Of a stretch of DNA of 64,000 bases, positions 1-64,000 are shown one piece after another. The position numbers and the translations under genes were made by a program. The DNA is taken from NCBI RefSeq assembly GCF_900290195.1, contig NZ_OLMF01000004.1, positions 1,477,501-1,541,500 of the forward strand, in the 5' to 3' direction. Numbering within the stretch: position 1 is the stretch's first letter; each line of letters begins with the position of its first letter. Source of the stretch: Anaerococcus marasmi (GTDB lineage Bacteria > Bacillota > Clostridia > Tissierellales > Peptoniphilaceae). The notes below the pieces were generated by a model. The model saw only the letters and a list, made by a program, of their open reading frames with translations, had not been told where the DNA came from and did not search any database.

Positions 1-132
1 TACTTCCAAAAAATAAAGGAAGATATTCCGGAAGATGGAATAGATGTAAACTTACAAACCATAGTTGATGAACTAGAAGCTCTAGAATTACTGCTCGATA
101 AATATATATATAGGAGTGGATTAGATGGCTAA
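1..132 (+). CDS. 3' end of an unidentified gene (5' end outside window)
   Basis: An open frame runs from the first base to a TAA at 130-132 and overlaps the ftsH start by 8 bases, so the two are probably translationally coupled. The visible tail is acidic and ends in YRSGLDG. In many Firmicutes tilS or hpt lies just upstream of ftsH, but this tail does not look like the end of either, so the gene is left unnamed. Confidence 0.5.
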   Translation, partial: YFQKIKEDIPEDGIDVNLQTIVDELEALELLLDKYIYRSGLDG

Positions 133-2107
133 TAGAAATCCAAGCAAAAAACCTCTATTATATTATTGGTTGGTTGCTATAGTATTATTTGTAGTGATAC
201 GATTTGCACTAAATCCAATAGCACAAGATGCAGATGTAAAAGAAGTATCCTACAGCCAATTTGTTGAAATGATCGAAAATGATCAAGTTACAGAAGTATC
301 TAAGGATGATCAAAAATACACCTTCAAGGCAAAGGTAGATGGTGATGAAAATGCCTACGAAACAGGTCTATGGCAAGATACAGACCTTACAGATAGACTT
401 CTTAAGGCAAAAGAAAGAAATGATAAGTTAATATTCTCCCAAGAGATTGAAACGAGAATGAACCCTTATCTTTCACTATTCTTGACAAGTATATTGCCTC
501 TAGTTTTCATTTGGGTAATATTCTATTTTGCCTCAAGATCTCTTACAAAGACCATGGGAGGCCGTGGCGGCGGAGACTTCATGAACTTCGGTAAGTCCAA
601 CGCCAAGATCTATGTAGAAAATAAGACTGGAAAGACCTTCAAGGACGTTGCAGGTCAAGAAGAAGCCAAAGACTCACTTAGTGAGATAGTAGACTTCCTC
701 CACACCCCAGGAAAATACAAGGAAATAGGAGCCAAGGTTCCAAAGGGAGTGCTTTTAGTAGGTCCTCCAGGAACAGGTAAGACCCTAATGGCCCAAGCCG
801 TAGCAGGTGAAGCCAACGTGCCATTTTTCTCAATTTCAGGATCAGAATTTGTGGAAATGTTCGTAGGTATGGGAGCAAGCAAGGTCCGTGACCTTTTCAA
901 ACAAGCTAAGGAAAAAGCACCTTGTATAGTATTTATAGATGAGATAGACGCTATAGGTAAAAAGCGTGACGTATCTGGATATTCTGGAAATGATGAACGT
1001 GAACAAACCCTAAACCAACTCCTAAACGAGATGGATGGATTTGATGCGACTGAAGGAGTTGTACTTCTTGCAGCAACCAACAGACCAGAAATCCTAGACC
1101 CAGCCCTTACAAGACCAGGTCGTTTCGATAGGCAAGTTCAAGTAGAACTACCAGACCTAAAAGGTCGTGAAGACATCCTTAAAGTTCACGCCAAAAATAT
1201 CAAAAGAGAAGACGATATCGACTATGAAGAAATCGCCAAAAGAACTGCGGGTACAAGCGGTGCTGACCTTGCAAACATTATAAACGAAGGAGCCCTTCGT
1301 GCTGTAAGAGAAGGCCGTAACAAGTTAACCCAAGAAGACCTCGAGGAATCAATCGAGACAGTAATAGCTGGTCAACAAAAGAAAAACGCTGTAATAAGCG
1401 ATGATCAGAAGAAGATTATAGCCTACCACGAAGTAGGACACGCCCTAGTAGCAGCCATCCAAACCCAAAAAACTCCGGTAACCAAGATTACCATAGTGCC
1501 AAGAACTGGTGGAGCCCTAGGTTATACAATGACTGTAGACAAGGACGAAAAATATATCATGACCAAACAAGAGCTATTTGATGAGATAGTTACCTTTGCA
1601 GGTGGTAGGTCTGCCGAAGAGTTGATCTTTAACACCAAAACAACGGGAGCTTCAAACGATATAGAAAGAGCTACCGCCATGGCTAGAAATATGGTCACCA
1701 TATACGGAATGGATGATGAATTTGACTTCATGCAACTTGAACAAATCCAAGGAAGATACCTAGGTGGCCAAAGATCTATGATAGTGTCTGATGGAACAGG
1801 TAACAAGATTGACGAAAAAGTTGCCCAAATTATAGCAAAGGCTCATATGAGAGCTATAGAAATCCTTAAGGATAATATAGACAAACTTCACGAAATATCA
1901 GACTTCCTACTAAAAGAGGAGACCATAACAGGCGACCAATTTATGGAAATCCTAAACAAGAAGGCAGTAGATACTAGTGAAAGTGAGATAAAAGAAAATA
2001 CAGATATCAAAAATCTAGATAATGATGAAAGTGATGAATCTATAGAAGATGAAAAAGAGAATATAAGTGAAGATAAGAAAGAATCAGACGAGGATTCTTT
2101 AGAATAA
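125..2107 (+). CDS. ftsH: ATP-dependent zinc metalloprotease FtsH
   Basis: Membrane-anchored AAA+ protease that extracts and degrades misfolded or short-lived membrane and cytosolic proteins. The 660-residue product has the family order: a transmembrane helix at about 12-30, an extracytoplasmic segment, a second helix near 115-135, a glycine-rich linker, the AAA module with Walker A GPPGTGKT at about 213-220 and the following FIDEIDAIG Walker B, and the zinc site HEVGH at about 435-439. The C-terminal tail is a long Asp/Glu/Ser-rich extension after residue 620, typical of Gram-positive FtsH. The length is normal. A clear hairpin terminator follows, so ftsH ends its operon. Confidence 0.97.
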
Positions 2108-2115
2108 GATTTTAG

Positions 2116-2142
2116 GCTCCAGGCTTTGCTTGGAGCTTTTTC
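2116..2142 (+). terminator. Rho-independent terminator after ftsH
   Basis: GCTCCA at 2116-2121 pairs with TGGAGC at 2131-2136, followed by five T. Confidence 0.85.
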
Positions 2143-2362
2143 TATGAAAGGATTCAAATTATCTATGTATATAAGATTATTTAATTTATGATCTTTTAGA
2201 TTTTCTAAAAGCTTTCTTTTTTTGTCTTATATCTTAATTATATTCATATACTCAAGTAGACTTATTTTCCGAAAACTCGTCAAATTCATAGCTTTAAATA
2301 TATTGGAAATTTCACTTAAATAAAAGATGAAAAGACTTAAATAATTTATTTTCCTATAATAA

Positions 2363-2391
2363 TTGACTAAAATCTTTTAAAATTATATGAT
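2363..2391 (+). promoter_or_regulatory. Sigma-A promoter for the Gate-domain gene
   Basis: TTGACT at 2363-2368 and TATGAT at 2386-2391 are separated by exactly 17 bases, about 60 bases upstream of the start codon. The rest of the 308-base gap (2143-2450) is AT-rich and shows nothing else I recognise. Confidence 0.7.
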
Positions 2392-2450
2392 TTAGATAAG
2401 AAGTCTGTATTAATTACAGGGATTTTATACATAAATGGAGGGGAGTAATA

Positions 2451-3590
2451 ATGAACAGAAGTTATAAGAAAAATATAAGTTTGGAAAATTTTGTTTTTAT
2501 TGTAATATTTTTTGGTATCTTTTCCTGGATTGGGCATATTATGGGACCTACTAATATGCTTTCAACTATAATGAATACGGCTTATAGGCTGCTTATGGAT
2601 ACTTGTTTTTATATAATGGGAATATCTGTCATAGCAGGCGCTTTATCTAGTCTTTTTTCTGAATTTGGTTTTATTGCCTTGGTGGATGTCATCTTATCTA
2701 AGATTATGAAACCAATTTATAATCTACCTGGAGCTTCTTCTTTAGGCATATTAAATTGCTATTTATCAGATAATCCAGCAATCCTTACTCTTGCAGATGA
2801 AGATAATTTCAAAAAATATTTTAGAAAATTTCAAATGCCAGCCCTATGCAATCTAGGAACATCTTTTGGGATGGGCCTTATTGTTACGACAACCATGTTC
2901 TCCCTTTCTGTAGAAGGAGCTGTTAAGGCTTCACTTATTGGAAATCTAGGTGCCTTTGTGGGATCTGTCGTATCAGTCAGGATAATGTTGAGATTTACGA
3001 AAAAGCACTACGGAACGGAAGAGATGGTAGAAGTAGTAAATGTCGAAAGTATACCAGAAGGATCTAGGATAGTAAGGGAAGGCTCTTTTGGATCTCGTGC
3101 TATAGAAGCGATTCTTTACGGAGGTAAGCGTGGAGTTGATATGGGAATTGCTATTATTCCTGGGGTTATCACAATCTGTACTATGGTAATGCTTCTGACA
3201 AATCCTATGCCAGCTGGTGGATATACAGGAGAAATTGGCCAGGGAGTTGCCTTTCTTCCTTGGCTTGGAGAAAAATTATCCTTTATCCTAAGTCCTATCT
3301 TTGGCTTTTCAAGTGATTCTTTTATTGCAGTGCCAATAACAGCCCTAGGATCTGCTGGTGCTGCCATAGGTTTGGTTAAGGAATTTGCAAGTGGACTTGC
3401 TGTTACGGGAAATGATATAGCTGTCTTTACAGCCATGTGCATGTGCTGGTCAGGCTACCTATCAACTCATATAGCTATGATGGATGCCCTAAATACAAAG
3501 GAGATGACAAGCTCAGCCATCCTTTCTCACACCATAGGAGGCCTATGTGCAGGCTTTGCAGCCCATATATTTTCTATGATACTTTTATAA
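2451..3590 (+). CDS. Gate (nucleoside-recognition) domain membrane protein
   Basis: A 379-residue polytopic membrane protein with about eight hydrophobic segments. The sequence style matches the Gate/nucleoside-recognition domain family: GISVIAGALSSLF near 60, the conserved LSDNPAILTLADE stretch near 105-117, and a second half rich in small residues around GSAGAAIG. Members resemble half-units of concentrative transporters or sporulation membrane proteins; the substrate is unknown. It has its own promoter and a strong terminator, so it is monocistronic. The start has a GGAGGGGAG ribosome site. A specific name is not justified. Confidence 0.65.
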   Translation: MNRSYKKNISLENFVFIVIFFGIFSWIGHIMGPTNMLSTIMNTAYRLLMDTCFYIMGISVIAGALSSLFSEFGFIALVDVILSKIMKPIYNLPGASSLGILNCYLSDNPAILTLADEDNFKKYFRKFQMPALCNLGTSFGMGLIVTTTMFSLSVEGAVKASLIGNLGAFVGSVVSVRIMLRFTKKHYGTEEMVEVVNVESIPEGSRIVREGSFGSRAIEAILYGGKRGVDMGIAIIPGVITICTMVMLLTNPMPAGGYTGEIGQGVAFLPWLGEKLSFILSPIFGFSSDSFIAVPITALGSAGAAIGLVKEFASGLAVTGNDIAVFTAMCMCWSGYLSTHIAMMDALNTKEMTSSAILSHTIGGLCAGFAAHIFSMILL

Positions 3591-3622
3591 AATTAATATA
3601 CAGGAGAAAAAGAGGCAAAAGA

Positions 3623-3648
3623 AAATCGGGATCCGTTCCCGATTTTTT
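3623..3648. terminator. Bidirectional terminator between convergent genes
   Basis: TCGGGA and TTCCCGA form the stem. T-runs lie on both sides, serving the Gate gene (+) and the metal ABC/lar operon (-). Confidence 0.85.
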
Positions 3649-4357
3649 ACTTAAAATATATATACCTATTTCCATCAAAATCCCTTATGTCTGTTTCCAT
3701 TTCGAATATATCCCTAAACATCTCCTCGTCCATGACCTTTTTGGATGGGCCTTGTCTGTAGATTTTTTGATTATCTATTAGGATGATATTGTCTGCGAAT
3801 TTTTCTATTAGGCCTATTTGGTGGAGGCTAATTAGAGTAGTAAGACTTAACTTTTCTGTCAAATCTTTTATTATTCTCATTATGTCGTATTGATTTTTGA
3901 GGTCTAGGGCACTTACTGGTTCGTCTAGAAGAAGGATTTTAGGATTTGCCACAAGGGCCTGGCCAATGAAGACCTTCTGGACTTCTCCTCCTGATAATCT
4001 ATTAATATATTTATCCTTGTATTTTCTAATATCCAATAAATCTAAGATTTTTTCAGCGTCTTCTTTATCATTCTTAGTTATTCTTAGAGACAGATCTGCT
4101 ACCTTGCCAAGCAATATAGTCTCGAATACAGTAAATTTTGCCTTGGAATTGATATTTTGATTGAGATAGGAAACTTTTCCGTCTGTTATTATCTCACCTT
4201 CGTAACTTTTGATTCCGCTTATGGCATTTAGGATAGTCGATTTGCCTGATCCGTTTCTTCCCATGAGGATATTTATCTTGCCTTCTTCTATCTTAAAGGA
4301 AATATCATCTATTACCTTTTTGTCGTAGGAGATGGATAGGTTTTTAGCTTCAATCAT
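3647..4357 (-). CDS. FecE/BtuD-type ABC transporter ATPase
   Basis: Cytoplasmic ATPase of a metal or metal-chelate importer. Visible motifs are Walker A GRNGSGKST, signature LSGGEVQKV and Walker B ILLLDEP. The frame opens at a TTG at 4369, but the ATG at 4357 is preferred: GGAGG sits 5 bases before it, and the ATG overlaps the permease stop (ATGATTGA). The resulting protein is 236 residues, normal for the family. It is the last gene of the larE-larB-larC-fecB-fecC-type operon. Co-transcription with nickel-cofactor genes suggests nickel or a nickel chelate as substrate, but iron-siderophore or cobalamin transport cannot be excluded from sequence. Confidence 0.9.
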   Translation of the reverse strand: MIEAKNLSISYDKKVIDDISFKIEEGKINILMGRNGSGKSTILNAISGIKSYEGEIITDGKVSYLNQNINSKAKFTVFETILLGKVADLSLRITKNDKEDAEKILDLLDIRKYKDKYINRLSGGEVQKVFIGQALVANPKILLLDEPVSALDLKNQYDIMRIIKDLTEKLSLTTLISLHQIGLIEKFADNIILIDNQKIYRQGPSKKVMDEEMFRDIFEMETDIRDFDGNRYIYFK

Positions 4358-5309
4358 TTTTTCCTCCAAAAAAGAATATAAATATCAAAGGAAGCCCAAC
4401 AAGACTTGCTATAATTCCTATAGGAAGGATGGCGCCAGGTTTTACGATTTTGGATAGGCCTGATGAAAATACCAAAAGAATTGCCCCTAGGAGGCTCGAT
4501 CCTATTAGATAATACCTTTGGTCCTCGCCTAGGATTTTCCTTGCCAAATGTGGGGCTATGACACCTATAAAGCCTATCACACCTGCAAAGCTTACCCCGA
4601 TTGATGAAAGAATCGATACTATCATAAAGGTCTTAATCTTGACTCTTTTAACATCTACTCCTAGACTTTTGGCCCTATCTTCTCCAAATCTCAGGCTAGT
4701 GAGCTTATGACTGTCTTTGATGATTAGGATGAAGGCTAGGATGAAGGCCGTGAAAAGAATCGTAATTTGCTTGGGGTTGGTATTTGAAACAGAGCCAAAG
4801 AGCCAAAATACGATTGATGAGAGGGTTTCGTCTGTGGATATGTATTGCATTAGACTTGTAAGCGAGTCAAAGAAGAATTTGACGGAAATTCCAGCAAGGA
4901 TCATTGAGCTTGTGTGGGCGAAGTTTCTCCTAGATATTATATAGACGAAGATTATAGCTATGAGAGCAAAGCCAATGGCCCCAAAGGCTATAAAATTAAT
5001 CGATATGCCCAAAAGGAGAAAGAGGGAGGCTCCAAAGCCTGCGGCAGAGGAGATTCCTAGGGTAAAGGGACTTGCTAGGGGATTGTCTAGGATAGTCTGC
5101 ATACAAGCTCCAGCAAGGCCTAAGATCATGCCGACAATAAGGGCTGTAGCCATTTCTGGCATTCTGATCTTAAAAAGAATAGTCCTTTGAAGGTCGTTTA
5201 GACTTATGAGGTCTCTTGGAACAAGCTCTCCTACTCCTATGAAAAGGTCTAAAAAACATATGAGAACACTTATTAAGCCTAGGATAAGAATCTTTTTGTT
5301 CTTATTCAT
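4350..5309 (-). CDS. FecCD-family ABC transporter permease
   Basis: Integral membrane permease of the FecCD/BtuC class, about 319 residues from the ATG at 5309, with roughly nine to ten hydrophobic segments. Family signatures include RMPEMATALIVG, LAGACMQTILDNPLASP near the N-terminus, and GVIGFIGVIAPHLAR in the loop that contacts the ATPase. An upstream in-frame TTG at 5339 would lengthen it by ten residues. The ATG that overlaps the preceding stop codon (ATGAATAA) is the better start. It forms the importer with the ATPase and the binding lipoprotein on either side. Confidence 0.9.
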   Translation of the reverse strand: MNKNKKILILGLISVLICFLDLFIGVGELVPRDLISLNDLQRTILFKIRMPEMATALIVGMILGLAGACMQTILDNPLASPFTLGISSAAGFGASLFLLLGISINFIAFGAIGFALIAIIFVYIISRRNFAHTSSMILAGISVKFFFDSLTSLMQYISTDETLSSIVFWLFGSVSNTNPKQITILFTAFILAFILIIKDSHKLTSLRFGEDRAKSLGVDVKRVKIKTFMIVSILSSIGVSFAGVIGFIGVIAPHLARKILGEDQRYYLIGSSLLGAILLVFSSGLSKIVKPGAILPIGIIASLVGLPLIFIFFFGGKND

Positions 5310-6480
5310 ATTTGCTAAACCAAGTTCCTTGATATTCAATAGGCATGAAGTTTTCGTAAAAGTCTTTCATATCAGCCTCAGGGTCCACATCTTCGAAAAG
5401 CTCTGGGTGGAAAGTCTTGGCTAGAGTCTCGTAGGCGTAGAAGTCACACATGTCCCTTGCTAGGTTTTGACCTATGGCATATACATTTTTTTCCTTCATG
5501 GCGGTCAAATCTTTCCAACCATTTCGTATCTTGTATCTATCAATCTTTTTACTTACATCTTCTGGACTAATTCCAAAGCCCATCTTCATTGACTCAGGTT
5601 TTTCTATCCATTCTGCTCCAGTGATGAAAATCATATCAGGATCTTGGGATAGGACGAACTCTTCAGAAACTGGAGTCGCTTCCTTTTCTCCCAAGACGTC
5701 TCCTGTAAGATTGTATCCGCCTGCATCGTTTATGATCTTACCCCACATCATTTCGTTGCCGTAGGAGTTACCGTAGGCATGTTCTCCCTCATAGCCATGC
5801 TCTAGATAAACTCTTGGCTTATCATCTGCATCTTTAAGTCTTTCTTTCATTGAGTCAATCTTTCCCTTATAGAAGCCGTTTAGCTTGTCGAGATTCTTAT
5901 CAAGTCCTGTAGCCTTGGCTATAATTTCTGTAGACTTTAGATGATCATCAAAGTCTTGATTGTGATAGTCTACATAGATTACGGGCAAGTCTATCTTATC
6001 TTCTATTGTTTCTAGTTGGGCCTTGTAGGAGACTGGAGCGATGATTCCGTCAGCATCTATAGAAAGAAGCTCCTCAAGGGAGAAGTCATTGTCTGCGAAG
6101 TTGCTTACTCTTTTGACATCATCTAGCTCTGGGATTTTGTCTACTAGCTTTTGGTAAAGGTCATTTCTATCGCGTCTTATACCATCATCCATGGCGGCAA
6201 TTTTCTTATAGAAATTTTCATTATCTAGATACATCATAGTCATAAAGGGACCACCAGAGCCTGAGCCTTGTATTATGACCTTATCCATTGGTTTATCGAG
6301 TTTAATTTCTCGTCCTAAGACATCTTCGATTACAAGTTTGGCTTCACTCTTATCTTCTATGCTTTCCACGCTTTCTACTTTAGTCTTTGTTTCATTTTCC
6401 TCTGCCATATTTCCCCCACAGGAGGCAAGGATTAAGAGTGAAAATACAATAAGCCATATATTTCTTAACTTAGTTTTCAT
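5302..6480 (-). CDS. Substrate-binding lipoprotein of FecBCD-type ABC importer
   Basis: Periplasmic-binding-type lipoprotein (FecB/BtuF fold, PF01497-like) that delivers ligand to the permease. A hydrophobic signal ends in the lipobox LASC. The frame opens at an ATG at 6492, but the GGAG at 6490-6487 lies 6 bases before the ATG at 6480, so translation probably begins there (392 residues). A His/Met/Glu-rich stretch (EHGYEGEHAYGN...EMMWG) could contribute metal or ligand contacts. It follows larC by overlap in the same operon, which makes nickel uptake for the Lar cofactor the leading hypothesis. Confidence 0.88.
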   Translation of the reverse strand: MKTKLRNIWLIVFSLLILASCGGNMAEENETKTKVESVESIEDKSEAKLVIEDVLGREIKLDKPMDKVIIQGSGSGGPFMTMMYLDNENFYKKIAAMDDGIRRDRNDLYQKLVDKIPELDDVKRVSNFADNDFSLEELLSIDADGIIAPVSYKAQLETIEDKIDLPVIYVDYHNQDFDDHLKSTEIIAKATGLDKNLDKLNGFYKGKIDSMKERLKDADDKPRVYLEHGYEGEHAYGNSYGNEMMWGKIINDAGGYNLTGDVLGEKEATPVSEEFVLSQDPDMIFITGAEWIEKPESMKMGFGISPEDVSKKIDRYKIRNGWKDLTAMKEKNVYAIGQNLARDMCDFYAYETLAKTFHPELFEDVDPEADMKDFYENFMPIEYQGTWFSKYE

Positions 6481-7768
6481 ATTTTTCTCCATAAATTAAT
6501 CGCATCTTTTCAAAGGCTTTTTTGATCGATATATTTTCTTTCTCTGCCAAGTCTTTGGCTGACTGATATTCTGGGTATATGTAGGAAGAATCCTTGTGAT
6601 ATACCTTCTTAAAGAAAAGTTTTAGGCCTTTATACTCTATTGAAATCATCTGTCTATCTAGGATGGACCTATCGACTTCTATTTTTCTAATTCCTATTGA
6701 TGTAGTATTAGAAAAGATTATATCTTCGACTTCTTCTATTCTTTCCTTATCACAAAGGACGGAAAGCTTGTAGGCTGGACGGTTTTTCTTCATGAAAATT
6801 GGAGTGTAGAAAGAGTCTCTAGCAACTTCCATTAATTTGTCCATTACAAAGCCCAAAACTTCCCCTGTAGTATCATCTATGTTAGTCTCTGCTAAGATTA
6901 GGCTTTTTTTTTTAGGATTTTCTATCTCCATTACCCTTAGGACATTAGTAGACTTCTCAAAGTCCTTGTTTCCTGCACCAAGACCGATTTTCTTGATTGC
7001 AAACTCTTTGATATCTTCTCCTGTAGAAAAATATTTAACTATAGCAGCTCCAGTTGGAGTTACGTGCTCGCCATAGTCATCTATGATATTGAGGCTAATA
7101 TTTGAATCCTTCAAGATATTTGCTACTGCTGGAACCGGGATTGGCATATAGCCGTGGGCACATTTTTGCATGCCACATCCTTCAAAGAGCTTGGAGAAGT
7201 AGATGTTTTCTACACCTAAGTCTTCTAGAAGAACTGTTACTCCCACTATATCTATGATGGAGTCGATAGCTCCTACTTCGTGGAAGTGGACTTCGTTTTT
7301 ATCTATACCGTGGGCCTTGGCCTCTGCTTCTCCTATGATATCAAAAACCCCTAGGGCGTCTTTCTTTACTTTTTCTGAAAGAACGTCTGAGCCCTTAATA
7401 ATTTTTTCTATATCAGAGATATTTCTATGGACATGGCTGTGAGAGTGGTGGTGATGGTCATGATCATGGTCATGATGATGGTGGTGATCGTGGCTATGGT
7501 CGTGATCGTGATCTTCATGTTTATGGTGGTCGTGGCCTTCATGGCTGTGGTCGTGATTTTCACCATGATTATCATTTTCTAAGATCACATCGAAGTTATA
7601 GGCATCGATTCCGTTTTTTAGGGACCTGTCAAAGACAAGTTTGTAACCATCAATACCAAGTGAATCGATTGCTTCTATTAGCTTTTCCTTGCTAGCTCCA
7701 AGATCCAAGAGAGCTCCGATTGTCATATCTCCAGCTATTCCGGAATACATTTCAAAATATAAGTCCAT
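6470..7768 (-). CDS. larC: LarC, nickel insertion into the pincer nucleotide cofactor
   Basis: LarC is a CTP-dependent nickel insertase that completes the nickel-pincer nucleotide cofactor first described for lactate racemase. The 432-residue protein begins with the family motif MYSGIAGDMTIGALLDLG and contains HEVGAIDSIIDIVG and later GLGAGNKDF. A very His/Asp-rich loop occupies about residues 70-112, as expected for nickel binding. In Lactobacillus plantarum larC is read as larC1/larC2 through a frameshift; here it is one uninterrupted frame. The start has an AGGAG site and lies immediately after the larB stop codon (TAAATGG). Confidence 0.95.
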   Translation of the reverse strand: MDLYFEMYSGIAGDMTIGALLDLGASKEKLIEAIDSLGIDGYKLVFDRSLKNGIDAYNFDVILENDNHGENHDHSHEGHDHHKHEDHDHDHSHDHHHHHDHDHDHHHHSHSHVHRNISDIEKIIKGSDVLSEKVKKDALGVFDIIGEAEAKAHGIDKNEVHFHEVGAIDSIIDIVGVTVLLEDLGVENIYFSKLFEGCGMQKCAHGYMPIPVPAVANILKDSNISLNIIDDYGEHVTPTGAAIVKYFSTGEDIKEFAIKKIGLGAGNKDFEKSTNVLRVMEIENPKKKSLILAETNIDDTTGEVLGFVMDKLMEVARDSFYTPIFMKKNRPAYKLSVLCDKERIEEVEDIIFSNTTSIGIRKIEVDRSILDRQMISIEYKGLKLFFKKVYHKDSSYIYPEYQSAKDLAEKENISIKKAFEKMRLIYGEKYEN

Positions 7769-8515
7769 TTATTTCTCCTCTATTAGTTTATTTATTTGAC
7801 AGGCAGCATAGGCTGCTCCGTAGCCATTGTCAATATTTACTACAGATATTCCTTCTGCACAGGTCGAAAGCATTGTAAGGAGGGCAGATATACCATTAAA
7901 GCTTGCCCCGTAGCCCACAGAAGTTGGGACTGCTATGATTGGCTTATCGACAAGGCCTGCAAGGACAGTGGCAAGGGCCCCTTCCATGCCTGCTATTGCA
8001 ATTATCACATTAGCTTTTTTAATCTCATCGATTTTATTTAACATCCTGTGAAGACCTGATACTCCAACATCGTAGAAGCGGCTTACCCTAGCTCCAAAAA
8101 ACTCTGCCGTAAGGGCGGCCTCTTCTGCTACGAAAAGATCCGCGGTTCCTCCTGTACAAATTGCGATATTTCCTATTTGAGGGAGACTTTCATATTCTAG
8201 GGATATAATCCTTCCTGTAGGGTCATACTCTGCTTGAGGGATTTCTCTTTTTACAAGTTCGTATTGGTCCTTACTTGCCCTAGTACCTATGACTGATTCG
8301 CGTCTTTCGGCAAAGGCCTTGAAGATTTCCACCAAGGCAAAGTCCTCCTTGCCCTGGCAGAAGATTGTCTCAGGAAAGCCCCTCCTGTTTTTTCTTTGAA
8401 AGTCGAGCTTTGCTATATCTATATCCTTAAAATTAAAGTCCTTTAGATAGGCTAAGCCTTCATCAATTGTCATCTTGCCGTTTTTAATATTTTCTAAAAA
8501 TTCTTTATCGTTCAT
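7769..8515 (-). CDS. larB: LarB, pyridinium-3-carboxylate/biscarboxylate synthase
   Basis: LarB carboxylates and hydrolyses nicotinic acid adenine dinucleotide, the first step of nickel-pincer cofactor synthesis. The 248-residue length is typical. The C-terminal half is similar to PurE (AIR carboxylase) and shows CTGGTADLFVAEEA, GMEGALATVLAGL and a GYGASFNGISALLTML motif. The N-terminal half carries GFPETIFCQGK. The ATG overlaps the end of larE by 11 bases (8505-8515) with no strong ribosome site, so expression is probably coupled to larE. Confidence 0.95.
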   Translation of the reverse strand: MNDKEFLENIKNGKMTIDEGLAYLKDFNFKDIDIAKLDFQRKNRRGFPETIFCQGKEDFALVEIFKAFAERRESVIGTRASKDQYELVKREIPQAEYDPTGRIISLEYESLPQIGNIAICTGGTADLFVAEEAALTAEFFGARVSRFYDVGVSGLHRMLNKIDEIKKANVIIAIAGMEGALATVLAGLVDKPIIAVPTSVGYGASFNGISALLTMLSTCAEGISVVNIDNGYGAAYAACQINKLIEEK

Positions 8516-9365
8516 TTGCTAACCATGGATTAAGCTTAATCTTTTCTTCCTCATCAACTACTTCATCCATTGATCCTGACCTATAACCTTCAAGATCAAG
8601 GTTTATATAGGTGAAACCTAGTCCTTTTAATTTTTTTACAATCTCATCTATGTGAGGGAAAATTTTATCAAAATCATCCCTATCAACTTCTATTCTTGTA
8701 TTATCTCCGTAGACTCTAACGCGGACGTTTTTAAGATCGAAAGTTTTTAGGAAGGTCTCTGCCTTATTTATAGCCTCAAACTTATCTGTATCTATTAAAT
8801 GATTGTAAGGGAATCTGGTAGCAAGACAAGGGGCAGAAGGTCTTTTATAAACTGATAAGTTTAATTCCTTTGCGTATGCTCTTACCATATCTTTGCTAAA
8901 CCCTGCCATTTCAAGTGGGCTTACGACTCCTTTGTCATTAAGAGCTCTAACTCCTGGTCTGAACACTTTCTTATCATCTAAATTTGATCCATCGACTACA
9001 TACTTATAGCCTAGTTCGTCTTTAAGTTTGAAAGCTTGCTCAAATAGGAAGCTTTTACAGTGATAGCATCTGTCTATAGTATTATTTTTGATATATTCAT
9101 TATCGAAAACATCTATATCTACTACTTTAAGTTCAACATCCATATCTCTAGCTAGGCTTTGAGCATTTTCTAAATCTCCATCTGGTGTGGTATTAGTGTT
9201 ATACATTATAGCTACGACATCGTTTCTTTCTTTTCTATACATGCTTGCAAGCTTTAAGATCAAAGATGAGTCGACACCACCAGAAAATGCTAGGACAAAT
9301 TTCTCCTTGAGGAGATCTTTGACTATATTATCGAGTTTTTCTTTCTTTTCTTTATCTATGTCCAT
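8505..9365 (-). CDS. larE: LarE, sulfur transferase for the nickel-pincer cofactor
   Basis: LarE activates the pyridinium carboxylates with ATP and inserts sulfur. The PP-loop is SGGVDSS at about 28-34 of the protein starting at 9365. That start is preferred over an upstream in-frame one at 9401 because AAAGGA lies just before it. SAPCLATRF contains the cysteine matching the sacrificial Cys of the L. plantarum enzyme. RCYHCK supplies two more cysteines, a pattern associated with LarE variants that may use an iron-sulfur cluster rather than sacrificing the protein sulfur (from memory, not tested). It heads the lar/ABC operon. Confidence 0.94.
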   Translation of the reverse strand: MDIDKEKKEKLDNIVKDLLKEKFVLAFSGGVDSSLILKLASMYRKERNDVVAIMYNTNTTPDGDLENAQSLARDMDVELKVVDIDVFDNEYIKNNTIDRCYHCKSFLFEQAFKLKDELGYKYVVDGSNLDDKKVFRPGVRALNDKGVVSPLEMAGFSKDMVRAYAKELNLSVYKRPSAPCLATRFPYNHLIDTDKFEAINKAETFLKTFDLKNVRVRVYGDNTRIEVDRDDFDKIFPHIDEIVKKLKGLGFTYINLDLEGYRSGSMDEVVDEEEKIKLNPWLANER

Positions 9366-9459
9366 AATATTCCTTTCTTTCCTATAAATAAAAAAGGGCA
9401 TAGGAATCCCCTAAACCCTCATGGTAATCTAAAAAAGTTAGCTTCATACTAACAAATTT

Positions 9460-9488
9460 ATCTTAACATATAAAAAAAACTAGGTCAA
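9460..9488 (-). promoter_or_regulatory. Promoter of the lar-ABC operon with an adjacent inverted repeat
   Basis: On the minus strand TTGACC (9488-9483) and TAAGAT (9465-9460) are 17 bases apart. Between the promoter and larE lies GTTAG-N7-CTAAC (9437-9453), a possible operator or leader hairpin. Confidence 0.65.
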
Positions 9489-9526
9489 GAACTAAGCTTA
9501 TGATAAAATATTAGAAGGAGGAGAAT

Positions 9527-9970
9527 ATGAAGATAGTAGTAATTGATGGCCAGGGAGGCTCGATAGGTGCAAGCCTTGTAAGTAAAATCAAAAAAGAAAA
9601 TCTAGATGCTGTAGTATATGGATTGGGAACTAATTATTTTTCTAGTAAGGCTATGAAAAAGGCTGGAGCTGATATAATTGCGACTGGTGAAAATGCTATT
9701 GTCGTAAATGTCAAGGACTGTGATTATATCTTGGGAACTACAGGAATAGTCATAACGAATTCTCTTCATGGGGAAATAAGCAAGAAAATAGCCAAGGCTA
9801 TAGGAAAATCACCTGCTATGAGAATCCTAATCCCATTTGATTGTTGCAAGACCCTAATAGTTTCTAAAGAAAAGCCTTCCATAGAAGAGCTCCTAGACGA
9901 AGCAGTTTCGATTCTTGTAAAAATGGTAAAAGAAAAAGGGCCTAATCTAAGCCCGGATTTATGTAAATAG
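9527..9970 (+). CDS. DUF3842 family protein
   Basis: A 147-residue cytosolic protein opening with MKIVVIDGQGGSIG, a Rossmann-like glycine-rich start seen in the DUF3842 family. It contains two adjacent cysteines (FDCCKT) and a conserved NSLHGE. The biochemical role is unknown. It is transcribed divergently from larE, has a strong AGAAGGAGG ribosome site, and stands alone. A hairpin (TAGCTCC/GGAGCTA at about 9969-9986) without a clear T-run follows it. Confidence 0.7.
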   Translation: MKIVVIDGQGGSIGASLVSKIKKENLDAVVYGLGTNYFSSKAMKKAGADIIATGENAIVVNVKDCDYILGTTGIVITNSLHGEISKKIAKAIGKSPAMRILIPFDCCKTLIVSKEKPSIEELLDEAVSILVKMVKEKGPNLSPDLCK

Positions 9971-10075
9971 CTCCAAAAGGAGCTATACATTAACAATGTA
10001 TCTAAGTGTTAACGATACTTGTGATGCTCTAATATTGTACTTAAAGTTGGATAAAAAAGCAATTTAATCTACAAC

Positions 10076-10104
10076 TTAACAGACATAAAGCTTTATGTTA
10101 TACT
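10076..10104 (+). promoter_or_regulatory. sppA promoter with a 16-bp palindrome in the spacer
   Basis: TTAACA (10076-10081) and TATACT (10099-10104) are 17 bases apart. The spacer is almost entirely the perfect palindrome ACATAAAGCTTTATGT (10083-10098), which a dimeric repressor could occupy. Confidence 0.7.
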
Positions 10105-10139
10105 GATAAAGAAATGGGAAATGAATTAAGAGGAGATTT

Positions 10140-11123
10140 ATGAAAAATAACGCAAAGAAATGGATAGCCTTGGCTATAACCGCCCTAGTCTTAGTGGTTT
10201 CGGTATTTGCTAAGGATAAGGAAAGAGAAGTAGAGCAAAGTATAAAAGATAAGTACGTGAAAAACTTTTCGGACTTTTCTAACTATACAGAAGAAGTAAT
10301 CCAAGGAACAAACCCTAAGGAGAAAATTAAGGTCGTAGATGTCGACGGGGTAATCCAATCAAACGATGCCAATGACTTCGTAGTAGAGGAGTTAAAAAAA
10401 GCTAAGGAAGATCCACAAATTAAAGGAGTAATCCTTAATGTAAACTCTCCAGGAGGGTCAGTTTATGCCTCAGAGAGAATTGCAAATGAAATTAAGGCCC
10501 TAAAAGAAGCACAAAAGCCCGTATATACTGTAATGCGTGAGATGGCAGCAAGCGGAGGCTACTATATATCAGCTCCTACTGATAGGATCTACGCATCTAA
10601 CGAGACTTGGACAGGATCAATTGGGGTAATCATCCAATCCTACTCCCTCCAAGGACTTTTTGAAAAGTACGGAATTAAAGAGCAAAATATAACAACAGGT
10701 AAGATGAAAGATGCCGGAAGCCAAGGAAGAGATATGAGCAAGGAAGAAAAAGAATACTTCCAAGGACTTGTAGACTCAGCCTTTGATAGATTTGTAAAGA
10801 TCGTTTCTGAAGGACGTGGTATTTCTGAAAGAGAAGTTAGAAAGCTCGCTGATGGAAGGGTCTACGACGGTAGCCAAGCCCTAGCAAATGGACTAGTTGA
10901 TAAAATCGGCGATCTCGATTCTGCTATAGGAGATATGGCAAGTGAAAATAACTTAGAAGATCCAATGGTAATAAGAAATGAAAATGTTATGGGATCTTTC
11001 TCATCAATATTTTCAAAAGTCACAGACCTTAAGAAAAGCGAATCCGACCTTGCAATACTTGATAAATTAATGAAAAAAGAAGGCCCACGACCAATGTATT
11101 TGTATGGTGATTACAATGACTGA
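10140..11123 (+). CDS. sppA: Signal peptide peptidase SppA (S49)
   Basis: Membrane-anchored serine protease that clears cleaved signal peptides. The 327-residue single-domain form matches Bacillus-type SppA. An N-terminal helix covers about residues 8-23. VNSPGGSVYASE near 102 and AASGGYY near 137 are the conserved oxyanion-region motifs. TWTGSIGV carries the likely nucleophile Ser160, and ADGRVYDGSQA lies near the C-terminus. The downstream RDD gene overlaps its end, so the two form an operon. Confidence 0.95.
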   Translation: MKNNAKKWIALAITALVLVVSVFAKDKEREVEQSIKDKYVKNFSDFSNYTEEVIQGTNPKEKIKVVDVDGVIQSNDANDFVVEELKKAKEDPQIKGVILNVNSPGGSVYASERIANEIKALKEAQKPVYTVMREMAASGGYYISAPTDRIYASNETWTGSIGVIIQSYSLQGLFEKYGIKEQNITTGKMKDAGSQGRDMSKEEKEYFQGLVDSAFDRFVKIVSEGRGISEREVRKLADGRVYDGSQALANGLVDKIGDLDSAIGDMASENNLEDPMVIRNENVMGSFSSIFSKVTDLKKSESDLAILDKLMKKEGPRPMYLYGDYND

Positions 11124-11592
11124 AGTTAAAATTCCTTTTAGAGAGAAAGACTACCGCTTTGCCTATGCTGGATTTTTCCTAAGACTTGTAGCTTTTCTAA
11201 TAGATATGCTAGTTGTAGGAGGAATATTTACAATCCTTAAAGTATTCTTGCCCTTAGATATGGAAGCAAATATCTTAAACTTCAGCCTAGGAGAAGTTCT
11301 TAGCACAGGACTTACTTTGGCCTACTTTACATTGATGACACTTTTTACAAATGGAAGGACCCTAGGCAAGATGATTTTAGGTCTTAGGGTAATATCCCTA
11401 ACAAGTGATAAGCTAACTTTCTCTCAAGTAATCATTAGAGAAATTTGCGGAAGATTTGTCTTAAATAAATTCAAAATCCTTTATCTAATCACGGGTCTTA
11501 GTCCCAAAAAACAAGGACTCTTTGATATACTTCTCGATACAACAGTAGTTAAGGAAGAAATCTTTAATCATTTGTACGGAGAAAATCTATAA
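11116..11592 (+). CDS. RDD family membrane protein
   Basis: A 158-residue protein with three hydrophobic segments and the RDD-type pattern: FFLRLVAFLIDMLVV in the first helix, then GRTLGKMILGLRV, then a C-terminal DILLDTTVV. RDD proteins are membrane proteins of mostly unknown role; some are linked to Na+/H+ exchange or protein handling. The ATG at 11116 is chosen because GGTGAT lies 5 bases upstream and it overlaps the sppA stop (11121-11123). An in-frame ATG at 11104 is the alternative. Confidence 0.85.
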   Translation: MTEVKIPFREKDYRFAYAGFFLRLVAFLIDMLVVGGIFTILKVFLPLDMEANILNFSLGEVLSTGLTLAYFTLMTLFTNGRTLGKMILGLRVISLTSDKLTFSQVIIREICGRFVLNKFKILYLITGLSPKKQGLFDILLDTTVVKEEIFNHLYGENL

Positions 11593-11613
11593 AATTTAGA
11601 AATAATAATTGCA

Positions 11614-11658
11614 AAAAGCAGCATGAATTACAAAAATCGCTAATTTATGCTGTTTTTT
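11614..11658 (+). terminator. Terminator after the sppA-RDD operon
   Basis: AGCAGCAT (11617-11624) pairs with ATGCTG (11647-11652), extended by GAATTA/TAATTT, followed by TTTTTT. Confidence 0.85.
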
Positions 11659-11672
11659 CTTATTTTGAAAAA

Positions 11673-11729
11673 CCACAATATATGGTATGATAATAGACGA
11701 TTACAAGATAAAGATACTATATCTAGTAT
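11673..11729 (+). promoter_or_regulatory. Two NrdR-like boxes upstream of nrdA
   Basis: CCACAATATATGGTAT (11673-11688) and ATACTATATCTAGTAT (11714-11729) each match about 13 of 16 positions of the NrdR consensus acaCwAtATaTwGtgt (from memory). Their starts are 41 bp apart, about four helical turns. The first box overlaps a likely -10, TATGAT (11686-11691). The remaining leader to 11879 has no other recognised element. Confidence 0.7.
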
Positions 11730-11879
11730 TAGACTTTTGATAAAGTAACTACAAATTCATAAGAAAATTTGGACCTATCCTAAAAGTGCGATAGATCATA
11801 TTTATTCTAAAGAATTGGAAAAGTCAGTATTAGTTGATATACTATTTGTTATTTGTTTATGAGAGATTAAGGAGATAAG

Positions 11880-14408
11880 ATGGAAATTATTAAAAGAGAC
11901 GGTACGAGGGCTGATTTTGAGAGAGAAAAAATTGAAAAAGCAATTGCTAAGGCCTTCTATTCTGTTGACAGTATGATAAGCGAGGAAGATCTCAGGAAAA
12001 TTTCCTCAAAGATAGAAAAGACAATCAAGGAAAAGTATCCAGCTGATCACACAGTAACAGTCGAGGAAGTCCAAGACTTGGTAGAGCTTACCCTAATTGA
12101 TGAGAATTACTACAGAGAGGTAAAATCATTTATCCTCTACCGTGCCAAGCACAATATGGACAGAAAAGTTATAGGAGACTTCTCCAAATATATAGATGAT
12201 AAAAATATTCTTAATATAATAACAGAAGTTCAAGCAGACTTTGATAATCAAAGATACCCAATAGAATCCCTCTTTTTTAAATTCGAATCCTTCCTTAAGG
12301 CAAATATGACAGAAGAGGATATGCTTAAGGCTATAACAAGAGCTGCAAGCGAGCTTACCAGCAAGGAAGCTCCTGATTGGGAGATAATAGCAGCACGCTT
12401 TCTCATGCAAGAGATTAACTATGAGATAGAAAAAAGTGAAGAAAGATACGAACTTTTCGATTTCAAATCCAAGATAGGATTTCTAACAGAAGAAGGCCTT
12501 TATGGATCTTACATCCTAGAAAACTATACAGGAGAAGAGATAGACGAATTAGAAGCCTATATGGACTTTTCTAGAGATAAGATTTTTACCTACTCAGGCC
12601 TTGATTTAGTAAGAAAAAGATATCTAATTACTAACCACAAGGGAGATATCCTAGAAAAGGTACAAGAAATGTTTATGGGAATCGCTATGCATCTTGCAAT
12701 TCCTGAGAAGGACAAGATAGGATTTGCTAAAAGATTGTACGATATCCTTTCAACACTTAAAGCAACCATGGCAACACCTACCATGACCAACGCCAGAAAG
12801 CCATTTAACCAACTATCCTCATGCTTTATAGATACAGTTCCTGATACCCTAAAGGGAATCTATCGTTCTGTAACAAACTTTGCGGAAGTATCAAAGCATG
12901 GAGGAGGAATGGGTCTCTACTTTGGAAAGGTAAGGGCTAACGGCTCAGATATACGTGGCTTTGAAGGAGTTGCTGGTGGAGTTATCCGTTGGATAAGACT
13001 TGCCAACGACACAGCTGTAGCAGTAGACCAACTTGGTGTAAGGCAAGGAGCTGTTGCAGTATATCTAGATATTTGGCATAAGGATATACCAGAATTTATG
13101 GGACTTAGGACAAACAACGGAGATGATAGAATGAAGGCCCACGATGTATTCCCTGGAGTATGCGTTCCAGACCTCTTCTGGAGACTAACCCGTGATGATA
13201 TAAATGCTGACTGGCATATGTTCGACCCTCATGAAGTAGAGAAAAAATATGGAAGAGCCCTAGAGGATACCTACGGTGAAGAGTTCGAAGAATTCTACAA
13301 GAAACTCGTAGCAGATAAGGATATCTCTAGGAGGACTATGTCTGTCAAAGATATGGTAAGACTACTCATAAAATCATGGACAGAGACAGGAACACCATTT
13401 GTCTTCAACAGAGATGCAGTAAACAGACTAAACCCAAACAAACACAAGGGAATGATTTACTCATCAAACCTCTGTACAGAAATCGCCCAAAACATGAGCC
13501 CATCAGAGTCAATCTCAACAGAAATAGTCGATGAAAATGGGGATACAATTATAGTAAACAAGACAAAACCAGGCGACTTCGTAGAATGTAACCTGGCAAG
13601 CCTAACCCTAGGTAAGGTAGATGTAAATAATAAGGAAGAGCTTGAGGAAACTGTAAGAACAGTAGTAAGGGCCCTTGATAATGTAATCGACCTAAACTAC
13701 TATCCAACCCCATATGCCAAAGTAACTAACAAAAAGTACAGGGCGATAGGACTAGGAACAAGTGGCTACCACCACATGCTAGTCAAAAACGACATAAGCT
13801 GGCAAAATGAAGAGGCACATGCTGAATTTGTAGATAGGGTCTATGAAGATATAAACTTCTACGCCGTCAAGGAATCCATGGAAATTGCCAAGGAAAAGGG
13901 CGCTTATTCATGCTTTGAAGGAAGCGACTGGGAGACTGGTGCCTACTTCGATCTAAGAGATTACAAGAGCGAAAGATGGGATAAGTTAAGGGCAGAAGTT
14001 AAGGAAAATGGCCTAAGAAATGGCTATCTAATGGCCATAGCTCCAACAGGCTCAACATCAATAATTTCAGGTACATCTGCAGGAGTTGACCCAATCATGA
14101 GCCGTTACTTCCTAGAAGAGAAAAAGGGAGCAATAGTTCCAAGAGTTGCTCCAGGACTTACAACAAAGACCTTCTGGCTCTACGAAAACGCCCACGACAT
14201 AGACCAAAACATATCTATGCGTATGGCAGGAGTAAGACAAAAGCACATAGACCAAGCCCAATCAGTAAATATCTATATAACCACAGAATACTCCATGAGA
14301 CAGTTATTAAATATCTATATAACAGCCTGGGAAGCGGGAGTTAAATCTATTTACTATGTTAGAGGAAAGAGCCAAGAAGTTGAAGAATGCGATTCATGCG
14401 CAAGCTAA
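11880..14408 (+). CDS. nrdA: Class I ribonucleotide reductase alpha subunit
   Basis: Catalytic subunit that reduces ribonucleoside diphosphates to deoxyribonucleotides using the radical from NrdB. The 842-residue protein starts with a full ATP-cone (MEIIKRDGTRADFEREKI, about 1-90), so it should be dATP-feedback regulated. The central barrel shows QLSSCFIDTVPD, GGGMGLYFGKVRANGS, YSSNLCTEI, NLASLTLGKVD and APTGSTS motifs. The C-terminal CDSC (Cys837/Cys840) is the thioredoxin-accessible pair. The gene is preceded by NrdR-like boxes. Unusually, nrdB is not adjacent but 2.6 kb away. Confidence 0.95.
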   Translation: MEIIKRDGTRADFEREKIEKAIAKAFYSVDSMISEEDLRKISSKIEKTIKEKYPADHTVTVEEVQDLVELTLIDENYYREVKSFILYRAKHNMDRKVIGDFSKYIDDKNILNIITEVQADFDNQRYPIESLFFKFESFLKANMTEEDMLKAITRAASELTSKEAPDWEIIAARFLMQEINYEIEKSEERYELFDFKSKIGFLTEEGLYGSYILENYTGEEIDELEAYMDFSRDKIFTYSGLDLVRKRYLITNHKGDILEKVQEMFMGIAMHLAIPEKDKIGFAKRLYDILSTLKATMATPTMTNARKPFNQLSSCFIDTVPDTLKGIYRSVTNFAEVSKHGGGMGLYFGKVRANGSDIRGFEGVAGGVIRWIRLANDTAVAVDQLGVRQGAVAVYLDIWHKDIPEFMGLRTNNGDDRMKAHDVFPGVCVPDLFWRLTRDDINADWHMFDPHEVEKKYGRALEDTYGEEFEEFYKKLVADKDISRRTMSVKDMVRLLIKSWTETGTPFVFNRDAVNRLNPNKHKGMIYSSNLCTEIAQNMSPSESISTEIVDENGDTIIVNKTKPGDFVECNLASLTLGKVDVNNKEELEETVRTVVRALDNVIDLNYYPTPYAKVTNKKYRAIGLGTSGYHHMLVKNDISWQNEEAHAEFVDRVYEDINFYAVKESMEIAKEKGAYSCFEGSDWETGAYFDLRDYKSERWDKLRAEVKENGLRNGYLMAIAPTGSTSIISGTSAGVDPIMSRYFLEEKKGAIVPRVAPGLTTKTFWLYENAHDIDQNISMRMAGVRQKHIDQAQSVNIYITTEYSMRQLLNIYITAWEAGVKSIYYVRGKSQEVEECDSCAS

Positions 14409-14500
14409 AATTAAATAGTGGATTCTAAGGATTAGAATAAGCAAAAAGATGTGATGAAATGGGGTAGACTTGAGTCTACTAAAATGTAATAAATTAAATC

Positions 14501-14552
14501 TTTTAAGCGGGATGTAAACTGTAAATAACAGGATACAGCCCGTTTAAATTTT
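14501..14552 (+). terminator. Long hairpin downstream of nrdA
   Basis: Nested complementary segments TTTAAgCGGG/CCCGtTTAAA, TGTA/TACA and CTGT/ACAG form one extended stem at about 14502-14547, followed by a short T-run (TTTT). A smaller hairpin, GTAGACT/AGTCTAC, lies at 14464-14479. Confidence 0.6.
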
Positions 14553-14577
14553 CTCGACAAAAGTTTTATTGATTTTA

Positions 14578-14751
14578 TTATGACTTCTTATCATCTTTGT
14601 ATTGGATATAAGTTAAAATCAACATAAGTACAGCAAAAATCACCATAAAGTATCTGTAGTGTTTATAAGAATTTGGAACTAAGAACTCAACTAATAAATA
14701 TATAATCAAGATAAGTATATATGAGATAATAATTTTTTTTCTAGAATTCAT
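14578..14751 (-). CDS. Small two-helix membrane protein (57 aa)
   Basis: A short minus-strand frame of 57 residues begins at an ATG at 14751, with GAGGAG five bases upstream. It encodes a Lys/Arg-rich start, a hydrophobic helix (IIISYILILIIYLLVEFL), a short polar turn (PNSYKHYR) and a second helix ending in YIQYKDDKKS. The layout (strong ribosome site, two clean helices, charged ends) supports a real gene. No family is recognised. It lies in the sparse region between nrdA and nrdB with another small membrane protein on the same strand. Confidence 0.5.
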   Translation of the reverse strand: MNSRKKIIISYILILIIYLLVEFLVPNSYKHYRYFMVIFAVLMLILTYIQYKDDKKS

Positions 14752-15226
14752 AATTACTCCTCATTTCATCATTTTCAATATACTAAATATTTTTATACGA
14801 TGAATTTGATTTTTGTAAAGTCTTATGCTACTTTGATAAAACTCCTTTTATGTGCTTTGTTTTTGGTGTACTCTTAAAACCTAAGCTTATGAGATTGGCT
14901 ATAGATTCTTACTTCTGTGGGACACCAATCCACGACAGGTGCAATAGCTCTATTTTTTAGTTTTTAATAAATCTTCAATATTATATATCGAACTTTTCCC
15001 AATCCTTTATGCGTTCTATTACCAAATTTTACCTTGTATTCTAATCTTATTGAATATATTCCTATCTAAAGAACTTTCATCAAGAAATTGTTCCTTATTT
15101 TGTTACTCTTTTTATTCTATTGCTTAAGTTTTTTACAAGATTGTTTGTGTATATACTTATATAAATATATATCTTTTGGAAATTAGTATAGGGTAAGTTG
15201 AGGTACAAGTGATTTTTTGGTATTTT
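14752..15226. other. 475-bp region without recognised genes
   Basis: AT-rich sequence with no supported frame or RNA family. A short frame at about 14889-14949 (MRLAIDSYFCGTP...) lacks a ribosome site. It may be a degenerated locus next to the IS30 insertion, but nothing identifies it. Confidence 0.4.
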
Positions 15227-15562
15227 TTACTTTAAGCTCTTTCTAGTTTCTATAAGGGCTGTCAAGACTAGGTAAGAGACTATTAGATAGGAATAAGCTA
15301 TTTTATTGTCATTATTTATGAAGCTATAGTTTGTAATTGCCATTTTTTCTTGGATTAGGGAAAGAATAAATATCAAGATTATAAAAAAGATTATAGATAT
15401 TATTTTAGTCTTAATGCTTCCCACACCTCTTAGAAGCTCTCTTTCCTTGAATAGACTTATAGCAAAAACAAAGATCATGGCTATAAGAATGTAGTTATTA
15501 ATCTCTACAAAAAATCCCAAAATAACTAATAATATATATAAAATTCCGCTAATAAAAATCAT
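15227..15562 (-). CDS. Small integral membrane protein (111 aa)
   Basis: A 111-residue protein with about four hydrophobic helices and little else; it ends LIETRKSLK. The ribosome site AAGGAG precedes the ATG closely. No family is recognised. It lies upstream of the 57-residue membrane protein on the same strand, close to the left end of the IS30 element. Confidence 0.55.
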   Translation of the reverse strand: MIFISGILYILLVILGFFVEINNYILIAMIFVFAISLFKERELLRGVGSIKTKIISIIFFIILIFILSLIQEKMAITNYSFINNDNKIAYSYLIVSYLVLTALIETRKSLK

Positions 15563-15652
15563 AGATTTCTCCTTTTTAACCAGCTTACCAGAAAAATGAA
15601 AATTTCCAATCTTGCCCTTATTTTTTCTTCTAATATAATAACTTGGATAGTA

Positions 15653-16686
15653 AAATTAAGCTAGACACTTTTAAATGAAATAAAAAGCCATTTATGATAC
15701 ACTTAAATTACACAAAAAACATTAAGGAGTATCAAAATGGCTTACAATCATCTTACCATAAAAGAGTTAATTTGGATAGAGCAATATTATAAATCTGGAG
15801 AAAAAGTTGCAAATATAGCAAAATATTTGTCAAGAGCAAGACAAACCATATACAATGTAATAAATTGGCTAAAAAAAGGCTCAACCATACAAGAATACTA
15901 CGACAGCTACAAGAAAAATAAATCAAAATGTGGAGCAAAGATTAAACAATTAAGTGATGAAGAATATGACTATGTTCTTGATAAAGTAAATAAAGGATGG
16001 ACCCCAGATGTCATAATTGGAAGAGGAGAAATTAAGCTTTCAATGAGCTCTAGAACACTATACAGGCGTTTTAAAGACGGTAGTTTAGATAAAAAACTAT
16101 TACCAATGAAAGGTAAACGAAAAAAGAATGGAAGTGTTGAAAAAAGAGGAAAGCAAGCCTTTAAAAGAAGTATTCATAGTAGGAATAAATCATATCCTAA
16201 TTTCAAAAATGAATTTGGGCATTTTGAAGGGGACACCATAGTAGGAAAGAATCATAAAAGTTGTGTAATAACTTTAGTAGAACGAGTATCAAAAGCAATA
16301 ATAACTTTAAAACCAGAAAATAGGACAGCAAAAGCAATAGAAAATAGGCTAAATAGTTGGTTAGATCAAATTCCTAAACACCTTGTAAAATCAATAACAT
16401 TTGACTGCGGAAAAGAATTTTCAAACTGGAAAAGTGTATGCAATAAGCATGATATATCAATATTCTTCGCAGATCCAGGCTGCCCAAGTCAAAGGGGGTT
16501 AAATGAAAATTCGAATGGTTTATTAAGAAAAGATGGATTACCAAAACAAACTGACTTTAGGCTAAAAAGTGAGACGGATATTGTTTCTGTAGCTAGCTAC
16601 AGAAACAATATCCCAAGAAAGTCTTTGAACTACAAAACACCGTTAGAAGAATTTATGAATTTAGTGTATTCTGTCTAGGTTAATTT
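15653..16686 (+). mobile_element. IS30-family insertion sequence
   Basis: The terminal repeats AAATTAAGCTAGACAC (15653-15668) and, on the other strand, AAATTAACCTAGACAG (16686-16671) match at 14 of 16 positions and bracket a single transposase gene, giving an element of about 1034 bp. No clear target duplication was found. It sits between the 111-residue membrane protein and the yvlD-nrdB pair. Confidence 0.8.
15737..16678 (+). CDS. IS30 family transposase
   Basis: A 313-residue DDE transposase. The N-terminal helix-turn-helix (LTIKELIWIEQYYKSG...IAKYLSRARQTIYN) is typical of IS30. The catalytic domain shows the first Asp in FEGDTIVG, the second in ITFDCGKEF, and the Glu region in GLNENSNGLLRKDGLP. 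The frame is intact and slightly shorter than many family members, with no internal stop, so the element may be active. AAGGAG precedes the start. Confidence 0.93.
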   Translation: MAYNHLTIKELIWIEQYYKSGEKVANIAKYLSRARQTIYNVINWLKKGSTIQEYYDSYKKNKSKCGAKIKQLSDEEYDYVLDKVNKGWTPDVIIGRGEIKLSMSSRTLYRRFKDGSLDKKLLPMKGKRKKNGSVEKRGKQAFKRSIHSRNKSYPNFKNEFGHFEGDTIVGKNHKSCVITLVERVSKAIITLKPENRTAKAIENRLNSWLDQIPKHLVKSITFDCGKEFSNWKSVCNKHDISIFFADPGCPSQRGLNENSNGLLRKDGLPKQTDFRLKSETDIVSVASYRNNIPRKSLNYKTPLEEFMNLVYSV

Positions 16687-16724
16687 GACAATTGAAATAA
16701 TATAAAATAAATAAAGGAGATTTT

Positions 16725-17051
16725 ATGGTACTATTTATAGCAAATGCCGTTGCTCTTTGGCTTATGAGTAACTTCATTTCACACATTTCATTCGACAAAC
16801 CAGTTGCCCTTGTTCTTACTGCAATTGTTCTAACACTTTTACAAAAGGTAGTTCAGCCAATTTTGCAGTTCTTATCTTTTCCTATCACATTTTTGACCCT
16901 AGGTTTGTTCAATCTAGTCATCAATGCCTTTGTCTTATATCTTGCCTTCAAATTTGTAGATGGGGCGTATATAGACAGTCACTTAGGAAGTTTAGTTATA
17001 GCAAGCATTGTTCTTGCCATAATTGCATCAATTGTCGAGTCAATCTTATAA
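16725..17051 (+). CDS. YvlD/phage-holin-4-like small membrane protein
   Basis: A 108-residue protein with four hydrophobic helices and the PF04020 (YvlD) pattern: NAVALWLMSNFI, then VVQPILQFLSFPITFLTLG, then NAFVLYLAFKFVDG. Despite the 'holin' name these are chromosomal membrane proteins, often in envelope-stress loci, and no other phage gene is present here. It ends 10 bases before nrdB, whose ribosome site overlaps its stop, so the two are co-transcribed. Confidence 0.85.
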   Translation: MVLFIANAVALWLMSNFISHISFDKPVALVLTAIVLTLLQKVVQPILQFLSFPITFLTLGLFNLVINAFVLYLAFKFVDGAYIDSHLGSLVIASIVLAIIASIVESIL

Positions 17052-17061
17052 GGAGTAAACA

Positions 17062-18120
17062 ATGGAAGATAGCAAAAAAAAGGAAGTTAACAAGCGTGGT
17101 ATTTTCAATGAAGATGGGGATATTGACCTATCTAAGAGAAGAATAATCCAAGGAAACACCACCAACCTAAACGATTTTAATAATCTTAAATATACTTGGA
17201 CTAGCGATTGGTACAGACAGGCTATGAACAACTTCTGGATACCAGAAGAGATTAACTTAAACCAAGATATCAAGGACTATAGGAAGCTTGACCAAAACGA
17301 GAAGAAGGCCTTCGACAGGATTCTTTCCTTCCTAACCTATCTTGATTCAATCCAAACGGCCAATCTACCAAACTTACAGACCTACATCACAGCAAATGAA
17401 ATCAACCTTTGCTTGTCAATTCAAACCTACCAAGAATCAATCCACTCACAATCATATTCCTACATCCTAGATACAATTTGTTCTCCAGAAGAAAGAACAA
17501 GAATTCTCTACCTCTGGAAGGAAGATGAACATCTCCTTAAGAGAAATGAGTTTATAGGAGACCAATACAACGAATTCTTGGAAAATGACGACGAATTTAG
17601 ATTTATGAAAGTCCTTATAGCAAACTACATCCTAGAAGGAATATATTTCTATTCAGGCTTCTCCTTCTTCTACAATTTAGGAAGAAACGGCAAGATGCCA
17701 GGAACAGTCCAAGAGATAAGATACATCAACAGAGACGAAAATACCCATCTCTGGCTCTTTAGATCTCTTATCAACGACCTTAAGAAGGAAAGAGAAGACC
17801 TCTTTGTCCCTGAATTACAAAACTACTACAGGGATATGCTGAAAGAAGGCGTAGAGCAAGAAATTGCCTGGGGCAAATACTCTATAGGTAATAGTATAGC
17901 TGGACTTAACGAGAAGATGATAGAAGATTATATCAAATATCTGGGCAATCTAAGAGCCAAAGGCCTAGGGCTTGAGCCACTTTATGAAGGATATAAGGAA
18001 ATACCAGAATCTATGAAATGGGTAGACGAATACTCAGATCCAAACGGAGTAAAGACAGACTTCTTCGAAGCAAAAGTAACAGCCTACTCCAAATCATCAA
18101 TTATCGAAGATGACCTATAA
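17062..18120 (+). CDS. nrdB: Class I ribonucleotide reductase beta (radical) subunit
   Basis: A 352-residue di-metal protein that supplies the radical to NrdA. Conserved ligands are visible: Asp95 (TYLDSIQ), Glu125 and His128 (YQESIH), and Glu/His of RDENTHLW further on. Tyr132 lies four residues after the His, as for the E. coli radical Tyr122, so this is a tyrosyl-radical type. No NrdR-like box was seen directly upstream, unlike nrdA. A terminator follows. Confidence 0.94.
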   Translation: MEDSKKKEVNKRGIFNEDGDIDLSKRRIIQGNTTNLNDFNNLKYTWTSDWYRQAMNNFWIPEEINLNQDIKDYRKLDQNEKKAFDRILSFLTYLDSIQTANLPNLQTYITANEINLCLSIQTYQESIHSQSYSYILDTICSPEERTRILYLWKEDEHLLKRNEFIGDQYNEFLENDDEFRFMKVLIANYILEGIYFYSGFSFFYNLGRNGKMPGTVQEIRYINRDENTHLWLFRSLINDLKKEREDLFVPELQNYYRDMLKEGVEQEIAWGKYSIGNSIAGLNEKMIEDYIKYLGNLRAKGLGLEPLYEGYKEIPESMKWVDEYSDPNGVKTDFFEAKVTAYSKSSIIEDDL

Positions 18121-18123
18121 AAT

Positions 18124-18155
18124 AAACCGACCTGAGCTTTGGCTAGGTCGGTTTT
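18124..18155. terminator. Terminator between nrdB and agcS
   Basis: AACCGACCT pairs with AGGTCGGTT, followed by TTTT on the plus strand. The minus side is also T-rich, so it probably serves both convergent genes. Confidence 0.8.
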
Positions 18156-18163
18156 AGCTTGCC

Positions 18164-19540
18164 TTAATTTAGATAAGATTCGTATTCTTCGCTAGATTTT
18201 CTAATTCTTTCTGGATCTTTGAAGAAATCTTTGCTTAATTTTACAAGTACTGGGCTTAGGGCTATAAGGGCTATGAGATTTGGTATTGCCATGAGACCAT
18301 TTAGGATATTTGCCACAGTCCAGGCAAGGCCTAGGTCCATATTTGCTCCAAGGAAGACAAAGATTACATAGACTATCCTATAAGGGATGAGGGCTTTCTT
18401 GCCAAAGAGAAATACTATACTTACCTCTCCGTAGTAGGCCCAACCAAGGATAGTAGATAGGGCAAAAAGGCTTAGACCTATTGTTACAATCATAGGACCG
18501 AAGCTTGATCCGCTAGCAAAGGCCTTGGATACTAAGGCACTTGCATCGACATTTGCCCTTGTGTTAGCCCCGGTAGTAAGTATTACCAAGGCTGTCATGG
18601 TACAAATTATGATAGTATCGACAAAGACTTCTGTTATTCCCAAAAGTCCTTGGCGGATAGGGTGGTCGGTTTTGGCAGAAGCGTGGGCTATAGGAGATGA
18701 TCCAAGACCCGCTTCGTTGGTAAAGACTCCACGAGCGATGCCGGCACTTACTACAGACTTAATAGAAAGACCTGCAAATCCTCCTCCAAGAGATCTTGGG
18801 CTAAAGGCTCCTAGAAAGATGGATTTAAAGGCGGGAAGTATATTAGAATGATTTAGGACCAAGATGCTAATACACCCTCCTATATAAAGAATAGACATGA
18901 GGGGAACTAGTTTTTCTGTGACCTTGGATATGGAATTAATACCACCGACAATTACAATTGCCGCAATTATGCTTAGGATTATGCAAGTCGCTAGGGGATT
19001 GATATTTAAGTTTTCCTTAAGAACTCCTGCTATGGCGTTGGACTGGGTAGAGTTTCCTATACCGAAAACAGCAAGGCCAGAAAAGATCGCAAAGGCCTTG
19101 GCGAGTTTCTCATTTCCCATACCATTTTTAATATAATACATGGGTCCGCCCACAAAGCCCTTACCCTTCTTTTCTCTATACAAAACCGCAAGGCTTACCT
19201 CGGAAAACTTAGTTGCCATACCGAAAATTGCCGCAAGCCACATCCAAAATATAGCACCAGGTCCACCCAAGAGAATGGCGAGGGAAACTCCTACTATATT
19301 TCCTGTGCCAACTGTTCCTGCAAGGGCTGTTGCTAGAGCCTGAAATGGTGATATGTCGCCACTTTTGTGGTCGTGGTCTTTTTCGAAAATATTTCCCAAG
19401 GTATGCCTTAGGGCAAAGGATAGTTTCCTAAATTGAATGCCGCCTGTCTTAATACTTATGTAAATACCAGTTCCTAAGATGCCCACTATCAAAGGCAGAC
19501 CCCAGAGAAACTTATCAAAAGCTTTTAATAATTCTATCAT
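18164..19540 (-). CDS. AGCS family Na+:alanine/glycine symporter
   Basis: A 458-residue inner-membrane symporter importing alanine or glycine with Na+. Family signatures include GTGIYISIKTGGIQFR near the N-terminus, the stretch TALAGTVGTGNIVGV, GGPMYYI, and NEAGLGSSPIAHA in the central conserved region. Length and helix number are normal for AlsT/DagA-type proteins. It is monocistronic with its own promoter and fits the sodium-based transport theme of the window. Confidence 0.93.
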   Translation of the reverse strand: MIELLKAFDKFLWGLPLIVGILGTGIYISIKTGGIQFRKLSFALRHTLGNIFEKDHDHKSGDISPFQALATALAGTVGTGNIVGVSLAILLGGPGAIFWMWLAAIFGMATKFSEVSLAVLYREKKGKGFVGGPMYYIKNGMGNEKLAKAFAIFSGLAVFGIGNSTQSNAIAGVLKENLNINPLATCIILSIIAAIVIVGGINSISKVTEKLVPLMSILYIGGCISILVLNHSNILPAFKSIFLGAFSPRSLGGGFAGLSIKSVVSAGIARGVFTNEAGLGSSPIAHASAKTDHPIRQGLLGITEVFVDTIIICTMTALVILTTGANTRANVDASALVSKAFASGSSFGPMIVTIGLSLFALSTILGWAYYGEVSIVFLFGKKALIPYRIVYVIFVFLGANMDLGLAWTVANILNGLMAIPNLIALIALSPVLVKLSKDFFKDPERIRKSSEEYESYLN

Positions 19541-19565
19541 AAATCCTCCAAAATTTTATTTTATT

Positions 19566-19594
19566 ATTTTATCCCTAAATTTAAAAAAATACAA
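19566..19594 (-). promoter_or_regulatory. agcS promoter and upstream inverted repeat
   Basis: On the minus strand TTGTAT (19594-19589) and TAAAAT (19571-19566) are 17 bases apart. TGTAAAAATTTACA (19599-19612) lies just upstream of the -35 and is an inverted repeat. Confidence 0.5.
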
Positions 19595-19613
19595 TAGAAT
19601 GTAAAAATTTACA

Positions 19614-19651
19614 TAGAAAAATCCCTAGAAACTTTTACATCTCTAGGGATT
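19614..19651 (-). terminator. Terminator after the glycosyltransferase gene
   Basis: AATCCCTAG and CTAGGGATT form the stem (19620-19651); the T-run lies on the minus-strand 3' side. Confidence 0.8.
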
Positions 19652-19657
19652 GGTTTC

Positions 19658-20749
19658 TTATTTTATTAGATTTAGGTAAAATTCTGATAATCTTTCTGCA
19701 GTTTCTCTTATATCAAATCCTGCTTTTTTTATCATCTCGCTTGTATCTTCTCTTTGATAAGGGAGAGCCTTGTGAATTGCCTTTATCCATGGGTCTGTGC
19801 CCTGATCAATTGGGATAAATTCCACTAAATCTGTTATCTTGGAGTTTTTGTCTATGGTGTCTGCTAATAGACTCTTTAGCCCTGCGGCCTGGGCCTCTAT
19901 GGTAGATACTGCAAGTCCTTCGTAAAGAGACGGAAGGATAAAGATATCTATAGCTTGGAGGAGTTCGTTTACATAGCCGATAGAACCTAGAAAGATTACC
20001 TTATCTTCTATTCCTAAGTCTCTTACCTTTTTTTCTATCTCTTCTTTAAGATCTCCGACTCCTGCAAGAACTAGGAGATAATCGTCATCTTCCTTTAATA
20101 AGTCAGCAAATATATCAATTAGGAAGGAGTGGTTTTTTTGCTTGTTAAATCTTGCTATATGGCCTAAAACTTTTTTATCTGAGAATTCGAGTTTTTCTCT
20201 GATTTTAGCTCTTATGTCTGGATTGTAGGTGAAGTTTTCTACTTCGATGCCATTATCTATAACTGTAAAGTCTTTATCTCTACCGAACATCCAATATCCT
20301 GCATCGGATGAGCAGGCGAAGCGGTAGTCGGCCTTGGAATTAACGTTTTTGTTTAGGACATCCATAACTTTTCCCTTAAAGCCCGGTATGTTTTGGGTGT
20401 TGTGGCTATGGGCTATGGCAATTCTACCATTTTTCTTTGCCTCATCCATTACAAGAGATACGATAGATTCTTTGTGGCAGTGGACGATTTTGTATTCTGG
20501 GTGATCTTTTAGTAGTTTATCCCAGGCCTTCTTGTAGGTGAAGTGGTTGGTACCCTTGTAGTTTGGAACTCTGTAGACCTTCCCTCCGAGCTTTCTTACT
20601 TCTTCCTCGTAGGCCCCTTCTTCTTCGTGGTGGACTACGAAGTCAAATTGGATCTTACTTCTGTCTATATTTCTATAGATATTCATTACCAAAGTCTCGG
20701 CCCCTCCACGATTTAGGGTGCCAAAGACATGGAGTATTCTTTCTGTCAT
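19658..20749 (-). CDS. GT4-type glycosyltransferase
   Basis: A 363-residue GT-B fold glycosyltransferase. The N-terminal acceptor domain starts ILHVFGTLNRGGAETLVMN, typical of EpsF/CapM-like enzymes. The C-terminal donor domain has ARFNKQKNHSFLI, VIFLGSIGYVNELL and the E-x7-E motif in PSLYEGLAVSTIEAQAAGL. It probably adds a sugar to an envelope polysaccharide or lipid precursor; donor and acceptor are unknown. It follows the lipoprotein gene on the same strand by 10 bases, so the pair forms an operon, but no wider polysaccharide cluster is present. Confidence 0.88.
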   Translation of the reverse strand: MTERILHVFGTLNRGGAETLVMNIYRNIDRSKIQFDFVVHHEEEGAYEEEVRKLGGKVYRVPNYKGTNHFTYKKAWDKLLKDHPEYKIVHCHKESIVSLVMDEAKKNGRIAIAHSHNTQNIPGFKGKVMDVLNKNVNSKADYRFACSSDAGYWMFGRDKDFTVIDNGIEVENFTYNPDIRAKIREKLEFSDKKVLGHIARFNKQKNHSFLIDIFADLLKEDDDYLLVLAGVGDLKEEIEKKVRDLGIEDKVIFLGSIGYVNELLQAIDIFILPSLYEGLAVSTIEAQAAGLKSLLADTIDKNSKITDLVEFIPIDQGTDPWIKAIHKALPYQREDTSEMIKKAGFDIRETAERLSEFYLNLIK

Positions 20750-20759
20750 GATTTTCCTT

Positions 20760-21920
20760 TCAATTTTTCTTCTCTATACTTGATATAATGGACTTTGTCA
20801 TAATACTAGTCTGGTCATTGTCATTTAGAGGTCCTAGGATAAAAAACGTTACAAATTCATCCTTAGTCTCTATTACGACCTTATCTCCCTTGAGGGAATA
20901 AGACGCTAGATAAAGCCTTGAGCCGTTTCTTATGTAGGAGAGCTTGTTTATATCCCCCTTCTCGCTTACTCCATTTGTTACGATATTTATTGGATAGATT
21001 ATATCGCCTGAGTTAAGAGAGGATATTTCTTCGATACTTCTACCATCTTTCTCATCTACTTTGATTATAAGCTCTGATACTATTTCTCCATCTACCTTTG
21101 ATATATAGGCCCTGATGCCGTTTTTATCTTGGTTTAGGAGGAAGTTTTCTGGAATTTTGAATTTTATCTTTCCCATTTCTACCTCTTTTGTGGCAAAGAC
21201 ATTTATCTTATCTGTATAGTCGGTAAAGTCTTTGGCAATCTCCATAGGATCGTCGCTTTCCTTATACATGGCGATCAAGATATCGCTCATTATGTCTTTG
21301 GATTTCAAGCTTAGGTTTTTATCTTCAGTTATTGTGAAATGGATTATGGATGAAGGAGTTTTTACAAAAAAATGAGTAAGTCTTTGCTCACCCTTTTCGC
21401 TTATAAAGTAGGCTGAGTCGACATTGGTCATCTTATTTCTTATAGAATGGCTAATGATACTCTCCCCGCTATCTATGGTCTTTTCAGATAATTGACAAGC
21501 TTTTAAGATATCTTTTTGGCCCGAAATCTTAGTATTTGTCACTTCTTCAAAGCTTAAGAATATATTATAGGATGAGCTATAAGGGAAATCTATAATGTAT
21601 TTATCATCACTCTTACTCTTAAAGACCTTGCATCTTTCAGGGATTCTTATGTGCATGTTGGCAAAGATTATTTCCTTGTTATAGTCGAGATTTGTTAGTT
21701 CATTTTTCTCATAAGCCGAATTTGGATCGGTTTTAATATTTGCATAAAAGAAAGGTGCTGTAGATTTTAAGTAGAGGGCCTTATCTTCCTCAAATCCTGT
21801 CATTTTGTCGAAGGGATAGGCCAAGTTTATTTCATTTTCCGTAGTATTATTATCTTTAAAACCGCTATCGCAAGCGATTAAAAACATTGATATTGTAAGT
21901 ATTAGTAGTTTCTTAATCAT
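20760..21920 (-). CDS. Lipoprotein of unknown function
   Basis: An exported lipoprotein of about 386 residues: a hydrophobic signal ends in the lipobox LIAC followed by acidic, Asn-rich residues. The frame opens at 21938, but GAGG six bases before the ATG at 21920 marks that codon as the start. The mature part has alternating polar and beta-type segments, with no motif I recognise. It is co-transcribed with the glycosyltransferase and divergent from the V-ATPase operon. Confidence 0.7.
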   Translation of the reverse strand: MIKKLLILTISMFLIACDSGFKDNNTTENEINLAYPFDKMTGFEEDKALYLKSTAPFFYANIKTDPNSAYEKNELTNLDYNKEIIFANMHIRIPERCKVFKSKSDDKYIIDFPYSSSYNIFLSFEEVTNTKISGQKDILKACQLSEKTIDSGESIISHSIRNKMTNVDSAYFISEKGEQRLTHFFVKTPSSIIHFTITEDKNLSLKSKDIMSDILIAMYKESDDPMEIAKDFTDYTDKINVFATKEVEMGKIKFKIPENFLLNQDKNGIRAYISKVDGEIVSELIIKVDEKDGRSIEEISSLNSGDIIYPINIVTNGVSEKGDINKLSYIRNGSRLYLASYSLKGDKVVIETKDEFVTFFILGPLNDNDQTSIMTKSIISSIEKKN

Positions 21921-21962
21921 TCTTATCCTCAAAAACATGTTTAAAAATCTTATTTATCGGTT

Positions 21963-21997
21963 AATTATATCATATATAGGTATTTTATGATATAATT
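21963..21997. promoter_or_regulatory. Symmetric divergent promoters (lipoprotein gene / V-ATPase)
   Basis: A perfect 12-bp inverted repeat, AATTATATCATA (21963-21974) and TATGATATAATT (21986-21997), places an extended -10 (TGATATAAT) facing each way. The plus-strand -10 is TATAAT at 21991-21996 and the minus-strand one is at 21969-21964. Confidence 0.5.
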
Positions 21998-22023
21998 TTA
22001 ATAAGGCAAATAGGGGGTGAAAG

Positions 22024-22347
22024 ATGGCTGACGATATTTTATTGAAAGTCAAAGAGGCCGAAGATAAGGCTGATCAGACTATCGATAATGCAAAAATTAA
22101 AGCTCGTGAGATCATCGATCAAGCCAAAATTAAGGCAGATGATGAGTACAAACAAACAATCACGAGAGCGAAAGAAAAGGCAAAAATGATTCTTGAGGAT
22201 GCAGAAAAAGCTGCAAATAAAGACAAAGGGCCTACTATCGAAGAAGCTAAGGCTGATTCGGAAAAGCTTAAGAATCAAAGTAAAGATACTATAGATGGTA
22301 TTGTTAAATCTTTAAGTGAAAGGATTATAGAAAATGGCAATAGTTAA
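22024..22347 (+). CDS. ntpF: V-type ATPase peripheral-stalk subunit (G/H-like, NtpF)
   Basis: A 107-residue, almost entirely charged coiled-coil protein with heptad-like repeats (VKEAEDKADQTIDNAKIKA). It is the expected peripheral-stalk partner of subunit E and the usual first gene of bacterial V-ATPase operons. A strong GGGGGTGA site precedes the ATG. The 3' end overlaps the subunit I gene by 14 bases. The identity rests on coiled-coil character and position rather than a diagnostic motif. Confidence 0.8.
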   Translation: MADDILLKVKEAEDKADQTIDNAKIKAREIIDQAKIKADDEYKQTITRAKEKAKMILEDAEKAANKDKGPTIEEAKADSEKLKNQSKDTIDGIVKSLSERIIENGNS

Positions 22348-24274
22348 AATGAATAAGTTTAACTTGCTAGCTTTTAAATCCGAAAGGGATGACTTACTAA
22401 ATATCCTTCAAGCTTTTAACTATGTTCACTTTAACGATTTGGAAGAAGATGAGCAAAGATCCTATCTTTCTGAAGTTAGAAACACAGATCAACTTCAAAA
22501 AATCGACTCTAGTATAAACAAGGCCGATTATGTAATTAATCTTTTAGAAAATTACATGAAAGATAGGGACATCAAACCAGATACAAGTTTTACTGAACTT
22601 AGCTTAGAAGATGTAAAGAAAAAGGGGGCGAATTTCGACTTCGACCTTATATATGGCAAGATAAAAGACCTGGTAGGCCAAAGAGAGACGGCCCTAGGCC
22701 AAAGAAATGAGCTTACAAACAAAATAGAAGCTCTTAAGCCATGGAAGGATATAGATGTAGACATCCAAGAACTCTATGATTCTAAGAGAGTCTTTGTAGA
22801 GACAGGGACAATTTCTGATCAATTCTATGATTCGCTTGAAAAAGCCATAGTAGAAAGAAATCTAGAAAAGTCTCTAGTATACAAAGTATCTGAACTTGAT
22901 AAGACAAATTATATAGTTGCCCTATCAAGTATAGAAGAAAAGGAAGATCTAGTAGAACTTCTAAGAGAGTTCGGCTATAGCAGAGTTAAAATTAATTCAA
23001 CAAGCAAGATAGGAGAAGAAATCTATGACCTATCTGACAAACTCGAAGATAAAGAAAAATTAATTAAAAATCTCGAGAATGAAATCCTAGATTTCAAAAA
23101 ATACTTAAAGGACCTATATATTTACAAGGCCTATGTCCTAAATCTAAGAAGAAAGGAAGAATCAAGTGAATTTTTCCTAGAGACAGGGCTTATGAACGTT
23201 ATTGAAGGCTATGTTCCGGTAGACGCTACTGAGAGATTCAAGAAAGATATTAAAAATGTTTTAGGTGATGCCTACATACTTGATATCGAAGAAGCCGATA
23301 AGGAAGATAGCTGTGTTCCAATAATACTTGAGAATAATAAATTGGTCGATCCTTATGAGGAGGTTGTAAAGACCTACTCACTTCCAAAATACAACGAAGT
23401 AGATCCAAGTGGACTTGTAGCAATATTTTATACAATATTTACAGGTTTCATGATAGGAGACTTAGGCTATGGGGCCCTTGCAACTATAGCAATATTACTT
23501 GCCCTTAAGCTAAAGAAGTTCCCACCATCTACCGAGAAGAACTTGAGATTATTCCTTAGAATTTCTCTTTCTGCATGTGTATTTGGAGTTATATTTGGAT
23601 CAGTATTTGGTGGAATAATAGATGTACCATTTGGTTTAATAGATCCAGCGACAGACATCAACGAGCTTATAGTGATGAGCTTGGTAATAGGAGCTGTTTC
23701 ACTATTCGTCGCTTTAGCTGTAAAAGCTTATATGTATATCAGAGACGGAAAGCCAATGGATGCCATGTATGATGTAGGATTTATGTATATGGCTGTAGGC
23801 GGAGCGGTAGCTTTAGCCTTGACTAAAAACCCTATAGCAAAATGGGTTATGATTATTGGTATTTTGGGAATATTCCTCTTTTCTGGTAGAGAAGCTAAAT
23901 CTATCGGAGGAAGGATTGGATCAGGTTTCTATGAAGTCTATGGGCTTACAAGTTGGATAGGAGATTTCGTATCCTTCCTAAGACTTATGGCCCTAGTATT
24001 ATCAGGAAGCTTCGTGGCTTATTCTGTAAACCTAATTGTAGACTTGGTCGCAGGTAATGGTTCAATCGGAGGAATCATAGCTGGAATTATAATATTTGTT
24101 GTATTCCAACTATTTAACATGTTCCTATCTTATCTATCAGCCTATGTACACGGTCTAAGACTTATATATGTAGAGATGTTTAATAAATTTTATGAAGGTG
24201 GCGGAGTTAAGTTCCGTGAGATGATTGAAGATACAAAATTTGTCAAAATATTAAGAGGAGGAGACAATGAGTAA
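22334..24274 (+). CDS. ntpI: V-type ATPase subunit I (a subunit)
   Basis: The 646-residue stator protein carries the ion half-channels. The N-terminal 330 residues are hydrophilic and coiled-coil rich and link to the peripheral stalk. The C-terminal half has about seven to eight membrane helices, with FMIGDLGYGAL at the first helix and SFLRLMALVLSGSFVAYSVN late in the protein, which holds the key Arg facing the proteolipid ring. Its start overlaps ntpF and its end overlaps ntpK, showing tight coupling. Confidence 0.95.
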   Translation: MAIVKMNKFNLLAFKSERDDLLNILQAFNYVHFNDLEEDEQRSYLSEVRNTDQLQKIDSSINKADYVINLLENYMKDRDIKPDTSFTELSLEDVKKKGANFDFDLIYGKIKDLVGQRETALGQRNELTNKIEALKPWKDIDVDIQELYDSKRVFVETGTISDQFYDSLEKAIVERNLEKSLVYKVSELDKTNYIVALSSIEEKEDLVELLREFGYSRVKINSTSKIGEEIYDLSDKLEDKEKLIKNLENEILDFKKYLKDLYIYKAYVLNLRRKEESSEFFLETGLMNVIEGYVPVDATERFKKDIKNVLGDAYILDIEEADKEDSCVPIILENNKLVDPYEEVVKTYSLPKYNEVDPSGLVAIFYTIFTGFMIGDLGYGALATIAILLALKLKKFPPSTEKNLRLFLRISLSACVFGVIFGSVFGGIIDVPFGLIDPATDINELIVMSLVIGAVSLFVALAVKAYMYIRDGKPMDAMYDVGFMYMAVGGAVALALTKNPIAKWVMIIGILGIFLFSGREAKSIGGRIGSGFYEVYGLTSWIGDFVSFLRLMALVLSGSFVAYSVNLIVDLVAGNGSIGGIIAGIIIFVVFQLFNMFLSYLSAYVHGLRLIYVEMFNKFYEGGGVKFREMIEDTKFVKILRGGDNE

Positions 24275-24737
24275 TTTTTTAGTTGAAAATGGTGGTTTAG
24301 TATTTGCAGTTCTAGCAGCAGCAATCGCTACATTCCTATCAGGAATGGGTTCTGCAAAAGGTACAGGTATGACAGGTGAAGCGACAGCAGCACTTACAGT
24401 AGAAGAGCCAGAAAAGTTTGGTAAGGCACTTATCTTACAACTTCTACCAGGTACTCAAGGTCTTTACGGATTCGTAATTGGTTTCTTTATCTTCCAACAA
24501 ATTACAGGTGGAGATATCGATACAGCAAAAGGTCTTTACCTACTAATGGCAGCACTTCCTGTAGGAATAGTAGGATATCACTCAGCAATATCTCAAGGTA
24601 GAGTAGCTGTAGCAGGTGTAAACATCTTAGCTAAAAAAGAAGATGAGTTCATCAAGGGTGTAATCTATTCTGTAATGGTTGAGCTATATGCTATCCTTGG
24701 ATTCGTTATATCACTACTACTTGTACTAAACGCTTAA
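24267..24737 (+). CDS. ntpK: V-type ATPase proteolipid subunit K, Na+-type
   Basis: The rotor-ring subunit, 156 residues with four helices (duplicated hairpins). The Na+-site residues known from Enterococcus hirae NtpK are present: LPGTQGLY (Leu60, Thr63, Gln64, Tyr67), Gln110 in SAISQG, and the essential carboxylate Glu139 in MVELYAILG. This predicts Na+ rather than H+ coupling. A GAGGAGGAG ribosome site supports the high expression expected for a ring subunit. Confidence 0.95.
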   Translation: MSNFLVENGGLVFAVLAAAIATFLSGMGSAKGTGMTGEATAALTVEEPEKFGKALILQLLPGTQGLYGFVIGFFIFQQITGGDIDTAKGLYLLMAALPVGIVGYHSAISQGRVAVAGVNILAKKEDEFIKGVIYSVMVELYAILGFVISLLLVLNA

Positions 24738-24752
24738 TATTAGGATAAGATT

Positions 24753-25304
24753 ATGGATAATCTTGAATTAATATTACAAAGCATAAGAGAAAAAGCGGAA
24801 AAAGAAGAAAATCAAATACTAGAAAAAAGTCAAGAAGAAGCTAAGACTATCCTAGAAGATATGGAAACTAAGGCTAAGAAAGAAGCTGATAAAATCTTAG
24901 CTGATGCTAAAAAAGAAGCTGACCTAACTCTATCAAATGAAAAGGTCTCTGCCAAAAGAGAAGCAAGAGATATCATTATATCCGGCAAGAACTCAGCCAT
25001 AGAAAGTGTTTTAGATAAGCTTTTAGTAAGCTTAAAATCTATGGACGAAGCGTCTTATAAGAATTACGTCCTAAATACTTTGAAAAACTCAAATATAGAA
25101 AAAGGCGAGATCCTCCTAGAAGATAGGTTTAAGGATTCTTTAAGCCTTGCTGATTTAGGAAATCTTAAGATCTCAGATGAGACAGTTGACGAAGGCTTCA
25201 TCGTTAGAGATGGTAAGATAGAATATGACAATAGATTTTCTTCATTGATCAAATACAAAAGCGACGATATTAAAAAACAAATATCAGATATTCTATTTAA
25301 GTGA
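24753..25304 (+). CDS. ntpE: V-type ATPase subunit E
   Basis: A 183-residue peripheral-stalk subunit: a long charged N-terminal helix (about 1-100) and a small globular C-terminal domain that caps the catalytic head. The highly charged heptad-like N-terminus and the position between K and C fit the family. No unusual feature was found. Confidence 0.88.
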   Translation: MDNLELILQSIREKAEKEENQILEKSQEEAKTILEDMETKAKKEADKILADAKKEADLTLSNEKVSAKREARDIIISGKNSAIESVLDKLLVSLKSMDEASYKNYVLNTLKNSNIEKGEILLEDRFKDSLSLADLGNLKISDETVDEGFIVRDGKIEYDNRFSSLIKYKSDDIKKQISDILFK

Positions 25305-25313
25305 GGTGATTAG

Positions 25314-26375
25314 ATGAATAAAGATGACTATATAAGCGCATCTATTTCAACGAGAATGTATGAAAAAAACCTCCTTACAAGGACTGACCTTGAAAGACTC
25401 AACGATTATGACTCTCTAAGAGATGTTTTAAATCAACTAAACGAAACAATCTACAGGGGACCTATCAACGATCTCGACAGGCCAGAAGAATATGAGAAAA
25501 TTCTAAAAGATGAATTAAAAAGAGTCTACAAAGCAATTGAGGATATAGCTCCTGACAAGGAGATAATAGATTATATGAAGGAGAAATATATCTTCCACAA
25601 TCTTAAAGTTTTAGTAAAGGAATTAATCCAAGAGAAGGACTACTCTTCTCTTTACCTAGAGATGGGAGATATTGACCTAGCATATATCAAGAAAAACCTC
25701 ATCAAAGAAGATAGGAAGAGTGACTTTTTTGATAAAGTGGCAAGTCTTACTTCTGATGAAGATAGCCTAGGGAAAGACGCAAGAGATTTATACCTAGACT
25801 ATGCCCAAAAGGCCCTATCTTACTACCAAGAGACTAAAAATCCTCAAGATATAGATATAAGCCTAGATAAGTCCTATTATGAGAAACTCTTACTAGATGC
25901 GAAAGCTCTAGATTTAGATACTCTGATAGACTTTACTAGAGAAACAATTGATTTGATAAATCTTAAGAGCCTTCTTAGAGTTAAAAGCCAAGGAGAAGAT
26001 ATGGAAACTCTTGAAAAGATTCTTATAGAAGGCGGCTTTGTTGAGCCTATTAAGTTTAAGGAATATTTTTCTTACGAGATTAACCAACTTATAGGAAGTC
26101 TTTCTAATGCCAAAATCGGGAATTACGTTAAGGACAGCCTAAATGATGATCTTAATCTCGATGATAATATCCTAGCTCTAGAAAAGGCCATAGATTCTCA
26201 TATGACTGATTATACGAGAGATTCTAAGATGATAACTTTTGGTCCAGAAGTCCTAATGAATTATGTAATATCTAAGGAAACTGAGATCAAGAACTTGAGG
26301 ATTCTTCTCGTATCCAAACTCAATAAGTTGGATAAAGAATTTACTTTAGAAAAGTTGAGGAAATCTTATGTATAA
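25314..26375 (+). CDS. ntpC: V-type ATPase subunit C (d-type)
   Basis: A 353-residue helical protein of the V-ATPase C/d family (AC39-like), which joins the central stalk to the proteolipid ring. It begins [18 protein letters not shown], with the YISARIRAME-like start common in archaeal and bacterial members. It has an AGGTGAT ribosome site that overlaps the end of ntpE, and its 3' end overlaps the subunit F gene by 8 bases. Confidence 0.9.
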
Positions 26376-26679
26376 GGTAGCAGTAATAGGAGATAAGGAC
26401 TCAATCCTTGCATTCAAGGCATTGGGTGTTGAAGTATATACAGCAATAGATGGGACTGATGCAAAAAAGACAATCAAAGATTTGGCTAAGAAAGAATTCG
26501 GTGTGATATTTATCACAGAAGATTTAGCCAAAGAGATTCCATCTACAATTGACAAATATAGAGAAGAAATGACTCCAGCCATTATCCTAATCCCATCAAA
26601 CAAGGGATCAATGGGAATAGGCTTAGCTGATATCAACAAGTCTGTTGAGAAGGCTGTAGGAGCAAACATTCTAGATTAA
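26368..26679 (+). CDS. ntpG: V-type ATPase subunit F (NtpG in Enterococcus naming)
   Basis: A small 103-residue central-stalk subunit. The start [22 protein letters not shown] is the family signature, and [14 protein letters not shown] follows near the middle. It couples subunit D rotation to the head. It is translationally coupled to ntpC by the overlap and followed 11 bases later by ntpA. Confidence 0.92.
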
Positions 26680-26690
26680 AGGAGCTTAAT

Positions 26691-28448
26691 TTGAATAAAG
26701 GTAAAATTACAAAGGTATCTGGACCATTGATAGAAGCTAGCGGCTTATCTGACGCTAATATCTACGATGTGGTTGAGGTATCAAAAGATAAGCTCATCGG
26801 CGAAATAATTGAGATGAGAGGTGATGTTGCCAGTATCCAAGTCTACGAGGAAACAACAGGGATAGGCCCTGGAGACGAGGTAGTCTCTACTGGACATCCT
26901 CTTTCAGTAGAACTTGGACCAGGAATGCTTGAGAAGATGTACGATGGGATCCAAAGACCTCTTGAGAAACTTCAAGATTTGGCAGGAGAATTCCTAGAAA
27001 GAGGTGTAACAAGCACAGCCCTTGATAGGGAAAAGACTTGGGAATTTAACCCAACAGCAAGTGTTTCCGACAAGGTTGAATCAGGCGATATCCTAGGCGA
27101 AGTTGAAGAGACTAGTGTTATCACCCACAAAATCATGGTTCCAATCGGCATATCAGGAACAATCAAAGACATTAAAGCTGGCGAGTTTACAGTCGATGAA
27201 ACAATAGCGATAATAGAGACAGAAGATGGCGATAAAGAAGTAAGCATGCTTCAAAAATGGCCAGTAAGACAGGCTCGTCCTTCAAAAAGGAAAATCGATC
27301 CAGACGAACCACTAATTACAGGTCAAAGGGTTATAGATACCTTCTTCCCAGTTGCTAAGGGAGGTACAGCAGCAATTCCTGGACCATTCGGTTCTGGTAA
27401 GACTGTAGTCCAACACCAGATAGCAAAGTTTGCCGACGCTGACATAGTAATCTATGTAGGTTGTGGTGAGCGTGGAAACGAGATGACTGACGTACTTAAC
27501 GAATTCCCTGAACTAATAGATCCAAAAACAGGCGAATCAATCATGAAACGTACAGTTCTTATAGCAAACACTTCAAACATGCCAGTAGCAGCCCGTGAGG
27601 CAAGTATCTACACAGGAGTTACTCTTGCAGAATACTTTAGAGATATGGGCTATAACGTAGCTATGATGGCAGATTCTACATCTAGATGGGCAGAAGCCCT
27701 CCGTGAGATGAGTGGTCGTCTTGAAGAGATGCCAGGAGATGAAGGATTCCCTGCTTATCTTGCAAGTAGGATCGCAGACTTTTACGAAAGAGCAGGAAAG
27801 GTTGAAGTTTTAGGATCAAGAAATGATATAGGTTCCCTATCAGTAATAGGAGCAGTAAGCCCTCCAGGAGGAGACTTATCAGAGCCTGTTACCCAAGCGA
27901 CCCTTCGTATAGTTAAGGTCTTCTGGGGACTAGATTACGACCTATCCTACCAAAGACACTTCCCAGCTATAAACTGGCTATCATCTTATTCTTTATATCA
28001 AGACAAGATGGATAAATATATAGATAGTGAAGTGGACGAAGAATTCTCCAAAAACAGGAAGAGATCTATGAGTCTACTCCAACAAGAATCAGGACTTCAA
28101 GAAGTCGTAAGGCTAGTAGGACGTGACGCCCTATCTGATGACGATAAATTAAAACTTGACGTTACCAAGTCAATCAGAGAGGACTACCTCCAACAAAACG
28201 CCTTCCACGATGTAGATACTTATTGTTCACTAAGAAAGCAAGATAAGATGCTTGATACTATTCTTTACAATTACGATAAGTCACTAGAAGCCTTATCTAA
28301 TGGCGTAGAGCTAGAAGAAATTGAGAAACTTCCAGTTCGTGAGAAGATAACAAGACTAAAACTAATCTCAGAAGATGACTTAGGAAATATCGAAGAGATT
28401 AGAAGTGAAATTGATAAGCAAATTGAAGAGCTTATAAGGGAGGCATAA
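26691..28448 (+). CDS. ntpA: V-type ATPase catalytic subunit A
   Basis: The catalytic, ATP-hydrolysing subunit, 585 residues. The start is a TTG with GGAG upstream; the N-terminus [18 protein letters not shown] matches family members, so no other start is needed. Walker A is GPFGSGKT at about 231-238, followed by [11 protein letters not shown] and the [13 protein letters not shown] region. It has the long insertion that separates V-type A from F-type beta subunits and no intein. The stop overlaps the ntpB ATG by one base. Confidence 0.96.
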
Positions 28449-29815
28449 TGTTAAAAGAATATAAAACAGTTTCTGAAGTAGTTGGCCCTCTTATGCTCGT
28501 TCAAGGAGTAGAGGGTGTAAGCTTTGATGAGCTTGTAGATATAGAAATGCAAACAGGCGAACGCCGCCGTGGTCGTGTAATAGAGATTGCTGAAGACCGT
28601 GCTATGGTCCAACTTTTCGAAGGATCTACAGGTATCAACCTTAAATCAACTTCAGTAAGATTTCTAGGAAGACCTCTTGAGCTTGGCGTATCAGAAGACA
28701 TGATAGGTCGTGCCTTCAATGGTTTAGGAGAGCCAATCGATGATGGCCCTGCTATAATTCCTGAAGAAAAACGTGACGTAAATGGTACAGCAATAAACCC
28801 TGTATCAAGAGACTATCCATCAGAGTTTATCCAAACAGGAATCTCAACCATCGATGGGCTAAATACCCTAGTTCGTGGACAAAAACTTCCAATATTTTCT
28901 GGAAACGGACTTCCACACAACCAAGTAGCTGCCCAAATCGCAAGACAAGCGAGAGTATTGTCAGACGATGAAGGCTTTGCGGTTGTATTTGCAGCTATAG
29001 GTATAACCTTCGAAGAAGCACAATTTTTCATGAATGACTTTAGAAAAACTGGAGCCCTAGACAGGTCCGTCCTATTTATGAACCTTGCAGATGACCCAGC
29101 TATAGAGCGTCTATCAACACCAAAGATGGCACTAACAGCGGCAGAATACCTTGCTTTTGAAAAGGGAATGCAAGTTCTTGTTATAATGACAGATATGACC
29201 AACTACGCAGAGGCCCTTCGCGAGGTATCAGCTGCTCGTAAGGAAGTACCAGGACGTCGTGGATATCCAGGTTATCTTTATACAGACCTTTCAACAATCT
29301 ATGAAAGAGCTGGAAAGCTACGTGGAAAGCCAGGAACAATTACACAAATTCCAATTCTTTCCATGCCAGAAGATGATATCACCCACCCAATCCCAGACCT
29401 TACAGGATATATTACAGAAGGCCAAATCATCCTTAATAGAGAGCTTTATAACCAAGGAATTGAGCCACCTGTATCAATACTTCCATCCCTATCAAGACTT
29501 AAGGATAAGGGTATAGGAAAGGGCAAGACAAGGGAAGACCATGCGGATACAATGAACCAAATCTATGCAGCCTACGCATCAGGAGTTGATGCAAGAGAGC
29601 TTCAAAAGATTTTGGGTGATTCTGCCCTATCAGATGCGGACCTTGCCTTTGCTGAGTTTGCCAAAGAGTTTGAAGAAAGATACATCAACCAAGGTTACTA
29701 CACTAACAGAACCATAGAAGATACCCTAAACCTAGGTTGGGAGCTTCTAAAAATTATACCAAAATCAGAGCTTAAGAGAATTGACGATAAGTTAATTGAA
29801 AAATATTTAGATTAG
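28448..29815 (+). CDS. ntpB: V-type ATPase subunit B
   Basis: The 455-residue non-catalytic nucleotide-binding subunit that alternates with A in the head. It lacks a canonical P-loop; the equivalent region reads [11 protein letters not shown]. Typical segments are [27 protein letters not shown] and [22 protein letters not shown]-like sequence. It starts one base inside the end of ntpA. Confidence 0.96.
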
Positions 29816-29824
29816 GAGTTAAGT

Positions 29825-30463
29825 ATGGCAAGATTAAAAGTAACGCCAACGAGGATGAATCTAAATACCTTAAAAGAGCGACTTGCTACGAGCAAACGTG
29901 GTTACAAGCTACTAAAGGATAAGCAAGATGAGCTTATGAGACAATTCTTGGAGCTTATTAGGAAAAACAAAAAACTAAGAGAAGAAGTAGAGAAGGAATT
30001 AGAGGATTCCTTTTCAGACTTCCTTATAGCAAGTGCTTTTATGAGCCCGGAATTTATGGAGGAAGCGGTGAGCTTTCCTACTCAAAAACTTGGCGTTGAT
30101 ATAGATATCAAAAATGTCATGAGTGTAAGAATTCCTAAAATGGAATTTAAGGTCGAAGAAAATGAGAACGCCAGCATGTTCCCATACGGCTATGCAGAAA
30201 CATCAGCAGGCCTTGATAAGGCCCTAAAGGGACTCAATGAAGTTATGAATAGGCTCCTTGAGCTTGCTGAGCTTGAAAAGACTACCCAGCTTATGGCAGA
30301 TGAGATTGAAAGTACAAGAAGAAGGGTAAATGCCCTAGAATACAGGACTATCCCAGATCTTGAAGAGACAATCAAATATATAAGAAGCAAGCTAGAAGAA
30401 AACGAAAGAGCTACTATATCCAGACTAATGAAGGTTAAGGATATTATAGCTGAACAAAAATAA
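29825..30463 (+). CDS. ntpD: V-type ATPase subunit D
   Basis: The 212-residue central-shaft subunit: two long antiparallel helices with the family start [15 protein letters not shown] and the C-terminal [21 protein letters not shown]. It is the last gene of the nine-gene operon. A terminator follows, and no NtpJ-type K+ transporter gene is attached, unlike in Enterococcus hirae. Confidence 0.94.
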
Positions 30464-30472
30464 GCGTAGAGG

Positions 30473-30498
30473 AGAAGGCCAGTGGGTCTTCTTTTTTT
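30473..30498 (+). terminator. Terminator of the V-ATPase operon
   Basis: AGAAGGCC pairs with GGTCTTCT (one G-T wobble), followed by seven T. Confidence 0.8.
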
Positions 30499-30624
30499 GT
30501 TTAAATCTCAAAAAAGCTTTAATATATAGTAAAAATTAGTATAGTATAAATTGCGCAGAAAATTTCTTCTATAAGCAAAAATAAGCTAGAGATTTTCTAC
30601 ATATTAGAAAAATTGAGGGGTTTT

Positions 30625-32211
30625 ATGGAAAATAAAAAATCAAAACCGGCCCTAGTCTTTGCTATATTGGCCTTGGGTCTTAGTATATATGTTTCAAAAA
30701 CAGGAGCAGATACCTATTCAAGTATTTGGTCCTTATTTCCACCAGTTGTAGCTATTTTTATAGCTCTTTTTACTAAGGAAGTTTTCTCTTCCTTATTTTT
30801 AGGGATAACAATAGGAGCAATCCTTGCATCCAAGGGCTCTATTGCGACATTTTTAGACAATATCGTAAGCGAAGGCTTTATCGCGTCTATTTCACAAACA
30901 TCAGGAATCTATATCTTCCTAGTGGTTTTGGGGATAATGGTCGTTCTAATAAATTATTCTGGAGGATCTCGTGCTTTTGGTAAGTGGGCTGACTCCAAGA
31001 TTAAGAATAGAAAACAATCACAGATTGCGACATTTTTCCTTTGTATCATGCTTTTTATAGATGATTACTTTAACTGTCTAACAAGTGGATCTGTGATGAA
31101 GCCAATTATAGATTCTCACAAGGTATCAAGGGCTAAGCTCGCCTACATAATCGATGCAACAGCAGCTCCAGTTTGTATGATAGCACCTATATCTTCATGG
31201 GCTGCGGCAGTCTCAGGTTACGCAGAATCAGGGACTTACTCAGGAATAGAACTTTTTGTAAAGGCAATTCCCTTTAACTTCTATTCTCTTTTGACCTTGT
31301 TCTTTGTAGTTTGTATAATTGCCTTTAATAATGATTACGGTCCAATGAAAGATTATGAACAAAAGGCCCAAACGACAGGGGATATCAGTATCAGAAAGGA
31401 AGAGCTAATCGATCATAGCAAGGTAAATAGAGAAGGGGCAGTAATAGACTTAGTCTTTCCGATCCTAGTCCTTATAGTATCTTGTGTACTAAGCTTGATT
31501 AATGTGGGAGGATTTTTCGATACTGCAAGCCCATACTATCACGATTTTGTAAATGCCTTTGCTAATACTGACTCATCTATAGCCCTTGCTATGGGTTCCA
31601 TTGTGGCCTTGATCATATCCATAATATTTTTCATTGTAAGGAAGGTAATGTCATTTGAAAAGTCAATGGAATCTATATCAGAAGGATTCTCATCAATGGT
31701 ATCTGCTATATTAATCTTAACTATGGCTACAAGCTTAAAAAATATATCAAACGAGCTTCTAGGATCTACCAACTTCGTTGGAGGCCTTATGGAAAATGCT
31801 GCAAGCGGCCTAAGCTCCTTCCTTCCTGTAGTTATATTTGTAGTTGCAATATTTCTAGCCTTTGCGACAGGAACAAGCTGGGGGACTTTCGGTATACTAA
31901 TACCAATAGTTGTGTCCATGTTTGATCCTCACGATCCTATATTTTTAATAGCTATATCGGCAACTCTTTCAGGATCAGTTTGTGGAGACCACTTATCTCC
32001 GATATCAGATACGACTATAATGTCATCTACTGGAGCAGGATGTATTCATTTAGACCATGTCAAAAGCCAACTACCTTATGGTCTAACAGTAGCCTTAGTA
32101 TCTTCATTAGCTTATATCATAGCAGGCTTTACTCATTCTTTTGTAATCCCACTAGCCTTTGGAATTTTAGTAATCCTAGGCCTTATGTTTGTCCTAAAAA
32201 AGAGGGCTTAG
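30625..32211 (+). CDS. NhaC-type Na+/H+ antiporter family protein
   Basis: A polytopic transporter of about 528 residues in the NhaC/MleN superfamily. APVCMIAPISSWAAAVSG near the middle and GDHLSPISDTTIMSSTGAGC near the C-terminus are signature stretches. It probably exchanges Na+ for H+; some relatives exchange malate and lactate. The ATG at 30625 has GAGGGG upstream and is preferred to an in-frame TTG at 30613. Its location after the Na+ V-ATPase fits Na+ homeostasis, but a terminator separates the two. Confidence 0.85.
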   Translation: MENKKSKPALVFAILALGLSIYVSKTGADTYSSIWSLFPPVVAIFIALFTKEVFSSLFLGITIGAILASKGSIATFLDNIVSEGFIASISQTSGIYIFLVVLGIMVVLINYSGGSRAFGKWADSKIKNRKQSQIATFFLCIMLFIDDYFNCLTSGSVMKPIIDSHKVSRAKLAYIIDATAAPVCMIAPISSWAAAVSGYAESGTYSGIELFVKAIPFNFYSLLTLFFVVCIIAFNNDYGPMKDYEQKAQTTGDISIRKEELIDHSKVNREGAVIDLVFPILVLIVSCVLSLINVGGFFDTASPYYHDFVNAFANTDSSIALAMGSIVALIISIIFFIVRKVMSFEKSMESISEGFSSMVSAILILTMATSLKNISNELLGSTNFVGGLMENAASGLSSFLPVVIFVVAIFLAFATGTSWGTFGILIPIVVSMFDPHDPIFLIAISATLSGSVCGDHLSPISDTTIMSSTGAGCIHLDHVKSQLPYGLTVALVSSLAYIIAGFTHSFVIPLAFGILVILGLMFVLKKRA

Positions 32212-32249
32212 GAGGGATTTTCTTCTTTGACAAGGAAAGCTTTTATGTA

Positions 32250-32255
32250 TATAGT
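32250..32255 (+). promoter_or_regulatory. Promoter of the CNNM/CorC gene (-10; -35 at 32227-32232)
   Basis: TTGACA at 32227-32232 and TATAGT at 32250-32255 are separated by 17 bases. Confidence 0.75.
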
Positions 32256-32293
32256 CTATATTAGATAAGATAAAAAAGAACGGGGAAAAATAA

Positions 32294-33625
32294 ATGGAAA
32301 CTGGACCCTACCACGGTTTGATTACAACACTTAGTATAATATTATTGCTTTTTATAAATGGAGTATTTACAGCAATTCACACAGGCCTAATCAGCTTAAA
32401 TACGTCAAAACTAGAAGAAGATTCCTTAGACGGAGATGAGAAGGCGGGATCTGTCCTTAAGATTTTATCAAATCAAGATAGACTCAACCAATCTTTCGAG
32501 ATAGCCAATATAATATTTTCTCTTTTAACCATAGCTTACTTCGCAAAAAGGCTTAGAGAAGTGAGCTCTGATGGGTATTTTTGGGGAGGAATCTTATCAG
32601 AAAGATGGGTGACTATAGTAGCCATAGTAGTATATACCATTCTTAAGCTGATATTTGTAGACAAAATCCCCCAAAGAATTGGCGTAAGATTTCCGATGGA
32701 GATTACTAAAAGAGCGACAGGTCTTACTAAGTTCATCATGATCATTACAAGACCCATTGTGGCTTTTACTACAGCTGTGACCAATCTTTTTATGAATATA
32801 TTCGGTATAGAAGCTAAGAATATTCAAAAGCAAGTTACAGGTGAGCAGATCAAATCAATTGTCCAGATAGGTGAAGATCAGGGAATCCTAAGACCTATGG
32901 AGTCTAAGATGATCCACTCCATAATGGCCTTTGATGACCTACTTGCAGAAGAGATTATGACAGCCAGGACCGATGTCTTTATGATTGATATTAACGATAA
33001 AGACAAGGAGTATCTCGAAGAGTTTGTCAAGATAAAGCATGCGAGAATTCCAGTCTATGACGAGGAAGTAGATAATATCTTGGGAATTGTCTATACCAAA
33101 GACTTCCTCCTTGAGGCGACAAAAGTAGGGCTTAGAAATGTAGAAATCAAACAAATCCTAAGGCCTGCCTACTTTGCACCAGATAAGATAGAAACCGACA
33201 AGCTATTTTCTGATATGCAGAAAAAACATATCCATATGGCGATTTTGATAGACGAATACGGTGGATTTTCTGGAGTTGTCACTATGGAAGATTTGATAGA
33301 AGAAATTGTAGGGGATATAGATGATTCCTACGACTATGATATTCCAGAAATTAAGGAAAATGGTAGGGATGTCTTTGTAGTTAAGGCTTCTGTTTCTATC
33401 AAGGATTTAAATGAGAAGATAAATATAGGTATCGATGAGGATAACGAAAACTACGATTCCTTGGGCGGATTTATTATAGACAGACTTGGCTATATACCAG
33501 AAGAGGACTCCAAACTTTCCTTTGAGTACAATGGCTACGAGATCAAAATCCTCTATATAGAAGATAACAGGATCAAGGCTGTCAGGATTAGAAAATTAAA
33601 AAACAAAGAAGATAAGGAAGACTAG
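32294..33625 (+). CDS. CNNM/HlyC-CorC family protein (DUF21 + CBS pair + CorC_HlyC)
   Basis: A 443-residue membrane protein: an N-terminal DUF21 transmembrane domain with about four helices (1-190), a CBS pair (about 210-330, with EEIMTARTDVFMID and EYGGFSGVVTMEDLIEEIVGDI), and a C-terminal CorC_HlyC domain. Family members export or sense Mg2+ or Co2+. The old 'hemolysin' label is misleading. It has its own promoter and terminator. Confidence 0.92.
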   Translation: METGPYHGLITTLSIILLLFINGVFTAIHTGLISLNTSKLEEDSLDGDEKAGSVLKILSNQDRLNQSFEIANIIFSLLTIAYFAKRLREVSSDGYFWGGILSERWVTIVAIVVYTILKLIFVDKIPQRIGVRFPMEITKRATGLTKFIMIITRPIVAFTTAVTNLFMNIFGIEAKNIQKQVTGEQIKSIVQIGEDQGILRPMESKMIHSIMAFDDLLAEEIMTARTDVFMIDINDKDKEYLEEFVKIKHARIPVYDEEVDNILGIVYTKDFLLEATKVGLRNVEIKQILRPAYFAPDKIETDKLFSDMQKKHIHMAILIDEYGGFSGVVTMEDLIEEIVGDIDDSYDYDIPEIKENGRDVFVVKASVSIKDLNEKINIGIDEDNENYDSLGGFIIDRLGYIPEEDSKLSFEYNGYEIKILYIEDNRIKAVRIRKLKNKEDKED

Positions 33626-33628
33626 AAG

Positions 33629-33678
33629 ATTCTCCTTGTTTTAGGCTTTATAAAGAGCTTAAAACAGGGGGAATTTTT
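33629..33678 (+). terminator. Terminator after the CNNM/CorC gene
   Basis: A long stem, ATTCTCCTTGTTTTA against TAAAACAGGGGGAAT (two wobble pairs), is followed by TTTTTAT. Confidence 0.8.
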
Positions 33679-33728
33679 ATTTGTTTTAAATGTTTTTATA
33701 TAAATATTTTTAAATATTTATTTTAGCG

Positions 33729-33760
33729 GTATACTTAATAATGTGTTATATTATTGATAC
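33729..33760 (+). promoter_or_regulatory. Imperfect inverted repeat upstream of the OPT gene
   Basis: GTAT...AATAAT and ATTATT...ATAC form a spaced dyad about 65 bases before the OPT start. It could be an operator or part of the promoter; no regulator family is suggested. Confidence 0.3.
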
Positions 33761-33824
33761 ATAAATTTTATTTTAGGGAATTATTTGTAATTTGTGAATA
33801 ATTTTACATTTATAAGGAGTTATT

Positions 33825-35705
33825 TTGAAAAAAGAAAAAGAAATTGAGAAACTTAGAGAATTTACTCCCTTGGCTGTAGTCTTGGGAGTGATAATAGCCA
33901 TAGTATTTGGTGCTGCCAATGCTTATTTGGGACTTCGTGTAGGTCTTACCATATCCGCATCAATACCTGCTGCTGTTATTTCTATGGGTATAGTTAGAAA
34001 GATCTTAAAGCGTGATTCTATACTGGAAAACAACCTAGTTCAAACAATAGGTTCTGCCGGAGAGTCTCTTGCAGCAGGGGCCATCTTTACCCTTCCAGCA
34101 GCTTTCTTATGGGAAGCAGAGTGGGGAGATAGCCACTATATATCCTATCTAAATATTTTGATGTTGACCTTGATCGGAGGAGTATTGGGCATTGTCTTTA
34201 TGATTCCTCTAAGAAGGGCCCTCATAGTGAAGGAGGATGGAATCTTGCCATATCCTGAAGGAAGAGCCTGCGCGGAAGTACTTAAGGCAGGAGAGGCAGG
34301 AGGACAAGACTCAAGTGTAGTATTTAAGGGCTTGGGCCTTGCCTCTATCTATAAGTTTTTGGCAAATGGACTTAAGGTCTTCCCAGAAGGGGTAAGCTAT
34401 GAAATATCTACTAAAAACTTTGGAGGAACGGCCATTGGTTTCGATGCCCTTCCAGCCCTTATGGGAGTAGGTTATATCGTAGGTCCTAAAATCGACGCTA
34501 TAATGCTTTCAGGAGGAATCCTTGCCTGGCTTGTACTTATGCCACTGCTTCACGCCTTTGGCCCAGCAGAGATAGCAAGCCTAAGCCCATCTGACCTATG
34601 GTCAAACTACATCAGATATATAGGAGCAGGAGCTGTGGCTACTGGAGGAATTATATCTTTAATCAAGTCCCTTCCTATGATTGTTAAATCCTTTAAGGAT
34701 TCTGTTAAGGATCTTAAGGGAAGAGATTCATCTCAAAGCAAGGATAGACTTGATGCTGATATTTCTATAAAGACTTCCATAATTCTTGTAATTATTGCAA
34801 TAGTATTGATGTTTATGATGCCTTCTTCGCCACTGAACTTCTTTGCTGCCTTGATTATAGTAATATTTGGTTTCTTCTTTGCTACAGTTTCATCAAGGAT
34901 GGTAGGAATAATTGGATCTTCAAATAACCCTGTATCAGGAATGTCAATAGCGACTCTCTTAATCGCTACTCTTCTTCTAAGACTAACAGGCTTTGTAGGC
35001 CATGACGGAATGATAGCAGCAATCTCCATAGGAACCATAATTTGTGTAATAGCTGCTATAGCAGGAGACTGCTCACAAGATTTAAAGACAGGTTATATAG
35101 TAGGAGCTAGTCCAAGATACCAACAAATCGGAGAGCTAATAGGAGTTGTTGCCTCATCCCTTGCCATAGGTGGAGTTTTGTGGATACTAAACAAATCTAT
35201 AGGCTTTGGAACAAAGGACCTTCCAGCTCCTCAAGCCATGCTTATGAAGATGATAGTAGAAGGAGTTATGAACAATGATCTTCCTTGGAACTTGGTATTT
35301 GTAGGAAGCTTTATAGCTATTATGGTAGAGCTTTTGGGAGTAACAGTCCTACCTTTTGCTATAGGCCTTTACCTACCTATCAACACATCACTTGGAATAA
35401 TGTTCGGTGGTCTTGTAAGAATCGCTGTAGATAAAATCAAGGCAAGCAAGGAAGAGAAAAAGGACGCAGAGACAAGAGGAACACTCTACTCAGCAGGTCT
35501 TATAGCTGGAGAAGGAATCATGGGAATAATTCTAGCAGTCTTTGTCCTAATTCCTGTTAAAGGCAAGACTCTGGCAGATTTTATCAATATCTCTGATAAA
35601 TTTGCCCTAAGCCAAGAAGCCTCTGTAGTGATATTTGTCCTACTAGGCATACTAATCTTCACCAAGGCAAGAGGAGCCTTAAAGAAGGGCAAAAATGAAG
35701 CTTGA
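33825..35705 (+). CDS. OPT family oligopeptide transporter
   Basis: A 626-residue transporter with about sixteen hydrophobic segments. Family motifs include GAANAYLGLRVGLTISASIPAA near the N-terminus, the Glu-containing PYPEGRACAEVLKAGE near 142-157, and GDCSQDLKTGYIVGASPRYQQ in the second half. It imports small peptides or metal-chelating peptides, driven by an ion gradient. The start is a TTG with AAGGAG five bases upstream. The next gene, a PqqD-like protein, begins inside its 3' end. Confidence 0.92.
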   Translation: MKKEKEIEKLREFTPLAVVLGVIIAIVFGAANAYLGLRVGLTISASIPAAVISMGIVRKILKRDSILENNLVQTIGSAGESLAAGAIFTLPAAFLWEAEWGDSHYISYLNILMLTLIGGVLGIVFMIPLRRALIVKEDGILPYPEGRACAEVLKAGEAGGQDSSVVFKGLGLASIYKFLANGLKVFPEGVSYEISTKNFGGTAIGFDALPALMGVGYIVGPKIDAIMLSGGILAWLVLMPLLHAFGPAEIASLSPSDLWSNYIRYIGAGAVATGGIISLIKSLPMIVKSFKDSVKDLKGRDSSQSKDRLDADISIKTSIILVIIAIVLMFMMPSSPLNFFAALIIVIFGFFFATVSSRMVGIIGSSNNPVSGMSIATLLIATLLLRLTGFVGHDGMIAAISIGTIICVIAAIAGDCSQDLKTGYIVGASPRYQQIGELIGVVASSLAIGGVLWILNKSIGFGTKDLPAPQAMLMKMIVEGVMNNDLPWNLVFVGSFIAIMVELLGVTVLPFAIGLYLPINTSLGIMFGGLVRIAVDKIKASKEEKKDAETRGTLYSAGLIAGEGIMGIILAVFVLIPVKGKTLADFINISDKFALSQEASVVIFVLLGILIFTKARGALKKGKNEA

Positions 35706-36015
35706 TTTAGGAAAAATCCCAAAGAAAAACGTGGACTATGACTATGATAAGGAAAGTAAAACCTACACCATCCTCATGGCCCACACCGGCCTAAACCATA
35801 AACTAGCCCAGAAAATCTGGCATAAGCCCAAAATTACAAGAGTAAGGCTAGAAGGAATGGGAAATACAGTTTGGGAAGCCATAAACGGGGAAAATTCCAT
35901 CGAAGATATAGGAGAAATCCTAAAGGAGATTTACGGAGAAAAAGCCGAGCCCTTATACGAAAGGCTTGGCCAATACCTAAGAAACTTAGAGAGAAATAAA
36001 TTTATAAAATATTAG
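35695..36015 (+). CDS. PqqD-like small protein coupled to the OPT transporter
   Basis: A 106-residue soluble protein whose core resembles PqqD/RiPP-recognition-element folds: a hydrophobic strand pair (VRLEGMGNTVWEAINGENSIEDI) followed by helices with EILKEIYG and YLRNLERNKFI. Its ATG lies inside the OPT gene (11-base overlap), so the two are co-translated. No radical-SAM enzyme or precursor peptide is nearby, so a peptide-modification role is not supported. A transporter-associated binding role is possible. Confidence 0.7.
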   Translation: MKLDLGKIPKKNVDYDYDKESKTYTILMAHTGLNHKLAQKIWHKPKITRVRLEGMGNTVWEAINGENSIEDIGEILKEIYGEKAEPLYERLGQYLRNLERNKFIKY

Positions 36016-36073
36016 GTTTTTAATCTAAATAGAAATAAAGCAAATGAAGGAGAAATTATTCTCTAAATAAGTT

Positions 36074-36108
36074 AGCCCCTAAGTCCAATAAGGATTAAGG
36101 GGCTTTTT
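36074..36108 (+). terminator. Terminator after the OPT-PqqD pair
   Basis: AGCCCCTAA and TTAAGGGGCT form the stem, followed by TTTTT. Confidence 0.85.
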
Positions 36109-36138
36109 AAATAAATGCTTCATAAATATAACTTTGGG

Positions 36139-36176
36139 TATAATATTTCTAGTTAGATATATCTACTTAGATATAT
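36139..36176 (+). promoter_or_regulatory. Promoter and probable autoregulatory operator of the MarR gene
   Basis: TATAAT (36139-36144) is followed by the palindrome TAGATATATCTA (36154-36165). A second TTAGATATAT (36167-36176) repeats the first (36153-36162) with a 14-bp period. Confidence 0.5.
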
Positions 36177-36189
36177 TTGAGGAGTTAAT

Positions 36190-36615
36190 ATGGAAAAAGA
36201 TAAGCTAAAGATACTCATAGGCCTTCACAAAAATGTCAAGGAACTCGATAGGAGGACCCTAGATATAGGAAGAAGCTATGGACTTTCCTTCAGTCAATTT
36301 ATGGTCCTAGAAGCCTTGTATTCTAAGGGAGACCTATCTATAGGTCAAGTGAGGGATATAATCTTATCAAGTGTGGGGACTATTTCTCTAGTAATTAAAA
36401 ATCTTGAGAAGATGGGATATGTAAAAAGAAAGACAGATGAAAATGATAAGAGGGTTTCTATCCTATCCCTAACTGATGAGGGAAGGGCTGTGATAGAGAA
36501 GGTCATCCCAGAAAATGAGGCCATGATATATGATTATATGAAGGATCTAAGCGAAGAGGAAACAGCAACTCTTCTTAGCCTTCTAAAGAAATTAGGAGCA
36601 AATATTGATAATTAA
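36190..36615 (+). CDS. MarR family transcriptional regulator
   Basis: A 141-residue winged-helix repressor: dimerisation helices at both ends, the recognition region LSIGQVRDIILSSVGTISLVIKNLEKMGYV, and the wing KRKTDENDKRVSILSLTDEGR. A likely self-operator lies directly upstream. The following FMN reductase gene, 113 bases downstream on the same strand, is a plausible target. It may sense quinones, oxidants or phenolics like related regulators, but there is no cysteine sensor in the visible core. Confidence 0.92.
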   Translation: MEKDKLKILIGLHKNVKELDRRTLDIGRSYGLSFSQFMVLEALYSKGDLSIGQVRDIILSSVGTISLVIKNLEKMGYVKRKTDENDKRVSILSLTDEGRAVIEKVIPENEAMIYDYMKDLSEEETATLLSLLKKLGANIDN

Positions 36616-36728
36616 TAGGACCTTATAAGCTTATTTAGGATGGTAGGAGTCGATGTGAGATAATAGAAGGCTTAAGAGAAGGAAGATTTATTAGAGATAA
36701 TTTAGAATTTTATAATTAAGGAGAAAAA

Positions 36729-37271
36729 ATGAAGATAGGATTATTAGTAGGTTCTCTAAGAAAGGGATCGTTTAACAGGAAGCTTGCAGAGATTTCAAAA
36801 AAGATTATAGATGAAGGAAATGAAGCGGAAATCATAGATATTTCCTACCTTCCTTTCTATAATCAAGATGATGACGGAGCAAATCCAAGAGAAGAGTACA
36901 CAAGGATTAGGGACGAGCTTAGGAAATATGATGGATATATCTTCTTTACTCCAGAATACAACCGCTCCCTTGCTCCAAGTCTAAAGAATGTAATAGATAT
37001 AGGAAGCCGTGATCCAAGGGGCAACCTATGGGATGGGAAAGTAGCTGCGGTATTTTCTGCCTCCATGGGTTCAACTGGAGGAGCTATGGGAAATCATGCC
37101 CTAAGGCAGAGCTTCGTCTATGTAAATTTAATTACCATGAATCAGCCAGAAGTTTATATACCAGCTATCCACACTCTCTTTGACAAAGAGGGTAATCTAG
37201 TTGCTAGCACAAGAACTTTCCTAGAAGATTCTACCAGGGCCTTTGTAGACTTTGTCAAAAAACACTCATAA
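36729..37271 (+). CDS. NADPH-dependent FMN reductase
   Basis: A 180-residue flavodoxin-fold reductase. The phosphate-binding loop GSLRKGSFNRKLA near the N-terminus and FFTPEYNRSLAPSLKNVIDI are the family signatures, followed by SASMGSTGGAMG. It reduces FMN, quinones or azo compounds and probably answers the preceding MarR regulator. An AAGGAG site precedes it. Confidence 0.92.
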   Translation: MKIGLLVGSLRKGSFNRKLAEISKKIIDEGNEAEIIDISYLPFYNQDDDGANPREEYTRIRDELRKYDGYIFFTPEYNRSLAPSLKNVIDIGSRDPRGNLWDGKVAAVFSASMGSTGGAMGNHALRQSFVYVNLITMNQPEVYIPAIHTLFDKEGNLVASTRTFLEDSTRAFVDFVKKHS

Positions 37272-37276
37272 AAATC

Positions 37277-37321
37277 AGCCTTAATGGAGGAGAAAAATTC
37301 AAATCCATTAAGGCTTTTTTA
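37277..37321 (+). terminator. Terminator after the FMN reductase gene
   Basis: A perfect 12-bp stem, AGCCTTAATGGA/TCCATTAAGGCT, is followed by six T. Confidence 0.9.
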
Positions 37322-37494
37322 TTAGAAAAATTCTTATTTACAGAATTAATAATTGTTCCCTTTATAAAGAGCTTAGGATAAATCCCATAATTCTATGAGT
37401 TGATCCATCTTACTTTTTTAAAAATTTAAAAATAAATTTCAAGCTAAGTTTTAATAGGTGGGATTATACATAATTAGTATCATTTTCCAAAATA

Positions 37495-39162
37495 TTATTT
37501 TTCAATCATTGAAGAGTCCATCATCTTGTCATATTTTTCAAAATAGACGAAAGATCCATCGAGAATATAAATATTATCGAAACCATAATGGGCTAGCATT
37601 TTGACAGCATTTGAAGACTTTCCTCCATTTGCGTCATAAAAGATAATCTTCTCATCTTTTGGGAGAAAATCGTGGTCCTTTCTTAAATCTTTGCCGGCAA
37701 GAGATCTTGCACCCTTGATATGGCCCTTTTCGTAAGAGGTCTTATCTCTTAGGTCGTAGATCCTATAATCCTTGAAAGAAGCGATTAATTCATCGATTTT
37801 GACATCCTTAAGCCTTCCTTCGAAGACATTAATGGCTTGATTTGCTAGGACATTAGTAGCATCCTCTACAGTAGAATATAGGGGCTGGTAGGCAAGCTCT
37901 AAGTCGTAGAGGTCATAGATCGTAGCCTTTTGTTTAATCATACTAGCTATCACATCGATTCTCTTATCTACTACTCCGTAACCTAGGCCCTGGGCCCCGT
38001 AGATTCTCCCGTCTTTATCATCGAAGAGGAGCTTAAGATAAATTATCTTAGAATTTGGCATAATTCCAACAGAGTCTCTATGAGCGATAAGAGAGGTTTT
38101 ATAAGCTATGCCCAAATCGTTTAGGCTTTTCTCATTAAGCCCTGTCATGGCGATATTTAAGTCGAAACTTCTTAGGGCGAAGGTCCCGATAAATTCTGGA
38201 GGAGTCGCCTTTTTTCCTAAAAGATACTTCGCCAAATATTTTGCCTGTCTATGGGCAGGCCAGGCTAGATTAAGCTTACTCTTTTCCTTGGTAAGGAAGT
38301 TTCTTGGATTAATCACATCGCCTATAGCAAAAATCGACTCATCACTTGTCCTAAAATTATCATCTACTTTGATAGATCCATCATCTTCAAGGTCAAGGCC
38401 TGCTTTTTCTGCAAGGTCACTAAAAGGTCTTGCTCCTAGGGCAAGTATTACTAGATCTGCCTTCTTTTTTGAATTATCATCGAATCTTACATAATCTTTC
38501 TCGATTTCTACAAGAGATTTGCCTTCGATAATATTTATACCATTATCCCTAATATTATCTTTGATAAAGCCCTTAAGGTCCATATCTATGATAGATAAAA
38601 GGGAGGTGTTCTTTCTTATTAGCATAGAGATATTGAGACCATCAAGCTTGTGGAGGGATTCTGCAGCCTCTATTGCAACGAAACCTCCTCCAGCAACGAA
38701 GACTTCCTTAACTTCATTTTCCTCCAAGTATTTTCTGATATTTTCTACATCTACGACATTTTTCACCGAGAAGACATGGTCATGGTCGTAGCCGGTGATA
38801 GATGATGGTCGATTTTCCTTAGTTCCAGGGGCAAGTATTAGATAATCATAAGTTTCCTTAAATTTCTTATTATTTAGCTTATCTAATACTTCTACGTATT
38901 TTTCCACTCTATTTATAGAGATTACTTGGTGAAACCTTTCTGCCCTAATATTATAACCCCTAGCGAAAGACTCAGGAGTCCTATTTATAAGGGATGAAGA
39001 ATTTTCTATATCGTAGGAAAGATAGTAGGGAATCTCACAGTTACCAAAAGATAAGTCCCTATCCTTCTCAAACATTACTATCTCGACATCCTCGCTAAGC
39101 CTTCGTAGACTCGCCGCAAAGGTCGCTCCGCCCGCAACAGCTCCAACTATAACAACTTTCAT
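37495..39162 (-). CDS. CoA-disulfide reductase-like flavoprotein with a rhodanese domain
   Basis: A 555-residue fusion. The N-terminal 440 residues are a pyridine nucleotide-disulfide oxidoreductase with FAD motif GAVAGGATFAASLRR, the single redox Cys42 (GNCEIPYY), NAD(P)H motif VAGGGFVAIEAAE and the FAD-closing IFAIGDV. This is the CoADR/Npsr class, which reduces CoA disulfide or polysulfide. A rhodanese domain covers about 455-545, but its loop reads FYDANGGKS: Asp510 stands where the persulfide-carrying cysteine is expected, and Lys replaces Arg. The rhodanese part is therefore probably non-catalytic. AGGGAGG precedes the start. Confidence 0.9.
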   Translation of the reverse strand: MKVVIVGAVAGGATFAASLRRLSEDVEIVMFEKDRDLSFGNCEIPYYLSYDIENSSSLINRTPESFARGYNIRAERFHQVISINRVEKYVEVLDKLNNKKFKETYDYLILAPGTKENRPSSITGYDHDHVFSVKNVVDVENIRKYLEENEVKEVFVAGGGFVAIEAAESLHKLDGLNISMLIRKNTSLLSIIDMDLKGFIKDNIRDNGINIIEGKSLVEIEKDYVRFDDNSKKKADLVILALGARPFSDLAEKAGLDLEDDGSIKVDDNFRTSDESIFAIGDVINPRNFLTKEKSKLNLAWPAHRQAKYLAKYLLGKKATPPEFIGTFALRSFDLNIAMTGLNEKSLNDLGIAYKTSLIAHRDSVGIMPNSKIIYLKLLFDDKDGRIYGAQGLGYGVVDKRIDVIASMIKQKATIYDLYDLELAYQPLYSTVEDATNVLANQAINVFEGRLKDVKIDELIASFKDYRIYDLRDKTSYEKGHIKGARSLAGKDLRKDHDFLPKDEKIIFYDANGGKSSNAVKMLAHYGFDNIYILDGSFVYFEKYDKMMDSSMIEK

Positions 39163-39302
39163 AAAATCCTCCCTTTCTATTACTTAGTAAGCTTTTACCC
39201 AAAAGGAGAAATAAATACCGATTTATAAAAAAATCATCAAATATTTGAAAAAATAGGTAAATAAAAAGCATATTAGAAATATGATAGACTTTAGACAAAA
39301 TC

Positions 39303-39432
39303 ACCCTTATTTCGACCAGGTAAATAGCCATTGAATTGGCTATTTACCCCTCTGACTAGTGCGAAAGCACGGAAAAGTTACTAAGTAACGAGTCAGAGTA
39401 CGAAGTGAGTGGAGAAATCTGATTAGATCTCT
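39303..39432. repeat. Left part of a 168-bp REP-like palindromic repeat split by IS110
   Basis: It begins with the inverted repeat ACCCTTATTTCGAC (39303-39316). It then has a perfect 12-bp hairpin (GGTAAATAGCCA/TGGCTATTTACC, 39319-39348) and a three-way junction at 39350-39398: an 8-bp closing stem CTCTGACT/AGTCAGAG with inner hairpins GTGC-GAAA-GCAC and GTTACT-A-AGTAAC. The next hairpin starts GGAGAAATCT-GATT-AGATCT and is cut by the IS110 insertion after CT at 39431-39432. Confidence 0.7.
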
Positions 39433-39445
39433 TGTATCATATAAC

Positions 39446-39640
39446 TATAGTCATTCTATGGAAAAAACAATGGAATACTATACATTAAACATAGTGTTGT
39501 GGAATGTGTGAGATCTCTATAGCTTTGACTATTTCGCGGAGACTACAACCACATAACTATGTTTTTTTGTTAATTAGTTAGATATCGCTAGACGATTTAT
39601 TGTACAAGGATACGAGACATAACTTATGTGGAAGCACAAC
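39446..39640 (+). ncRNA. Candidate IS110 bridge RNA
   Basis: Three parts match the known bridge-RNA order. (1) A 5' stem-loop at 39446-39482, 13 bp with one bulged C. (2) A target-type loop closed by AACATAGT..TGTGG (39488-39502) and CCACA..ACTATGTT (39549-39563). Its left guide AGATCTCT (39511-39518) equals the left flank plus core (39425-39432), and its right guide CGCGGAG (39535-39541) pairs with CTCCGTG at the right junction (41018-41024), with one G-T wobble. (3) A donor-type region with TAGTTAG (39575-39581), equal to the right end (41010-41016), and TACAAG (39603-39608), complementary to CTTGTA at the left end (39431-39436). Exact RNA ends and the donor-loop fold are uncertain. Confidence 0.6.
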
Positions 39641-39662
39641 AATAATTTTAAAGGAGTTTTCT

Positions 39663-40832
39663 ATGATCTATTTGGGTATTGATGTTTCTAAATTTAAGCA
39701 TAACTGCTATCTTGCTGTTGAGGATAATTTTGATAAAGGGTGTCATTTTGAAATTAAGAATTCAAGAGATGGTTTTGATTTTTTACTAAAAAAACTTTCT
39801 GATTTTGATAAGGATAAAATTAGAATAGGATTAGAATCCACCGGTCACTATCATCTCAATCTTTCAAGATTTCTACTAGATTTGAATTTTAACATTCATT
39901 TCTTTAACCCTTATCAAACTAGTCTTTACAGAAAGGCTGATAGTTTTAGAAATACAAAAACCGATAAGGTTGATGCTTTCTTCATTGCAAAGCTTCTAAG
40001 AGCTACTGACTCTAATCCTACTCACAATGAATTGTATCATAATTACGAACTTAAGTCACTAACTAGATACAAATCTTCTTTAAAAAGTGATAGGGTTAAG
40101 TTAAAGAATGCTATTGTAAGCCACTTAGATTTAGTATTTCCTGAATTAAGTAGCATCTGCAATGATGTATTTTGTAAATACACTCTAGAGGTATTAAAAG
40201 AATATCCATCTGCAGATAAGATTGCTAAGGCAAACTTAACAAGGTTAAGCAACATAATTAAAAAAGCTTCTAAAGGAAGTCACTCTAAAGACAAGGCAAT
40301 AGAGATTAGGAATGCTGCAAGAAGGTCAATAGGGATTGATTCATCTGCTGTATCTTTTAGATTAGTTCAAGATATTAAATCCTTGGAATTCTTATGTAAA
40401 CAAATCAAAGAAGTTAATGAGGAAATTAAGCCTCTCTTAGATTGTTTAGATAGTCCAATAATGAGTATACCTGGTGTAGGAATAGAGATAGGCCCTAGTC
40501 TAATAGCTGAGATTGGAAACATAGAAAAATTTGAAAATCCAAGTAAACTATTGGCTTATGCAGGTCTAGATCCATCAATCAGTCAATCAGGAACAATGCA
40601 TTCAAACTATAGTAGTATGAGCAAAAGAGGTAGTTCATACTTAAGAGATGCTCTATTCATAGCCGCATTTTTAATATGCCAAAATGACGAAACATTTAGG
40701 ATTTACTATGAGAAAAAGAAAAATGAAGGTAAACACCATTACGTAGCCCTGACACACGTAGCCAGGAAATTAACTAGAGTAATATTTCACCTTCTAAATA
40801 GAAATCAGAAATTTGTAAGCCAAACGTCCTAA
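39663..40832 (+). CDS. IS110 family transposase (DEDD recombinase)
   Basis: A 389-residue recombinase. The N-terminal RuvC-like DEDD domain begins YLGIDVSKFKHN, with GLESTGHYH and KTDKVDAFFIAKLL following. The C-terminal Tnp_20 domain has SIPGVGIEIGPSLIAEIG, LLAYAGLDPSISQSG and SKRGSSYLRDAL, which holds the catalytic serine. The frame opens at 39600, but AAGGAG before the ATG at 39663 fixes the start. The gene is intact. Confidence 0.95.
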   Translation: MIYLGIDVSKFKHNCYLAVEDNFDKGCHFEIKNSRDGFDFLLKKLSDFDKDKIRIGLESTGHYHLNLSRFLLDLNFNIHFFNPYQTSLYRKADSFRNTKTDKVDAFFIAKLLRATDSNPTHNELYHNYELKSLTRYKSSLKSDRVKLKNAIVSHLDLVFPELSSICNDVFCKYTLEVLKEYPSADKIAKANLTRLSNIIKKASKGSHSKDKAIEIRNAARRSIGIDSSAVSFRLVQDIKSLEFLCKQIKEVNEEIKPLLDCLDSPIMSIPGVGIEIGPSLIAEIGNIEKFENPSKLLAYAGLDPSISQSGTMHSNYSSMSKRGSSYLRDALFIAAFLICQNDETFRIYYEKKKNEGKHHYVALTHVARKLTRVIFHLLNRNQKFVSQTS

Positions 40833-40858
40833 AAAGATATGAAATTTAAAGAAAATTT

Positions 40859-40885
40859 TAAGCTATCAAAAACGATAGCTTATTT
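40859..40885 (+). terminator. Hairpin after the IS110 transposase gene
   Basis: TAAGCTATC and GATAGCTTA form a perfect 9-bp stem with a six-base loop, followed by a short T-rich stretch. Confidence 0.65.
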
Positions 40886-41019
40886 GTCATGCCAATAATT
40901 CGTTATTTAACCTAACGGAAGTCAATTCTTGATGAATAAATTAAGTTTTTATTCAACTTTTTATGAATTTTAATTTGTTAATTTTTTTAATTTTCGACTT
41001 GACTTCCGATAGTTAGTCT

Positions 41020-41057
41020 CCGTGCGTTCGTTTCACTCTCTTAGTCGAGATAAGGGT
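41020..41057. repeat. Right part of the split REP-like repeat
   Basis: It continues the target hairpin (CC at 41020-41021) and ends with GTCGAGATAAGGGT (41044-41057), which is complementary to the left boundary ACCCTTATTTCGAC at 13 of 14 positions. Together with 39303-39432 it rebuilds a 168-bp imperfect palindrome. Confidence 0.65.
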
Positions 41058-41129
41058 AATTTAACTATAAAATATTTTTTAAAGCTCTAACTATATTTAA
41101 TCCTGATTTTTCCTAATATGCTCTTCTTT

Positions 41130-41603
41130 CTAGAATAAGACGCTTTCGTCAAGAGCCTTATCTGAATGTAGGGTTCTGATATCTATACTAATATTTTTGT
41201 CGTGAAGTTTTTTGAAATACTCTCTGTCCTTATCTCCAACATAGATATTTTCGTTTATCTTATCCTTGTTAGGAAGCTCTCTCATATTCCCAACATTTAC
41301 AGTATCTATATTAAGGCCAGCGTCAACAAGCTTATAAGCATCCTCTGGACTTTCAACAAGGATGAGAGCCTTGGAGTCTTCGTGTGTTTCTTCGATTTCT
41401 TTTATAGTTCTATCGATTGTCCAAAACACAGTCTCAGCGAAAAGAGGTGTTGCTATGTTCATAAGCTTTTGTGCTTGTCTATCTTCTGAAGCTTCGTCAT
41501 TTGCAACAACTATAAGATCACAATCTTCAGATTTAACCCATTCTCTGCCGACTTGGCCGTGGAGCAATCTGTCGTCAATTCTAGTAAATATTATCTCTGC
41601 CAT
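41130..41603 (-). CDS. PTS mannose/fructose/sorbose family EIIB component
   Basis: A 157-residue cytosolic phosphotransferase subunit. The family start IIFTRIDDRLLHGQVGREW contains the phosphorylated His (about position 15). It transfers phosphate from EIIA to the incoming sugar. No EIIC or EIID gene accompanies it here; a matching EIIA is 8 kb away on the same strand. It has its own promoter and AGGAG site, so it is an isolated component that works with partners elsewhere or has a regulatory role. Confidence 0.9.
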   Translation of the reverse strand: MAEIIFTRIDDRLLHGQVGREWVKSEDCDLIVVANDEASEDRQAQKLMNIATPLFAETVFWTIDRTIKEIEETHEDSKALILVESPEDAYKLVDAGLNIDTVNVGNMRELPNKDKINENIYVGDKDREYFKKLHDKNISIDIRTLHSDKALDESVLF

Positions 41604-41655
41604 TATTTCTCCTTATAATTTCTATTTCTTATTATTTCTCTAATTTATAGACTAT

Positions 41656-41683
41656 ATTATAATTTGAAAATATCTTTTGTCAA
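41656..41683 (-). promoter_or_regulatory. Promoter of the PTS EIIB gene
   Basis: On the minus strand TTGACA (41683-41678) and TATAAT (41661-41656) are 16 bases apart. Confidence 0.7.
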
Positions 41684-41693
41684 ATGTCTCAAT

Positions 41694-42614
41694 TTAAAGA
41701 TTCCATATATCTTCAGGATAAAGATTTTCTTCAAACATTTTCTTAAATGAAGCCTTGGCAGGGGAGAGGTCTTCTTTGTAGGTTATGCCTATCCATTTTT
41801 CATCTGTTGGAAGTATTGTTATATCTGCCTTGTCTTCATCAATTAGCTCTCCTATCATATCAGGGAGTACGTATTCTGCGCTGTCTAGTTTATCTTTATT
41901 TTCTTCTAGATATTTTATGAAATGTTCTTCGCAAAGGTCTATGAAAGTTGGGTAGGAGGCCCATAAGTTCATTGATACTAGGGATTCTAGATTGAGTAGG
42001 TCAGAGTCTAGTCCCTCCTTGCTTGAAAGAGAACCGTCTTCTTCTAGTTTTATTTCGTGAGTTTCTATAATGTCTCTTAGTTTATTATTACTATCTCCTA
42101 CTGAGACTCCTCTTGTTACAGTACCGTTGTCTGAGAGGGTGTTTTTTAGCTTGTAGCCGGCCATGGCGATTTGAAGTTTATCATCTTCCTTCTCGTCATG
42201 GTTTACTAAAAAGCTATGGAGATCTTTGAAAACTTCCTTGCCATAGTAATCGTCAGCATTTATTATTAGGAAAGGTTCATTTACTAGATTCTTGGTAGCA
42301 AGGACTGCATCGACTGTGCCCCAAGGTTTTTTCCTATCCTTAGGACTTTCAAATCCATTAGGAAGTGTCATATCTTGGTAGGCGTATTCTACATCGATGA
42401 TTTTTTCTATCCTATTTCCGATTATTTCTTTGAAGTCTTTTTCTATTTCTTCTCTTATGATAAAGACAACCTTGTTAAAGCCTGCTTTCATCGCATCATA
42501 GATGGAATAGTCTATGATTGTATAGCCATTGTCGTCCATTTTTGCTAGTTGCTTTATTCCTGCTCCGTATCTTGAGCCTATTCCTGCTGCAAGTACTACG
42601 AGTGTTGTATTCAT
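41694..42614 (-). CDS. Sugar-phosphate nucleotidyltransferase
   Basis: A 306-residue enzyme with the nucleotidyltransferase start LVVLAAGIGSRYGAGIKQL, the Asp pair of INADDYYG, and GTVDAVLATK. It probably makes a nucleotide sugar such as UDP-glucose or UDP-GalNAc from the sugar 1-phosphate. It starts two bases after galE, in the same operon, which points to UDP-hexose supply for the epimerase. The spacing motif differs from classical GalU, so the exact substrate is open. Confidence 0.8.
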   Translation of the reverse strand: MNTTLVVLAAGIGSRYGAGIKQLAKMDDNGYTIIDYSIYDAMKAGFNKVVFIIREEIEKDFKEIIGNRIEKIIDVEYAYQDMTLPNGFESPKDRKKPWGTVDAVLATKNLVNEPFLIINADDYYGKEVFKDLHSFLVNHDEKEDDKLQIAMAGYKLKNTLSDNGTVTRGVSVGDSNNKLRDIIETHEIKLEEDGSLSSKEGLDSDLLNLESLVSMNLWASYPTFIDLCEEHFIKYLEENKDKLDSAEYVLPDMIGELIDEDKADITILPTDEKWIGITYKEDLSPAKASFKKMFEENLYPEDIWNL

Positions 42615-42616
42615 TT

Positions 42617-43642
42617 TTACTCTCCTTGTTCGTATCCGTTAGGGTTTTGTGATTGCCATCTCCATGAGTCTTTGCACATTTCTTCTATCCCATTTTCTGC
42701 GACCCAGCCTAGGACTTCTTTGGCTTTTTTTGCATCTGCAAAGCATTTAGCTATGTCGCCTTCTCGTCTAGGCGCTATTTGGTAAGGGACATCTCTTCCG
42801 CTAGCCTTCTCGAAGGCCTTTACCACATCGAGGACAGAGTAGCCCTTTCCTGTTGCAAGGTTTATTATCTCAACCCCATTAAGCTCGTCGATTTTATCTA
42901 CTGCTAGGACATGGCCCTTGGCAAGGTCTACTACGTGGATATAGTCTCTTACTCCAGTTCCATCATGGGTATCGTAGTCATCACCGAAAACTGATAAGTG
43001 ATCTAACTTTCCTATAGCTACTTGGGAAATATAAGGAAGGAGGTTGTTTGGGATTCCCTTTGGATCTTCGCCAATTTTTCCAGACTTGTGGGCCCCGATT
43101 GGATTAAAGTATCTTAAAAGCACTACCTTCCATTCTGGGTCTGCTGTGTTAAGGTCTGTCATAATTTGCTCCATCATAGACTTAGACCAGCCGTAAGGGT
43201 TGGTGCACTCGCCTTTTGGAAAGTCCTCTGTGATAGGTACACTTTCGGGATCTCCGTAGACTGTTGCTGATGAAGAAAATATTATGTTTTTGCAGTTTAC
43301 ATCTCTCATAACTTCAAGAAGTGTTAGGGTCCCAGTGATATTATTATGATAGTATTCTAGTGGTTTTTTGACAGATTCTCCCACAGCCTTAAGAGCTGCA
43401 CAGTGGATTACTACGTCTATTTTATCTTTTATAAAAACTTCTTTTAGGCTTTTTTCATCTAGAATATCTGCCTCGTAGAAATTAGGACTTTTGCCTGTGA
43501 TTTCTGCAACTCTTTTAACAGCTTGTTTGGAAGAGTTGGATAAGTTATCGTATAGGCTTACTTTGTAGCCCTTTTCTAGAAGCTCTACAGCAATGTGAGA
43601 GCCAATATATCCAGCCCCTCCAGTTATTAGTACGTTTTTCAT
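42617..43642 (-). CDS. galE: UDP-glucose 4-epimerase
   Basis: A 341-residue SDR enzyme interconverting UDP-glucose and UDP-galactose (or the N-acetyl forms). It has the NAD-binding GGAGYIGSHIAVELL, the catalytic Ser/Tyr/Lys set in FSSSATVYG and NPYGWSK, and the substrate-region RYFNPIGAHKSG. It is the first gene of a two-gene operon with the nucleotidyltransferase and is transcribed away from the ABC sugar cluster. GAGGAG precedes the ATG. Confidence 0.95.
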   Translation of the reverse strand: MKNVLITGGAGYIGSHIAVELLEKGYKVSLYDNLSNSSKQAVKRVAEITGKSPNFYEADILDEKSLKEVFIKDKIDVVIHCAALKAVGESVKKPLEYYHNNITGTLTLLEVMRDVNCKNIIFSSSATVYGDPESVPITEDFPKGECTNPYGWSKSMMEQIMTDLNTADPEWKVVLLRYFNPIGAHKSGKIGEDPKGIPNNLLPYISQVAIGKLDHLSVFGDDYDTHDGTGVRDYIHVVDLAKGHVLAVDKIDELNGVEIINLATGKGYSVLDVVKAFEKASGRDVPYQIAPRREGDIAKCFADAKKAKEVLGWVAENGIEEMCKDSWRWQSQNPNGYEQGE

Positions 43643-43876
43643 GAAATCTCCTCTTTATATCTTACTTACATCTATTATATATTAATACTAAATTATTATC
43701 TAGTGGTAAGCTACAAGAGGTAATAGTTAATTAAAAAGGTTAGGATAGGTACATTTGTTATTGTGGTAGTACCCATTATTAGATATAGTAAAAAATAAAA
43801 TAGAATTAATTTTGAAATAAAAGGTATAAATTGTATTGATTGTCTTAAATTAGGTAAAATATTTATAAAATAATCC

Positions 43877-43920
43877 TTGACGTAAAATCTATATAGTATT
43901 ATACTAGTTACAAGGTAACT
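43877..43920 (+). promoter_or_regulatory. Promoter and putative operator of the ABC sugar cluster
   Basis: TTGACG (43877-43882) and TATACT (43900-43905) are 17 bases apart. Directly downstream lies the perfect inverted repeat AGTTACAAGGTAACT (43906-43920), well placed for a repressor. The rest of the 357-base gap (43643-43999) is AT-rich without other recognised features. Confidence 0.7.
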
Positions 43921-43999
43921 ACCATTACTAACCATGAAATCGTTTTTAAATTTATGAAAAAATTGATTTTGTGTCAACTAATAGTTTTAAGGAGGAAGT

Positions 44000-45271
44000 A
44001 TGAGAACTATTAAGAAAATGTTATTTGCTGTAGCGGCAGCTACTATGTTAACAGGATGTGGTGGAAATGAAAGCAAGGATAATGCTGACGGTGGAAACAA
44101 CAATGATAAAAGTGTTGTTAGAATGGCTATGTGGAATCCTGATCAAATTGAAGTTATGAAGGAAATTGAGAAAAATTATGAAGAAAAAAATCCTGATGTT
44201 GATATCCAAATTGAAGAGACGACATTTAAGGATCATTTCACAAAACTAGAAACTCAATCTCAAGGTAAAGTAATGCCTGATATTTTTACCATGAATGGTC
44301 CAAACTTTGTCAAGTTTGCTTCAAATGGAGTTTTAGAACCTCTAGATGACCATATGGATAAACTTAATTTTAAGAAAGAAGATTTCCCTGCAGGACTTGT
44401 GGATCTTTATACATATGAAGATAAACTATATGGAATTCCAAAAGATTGGGATTTAACAGCTTTATTTTACAATAAAGAAATATTCGATGAGGCTGGAGTA
44501 GAATATCCTAATGAAAATTGGACATGGGACGATTTTGTTAAAGCTGCTGAAAAATTGACAAACAAAGAGAAAGGAATTTGGGGAACAGCAGCAAAAGGCA
44601 TGACACAAGAAGGAATTTATGATACTATTCCTCAGTCTGGAGGCTATATCATAAGTGAAGATAAGAAAAAATCTGGTTATGATAGTCCTGAAGCTGAAGC
44701 AGGAGTTAAAATATGGACTGAACTAATAGAAAAAGGGATATCTCCTGACTTACAAACTTTGACAGACACACCAGATAAGGATTTATTTAAAGCTGGAAAA
44801 ATAGCTATGGTTTATCTAGGAAGTTGGAGAGTGCCAGAATTTTTCGGTGATGAAAGTTTCAAAGATAAAGTAGATGTACAAATAATGCCTTTAATTAAAG
44901 ATAGAGCAGCAACAATTCATGGACTTTCTTATGCTTTAGCGAAAGATTCCGAAAATAAAGATGCTGCATTGGATTTTATGGCATATTTAGCTTCAGAAGA
45001 AGTAAATGAACTTTGGGCTAGCAAAGGAACGGTAATACCTGCTCTTAATAGTTCTCTAAATACTTGGGAAGCTTCATATCCTGAAAAAAACCTAAAAGCT
45101 TTTGTCGATGAATTAGAGTATTCAGTTCCTTATCCAGTAAGTAAAAATACACCTGTATGGAACCAATATGAAAGTGATGCAATTAACGAAATATTCTCAC
45201 TAGAAAGACCTGCTAAAGATTCATTAAAAGATCTTGCTGATAATATGAATTCTGCATTGTCTGAAGAATAG
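44000..45271 (+). CDS. ABC sugar transporter substrate-binding lipoprotein
   Basis: A 423-residue family 1 extracellular solute-binding protein. The signal ends in the lipobox LTGC, followed by an Asn/Asp/Gly linker. The fold signatures DIFTMNGPNFVKFASNGVLEPL and GIPKDWDLTALFYNKEIFDEAGV are present. It captures a mono- or oligosaccharide, identity unknown. It is the first gene of a six-gene plus-strand cluster with a strong AAGGAGGAAG site. The cluster is visibly richer in TTA and AAA codons than its neighbours, which hints at a separate origin. Confidence 0.93.
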   Translation: MRTIKKMLFAVAAATMLTGCGGNESKDNADGGNNNDKSVVRMAMWNPDQIEVMKEIEKNYEEKNPDVDIQIEETTFKDHFTKLETQSQGKVMPDIFTMNGPNFVKFASNGVLEPLDDHMDKLNFKKEDFPAGLVDLYTYEDKLYGIPKDWDLTALFYNKEIFDEAGVEYPNENWTWDDFVKAAEKLTNKEKGIWGTAAKGMTQEGIYDTIPQSGGYIISEDKKKSGYDSPEAEAGVKIWTELIEKGISPDLQTLTDTPDKDLFKAGKIAMVYLGSWRVPEFFGDESFKDKVDVQIMPLIKDRAATIHGLSYALAKDSENKDAALDFMAYLASEEVNELWASKGTVIPALNSSLNTWEASYPEKNLKAFVDELEYSVPYPVSKNTPVWNQYESDAINEIFSLERPAKDSLKDLADNMNSALSEE

Positions 45272-45293
45272 TTTATAAAATGTGAGGTGGGTT

Positions 45294-46205
45294 ATGAAAA
45301 ATAAGAAAACTAATAATAAAAGGTATAACTCACAGGCAGTAAAATGGGGGTATTTAATGATACTCCCTGTTTTACTAGGTCTAACTGTGTTTTACATAAT
45401 ACCATTTTTCCAAAATATATTTTATTCATTTACTGACTTAAATTCTTTTGGAGTATGGAAACCAATTGGATTAGATAATTATATAGAATTATTGTCAGAT
45501 GATAATTTCTATATGGCACTCAAGAACACTTTTACTTATACAATATTTACTGTTCCTTTGTCAATAATAATATCAATGACTATAGCGAACTTATTGAATA
45601 AAAATATTAAGGGGATAGGAGTATATAGAACTCTTTACTTTTTACCTGCTGTAACAATGCCAGCTGCAGTAGCAATGATTTGGAAATGGATTTATAATGG
45701 TCAGTACGGCTTATTAAATCAGTTGATAATGAGGTTTGGTGGTCAACCTAAAGCTTGGCTTGCTGATAGCAATACAGCATTAGGATCAATAATTATAGTT
45801 GGAATATGGATGAGCCTAGGTATGAATATCATATTCTTCTTAGCAGGTATGCAATCAATACCTAAACAATATTATGAAGCTGCTAAACTTGATGGAGCTA
45901 GTGGATTTAAGCAGTTTTTTACTATAACATTCCCTTTGCTATCCCCAACCTTATTGTTTGTAATAACAAAAGACTTGATAGGAAGTTTTCAAGTATTTGA
46001 TATTATATTCATGATGATTAACAAGACCAGTCCTGCTTTAAGAAGCACACAGTCTATTGTATATTTATTCTATCAGTCAGCAATCGAGTTTGGTAGGAAG
46101 GGATATGGAGCGGCTGTAGCGACTGTACTGTTTATAATTATAATTGTTATTACTTTCTTACAAATGACAATACAAAAAAGGTGGATAAATAATGTTAAAA
46201 ACTAG
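45294..46205 (+). CDS. ABC sugar transporter permease (MalF/UgpA type)
   Basis: A permease of about 303 residues with six hydrophobic segments. The EAA loop reads YYEAAKLDGASGFKQFFTITFP. The ATG at 45294 with AGGTGG upstream is chosen over an in-frame GTG at 45282. Its 3' end overlaps the second permease gene by 14 bases. It forms the heterodimeric channel with the next gene. Confidence 0.93.
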   Translation: MKNKKTNNKRYNSQAVKWGYLMILPVLLGLTVFYIIPFFQNIFYSFTDLNSFGVWKPIGLDNYIELLSDDNFYMALKNTFTYTIFTVPLSIIISMTIANLLNKNIKGIGVYRTLYFLPAVTMPAAVAMIWKWIYNGQYGLLNQLIMRFGGQPKAWLADSNTALGSIIIVGIWMSLGMNIIFFLAGMQSIPKQYYEAAKLDGASGFKQFFTITFPLLSPTLLFVITKDLIGSFQVFDIIFMMINKTSPALRSTQSIVYLFYQSAIEFGRKGYGAAVATVLFIIIIVITFLQMTIQKRWINNVKN

Positions 46206-47025
46206 TAAATTCAAAAAAATATTAATACATTTAGTTTTGATTATTGGAGTTATATTTACAGTTTTTCCATTTATATGGATGGTTTTGACATCCTTAAAAA
46301 CTTTGAGCGAATCTATGGCAATACCTCCAGTAATATTTCCAAGCAGTTTACAGTGGTCTAATTTTAGCGAAGCTTTAAATAAGATAGACTTTGTTTTACT
46401 ATATAAAAATACAGCCTTATATGCGATTTTTACAACTTTAGGACAAGTTGTTATGTGCACTATGGCAGGATATGCTTTTGCTAGATTAGACTTTCCTTTT
46501 AAAAATTTTATTTTTGTACTAATAATGTCTGTTTTAATGGTTCCAAGCCAAATATTCTTAGTGCCTCAATTTCAAATAATGAATAAATTGAGATTGCTTA
46601 ATACCATAACAGCTTTAGTATTACCTAGTATGTTTTCAGCTATGGGTACTTTTCTAATGAGGCAATTTTTCAGTCAAATACCTGTTGAGCTAGAGGAAGC
46701 AGCAAGGATTGATGGCTCAGGTCAATTTAAAATATTTTTTGATATATGCTTGCCAATTGTTAAACCAGGAATAGTAACCCTCATTATTACATGTTTATTA
46801 TTTACTTGGAATAACTTAATGTGGCCTTTAATTGTTAATACATTGCCAGCAAAACAAACTTTAGCTGTAGGACTAGCAAATATGGCATCAACTGGTCAGT
46901 ATACTATGAATTTCCCTGTATATATGGCTAGTGCACTTTTATCAATATGGCCTATGATATTGCTTTTTGCTATTTTCCAAAAGCAATTTATAGAAAGTTT
47001 AGCTCAAAGTGGAATGAAGGGATAA
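46192..47025 (+). CDS. ABC sugar transporter permease (MalG/UgpE type)
   Basis: A 277-residue permease with six hydrophobic segments and the EAA loop PVELEEAARIDGSGQFKIFFDI. A conserved start, FPFIWMVLTSLK, lies near the N-terminus. It is translationally coupled to the preceding permease by overlap. Confidence 0.93.
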   Translation: MLKTSKFKKILIHLVLIIGVIFTVFPFIWMVLTSLKTLSESMAIPPVIFPSSLQWSNFSEALNKIDFVLLYKNTALYAIFTTLGQVVMCTMAGYAFARLDFPFKNFIFVLIMSVLMVPSQIFLVPQFQIMNKLRLLNTITALVLPSMFSAMGTFLMRQFFSQIPVELEEAARIDGSGQFKIFFDICLPIVKPGIVTLIITCLLFTWNNLMWPLIVNTLPAKQTLAVGLANMASTGQYTMNFPVYMASALLSIWPMILLFAIFQKQFIESLAQSGMKG

Positions 47026-47063
47026 TGAATTAATTATAACATTATCTTAATTAAGGAGAATAT

Positions 47064-48155
47064 ATGAGTAGTATTAAATTTACTGATGTAAATAAGATAT
47101 ATAATAATGGCTTTCATGCAGTGAAAGATTTTAATTTAGAAATAAAAGATAATGAATTTGTTGTCTTTGTTGGTCCATCAGGTTGTGGAAAATCGACAAC
47201 TTTAAGGATGTTAGCAGGACTTGAAGATATTTCTTCAGGAAAAATTGTAATAGATGATAAGGTTATTAATGATGTTGAACCAAAAGATAGAAATATAGCT
47301 ATGGTTTTTCAGAATTATGCTTTATATCCACATATGACGGTATATGATAATATGGCTTATGCCCTTAAAAATCAAAAAATGGATAAGAATAAAATAAAAG
47401 AAAAAATCACAAGCGCTTCAAAAATGCTTCAAATTGAAGAATATCTGGATAGAAAACCTAGTCAGTTATCAGGCGGGCAAAATCAGAGAGTCGCTCTTGG
47501 TAGAGCTATGGTTAGAAACCCTAAGGTGTTTTTAATGGATGAGCCTTTATCTAACCTTGACGCAAAACTTAGGACCCAAATGAGGACAGAGATTAATAAA
47601 CTTCATAAAGATTTGAATACGACATTTATATACGTTACTCACGATCAAACAGAAGCTATGACTTTAGGTGATAGGATAGTTGTTATGAATAAAGGAGTAA
47701 TTCAACAAGTTGATACACCAGTTAATCTTTATAACAATCCAATTAATGAATTTGTAGCAGGATTTATTGGGTCACCAAGAATTAATATTATAAATATGGA
47801 ATTAAAGAAGGAAGGTTCTCAAATAAAGGGATGTATCGGAAATCAAAAAATAACAATACCTGAAGTGCTATCTAGGCAGCTTAAGGATTATGATAAAAAT
47901 AGTGTAAATATCGCCACTAGACCAGAGCATATCTATATAGAAAATTACACTGAAGAAGTAATTCATTTAGATACAAAAGTAGAAGTAGTAGAGTCTTTGG
48001 GAAGTGAGAAAGTAGTTTACACAAGCTGTGAAAATAATGAAATTATAATTAGAGATTTTATGAATCTAGATTATGAATTAGGTTCAACTCTTGAGGTGTA
48101 TTTAAATGCAAAAAAATCATTCTTATTCGATCCAGAGACAGGAAATAAAATATAA
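47064..48155 (+). CDS. ABC sugar transporter ATPase (MsmX/UgpC type)
   Basis: A 363-residue ATPase: Walker A GPSGCGKST, signature LSGGQNQRV, Walker B VFLMDEP, switch His in THDQTEAM, and a C-terminal TOBE-like regulatory domain from about 240. Such ATPases often serve several sugar importers. It completes a full ABC importer in this cluster. Confidence 0.95.
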   Translation: MSSIKFTDVNKIYNNGFHAVKDFNLEIKDNEFVVFVGPSGCGKSTTLRMLAGLEDISSGKIVIDDKVINDVEPKDRNIAMVFQNYALYPHMTVYDNMAYALKNQKMDKNKIKEKITSASKMLQIEEYLDRKPSQLSGGQNQRVALGRAMVRNPKVFLMDEPLSNLDAKLRTQMRTEINKLHKDLNTTFIYVTHDQTEAMTLGDRIVVMNKGVIQQVDTPVNLYNNPINEFVAGFIGSPRINIINMELKKEGSQIKGCIGNQKITIPEVLSRQLKDYDKNSVNIATRPEHIYIENYTEEVIHLDTKVEVVESLGSEKVVYTSCENNEIIIRDFMNLDYELGSTLEVYLNAKKSFLFDPETGNKI

Positions 48156-48198
48156 TAAGTAATCAATATACAAAATAAATATTAAAGTAGGAGCAAAA

Positions 48199-48492
48199 AT
48201 GAAAGTATTAGTTCTTTGTGCAAATGGAATAGCAACATCTATTTTAATGAGAGAAGTTATAAAAAAAGCATTTGATGAATTAAATTATCAAGGAGAACTC
48301 GAAATAGAGCACGGATCAATAAAAGAATTATCTTCTATTGAAAAAGATGTTGATGTTATATTTTGTGCTAAAAATTTCGAGGATAGATTTGATAAAGAAA
48401 TAAAAAAAGAAATTAAAGTTATAGGTTTGCAAAATATATTATCTACAGAAGAAGCGAAAGAAAAGATATCTGAGCACTCTCTTAATAATTAA
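48199..48492 (+). CDS. Orphan PTS EIIB (galactitol/ascorbate-type fold)
   Basis: A 97-residue protein with the phosphocysteine loop VLCANGIATS (Cys at about position 7), characteristic of EIIB of galactitol or ascorbate-type PTS. No EIIA or EIIC of this type is nearby; instead it sits between an ABC sugar ATPase and a Gfo/Idh enzyme on the same strand. It may belong to a dispersed PTS or act as a phosphorylation-dependent regulator of the ABC cluster. The latter is speculation. Confidence 0.85.
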   Translation: MKVLVLCANGIATSILMREVIKKAFDELNYQGELEIEHGSIKELSSIEKDVDVIFCAKNFEDRFDKEIKKEIKVIGLQNILSTEEAKEKISEHSLNN

Positions 48493-48559
48493 AAATTTGT
48501 GCCAATTATAAATATTCAAAAAAGTAGAATAATTAATAAAGAAATATTAAGGAGTAAAA

Positions 48560-49792
48560 ATGAAAGTTGCAGTTGTTGGATGTGGAAATAGAGGACATGA
48601 AGCGTATGCAAAAAAATTGAATCTATACGATGATGTTGATATAGTATCTGCTTTAGATTGGGATCAAACTAAGTTAGATAAAGTAAAGAAGGAGTTTAAT
48701 ATTGATGATGAATACATATTTAAAGATGAGGAGGAGTTTTTCGAGAAATTAGAAAAAGAAAAATTTGCTGATACTATAATTATAGCTACTTATGATAGAG
48801 AACATTATGATATCACTATGAAAGCTTTGGATATGAATCTAAATATCTTATTAGAAAAACCTATTTCTCCTATAAGAGAAGAAGTTTTAAATATTGCTAA
48901 CAAAGCAAAAGATTATGAAAAAGTATTTATGATTTGCCATGTATTGAGGTATTCACCATTTTTTAAAAAAATAAAAGAATTGATAGATGAAGGAGCTATA
49001 GGAGAGCTTATAAATATCAATCATAATGAGAATATTGGATATTTCCACTTTGCTCATTCCTTTGTAAGGGGAAATTGGAGAAACTCAGTTGAGTCATCAC
49101 CATTAATACTCCAAAAATCATGCCATGATATGGATATCCTCCTTTATTTAACAGGTAAGATGCCTAAATCAATATCTGCTTATGGTTCATTGACATATTT
49201 TAAAGAGGAAAATCAACCAGAAGGAGCAGCTGATAGGTGTCTAAACTGTAAATATCAAGATTCATGTATTTTTTCTGTAAAGGATTTCTATACTGAAGGT
49301 AGAGGAAGAGGCTGGAGAGCAGTTGTCGATCCAAAAGTCACAGATGAGAGTTTGAAAAAAGCTCTTGAAGAAGGACCTTATGGAAGATGCGTTTACAAAT
49401 CAGATAACGATGTTTGTGATCATCAATCTATAGCTATCCAATTTGAAGATGAAGTTTCAGCAACCTTCAACCTATCTGCTTTCGCTAAAGATGTACACAG
49501 AAATATTAAAATACAAGGTACAAAGGGTGAAATCATAGCTGATGATTTAACTCAAGAAATAAGAGTTAATATATTTGGCAAAGATGAAGATAGATTAATA
49601 AAGGTTAACAACATGGTTGGAGGCCATGGTGGGTCCGATAGAGCTATAATTAAAGCCTTCTATGATGCTTGCAATGGAAGTATTGATGAAGTAAAGACTG
49701 GGGCTATGGAAAGCTTAGCAAGCCATTTAATGTGCTTCGATGCAGAGGAATCTAGAATAGAAGGAAAGATGGTAGATTACAATAATTATTAA
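48560..49792 (+). CDS. Gfo/Idh/MocA family oxidoreductase with a cysteine cluster
   Basis: A 410-residue NAD(P)-dependent sugar-processing enzyme. The N-terminal Rossmann start is VAVVGCGNRGHEAYAKKL; EKP of LLEKPISPI is the conserved catalytic-domain motif. A four-cysteine insertion (CLNCKYQDSC, then GRCVY and VCDH) around 230-290 suggests a structural metal site. It is the last gene of the ABC/EIIB cluster and probably acts on the imported sugar or its derivative. Confidence 0.9.
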   Translation: MKVAVVGCGNRGHEAYAKKLNLYDDVDIVSALDWDQTKLDKVKKEFNIDDEYIFKDEEEFFEKLEKEKFADTIIIATYDREHYDITMKALDMNLNILLEKPISPIREEVLNIANKAKDYEKVFMICHVLRYSPFFKKIKELIDEGAIGELININHNENIGYFHFAHSFVRGNWRNSVESSPLILQKSCHDMDILLYLTGKMPKSISAYGSLTYFKEENQPEGAADRCLNCKYQDSCIFSVKDFYTEGRGRGWRAVVDPKVTDESLKKALEEGPYGRCVYKSDNDVCDHQSIAIQFEDEVSATFNLSAFAKDVHRNIKIQGTKGEIIADDLTQEIRVNIFGKDEDRLIKVNNMVGGHGGSDRAIIKAFYDACNGSIDEVKTGAMESLASHLMCFDAEESRIEGKMVDYNNY

Positions 49793-49869
49793 TAGCTGTA
49801 TTTCGTGTTATAAAACTAATTAATTCCTCCCTTATTTATAGAATTAAGTATATTTATTAGTTTTAGTTA

Positions 49870-49920
49870 AAAAACCACAAGTTGATTATTGAAAATTGAA
49901 TATAACTTGTGGTTTTTATT
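49870..49920. terminator. Bidirectional terminator between the Gfo/Idh and PTS EIIA genes
   Basis: A perfect AAAACCACAAGTT/AACTTGTGGTTTT stem has a T-run on each strand. Confidence 0.9.
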
Positions 49921-50307
49921 TTATTCAAAACGAAACACAGATGCCCTCGCGTGGTCCATTATGTCTTTTATATAAAGGTCAAAATCAGCTATCTCGCTTG
50001 TTAGGGCGTAGTAGAGCATTTCGAAGTTAACTCCTGAGACAAAGCCAATCTTATCGTGTCTGCTTAGGGATAAGACAGCCCTGTTAAAGGGGGTTCCTCC
50101 TCCTATGTCTGCGAGGACCACTATGTTGTCGTAAGCTTTTAGGTCCTCGTAGGCTTTCTCTAACTTTTCGTCTAGCTTTTCGTAGTTTTCTCCTTCCTTG
50201 AATTCACATATTCTAATATTTTCAAATTTTCCTGCAATCATTTTGACACTTGAATATATGCCAGAAGCGATTTGTCCGTGGCCTGTTAATATTACTGCGT
50301 TTTTCAT
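49921..50307 (-). CDS. PTS mannose family EIIA component
   Basis: A 128-residue EIIA of the mannose/sorbose family. AVILTGHGQIASGI carries the phosphorylated His (about position 9), and VVLADIGGGTPFNRAVL is the conserved core. It is alone under its own promoter with no EIIC or EIID nearby. It probably partners with the EIIB at 41130-41603, from which it is separated by the nucleotidyltransferase-galE operon and the ABC cluster. Confidence 0.92.
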   Translation of the reverse strand: MKNAVILTGHGQIASGIYSSVKMIAGKFENIRICEFKEGENYEKLDEKLEKAYEDLKAYDNIVVLADIGGGTPFNRAVLSLSRHDKIGFVSGVNFEMLYYALTSEIADFDLYIKDIMDHARASVFRFE

Positions 50308-50337
50308 AAATCTTCCTTTACTTTTTCTTTTGATATA

Positions 50338-50366
50338 ATTATAAGTTAGGGAAAAGGATTGGTCAA
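50338..50366 (-). promoter_or_regulatory. Promoter of the PTS EIIA gene
   Basis: On the minus strand TTGACC (50366-50361) and TATAAT (50343-50338) are 17 bases apart. Confidence 0.75.
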
Positions 50367-50406
50367 TTATAGTTTGTTTTTCTTTAGTGTAAAACAGAAG
50401 AAATAT

Positions 50407-50434
50407 TTGAAAATATCAATTTATAGGGTAATAT
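50407..50434 (+). promoter_or_regulatory. Probable promoter of the thrS T-box transcript
   Basis: TTGAAA (50407-50412) and TAATAT (50429-50434) are 16 bases apart, ahead of the T-box leader. Confidence 0.5.
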
Positions 50435-50459
50435 AACTCTATAATTAATATTTGACTTA

Positions 50460-50671
50460 GACAGGGAGCTTTTGTTTTATCACATGCTTACAGAAAGAAA
50501 CGGATGTTGAGAAGTTTCAGCACAAAAACACAAGTACCACCCTGGAGTTCCTCGTGTAATGTGAGGCGTTTGGGCGCGATAAGCCTTCTAATGAGTTTAA
50601 AATTAGGTGGAACCACGAACGAAAGACGTATCGTCCTATAGCCAGCTGGCTAGGGCATACGTCTATTTTTA
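50460..50671 (+). promoter_or_regulatory. T-box riboswitch of thrS
   Basis: The leader senses uncharged tRNA-Thr. The T-box sequence TGGAACCACG is at 50608-50617. A terminator stem AGACGTAT (50624-50631)/ATACGTCT (50657-50664) with a T-run follows and competes with the antiterminator. Stem I spans about 50470-50600. ACC at 50536-50538 (in AGTACCACC) is the likely threonine specifier codon. Confidence 0.88.
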
Positions 50672-50686
50672 TTTTAAGGAGAGATT

Positions 50687-52621
50687 ATGATTAAGATTAA
50701 ATTACCTGACGGATCAGTTAAGGAATATGAAAGCGGAGTTCTCGTTGGAGATGTTACAAAGGATATCTCTATGGGACTTTTTAGAGCTGCAGTAGGAGCT
50801 CTAGTTAATGGAGAAGTTAAGGGCTTTGCTGAACCTATAGAAGAAGATAGTGACTTTAGAGTTGTTAAGTTTGAAGATAAGGAAGGAAAAGAAATTTTCT
50901 GGCATACCTCTTCTCATGTTATGGCTGCTGCTATTAAGGAAATGTATCCAGAAACAAAATTTGCTATAGGACCTGCTATTGACGATGGTTTCTATTATGA
51001 TATGGACCTTGAGCACAGATTTACTCCAGAAGATCTTGAAAAAATCGAGAAGAAAATGATTGAAATTGCAAAACGTGATCTAAAGCTTGAAAGGGTTGAA
51101 ATTTCTAGAGCTGAAGCTTTGGAGAAGTTTAAGGAAGAAGGCCAAGACTACAAGGTTGAGCTTATAGAAGATCTTCCAGAAGATGAAAAGATCACCCTAT
51201 ATAAGATGGGAGATGCCTTCACAGATCTCTGTAGGGGACCTCACCTTCTATCTACTAAGCCTATCAAGGCTGTTAAGCTTAAGACAATAGCTGGTGCATA
51301 TTGGAGAGGGGATTCTGATAGACAAATGCTTCAAAGAATCTACGGAATTTCCTTCGAAAAGGCTAAGCAATTAGAAGAATACGAAGAACTTCAAAAAGAA
51401 ATCGAAAAGAGAGATCACAGAAAGATCGGTCGTGAGATGGATCTTTTCACCTTCCACGAAGAAGGACCAGGCTTCCCATTCTTCCATCCAAATGGAATGA
51501 TCCTAATGAACGAGCTATTGGGTTGGTGGACAGATGTTCTAAATGAAAATGGATATGGAGAAATCAAGACTCCACTTATCCTAAATGAAGACCTATGGCA
51601 CAGATCAGGTCACTGGGATCACTACAAGGAAAATATGTACTTTACAAAAATTGACGGTGATGCTTATGCAATTAAGCCAATGAACTGTCCAGGTTCTGTT
51701 TTGACATACGCTTCTAACCAACACTCTTATAGAGACCTTCCTATAAGACTTGCTGAGTATGGTCAAGTTCACAGACACGAGCTTTCAGGAACCCTACACG
51801 GACTTTTCAGAGTAAGAACATTTACCCAAGACGATGCTCACGTATATTGCTTACCAAGCCAAATCAAGGAAGAAGTTTATAGGATGATTGACCTAGCAGA
51901 CCTCCTATATTCAACATTTGGTTTCAAATACACAATCGAGCTATCAACAAGACCAGATGACTTCATGGGAGATATCAAGGATTGGGACTTTGCTGAAGAC
52001 CAACTTAAGAAAGCCCTAGAAGAACGTGGAATCGAATATGAAATCAACCCAGGAGACGGTGCTTTCTATGGTCCAAAGATCGACTTCCACCTCCTAGATG
52101 CTGCTAAGAGAGAATGGCAATGCGGTACTATCCAACTTGACTTCCAACTACCACAAAACTTCGACCTAACTTATATAGATGAAAATGGTGCAAAACAAAG
52201 ACCAGTTATGCTCCACCGTGCCCTACTTGGATCAATCGAGAGATTTATCGGAGTTCTAACAGAGCACTTTGCAGGAAGATTCCCACTATGGATCAACCCA
52301 CAACAGGTAGAAATCATCCCAGTTTCTGATAAGTTCATTGACTACTCAGAAGATTTAAAAGAAAAAATCAAAGAAGCAGGATTTAGAGTAAATATCGATT
52401 ACAGAAGTGAGGGAGTAGGATACAAGATTCGTCAAGCTCAACTAATGAGAACAAACTATATGCTTGTAGTAGGAGAGAAGGAAGAAACTTCTGGCAAGCT
52501 TACTGTAAGAAATAGGGACGGAGAAGAGACAGCTGACGTTTCAGTAGATGAATTCATAGAAAAGATCTCTAAAGAAAGAGATTCAAGAAGTATGGAAAAT
52601 ATATTCTACGATGACTTTTAA
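50687..52621 (+). CDS. thrS: Threonine-tRNA ligase
   Basis: A 644-residue class II synthetase charging tRNA-Thr. Domain order is normal: a TGS domain (about 1-60), an editing domain with HTSSHVMAAA, and a catalytic domain with PNGMILMNELL, the zinc-site Cys in MNCPGSV and motif 3 GSIERFIGVL, then an anticodon-binding domain near the C-terminus. It is controlled by the T-box leader. The ATP-grasp gene begins inside its last 11 bases. Confidence 0.97.
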   Translation: MIKIKLPDGSVKEYESGVLVGDVTKDISMGLFRAAVGALVNGEVKGFAEPIEEDSDFRVVKFEDKEGKEIFWHTSSHVMAAAIKEMYPETKFAIGPAIDDGFYYDMDLEHRFTPEDLEKIEKKMIEIAKRDLKLERVEISRAEALEKFKEEGQDYKVELIEDLPEDEKITLYKMGDAFTDLCRGPHLLSTKPIKAVKLKTIAGAYWRGDSDRQMLQRIYGISFEKAKQLEEYEELQKEIEKRDHRKIGREMDLFTFHEEGPGFPFFHPNGMILMNELLGWWTDVLNENGYGEIKTPLILNEDLWHRSGHWDHYKENMYFTKIDGDAYAIKPMNCPGSVLTYASNQHSYRDLPIRLAEYGQVHRHELSGTLHGLFRVRTFTQDDAHVYCLPSQIKEEVYRMIDLADLLYSTFGFKYTIELSTRPDDFMGDIKDWDFAEDQLKKALEERGIEYEINPGDGAFYGPKIDFHLLDAAKREWQCGTIQLDFQLPQNFDLTYIDENGAKQRPVMLHRALLGSIERFIGVLTEHFAGRFPLWINPQQVEIIPVSDKFIDYSEDLKEKIKEAGFRVNIDYRSEGVGYKIRQAQLMRTNYMLVVGEKEETSGKLTVRNRDGEETADVSVDEFIEKISKERDSRSMENIFYDDF

Positions 52622-53786
52622 TGCGATAATCTTAGGAACAGATCACAACAGCTACTCTGTGGCAAGGAGCTTTTATGAAGCCTTTGGCAAAAAGCCTATT
52701 GTCATAGGGGCGGCTGTCCTCGTTCCTTTTTATAAATCAAAGATTGCTGATGTCTACACCACCAAGGGATTTTCATCAGATGACGAGCTTTTTTCAAATT
52801 TTATCAATGAAGTTATAGGAAAAAGAGAGGAAGAGGACTTTGTATTTTTTGCCCCGACAGAAAGATACATAGATACACTCCTAAGAAATGAGAATAAATT
52901 TAATTTCTCTTATCATATTCCTTATCCAGACCTCAACTGGGCAGAAAAGCTCTTGAAGAAATCGGAGTTTTACTCTTATTTGGAAAAAATCGACCTTCCT
53001 TATCCTAAGACTTACATTGCTAGTAAGGATAATATAGATGGGCTTGATTTTGATGGGGAGATTTTCCTAAAGGCAGACGATTACGATGCCCTTCTCGATT
53101 CATCATGCGAAAACATCCAAAAGGGCTACCATGTAAGAAATAAGGATGAGGCCAAAGATGTTCTAAGAAAAGTCTACAATAGTGACTTTAGGGGAGATTT
53201 TATCTGCCAGCAATTTATAAATGGAGGTCAGGGAAGTGAGTATTCCCTAAACGGCTACAGGGCGAGTGATGGGAAGATTTCCTTTGTTCTTGCAAGAAAC
53301 CTCCTATCAGACCTAAGGCCAATGTGGGTAGGAAACCACCTAGTCCAAGTAGATAGTGATGAGGGTATCATGTATGATTTGGCAGAAAAAATCGTGACCT
53401 CTCTTGACTATCACGGACTATTTAATCTAGATTTTAAGAAAGATTCAAAAACTGGCGAGATCTTCGTTCTAGAGATGAATATAAGACAAGGCAGGACCTT
53501 CTATTACTCAACTCTAGCTGGAGTAAACCTAATCGAGCTTGCTATCAATGATCTAATCTTTGGCAAAACTGAAGCGAAGAAGACTCAAAGACCTTTCAGG
53601 CTACAAGCAATTTCTGCTAAAAAAGCCTACGAAAATGTGGAAAAAGGACTCAAAGAGGAGTTTAATAAGAAAGGTCGAGATGAAAACTCAGCAATTCACG
53701 TCATAAGCGATTATGATGATAATATGCTTAGAAAACTGAAGGTAAATGAGTCTATAAAAAGACAAGAAAAAGAATTATTTGACTAA
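52611..53786 (+). CDS. ATP-grasp ligase, possibly D-aspartate/D-glutamate ligase-like
   Basis: A 391-residue ATP-grasp enzyme. The N-terminus, ILGTDHNSYSVARSFYEAFG, resembles the D-aspartate ligase (Asl) group that adds a D-amino acid to the peptidoglycan stem lysine. The grasp core shows IFLKADDY, GSEYSLNGY and the metal-binding FVLEMNIRQG. The gene overlaps thrS and so shares its T-box control, which links it to amino-acid or wall status. Anaerococcus walls are reported to have Lys-D-Glu cross-bridges, so a bridge-forming role is a reasonable but unproven inference. Confidence 0.65.
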   Translation: MTFNAIILGTDHNSYSVARSFYEAFGKKPIVIGAAVLVPFYKSKIADVYTTKGFSSDDELFSNFINEVIGKREEEDFVFFAPTERYIDTLLRNENKFNFSYHIPYPDLNWAEKLLKKSEFYSYLEKIDLPYPKTYIASKDNIDGLDFDGEIFLKADDYDALLDSSCENIQKGYHVRNKDEAKDVLRKVYNSDFRGDFICQQFINGGQGSEYSLNGYRASDGKISFVLARNLLSDLRPMWVGNHLVQVDSDEGIMYDLAEKIVTSLDYHGLFNLDFKKDSKTGEIFVLEMNIRQGRTFYYSTLAGVNLIELAINDLIFGKTEAKKTQRPFRLQAISAKKAYENVEKGLKEEFNKKGRDENSAIHVISDYDDNMLRKLKVNESIKRQEKELFD

Positions 53787-53868
53787 GAAGATATCGGTTT
53801 ATCCGGTATCTCTTATATTGCCAAAAATTTTATCGAGAAATTTACAGGAAAATAAGAAAGGAGTTTAT

Positions 53869-55230
53869 ATGGAAAAAACTATAAGCAAGAAAGAAAATAT
53901 CATGGGAACCATGCCTGTTGGAAGTCTTCTTATAAAGATGAGCATACCTATGGTAATTTCTATGCTTGTTCAATCAATCTACAATGTAGTAGATTCGATA
54001 TTTGTTGCAAGAATTTCAGAAGAAGCCCTTACAGCGGTGTCTTTAGCATTCCCAGTACAAAACATCATGCTTGCCTTTGCTATAGGAATATCCGTTGGGG
54101 CCAGTGCCCTCTTGAGTAGGTATTTGGGCATGGATGATAAGAGAAGAGTAGGGTCTGTTGCCATGCACGGGGTTGTCTTATCTGTAGTTGGAGCTATTGC
54201 CTCTGCCTTATTCGGTATATTTTTTACTGATTTTTTTGCCAATTCCCAAGCGGCGACTCCTGAAATCGTAGCCTACACTAGGGATTATTTGTGGATTGTT
54301 ACTATATTTGGTTTTGGTTTGTTCTTCCAAGTCCTTTGTGAAAAGCTCCTCCAAGCGACATCCCTTACCTTTTATACCATGATTGTCCAAATATCAGGAG
54401 CCCTAATCAACCTAATCCTAGATCCAATCTTTATCTTTGGCCTATTTGGCTTTCCAAGAATGGAAGTAAAGGGAGCGGCCCTTGCTACTGTGATTGGACA
54501 AATCGGAGGATCTATTATAGGTCTTATTATAAATAAAACAAAGAATACAGATATAGAAGTAGACTTCAAACATTTTAGGCTTCATGGAGATATATTAAAA
54601 CAAATATTTTGGATAGGCCTTCCTTCTATAGTAATGAGTGCTATATCTTCAGTAATTATCTTTATCCTAAATGCCATGCTTAGAGCTTTTGGTCAATCAG
54701 CAATCGCAGCCTATGGGGTAATGTTTAAGCTTCAATCCTTTGCCTTCCTTCCAATAATAGGAATATCGAACGCTATGGTTTCTATCATATCCTTTAACTA
54801 CGGAGCAAGGCATGTGGCTAGGATTCGTAGGTCAATCAAGCTTGCCCTTATATCAGGTATGGTCCTTGTTGGAATCGCAACTGTCTTCTTGTGGATTTTG
54901 CCAAATCAAATCTTTGACTTGTTTAATGCAACTGACACTATGAGGCAAATTGGAGTACCTATGATTAGGATAGTTTCCCTATCTTATATTGTAGCTTCAG
55001 TTTCTATAATATCTGTAGGAGTTTTCCAAGCCTTGGGGAATTGGCAAACAGCAATCCTCCAATCCTTCCTAAGACAATTCTTTATCCTCCTACCAACCTT
55101 TTATCTATTCTCCCTAACAGGAAATATAGACTTAGTATGGTGGTCCTTCCTTATATCTGAAGGACTTAATGCGATCATGTGTGTGTATTTCTTAAAAAGA
55201 GACATCAAAAACAAAATAGATGTATTATAA
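53869..55230 (+). CDS. MATE family efflux transporter
   Basis: A 453-residue exporter with twelve hydrophobic segments arranged as two related halves. It begins after the signature PVGSLLIKMSIPMVISMLVQSIYNVVDS. An AAAGGAG site sets the start at 53869, although the frame is open from 53779. It probably exports cationic compounds or lipid-like substrates in exchange for Na+ or H+. It follows the ATP-grasp gene and may be in its transcript. Within MATE the sequence is closer to the NorM/DinF-like bacterial group. Confidence 0.92.
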   Translation: MEKTISKKENIMGTMPVGSLLIKMSIPMVISMLVQSIYNVVDSIFVARISEEALTAVSLAFPVQNIMLAFAIGISVGASALLSRYLGMDDKRRVGSVAMHGVVLSVVGAIASALFGIFFTDFFANSQAATPEIVAYTRDYLWIVTIFGFGLFFQVLCEKLLQATSLTFYTMIVQISGALINLILDPIFIFGLFGFPRMEVKGAALATVIGQIGGSIIGLIINKTKNTDIEVDFKHFRLHGDILKQIFWIGLPSIVMSAISSVIIFILNAMLRAFGQSAIAAYGVMFKLQSFAFLPIIGISNAMVSIISFNYGARHVARIRRSIKLALISGMVLVGIATVFLWILPNQIFDLFNATDTMRQIGVPMIRIVSLSYIVASVSIISVGVFQALGNWQTAILQSFLRQFFILLPTFYLFSLTGNIDLVWWSFLISEGLNAIMCVYFLKRDIKNKIDVL

Positions 55231-55234
55231 AAAG

Positions 55235-55267
55235 ACCAGCTCTCTTTCCCAGAGATGCTGGTTTTTA
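55235..55267. terminator. Terminator after the MATE gene (bidirectional)
   Basis: ACCAGC/GCTGGT plus TCTCT/AGAGA form the stem, with T-runs toward both strands. It also serves the converging membrane protein gene. Confidence 0.8.
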
Positions 55268-56119
55268 TATGCCTACCAATAAAATATTTATTGGCCTTAT
55301 ATTAAATCTGAATAGTATTTGACCGATAAAAAGGCTAACAAGAGTAGATAGAAGACTTGTTACTAGGATATTTTCTCCTAAAATAATCCTTAAGCCTACA
55401 AATATCGTTGGATACATATAAATATAGACAAAGATCATAAATTTCTCGAAAGAAGCTTCACTAGCCTCTCCAAAGCCCTTTAGCATTAGGTAGATGATTA
55501 ACACAAAGGATAAAAAATATCCGTAGTTTAGCTTATATCTAGAGCTAAAAAAGATTTCCAAAGCTAGGATTCCTAGGGAAAGGATATATAGGAGAGGATT
55601 TATCTTATCAGCTCTTCTGATCCTAAGGCCCATTACAAAGACAGCAAAATATAAGAAAATGTCCTTGAAGTTTGGAAAGCCTATTAGAATTTTGCTATAA
55701 TCATAGTAATAGAATAAAGCAAGGCTAATGACACCGAGTGTACTTGAAAAAGTACTGCCGAAAATCCTGTTAATTAAAAATTCTACTAAGAAAAATATAC
55801 CCACAAGACTTATGAGATCGTAAAGCCTTCTTAGAATTTGATAAAAATCATCTAGTACTTCTCTATTTAACTTTATATTAAAACCTTTTATTAGAAAGAA
55901 GTTAATCAGAAGATGAAAGATTAAAGGCAAGAACAAAAGCCCGACCCTTCCTGTATCCATAAAGGAAATCATATAGGCGATATAGGCTATAAGATAAGTG
56001 TTTACTATCCTATAGATGATTTCTGTATTTAATTTTATTGAAGAAGCTGCAATTGGGGTAAAAAAACTAATAATAAGCAAGATGACTCCCAAAAGACTTG
56101 CTAAATTTATTTTTTTCAT
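55265..56119 (-). CDS. Polytopic membrane protein of unknown function
   Basis: A 284-residue protein with about nine hydrophobic helices and few conserved polar residues. It starts MKKINLASLLGVILLIISFF. No family is recognised. It is monocistronic on the minus strand, divergent from the 204-residue protein at 56188. Confidence 0.6.
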   Translation of the reverse strand: MKKINLASLLGVILLIISFFTPIAASSIKLNTEIIYRIVNTYLIAYIAYMISFMDTGRVGLLFLPLIFHLLINFFLIKGFNIKLNREVLDDFYQILRRLYDLISLVGIFFLVEFLINRIFGSTFSSTLGVISLALFYYYDYSKILIGFPNFKDIFLYFAVFVMGLRIRRADKINPLLYILSLGILALEIFFSSRYKLNYGYFLSFVLIIYLMLKGFGEASEASFEKFMIFVYIYMYPTIFVGLRIILGENILVTSLLSTLVSLFIGQILFRFNIRPINILLVGI

Positions 56120-56187
56120 ACTTAAATCATATCACAAAAAGGAAAAATTACTAATAAAATGATATAATACTCAATATAGGAGCAGAT

Positions 56188-56802
56188 ATGACAAGACAAA
56201 GAAGACCATCAGTTAAAGAAAGAGAATCTAGAGACATAAGAAGAGAAGAATTAAGACGAAGAAAGCGAATCAAGAAACGTAGAAAGGAAAGAATCCTCCG
56301 CATAGGATTTATCCTTGTAATATTATTCGCCCTAGTATTTGCAGTAAGAAAGCTCACATCTTCTAATAAAAGGATAGCAAGCGATATAGAAACTGCTATC
56401 AAAAGCTATGATGAGGGATATTTTGAGAAAAACATGGACAGGATGGATGTAATCATGGACGCCCTAAAGAAATCCTACTCCAAGGATGAGAAGGAAGAGA
56501 AGGAATTCTATGAGGCAGCCTTTAAGAACTTATCCATAACTTATATAGAAGAAAAGAAGGTAGAAGGCGGGAGAGAATTAAGCCTTGAGGTAGAAAATGT
56601 CAACTACATAGACGTATACAATAGTCTAGAAGCTGGGGTTAGCCATGAGGATTATATTAAAGCCCTGTCTAGGGAGGATAATCCTAAAAAAAAGGCCAGA
56701 GTTAGTATTTTTATAAGAGATAAGATGTTTTCAAAGAAGATTTATGAGTCAAGACCCTTTGTAAATGCGATATTAGGAGGGGCCCTAGATTACGCAAACT
56801 AG
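56188..56802 (+). CDS. Membrane-anchored protein of unknown function
   Basis: A 204-residue protein: a very basic first 35 residues (Arg/Lys-rich), one transmembrane helix (about 36-52, IGFILVILFALVFAV), and an extracytoplasmic domain of about 150 residues with long helices. It resembles single-pass envelope proteins of low-GC Firmicutes without a specific match. It lies 8 bases upstream of the CPBP protease gene, so the two are co-transcribed. Confidence 0.65.
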   Translation: MTRQRRPSVKERESRDIRREELRRRKRIKKRRKERILRIGFILVILFALVFAVRKLTSSNKRIASDIETAIKSYDEGYFEKNMDRMDVIMDALKKSYSKDEKEEKEFYEAAFKNLSITYIEEKKVEGGRELSLEVENVNYIDVYNSLEAGVSHEDYIKALSREDNPKKKARVSIFIRDKMFSKKIYESRPFVNAILGGALDYAN

Positions 56803-56810
56803 GAGGACAT

Positions 56811-57716
56811 ATGTTTTACGCAAATGGATCAATCAAAGAATGTAAGAGGGTGATGAAGGAGAAAAATCCTCTGGCATTTACAATTCATTTATTTATCCTG
56901 ATGATTTTAGCTATGTCTTTTTCTCATATACTAATTAGATTGGTCTCTAATCTTACAGGCAAGGGAGATTTTCTTATAAGAAAGTTGGGAGAAAATCACG
57001 AGTATGCCATGATTTTTAATCTTTGGTCTACTTTGCTGGTAAGCCTTACCGTATATATATTTGTTAAATATTATCAAAAGAGAACTCCCGCATCGCTTGG
57101 CCTTGTAGATGAAAAGAAGGGCAAATCTTATCTCAAAGGGCTTCTTATAGGAAGTGGGATGCTTGGTGTCTCCTTCCTTTTTTCCTATCTCTTATCTGGC
57201 TTCAAGATTCGTCTAAATATAGAAAATGTAGACTTTAGGATTTTTATTTTATTTGTAATAGGTTGGATCTTTCAGGGTTTTGAGGAAGAATTTATCACAA
57301 GATCTGTTTTAATGAATTATCTAGGAGCTCTTAGAAATCCCAGGGTGGGTATTATTACTAACAGTCTGGTATTTTCTATCCTTCATCTGGGTAATTCTTA
57401 TTTTAACCTCCTAGCCTTTGTCAATATATTTTTGATGGGACTTGTATTTTCTATGCTTTTTTACATAAGAGATAGCATATATATAAGTGCTGCCGCCCAC
57501 AGCGTGTGGAATTTCCTCCAAGCTAACTTTTTTGGTATTAATGTAAGTGGGATAATCACAAGCAAAAACACGGTTTTTTTAAGCGAATCTGTAGGAAATA
57601 AATGGATAAGTGGGGGAGGCTTTGGTATAGAAGGGGGCTTTGTAGTTACGATTGTTGAGACACTTGTCTTGTATTTACTATATAAGAAGGCAAGAAAAGC
57701 CAGTTTAATAAGATAG
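56811..57716 (+). CDS. CPBP family intramembrane metalloprotease
   Basis: A 301-residue membrane protein with about eight helices and the CPBP (Abi/CAAX protease-like) motifs: FEEEFITRS (EExxxR type), FSILHLGNSYFN and AAAHSVWNF with the metal-binding His residues. Relatives process membrane proteins or give bacteriocin self-immunity; no bacteriocin gene is present here. AGGAGGAC precedes the ATG. The foldback element begins directly after its stop codon. Confidence 0.9.
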   Translation: MFYANGSIKECKRVMKEKNPLAFTIHLFILMILAMSFSHILIRLVSNLTGKGDFLIRKLGENHEYAMIFNLWSTLLVSLTVYIFVKYYQKRTPASLGLVDEKKGKSYLKGLLIGSGMLGVSFLFSYLLSGFKIRLNIENVDFRIFILFVIGWIFQGFEEEFITRSVLMNYLGALRNPRVGIITNSLVFSILHLGNSYFNLLAFVNIFLMGLVFSMLFYIRDSIYISAAAHSVWNFLQANFFGINVSGIITSKNTVFLSESVGNKWISGGGFGIEGGFVVTIVETLVLYLLYKKARKASLIR

Positions 57717-57878
57717 AAAAGGGGCTGTTGCAAAATCATGAATAATCATCGTACCATCGTTAGAAGGTTCTCTTAGGAAATTTTCAGTGGTGCCTGCCGG
57801 CTGATGGAGGCAAAATTTCCGTGGAGGTTCTTCTAACGATAATGGTACGATTTATTCATTCTGCAACAGCCCCCTTTT
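57717..57878. repeat. 162-bp foldback (MITE-like) element
   Basis: AAAAGGGGCTGTTGCA (57717-57732) is matched by TGCAACAGCCCCCTTTT at the other end. Pairing continues through ATCGTACCAT/ATGGTACGAT, GTTAGAA/TTCTAAC and GGAAATTTT/AAAATTTCC toward a GC-rich tip. The ends resemble IS terminal repeats. It may also terminate transcription between the convergent CPBP and pgi genes. Confidence 0.75.
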
Positions 57879-57889
57879 AAATTCTATAT

Positions 57890-59170
57890 TTATTTATTTT
57901 CGTATCCTGGTTTTCCAAGAAGTTTGAACATTTGTGCCTTGTATTCTTCAACACCTGGTTGGTTGAATGGATTTACTCCTAGCATGTAGCCTGAAACTCC
58001 TACAGCTATTTCAAAGAAATAGAAGAGTTTGGCGATTTCTTTTTCACTAACTTCATCCATTTCGATTCTGATATTTGGAACATCTCCCTTAACGTGGGCT
58101 ATTGTTGTTCCTTCCATGGCTTGTTTGTTTACAAAGCTCATTGTCTTTCCAGCGAGATAATTTAATCCGTCTAGATTGTCCTCATCTTTCTTGATTGTAA
58201 GGTCACTTACAGGATTTTTAACTTCTATTACAGTTTCAAATAAGTTTCTCTTACCATCTTGGATCATTTGTCCAACTGAGTGGAGGTCTGTTGTATTGTT
58301 TACAGATACTGGGAAGATTCCCTTACCATCTTTTCCTTCGCTTTCTGCGAAAAGTTGCTTCCACCATTCAGCTATATATTTAAGTTTTGCTTCGTAGTTT
58401 ACAAGCACTTCGAGGTCCTTGCCATCTTCGTGAAGCATATTTCTAATAGCTGCATATTTTATAGCAGGATTGTCGAAGGACTTTTCTGTGTAGAGGTCTC
58501 TGCCCTCAGCGAAGCCTTCCATAAACTTATCTATATCAATCCCACATGCAGCAAGTGGTAGGAGACCTACAGCAGATATTACAGAAAATCTTCCACCTAT
58601 ATCATCAGGAACTACAAATGTCTCATAGCCTTCTGCATCAGCAAGCTCTTTCAAAGCTCCCTTCTTGCTATCAGTTGTTGCAAAAATTCTTTTTCTTGCT
58701 TCTTCCTTGCCGTATTTTTCTTCGATTGCTTCTCTTAAGAATCTAAAAGCAATAGCAGGTTCTGTTGTTGTACCTGATTTTGATATTACGTTTAAAGAGT
58801 AGTCCTTATCCTTTAGGTAGTCTAGAAGTTCGTTTAAGTATTGGCCTGAGATTTGATTTCCTGCATAGATTAGCTTAACTTTTCTATCAGATCCAAAGTA
58901 AGAATCACAAGCGACATCTACTGCCTTAATTCCTAAATAAGATCCACCAATTCCTATAGATACTAAAATATCAGAATTTCCTCTAATTCTTTCAGCAGCC
59001 TTTTTGATTCTTTCAAACTCTTCCTTGTCATAATCGACTGGTCTATCGATCCAGCCCAAGAAGTCATTGCCCTCGCCAGTTCTTTCCATGAGGGTATCGA
59101 AGGCGGTCATGGCTTTTTCTTCATAGCTATTAATATTTTCTAAGTTTACATTATTAAAATCTAATTTCAT
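57890..59170 (-). CDS. pgi: Glucose-6-phosphate isomerase
   Basis: A 426-residue glycolytic enzyme converting glucose 6-phosphate and fructose 6-phosphate. It has the phosphate-binding [15 protein letters not shown] motif, the signature [15 protein letters not shown]-like start, [17 protein letters not shown] and the catalytic region near [12 protein letters not shown]. The length is the short bacterial type. The gene is monocistronic; a GATAATG-N8-CATTATC dyad lies in its upstream region. AGGAGGAG precedes the start. Confidence 0.96.
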
Positions 59171-59204
59171 ATTCTCCTCCTGTCTTTCTATGTGTATTAT
59201 ACCC

Positions 59205-59226
59205 GATAATGCAATTTTCCATTATC
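59205..59226. promoter_or_regulatory. Fur/PerR-like dyad upstream of pgi
   Basis: GATAATG (59205-59211) and CATTATC (59220-59226) are perfect inverted repeats 8 bases apart, close to the pgi -10 (TATAAT on the minus strand, about 59202-59197). Confidence 0.4.
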
Positions 59227-59374
59227 AAATAATTATGCAGCAAATAAAAACTAATAAAAAATAAATGTGAAAAAGTCCCTTAGAAAGGAAAAGATTTCCC
59301 TTATAAATCATTTGTAAGAGGAAATTCCTAAGTTGGCTAAAATCAGAGATAAAATTAGGATGAATTATGTAGTT

Positions 59375-59455
59375 GATAATGATTATATATATCATATTTA
59401 GAATGAGAAAAACTTTAGAATGATTCTTGACAAGCGGAAAAATAAAGACTATAAT
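59375..59455 (+). promoter_or_regulatory. Rubrerythrin promoter with an upstream Fur/PerR-like site
   Basis: A consensus promoter: TTGACA (59427-59432), 17 bases, TATAAT (59450-59455). GATAATGATTATATATATC (59375-59393) matches 15 of 19 positions of the Fur-type consensus. The remaining 59227-59496 sequence shows no gene. Confidence 0.6.
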
Positions 59456-59496
59456 ATGAATAGAAGTTGAAGAGAAAAATAAAAAGGAGATTACAT

Positions 59497-60087
59497 ATGA
59501 CATTAAAAGGAACAAAAACAGCATCTAACCTTATCACATCATTCGCAGGTGAAAGCCAAGCAACAATGAGATATAGATATGCAGCTAAAGTAGCTGACAA
59601 AGAAGGTTACAAACAAATATCTGCAATCTTTGAAGAAACAGCAAGAAACGAAATAGAACACGCAGCAAGATTTTACAAATTCTTAAAAGAAGAATTCAAA
59701 CTTGATGCTATCGAGCTTAACCCAGAATACACAGCATTCCCAGTAGTATTCCACGATACACTAACAAACCTACAAGGTGCAATCGACGGAGAAAACGAAG
59801 AATGTGAACATATGTATCCATCATTTGCAGACGTTGCAGAAGAAGAAGGATTCGACGAAATCGCAAGAGCATTCAGAAACATAGCAAAAGTTGAGGGAGC
59901 TCACAGAGATAGATACCAAAAACTACACGACAATGTAGAAAACGGAAAAGTATTCGAAAAAGACGAAAAAGTTATCTGGAAATGCGGTAATTGCGGATTC
60001 CTTTACGAAGGAAAAGTAGCACCAAAGATTTGTCCAGCATGTGCACACAAACAAGAATGGTTCGAAATCGCAAGCTTCAACTATTAA
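59497..60087 (+). CDS. Rubrerythrin
   Basis: A 196-residue non-heme iron protein reducing hydrogen peroxide in anaerobes. The ferritin-like domain carries the diiron Glu/His ligands in FAGESQATMRY, EETARNEIEHAARF and KVEGAHRDRY. The C-terminal rubredoxin domain has CGNCG and CPAC for one iron. AAGGAG sets the start at 59497, although the frame is open from 59467. The perfect promoter and clean ribosome site suggest strong expression. Confidence 0.96.
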   Translation: MTLKGTKTASNLITSFAGESQATMRYRYAAKVADKEGYKQISAIFEETARNEIEHAARFYKFLKEEFKLDAIELNPEYTAFPVVFHDTLTNLQGAIDGENEECEHMYPSFADVAEEEGFDEIARAFRNIAKVEGAHRDRYQKLHDNVENGKVFEKDEKVIWKCGNCGFLYEGKVAPKICPACAHKQEWFEIASFNY

Positions 60088-60099
60088 TAACATATCTAA

Positions 60100-60127
60100 A
60101 GCCAGGGGTCAAGCTCCTGGTTTTTTT
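60100..60127 (+). terminator. Terminator after the rubrerythrin gene
   Basis: CCAGG and CCTGG form the core stem, followed by seven T. Confidence 0.85.
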
Positions 60128-60205
60128 CTGCCCTAAATAGCGACTTAGACTAAGAAAATGTATAATTGTAGAAAGCAGAAGATATTAGATAGATAAGGAG
60201 AAAAA

Positions 60206-60928
60206 ATGAAAGTTATAGTATGCAAAGATTATGATGATATGAGCAAAAAAGCGGCTGACCTTGTTATAAACAATATAAAGTACAAGCCACAAATAAAACT
60301 AGGACTTGCGACAGGATCCTCACCAATAGGACTCTACAAGAACCTAATAAAGGCAAATGACGAGGGGGAGATTAGCTTTAGATATGCCAAATCAGTAAAT
60401 CTCGACGAGTATGTTGGAATTGATCCGGATAATGAACAATCCTATAATTATTTTATGAGAAAAAACTTCTTCGATCATGTATCCTTTAATGAAGGAGCAA
60501 ATATAATCCCAAAGGCAAGTGAAGTAGATGAAAAATACGCACAAGAATACGACAAAATCCTAGATGACTTCGGCCAAAGAGATATACAAATTCTAGGAAT
60601 TGGAGAAAATGGCCACATCGCCTTCAATGAACCAGGAGATAAGCTAAGCAAGAGAACTTCTATAGTAAAGCTTACAGGTTCTACAATCGAAGCTAACTCT
60701 AGATTTTTTGAAAATGAAGCCGATGTTCCAAGATATGCTATCTCAATGGGCATGGCAGATATATTTAACGCCAAGACCATAATCCTTCTTGCAAATGGGA
60801 AGAAAAAACATGAGGCTGTTAAAAGACTTTTAGAAGATGATAAGATATCAACAGATCTTCCAGCAGGATTCCTATCTCTTCACCCAAATGTTTATATTTA
60901 TGTAGATGAGGAAGCTTACAGGGATTAA
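60206..60928 (+). CDS. nagB: Glucosamine-6-phosphate deaminase
   Basis: A 240-residue enzyme converting glucosamine 6-phosphate to fructose 6-phosphate and ammonia. It has the start KVIVCKDYDDMSKKAAD, LGLATGSSPIGLYKNLI, the catalytic Asp and loop in VNLDEYVGI, and GIGENGHIAFNEPG. It links amino-sugar use (mucin or wall recycling) to glycolysis. It is monocistronic here, without nagA. Confidence 0.96.
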   Translation: MKVIVCKDYDDMSKKAADLVINNIKYKPQIKLGLATGSSPIGLYKNLIKANDEGEISFRYAKSVNLDEYVGIDPDNEQSYNYFMRKNFFDHVSFNEGANIIPKASEVDEKYAQEYDKILDDFGQRDIQILGIGENGHIAFNEPGDKLSKRTSIVKLTGSTIEANSRFFENEADVPRYAISMGMADIFNAKTIILLANGKKKHEAVKRLLEDDKISTDLPAGFLSLHPNVYIYVDEEAYRD

Positions 60929-60937
60929 AAGTGTAGG

Positions 60938-60964
60938 GCCAGGGCTATCGCTCTGGTTTTTTTA
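60938..60964 (+). terminator. Terminator after nagB
   Basis: CCAGGGC and GCTCTGG form the stem (one wobble), followed by a T-run. Confidence 0.8.
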
Positions 60965-60973
60965 TGCCAGCTA

Positions 60974-61023
60974 TTGACAAATATACTTGTCAAAGATATA
61001 ATAATGACAATAATAGTTGTCAA
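60974..61023 (+). promoter_or_regulatory. Promoter and tandem operators of the XRE-DUF3169 pair
   Basis: TTGACA (60974-60979), 17 bases, TATAAT (60997-61002). Two 20-bp dyads, TTGACAA-N6-TTGTCAA (60974-60993) and ATGACAA-N6-TTGTCAA (61004-61023), have centres 30 bp apart. One covers the -35 and the other lies just downstream of the -10. Confidence 0.75.
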
Positions 61024-61039
61024 AAGAAAGGAGGATTTA

Positions 61040-61249
61040 TTGAGATTAGTTAATAACCTTTCTAGTTTGAGGAAGGAAAAAGGTATGAATCAGACAGAGC
61101 TTGGAGAGAAGGTTGGAGTTTCTAGACAGACTATCTCTCTAATAGAAAGAGGAGACTACAACCCATCTGTTGTGGTTGCCCTAAGTCTTGCTAGGGTGTT
61201 TGAAGTAAAAGTCGAGGATATTTTTAGTTTGGAGGAGATTAATGAATAA
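61040..61249 (+). CDS. XRE-family HTH transcriptional regulator
   Basis: A 69-residue Cro/CI-type DNA-binding protein. The HTH reads NQTELGEKVGVSRQTISLIERGDYNPS, followed by LARVFEVKVEDIFSLEE. The start is a TTG at 61040 behind AAAGGAGG; the longer frame from 60974 would begin inside the promoter. It overlaps the DUF3169 gene by 8 bases and probably represses its own operon through the two dyads. Confidence 0.92.
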   Translation: MRLVNNLSSLRKEKGMNQTELGEKVGVSRQTISLIERGDYNPSVVVALSLARVFEVKVEDIFSLEEINE

Positions 61250-61928
61250 GAAAAAATTTGTAATGTTAATTATAGGAGGACTTCTAGTTGGGGCCTTGTC
61301 TGGATGGATACTTGAAAATATTGCCCTAAGTGATTTGGGAGAGCTTATTAAGTTATTCTTAATAAAAAATGTATTTAAGATAACTCTTACAGTAATAATA
61401 ATGAGTATTTTAATGGCATTTGATCTTTATAAGAAATCTAAGGTAGAAATCGAAAAAGGTCTTAAAGGCGAAGATCCGATTCAAACAAAATACACTAACT
61501 ATAGCCTCATGGTTAGGGATATAAGTATTTTTCTAATCTTTGGCCTTGCTTCTATGTGGGCTATGTCCATGGAAAAGTCTTGGCTTAATCTAGGAGAGTC
61601 TGTGGTTTTGATAGGGCTTTTAATAGCCTATATAATTCTTATTTCAGTGGTTTTTCAAAAAAACTACGAGCTTATCAAGAAAGTAGAACCAAATAGGAAG
61701 GCTGACACTCTTGATTTTAGATTTAATAAGAAGTTTATTGAAGAATCTGACGAGATGAGCAAGGCCCGTTATTACAAAAAAGGATACAGGGGCTATAGGG
61801 CAATAATTCTTACCAACTTCATAATGCTAGTGGTCCTATCAGGACTTGCCTTTTACACAGATGTAGGGATACTAGCACCAATATTTATAGCTATTTCTTC
61901 TATTATAGGAATTATTGCAACAAAATAA
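61242..61928 (+). CDS. DUF3169-like membrane protein
   Basis: A 228-residue protein with about six hydrophobic helices. A central polar segment (NYELIKKVEPNRKADTLDFRFNKKFIEESDE) and the following KARYYKKGYRGYRA match what I recall of DUF3169 proteins, which commonly follow a small XRE regulator. Function is unknown. The pair resembles a self-regulated membrane-stress or antimicrobial-response module. Confidence 0.75.
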   Translation: MNKKKFVMLIIGGLLVGALSGWILENIALSDLGELIKLFLIKNVFKITLTVIIMSILMAFDLYKKSKVEIEKGLKGEDPIQTKYTNYSLMVRDISIFLIFGLASMWAMSMEKSWLNLGESVVLIGLLIAYIILISVVFQKNYELIKKVEPNRKADTLDFRFNKKFIEESDEMSKARYYKKGYRGYRAIILTNFIMLVVLSGLAFYTDVGILAPIFIAISSIIGIIATK

Positions 61929-61935
61929 ATAAAAA

Positions 61936-61971
61936 AGAAGGCTTCTGTCAATTGCTAACAGGAGCCTTTTA
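61936..61971 (+). terminator. Terminator after the DUF3169 gene
   Basis: AAGGCT-TCTGT and ACAGG-AGCCTT form the stem, followed by TTTT. Confidence 0.8.
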
Positions 61972-62027
61972 TCTTACTTACAGGGAATGGACCTTATTAT
62001 TGAAATTTAAAATATCTATCTATAAAC

Positions 62028-62501
62028 TTAGAAATCATCATCCAAGATATCTTCTAGATCTTCTGAAATATTTTCCTTATCCTCTTCTTTTACGGTAGAT
62101 TTTAGGAAGGAAGAAATATCCTTATAAGAAAGCTCGTAAATTCCCACATAGGCTTGTTCGAAATAAAGTTTTTTATCTTCTTCATGGATGGTATTTCTTA
62201 TGTATCCGCCTTCTGACATTTCGATACTTACTAGGATAAACTCGTCTTTATTAGGAAAATCTGATACGCTTTCTTTCTTTGTTAGTTTAGAGTTTTCTAA
62301 CAATTGTAGAAAATTTTCTATATCATTATTTTCCTTAATTGTCCGTTTTTCAACTCCTCTATCATTTGCAATTTTGATAAGGCTAAGGCTTTTTACATCT
62401 TCTGCCTTAGGAAGACTCGGTCCTTTGTTATTAGGTTTTATCTTTAATAAAACGCCTATGATTATTAGACCTATTAATACAAGGTAATGCTTTTTCTTCA
62501 T
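62028..62501 (-). CDS. Membrane-anchored protein of unknown function (157 aa)
   Basis: A short N-terminal helix (about 6-19) with two Lys before it, then an extracytoplasmic, mostly polar domain ending in an acidic tail (EDLEDILDDDF). No cysteine lipobox and no recognised family. It is a neighbour of another small anchored protein on the same strand, 123 bases away. Confidence 0.55.
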   Translation of the reverse strand: MKKKHYLVLIGLIIIGVLLKIKPNNKGPSLPKAEDVKSLSLIKIANDRGVEKRTIKENNDIENFLQLLENSKLTKKESVSDFPNKDEFILVSIEMSEGGYIRNTIHEEDKKLYFEQAYVGIYELSYKDISSFLKSTVKEEDKENISEDLEDILDDDF

Positions 62502-62624
62502 AATTTATCCTTTCATCTTTTTTCATTAAATTATAGTAATATTAAAATCTGAAAACTTGCGATATAGTAGGCAAATTAGTATTTCTTACAAAGATAAGAA
62601 GGCTAGTAGTCTTAGCTTAAAATT

Positions 62625-63053
62625 TCAAATTTGAAGGTCGAGTATATAGCCCTTATTTAAGTCGTAATTTATAATAAAGAGGCTCTTATGACCTTTTTTG
62701 TCGAAATCTTCCTGATATTTGTAGATAGTACTAGGGTTTTTCTCAAGAATCTCTATTGAATGAAGAATATCGTCATAGTCATCTATTTCTTCCTTACTAG
62801 TTTTCATAATTTGCTTAAGACCTTTTGATTTTTTGTAGTAATCATCATCTATGCTTTTTCCTTTAATTATATTCTTGTCATCAATTATAATTTCATAGAT
62901 ATCGAAATAATCATCACCAAAGGCCCTCTGAGATTTGTATATTCCTTTTATCTTGTAAGAGTTATTTTTCTGGGTATTTTTCTTGGATATGGAAAATACA
63001 GCTAAAAATCCCAGGATTATAAGTATCAAGATTTTCAATTTCTTATTTTTCAT
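62625..63053 (-). CDS. Membrane-anchored protein of unknown function (142 aa)
   Basis: It starts MKNKKLKILILIILGFLAVF, one N-terminal helix followed by a Lys/Asp/Tyr-rich soluble domain. The layout is like that of the 157-residue protein downstream, but the sequence similarity is weak. No function can be assigned. The upstream gap to 63295 shows no gene. Confidence 0.5.
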   Translation of the reverse strand: MKNKKLKILILIILGFLAVFSISKKNTQKNNSYKIKGIYKSQRAFGDDYFDIYEIIIDDKNIIKGKSIDDDYYKKSKGLKQIMKTSKEEIDDYDDILHSIEILEKNPSTIYKYQEDFDKKGHKSLFIINYDLNKGYILDLQI

Positions 63054-63295
63054 CTTATTACCCTTCTTTCATCTCTATAATTAAAATTAACTAGAACAAA
63101 CTGTAAACTCTACATTTTATAGAAACCTATTAATTTTTGTAGGCTTAAGTTTTTGACCTCTAAAATTTTCTTTGAATAAATCTTAACATTTTTATTATAA
63201 CAACTCATCTGTTATTATTTCAACCTTTATATCAAGCTTCTAATGCTATTATAGATTGCTTTCTAATAAAAGTTTGTTTTAATAAGATAAGTGGA

Positions 63296-63326
63296 TAAAA
63301 AAAGCCTATCGATACAATCGACAGGC
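63296..63326 (-). terminator. Terminator of the M29 aminopeptidase gene
   Basis: GCCTATCGAT and ATCGACAGGC pair (one mismatch). The T-run follows on the minus strand. Confidence 0.8.
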
Positions 63327-63345
63327 AAAATATATTATATTTTTT

Positions 63346-64000
63346 CTAGAAGGCCCAGTTGCCATTTTCAAATATTTTAAATTCTTCTTCGTCTTTGTAG
63401 CCAGTAATCTCCAAATCTTCTGTTCCTACCATAAAGTCCTCGTGGATTAGGGAATCGTTTAGGCCTATTTCTTTTACCTTGCTATCATCTAGATCGCTTC
63501 CTCCTTCTACTGTTGTTGGGTAGGCCTTACCTAGGGCGAAGTGGCAGGAGGCGTTTTCGTCAAAGAGGGTATTGTAGAAAAGAATGTTGGAATTTGATAT
63601 TGGAGAATCGTAAGGGACTAGGGCTATTTCTCCTAGGTACTTGCTTCCTTCATCGCTATCTAGCATCTTCCTTAGGGTGTCTTCTCCTTCTTTGGCAGAA
63701 AAAGATACTACCTTTCCATCTTTAAATTCAAATTCGAAATCGTTAATTACAACTCCGTTATAGACTAGAGGCTTGCTAGCTACAAGTTTACCATCTACTC
63801 CATCGTATTGAGGTGAGGTAAAGACTTCTTCTGTTGGCATATTTGGGATAAATCTATCGTTTTTCTCATTTTTTGATCCTGCAGACATCCAAATATGATT
63901 TTTAGGAAGTTTAACCCAAAGATCTGTTCCATTACTTGATTTGTAGTGAACCTTGTCGAATTGATGGTCATTTAAGAATTTGGCCTTCTCATCTAGGGTG
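63346..64000 (-). CDS. M29 family aminopeptidase, 5' end beyond window
   Basis: The frame continues without a stop through the right edge of the window, so only the C-terminal part (about 217 residues) is seen. The stretch NGTDLWVKLPKNHIWMSAGS and then RFIPNMPTEEVFTSP are hallmarks of M29 (AmpS/PepS/AmpT) metallo-aminopeptidases. The EE and the later HFALGKAY His/Tyr contribute to the dinuclear metal site. An internal Met at 63888 is not the start. It trims peptides, in keeping with the peptide-fermenting lifestyle suggested by the OPT transporter. Confidence 0.9.
   Translation of the reverse strand, partial: TLDEKAKFLNDHQFDKVHYKSSNGTDLWVKLPKNHIWMSAGSKNEKNDRFIPNMPTEEVFTSPQYDGVDGKLVASKPLVYNGVVINDFEFEFKDGKVVSFSAKEGEDTLRKMLDSDEGSKYLGEIALVPYDSPISNSNILFYNTLFDENASCHFALGKAYPTTVEGGSDLDDSKVKEIGLNDSLIHEDFMVGTEDLEITGYKDEEEFKIFENGNWAF

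What the first reader, a model, noticed from the sequence alone, without database searches (positions are those of the whole stretch)
39431..41019. IS110 element with a readable bridge RNA whose guides match its own junctions
Seen in sequence: upstream of an intact IS110 transposase, a region folds as a 5' hairpin (39446-39482), a closed loop (39488-39563) and a second guide-bearing region. Loop segment AGATCTCT (39511-39518) equals the left flank plus CT (39425-39432). CGCGGAG (39535-39541) pairs with CTCCGTG (41018-41024), with one G-T wobble. TAGTTAG (39575-39581) equals the right end (41010-41016). TACAAG (39603-39608) is complementary to CTTGTA (39431-39436). Known: IS110/IS621 elements use such target and donor loops around a CT core. 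Inference: this fixes the element ends and predicts target AGATCT-CT-CCGTG and donor TTAGT-CT-TGTAT. Four independent short matches in the expected order and orientation are unlikely by chance.
Basis: partly seen in the sequence, partly recalled or inferred. Interest (0 to 1): 0.85.

Follow-up and report, generated by a model that had tools for sequence, protein, structure and literature searches.

The report
IS110 jumping gene with guide RNA
This is an ordinary but very legible bacterial jumping gene whose own small RNA appears to spell out both its own ends and where it lands, here the tip of a repeated DNA hairpin; its relatives suggest that the landing address was rewritten during evolution.

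Summary
Window 39431-41017 (one CT core counted) is an intact IS110-group insertion sequence of an Anaerococcus genome. Its left end encodes a bridge RNA whose target loop matches both sides of the insertion site and whose donor loop matches both element ends. Four copies sit in this genome. Twelve element-free copies of the palindromic target repeat read through the predicted joined site; 11 of 12 match AGATCTCTCCRYG exactly.

Covariation supports the pairing. Over 28 distinct copies from relatives, each target loop fits its own flanks better than other copies' flanks (permutation p = 5e-5 each side; within the window's family alone 0.011). Donor guides track the element ends between lineages.

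The window's lineage instead uses the apex of a palindromic repeat, with its donor loop nearly unchanged. Palindrome targeting is known for IS621; ribosome-binding-site targeting is, from recall, known for IS900. A new, well-documented member of a known kind. Nothing was tested experimentally.

The parts
39431..41017 (+). IS110-group insertion sequence, 1587 bp counting one CT core (to 41019 with both cores)
   Evidence: Same element in 4 copies in this genome with different flanks; lengths 1587, 1587, 1587, 1586
39423..39432 (+). Left target plus CT core (TTAGATCTCT)
   Evidence: 9 of 10 bases identical to left target guide 39509-39518
39431..39436 (+). Right donor (core CT + TGTA), left tip of element
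   Evidence: Complementary to right donor guide 39603-39608
39435..39440 (+). -10 box TATCAT of predicted circle-junction promoter
   Evidence: 17 bp from TTGACT of the right end once the ends are joined
39446..39482 (+). 5' stem-loop of bridge RNA
   Evidence: MFE fold; not recovered in the 9-sequence consensus fold
39487..39564 (+). Target-binding loop of bridge RNA
   Evidence: MFE fold; closing stem conserved in 9 aligned bridge RNAs
39509..39518 (+). Left target guide TGAGATCTCT
   Evidence: Co-varies with left flank across copies
39534..39541 (+). Right target guide TCGCGGAG
   Evidence: Pairs with top strand 41018-41024 over its last 7 bases; co-varies across copies
39542..39543 (+). 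Putative handshake guide AC
   Evidence: Pairs with GT 41016-41017; same AC in 12 of 12 copies of this family
39575..39581 (+). Left donor guide TAGTTAG
   Evidence: Identical to 41010-41016; lineage B has AGCTGG at both places in 10 of 11 copies
39603..39608 (+). Right donor guide TACAAG
   Evidence: Complementary to left tip; core plus 3 bases co-vary between lineages
39650..39656 (+). Ribosome-binding site of transposase (AAAGGAG)
   Evidence: Sequence
39663..40832 (+). IS110 recombinase, 389 aa, DEDD (D7, E58, D101, D104) plus Ser309
   Evidence: PF01548 and PF02371 over cut-off; aligned to IS621 and ISCro4; positions
40999..41004 (+). -35 box TTGACT of predicted circle-junction promoter
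41010..41017 (+). Left donor, right tip of element (TAGTTAGT)
   Evidence: Identical over 7 nt to left donor guide
41018..41025 (+). CT core plus right target (CTCCGTGC)
   Evidence: Pairs with right target guide: 6 identical plus 1 wobble of 8
39286..39430 (.). Left half of the interrupted palindromic target repeat (ends approximate, by eye)
   Evidence: Similar sequence in unoccupied repeats L029-L040
41020..41085 (.). Right half of the interrupted palindromic target repeat (ends approximate, by eye)

Best explanation
An intact, probably recently active IS110-group element. Inferred cycle: the DEDD recombinase excises the element as a circle at the CT core. Joining the right and left ends creates a sigma-70-like promoter (TTGACT-17-TATCAT) that transcribes the left-end bridge RNA. 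The donor loop pairs with the circle junction (TAGTTAG..CTTGTA) and the target loop pairs with AGATCT-CT-CC(A/G)YG near the apex of an interspersed palindromic repeat. The recombinase exchanges strands at CT and reinserts the element. Shown here: ends, copies, empty sites, guide matches, covariation, conserved catalytic residues. Inferred from the IS621 literature: transcription, circle, strand exchange.
For: Guide matches and shuffles; 4 copies and boundaries; 12 empty target repeats; covariation of target guides and donor guides; conserved RNA outside the target guides; junction promoter scores 10-11 of 12 in the circle versus 7-9 integrated in the 12 copies of this family; recombinase domains, and catalytic residues aligned to IS621 8wt6 and ISCro4 9t56.
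Against: No RNA, circle or transposition was measured. Guides are imperfect at several copies: in this family L054 has a C-A mismatch in the right guide and L044 matches at 5 of 8 plus 2 wobbles; in the relatives the left guide matches only 6 of 10 in L078, L064, L046 and L059. The second handshake position of the donor loop (A, 39610) does not pair with the target base C at 39429, and the first is a G-T wobble. The left donor guide stops one base before the core, unlike my reading of IS621. MFE fold z-score only -2.1; only 3 of 34 consensus pairs show changes on both sides. No Rfam family reached its threshold in the window.
Confidence: 0.95

Rival explanations
1. The four matches are coincidences in an AT-rich element, and the transposase chooses sites by protein-DNA contacts alone.
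For: Each single motif turns up in 0.3 to 7% of shuffles; some copies carry mismatches.
Against: No shuffle of 200,000 or of 100,000 gives three ordered matches; guides follow flanks across 28 distinct copies; donor guides follow the ends between lineages.
Confidence: 0.01
2. A bridge-RNA element, but a dead relic in this genome that no longer moves.
For: No activity measured; one copy of sister lineage B in this genome is split.
Against: All four copies of this family have an open recombinase frame; three of the four, the window's included, are 99 to 100% identical in DNA with different flanks; guides, ends and junction promoter are intact.
Confidence: 0.12
3. The palindromic repeat travels with the element, so the flanks are part of a larger mobile unit rather than a target.
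For: Three of four copies sit in the same repeat.
Against: 12 repeats in the genome have no element; copy L017/L041 sits in a different sequence that keeps the guide-matched bases.
Confidence: 0.03

Closest known systems
IS621 (IS110 group, E. coli; PDB 8wt6; PMC11208160, PMC11208158)
   Same: DEDD + Ser recombinase, bridge RNA in the left end, CT core, target loop then donor loop, a right donor like CTTGTAT (read from residue names in passages of PMC11208158, which give position 10 once as T and once as A), sigma-70-like promoter rebuilt at the circle junction, insertion in REP palindromes
   Different: Weak protein similarity (74 bits); other target; right target guide of 7 pairing nt against 4 (G77-G80) in the passage; left donor guide stops one base before the core
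ISCro4 (PDB 9t56)
   Same: Best-scoring solved relative by sequence, E = 5e-20
   Different: Only the protein was compared
seekRNA elements ISEc21 and ISEc11/ISXne4 (PMC11187229)
   Same: Same guide principle; natural reprogramming reported there for ISEc11 and ISXne4 (passages)
   Different: Different targets; ISEc11 is treated there as an IS1111-family member
REP-associated IS110 elements ISPpu9, ISPpu10, ISPa11 (PMC1525189)
   Same: Insertion at extragenic palindromes (passages)
   Different: Pseudomonas hosts; a 2006 study, before guide RNAs were known
IS900 (recalled: inserts between ribosome-binding site and start codon, opposite strand)
   Same: Same class of site as the Anaerococcus sister lineages
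   Different: From memory; the passages of PMC8141618 seen did not state it

Membership tests
IS110 family | DEDD RuvC-like domain (PF01548) plus Transposase_20 (PF02371) | tested here: met
   122.1 and 75.8 bits, both over cut-off
IS110 family | Catalytic D, E, D, D and Ser-Gly aligned with IS621 D11, E60, D102, D105, S241 | tested here: met
   D7, E58, D101, D104, S309 align with 8wt6 chain positions 13, 62, 104, 107, 243 (counted by hand), a constant offset of 2 from the paper's numbers
IS110 group (not IS1111) | Left non-coding end longer than right and carrying the bridge RNA | tested here: met
   230 versus 185 nt; guides in the left end
IS110 group (not IS1111) | No long (7-17 bp) sub-terminal inverted repeat | tested here: inconclusive
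   Longest exact inverted match between the first 50 and last 51 nt is 7 nt, TAACTAT, AT-rich and unevenly placed
Bridge RNA system | Target loop pairs bottom-left and top-right of target, core included | tested here: met
   (by sequence complementarity only)
Bridge RNA system | Donor loop pairs both element ends | tested here: met
   6-nt left donor found in the donor region in 33 of 34 copies, 5-nt right donor in 32 of 34; in the window element the left guide does not reach the core
Bridge RNA system | RNA is transcribed and binds the recombinase; circular intermediate | not testable with these tools
   Only a predicted junction promoter

The most novel reading that the evidence does not exclude
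The window's lineage is a natural retargeting event. Bridge-RNA elements of this clade ancestrally home on ribosome-binding sites of opposite-strand genes, with a guide carrying CCUCCU-like sequence and the Shine-Dalgarno sequence left intact. In the window's branch the target loop was rewritten to home on the apex of palindromic repeats, while the donor loop stayed nearly unchanged. Target loops would then evolve as independent address modules between classes of harmless, recurring sites.
Probability: 0.6. Interest if true: 0.5.

Novelty: new member of a known kind. Interest (0 to 1): 0.36.

Why it matters
It gives a clean natural data set for bridge-RNA rules outside E. coli: boundaries, empty sites, and copies in which target guides differ while the rest of the RNA is nearly unchanged. 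It shows guide mismatches that occur in nature, and suggests that a lineage changed its class of target while keeping its donor loop. An Anaerococcus recombinase with a readable RNA is also a candidate enzyme for programmable insertion.

Tried and rejected
Rfam over the window: no family at gathering threshold, so no known RNA model helped. The first extraction script failed for all 12 copies of the window's family and mis-framed the right guides of the five A2 copies because of a wrong anchor; it was corrected and its permutation values are not used. The first shuffle count counted a match only if the left target guide was present; it was redone and the new numbers are given. RNA consensus folding gives 3 of 34 pairs with changes on both sides and leaves the 5' hairpin unpaired, so the RNA fold rests more on conservation than on covariation of stems. 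I considered that lineage D targets terminators, because two of six inspected left flanks look like terminator hairpins; the other four do not, so I dropped the claim (by eye). I considered ribosome-binding-site homing by IS110 elements to be new: judged by titles and abstract starts, searches list nothing that I recognise as reporting it (one search found no paper at all), but I recall IS900 as a precedent, so I do not claim novelty. Class-wide boundary calling is rough: several best boundaries are doubtful (L087, L089, L092, L094).

Full report
What was checked. The window lies in an Anaerococcus genome (window = G000:C2:1477501-1541500; genomes of the same genus that carry the element match, by coordinates, Anaerococcus sp. 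Marseille-P3915, A. lactolyticus and A. ihuae). Three or four of them in order occur in 0 of 200,000 mononucleotide and 0 of 100,000 dinucleotide shuffles of the RNA region. The recombinase (39663-40832, 389 aa) has both IS110 domains over their cut-offs and aligns with IS621 and ISCro4, including the residues whose mutation abolished IS621 recombination (PMC11208158, passages).

Ends and copies. Four copies exist in this genome, with reading frames at G000:C2 11262-12428, 770169-771335, 1517163-1518329 (the window) and 1711181-1712347. The first two are 99.1 and 99.8% identical to the window over 1.6-1.7 kb; the fourth (L057 = L019) is 96.8%, with one listed difference before 40304 in the element and many just after it. 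Identity between copies ends within a few guide-matched bases of the CT core on both sides; relatives with other targets narrow it to CT. Length is 1587 bp with one core (1586 in L057).

Target. Three of four copies sit in the same interspersed palindromic repeat. Twelve element-free repeats with at most 3 mismatches to a 27-base probe exist in the genome; 11 of 12 hold AGATCTCTCCRYG exactly, and the twelfth, L036, differs in its first base. One repeat with its flanking hairpins folds into a long hairpin (-81 kcal/mol over 245 nt, RNA parameters), and the insertion point lies about 7 to 10 bases from its terminal loop. A 171-base probe from one repeat gives 38 matches in the genome, many of them pieces of the same repeats. 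The copy L017/L041 sits in a different sequence that keeps the guide-matched bases (left 8 of 10 identical plus one wobble, right 6 of 8 plus one wobble).

Covariation of the target loop. Guides and flanks were extracted for 34 copies in four sets: A, the window's family (12 copies, 4 genomes); A2, nearest relatives (5 copies, 2 genomes); B (11 copies, 5 genomes); C (6 copies, 2 genomes). Three rows with N at the junction (L061, L067, L068) and three identical rows (L042, L058, L060) were dropped, leaving 28; the right flank of L047 is cut short by the contig end. Own guides match own flanks at 176 of 224 left positions (permuted mean 96.8) and 95 of 168 right positions (permuted mean 49.7), core left out, p = 5e-5 each, the floor of 20,000 permutations. 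Related copies are not independent, so the narrower tests matter more: A alone (9 rows) 60 of 72 against 52.4 (p = 0.011) and 36 of 54 against 29.0 (p = 0.011); B alone (9 rows) p = 0.0023 and 0.0031; one row per distinct target loop (16 rows) p = 5e-5 each side. Concrete cases: A. lactolyticus has left guide TGAGGTCCCT and flank TGAGGTCCCT where the window has TGAGATCTCT and TTAGATCTCT; A. ihuae has right guide CATGGAG at CTCCATG in 4 of 5 copies. In this genome L057 carries a C-to-T change in the right guide that fits its own CTCCATG flank, but L054 sits at the same flank with the unchanged guide and a C-A mismatch, so this single case is only suggestive. Weak rows exist: the left guide matches only 6 of 10 in L078, L064, L046 and L059.

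Donor loop. In A and A2 the donor guides hardly change while the target guides do. Between lineages they follow the element ends: left donor AGTTAG in A, A2 and C but AGCTGG in B; right donor CTTGT in A and A2, CTCGT in B, CTTAT in C, each with its counterpart in the RNA at an offset that is constant within a set. Found: left 33 of 34 (not L053), right 32 of 34 (not L045 and L047). One cross-match is noise: ACGAG, the B counterpart, also occurs in many A donor regions (70 of 132 comparisons).

Promoter. Joining right end, CT and left end gives TTGACT-17-TATCAT in the window element, 10 of 12 consensus bases; the integrated copy scores 8. The circle scores 10 or 11 in 12 of 12 A copies, 11 in 4 of 5 A2, 11 in 10 of 11 B (L047: 12, with 18 bp) and 11 in 6 of 6 C copies. 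Against this: L045 scores 7 in the circle and 9 integrated, and some integrated B and C copies reach 10 by chance of their flank. IS621 is reported to rebuild a promoter at its circle junction (PMC11208160, passages).

A finding outside the question. In A2, B and C the core lies in a purine-rich stretch starting AGGA on the opposite strand (22 of 22). An ORF of at least 60 aa starts 7 to 17 nt from the core in 5 of 5, 7 of 11 and 5 of 6 copies, against 0 of 12 in the window's family and means of 0.06 to 0.16 at other places in the same flanks; the five that fail have short or no frames (L052, L053, L067, L068, and L061 with N). The element end keeps AGGA(GG) joined to the gene, so the ribosome-binding site survives. 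In 391 genomes drawn evenly from the class, 42 have a relative of lineage B (E up to 1e-60). So about half, not all, fit. Other AGGAG-bearing CT sites in these flanks also precede ORFs often (13 of 34), as expected of real ribosome-binding sites. A protein tree of 20 rows puts the window's family beside the G087 elements of A2 (95/96), apart from B plus C (80/73), with the distant lineage D outside; L045 is not in the tree, the root is a midpoint and the program warns about long branches. Three lineages with ribosome-binding sites around one with palindromes favour a switch in the window's branch. That is inference.

Literature. Seen: PMC11208160 (abstract, sections 6, 7, 12, 21 and passages), PMC11208158 (passages), PMC11187229 (passages and section 13), PMC1525189 (passages), PMC8141618 (passages). 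No paper in that library holds both Anaerococcus and IS110. The library lacks most subscription papers, so absence there is weak. From recall, IS900 inserts between ribosome-binding site and start codon; no call confirmed it.

Verdict. The element is a new member of a known kind; its value is the clarity of the natural experiment and the likely retargeting between classes of site.

Noticed in passing
L047, L048, L052, L053, L062, L064, L066-L069, L022 (lineage B); L046, L056, L059, L061, L063, L065 (lineage C); L045, L078-L081 (A2): Related IS110 elements insert inside the ribosome-binding site of an opposite-strand gene (17 of 22 by an ORF test) and leave AGGA(GG) intact; the left target guide ends in TCCT in 22 of 22.
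   Followed up: partly
L008-L014 (lineage D, 7 copies in this genome); six inspected as L023-L028: A distant IS110 lineage (23% identity) inserts at T-rich sites; the presumed right guide matches the right flank in several copies by eye, e.g. GCCAATAAAA against TTTTATTGGC in L024; left guides of L023 and L028 fit poorly.
   Followed up: partly
L038 1420-1615, L032, L033: The palindromic target repeat is flanked on both sides by the same or a similar terminator-like hairpin (e.g. GCAGATTTCTCTGC, GCTGGCTTTGCCAGC), as if the repeat sits between duplicated terminators.
   Followed up: no
L019 (G000:C2:1709000-1714500): A lineage D reading frame (202-1374, minus) and a copy of the window's element (from about 1950, plus) lie about 0.6 kb apart in opposite orientation.
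   Followed up: no
L057 against window 40304 onward: This copy looks like a mosaic: nearly identical non-coding left end and first half of the gene, then dense differences from 40304, suggesting recombination with an unseen relative.
   Followed up: no
L042 and L050 (G005): Two copies show the same target flanks next to single Ns; probably one insertion duplicated by scaffolding.
   Followed up: no
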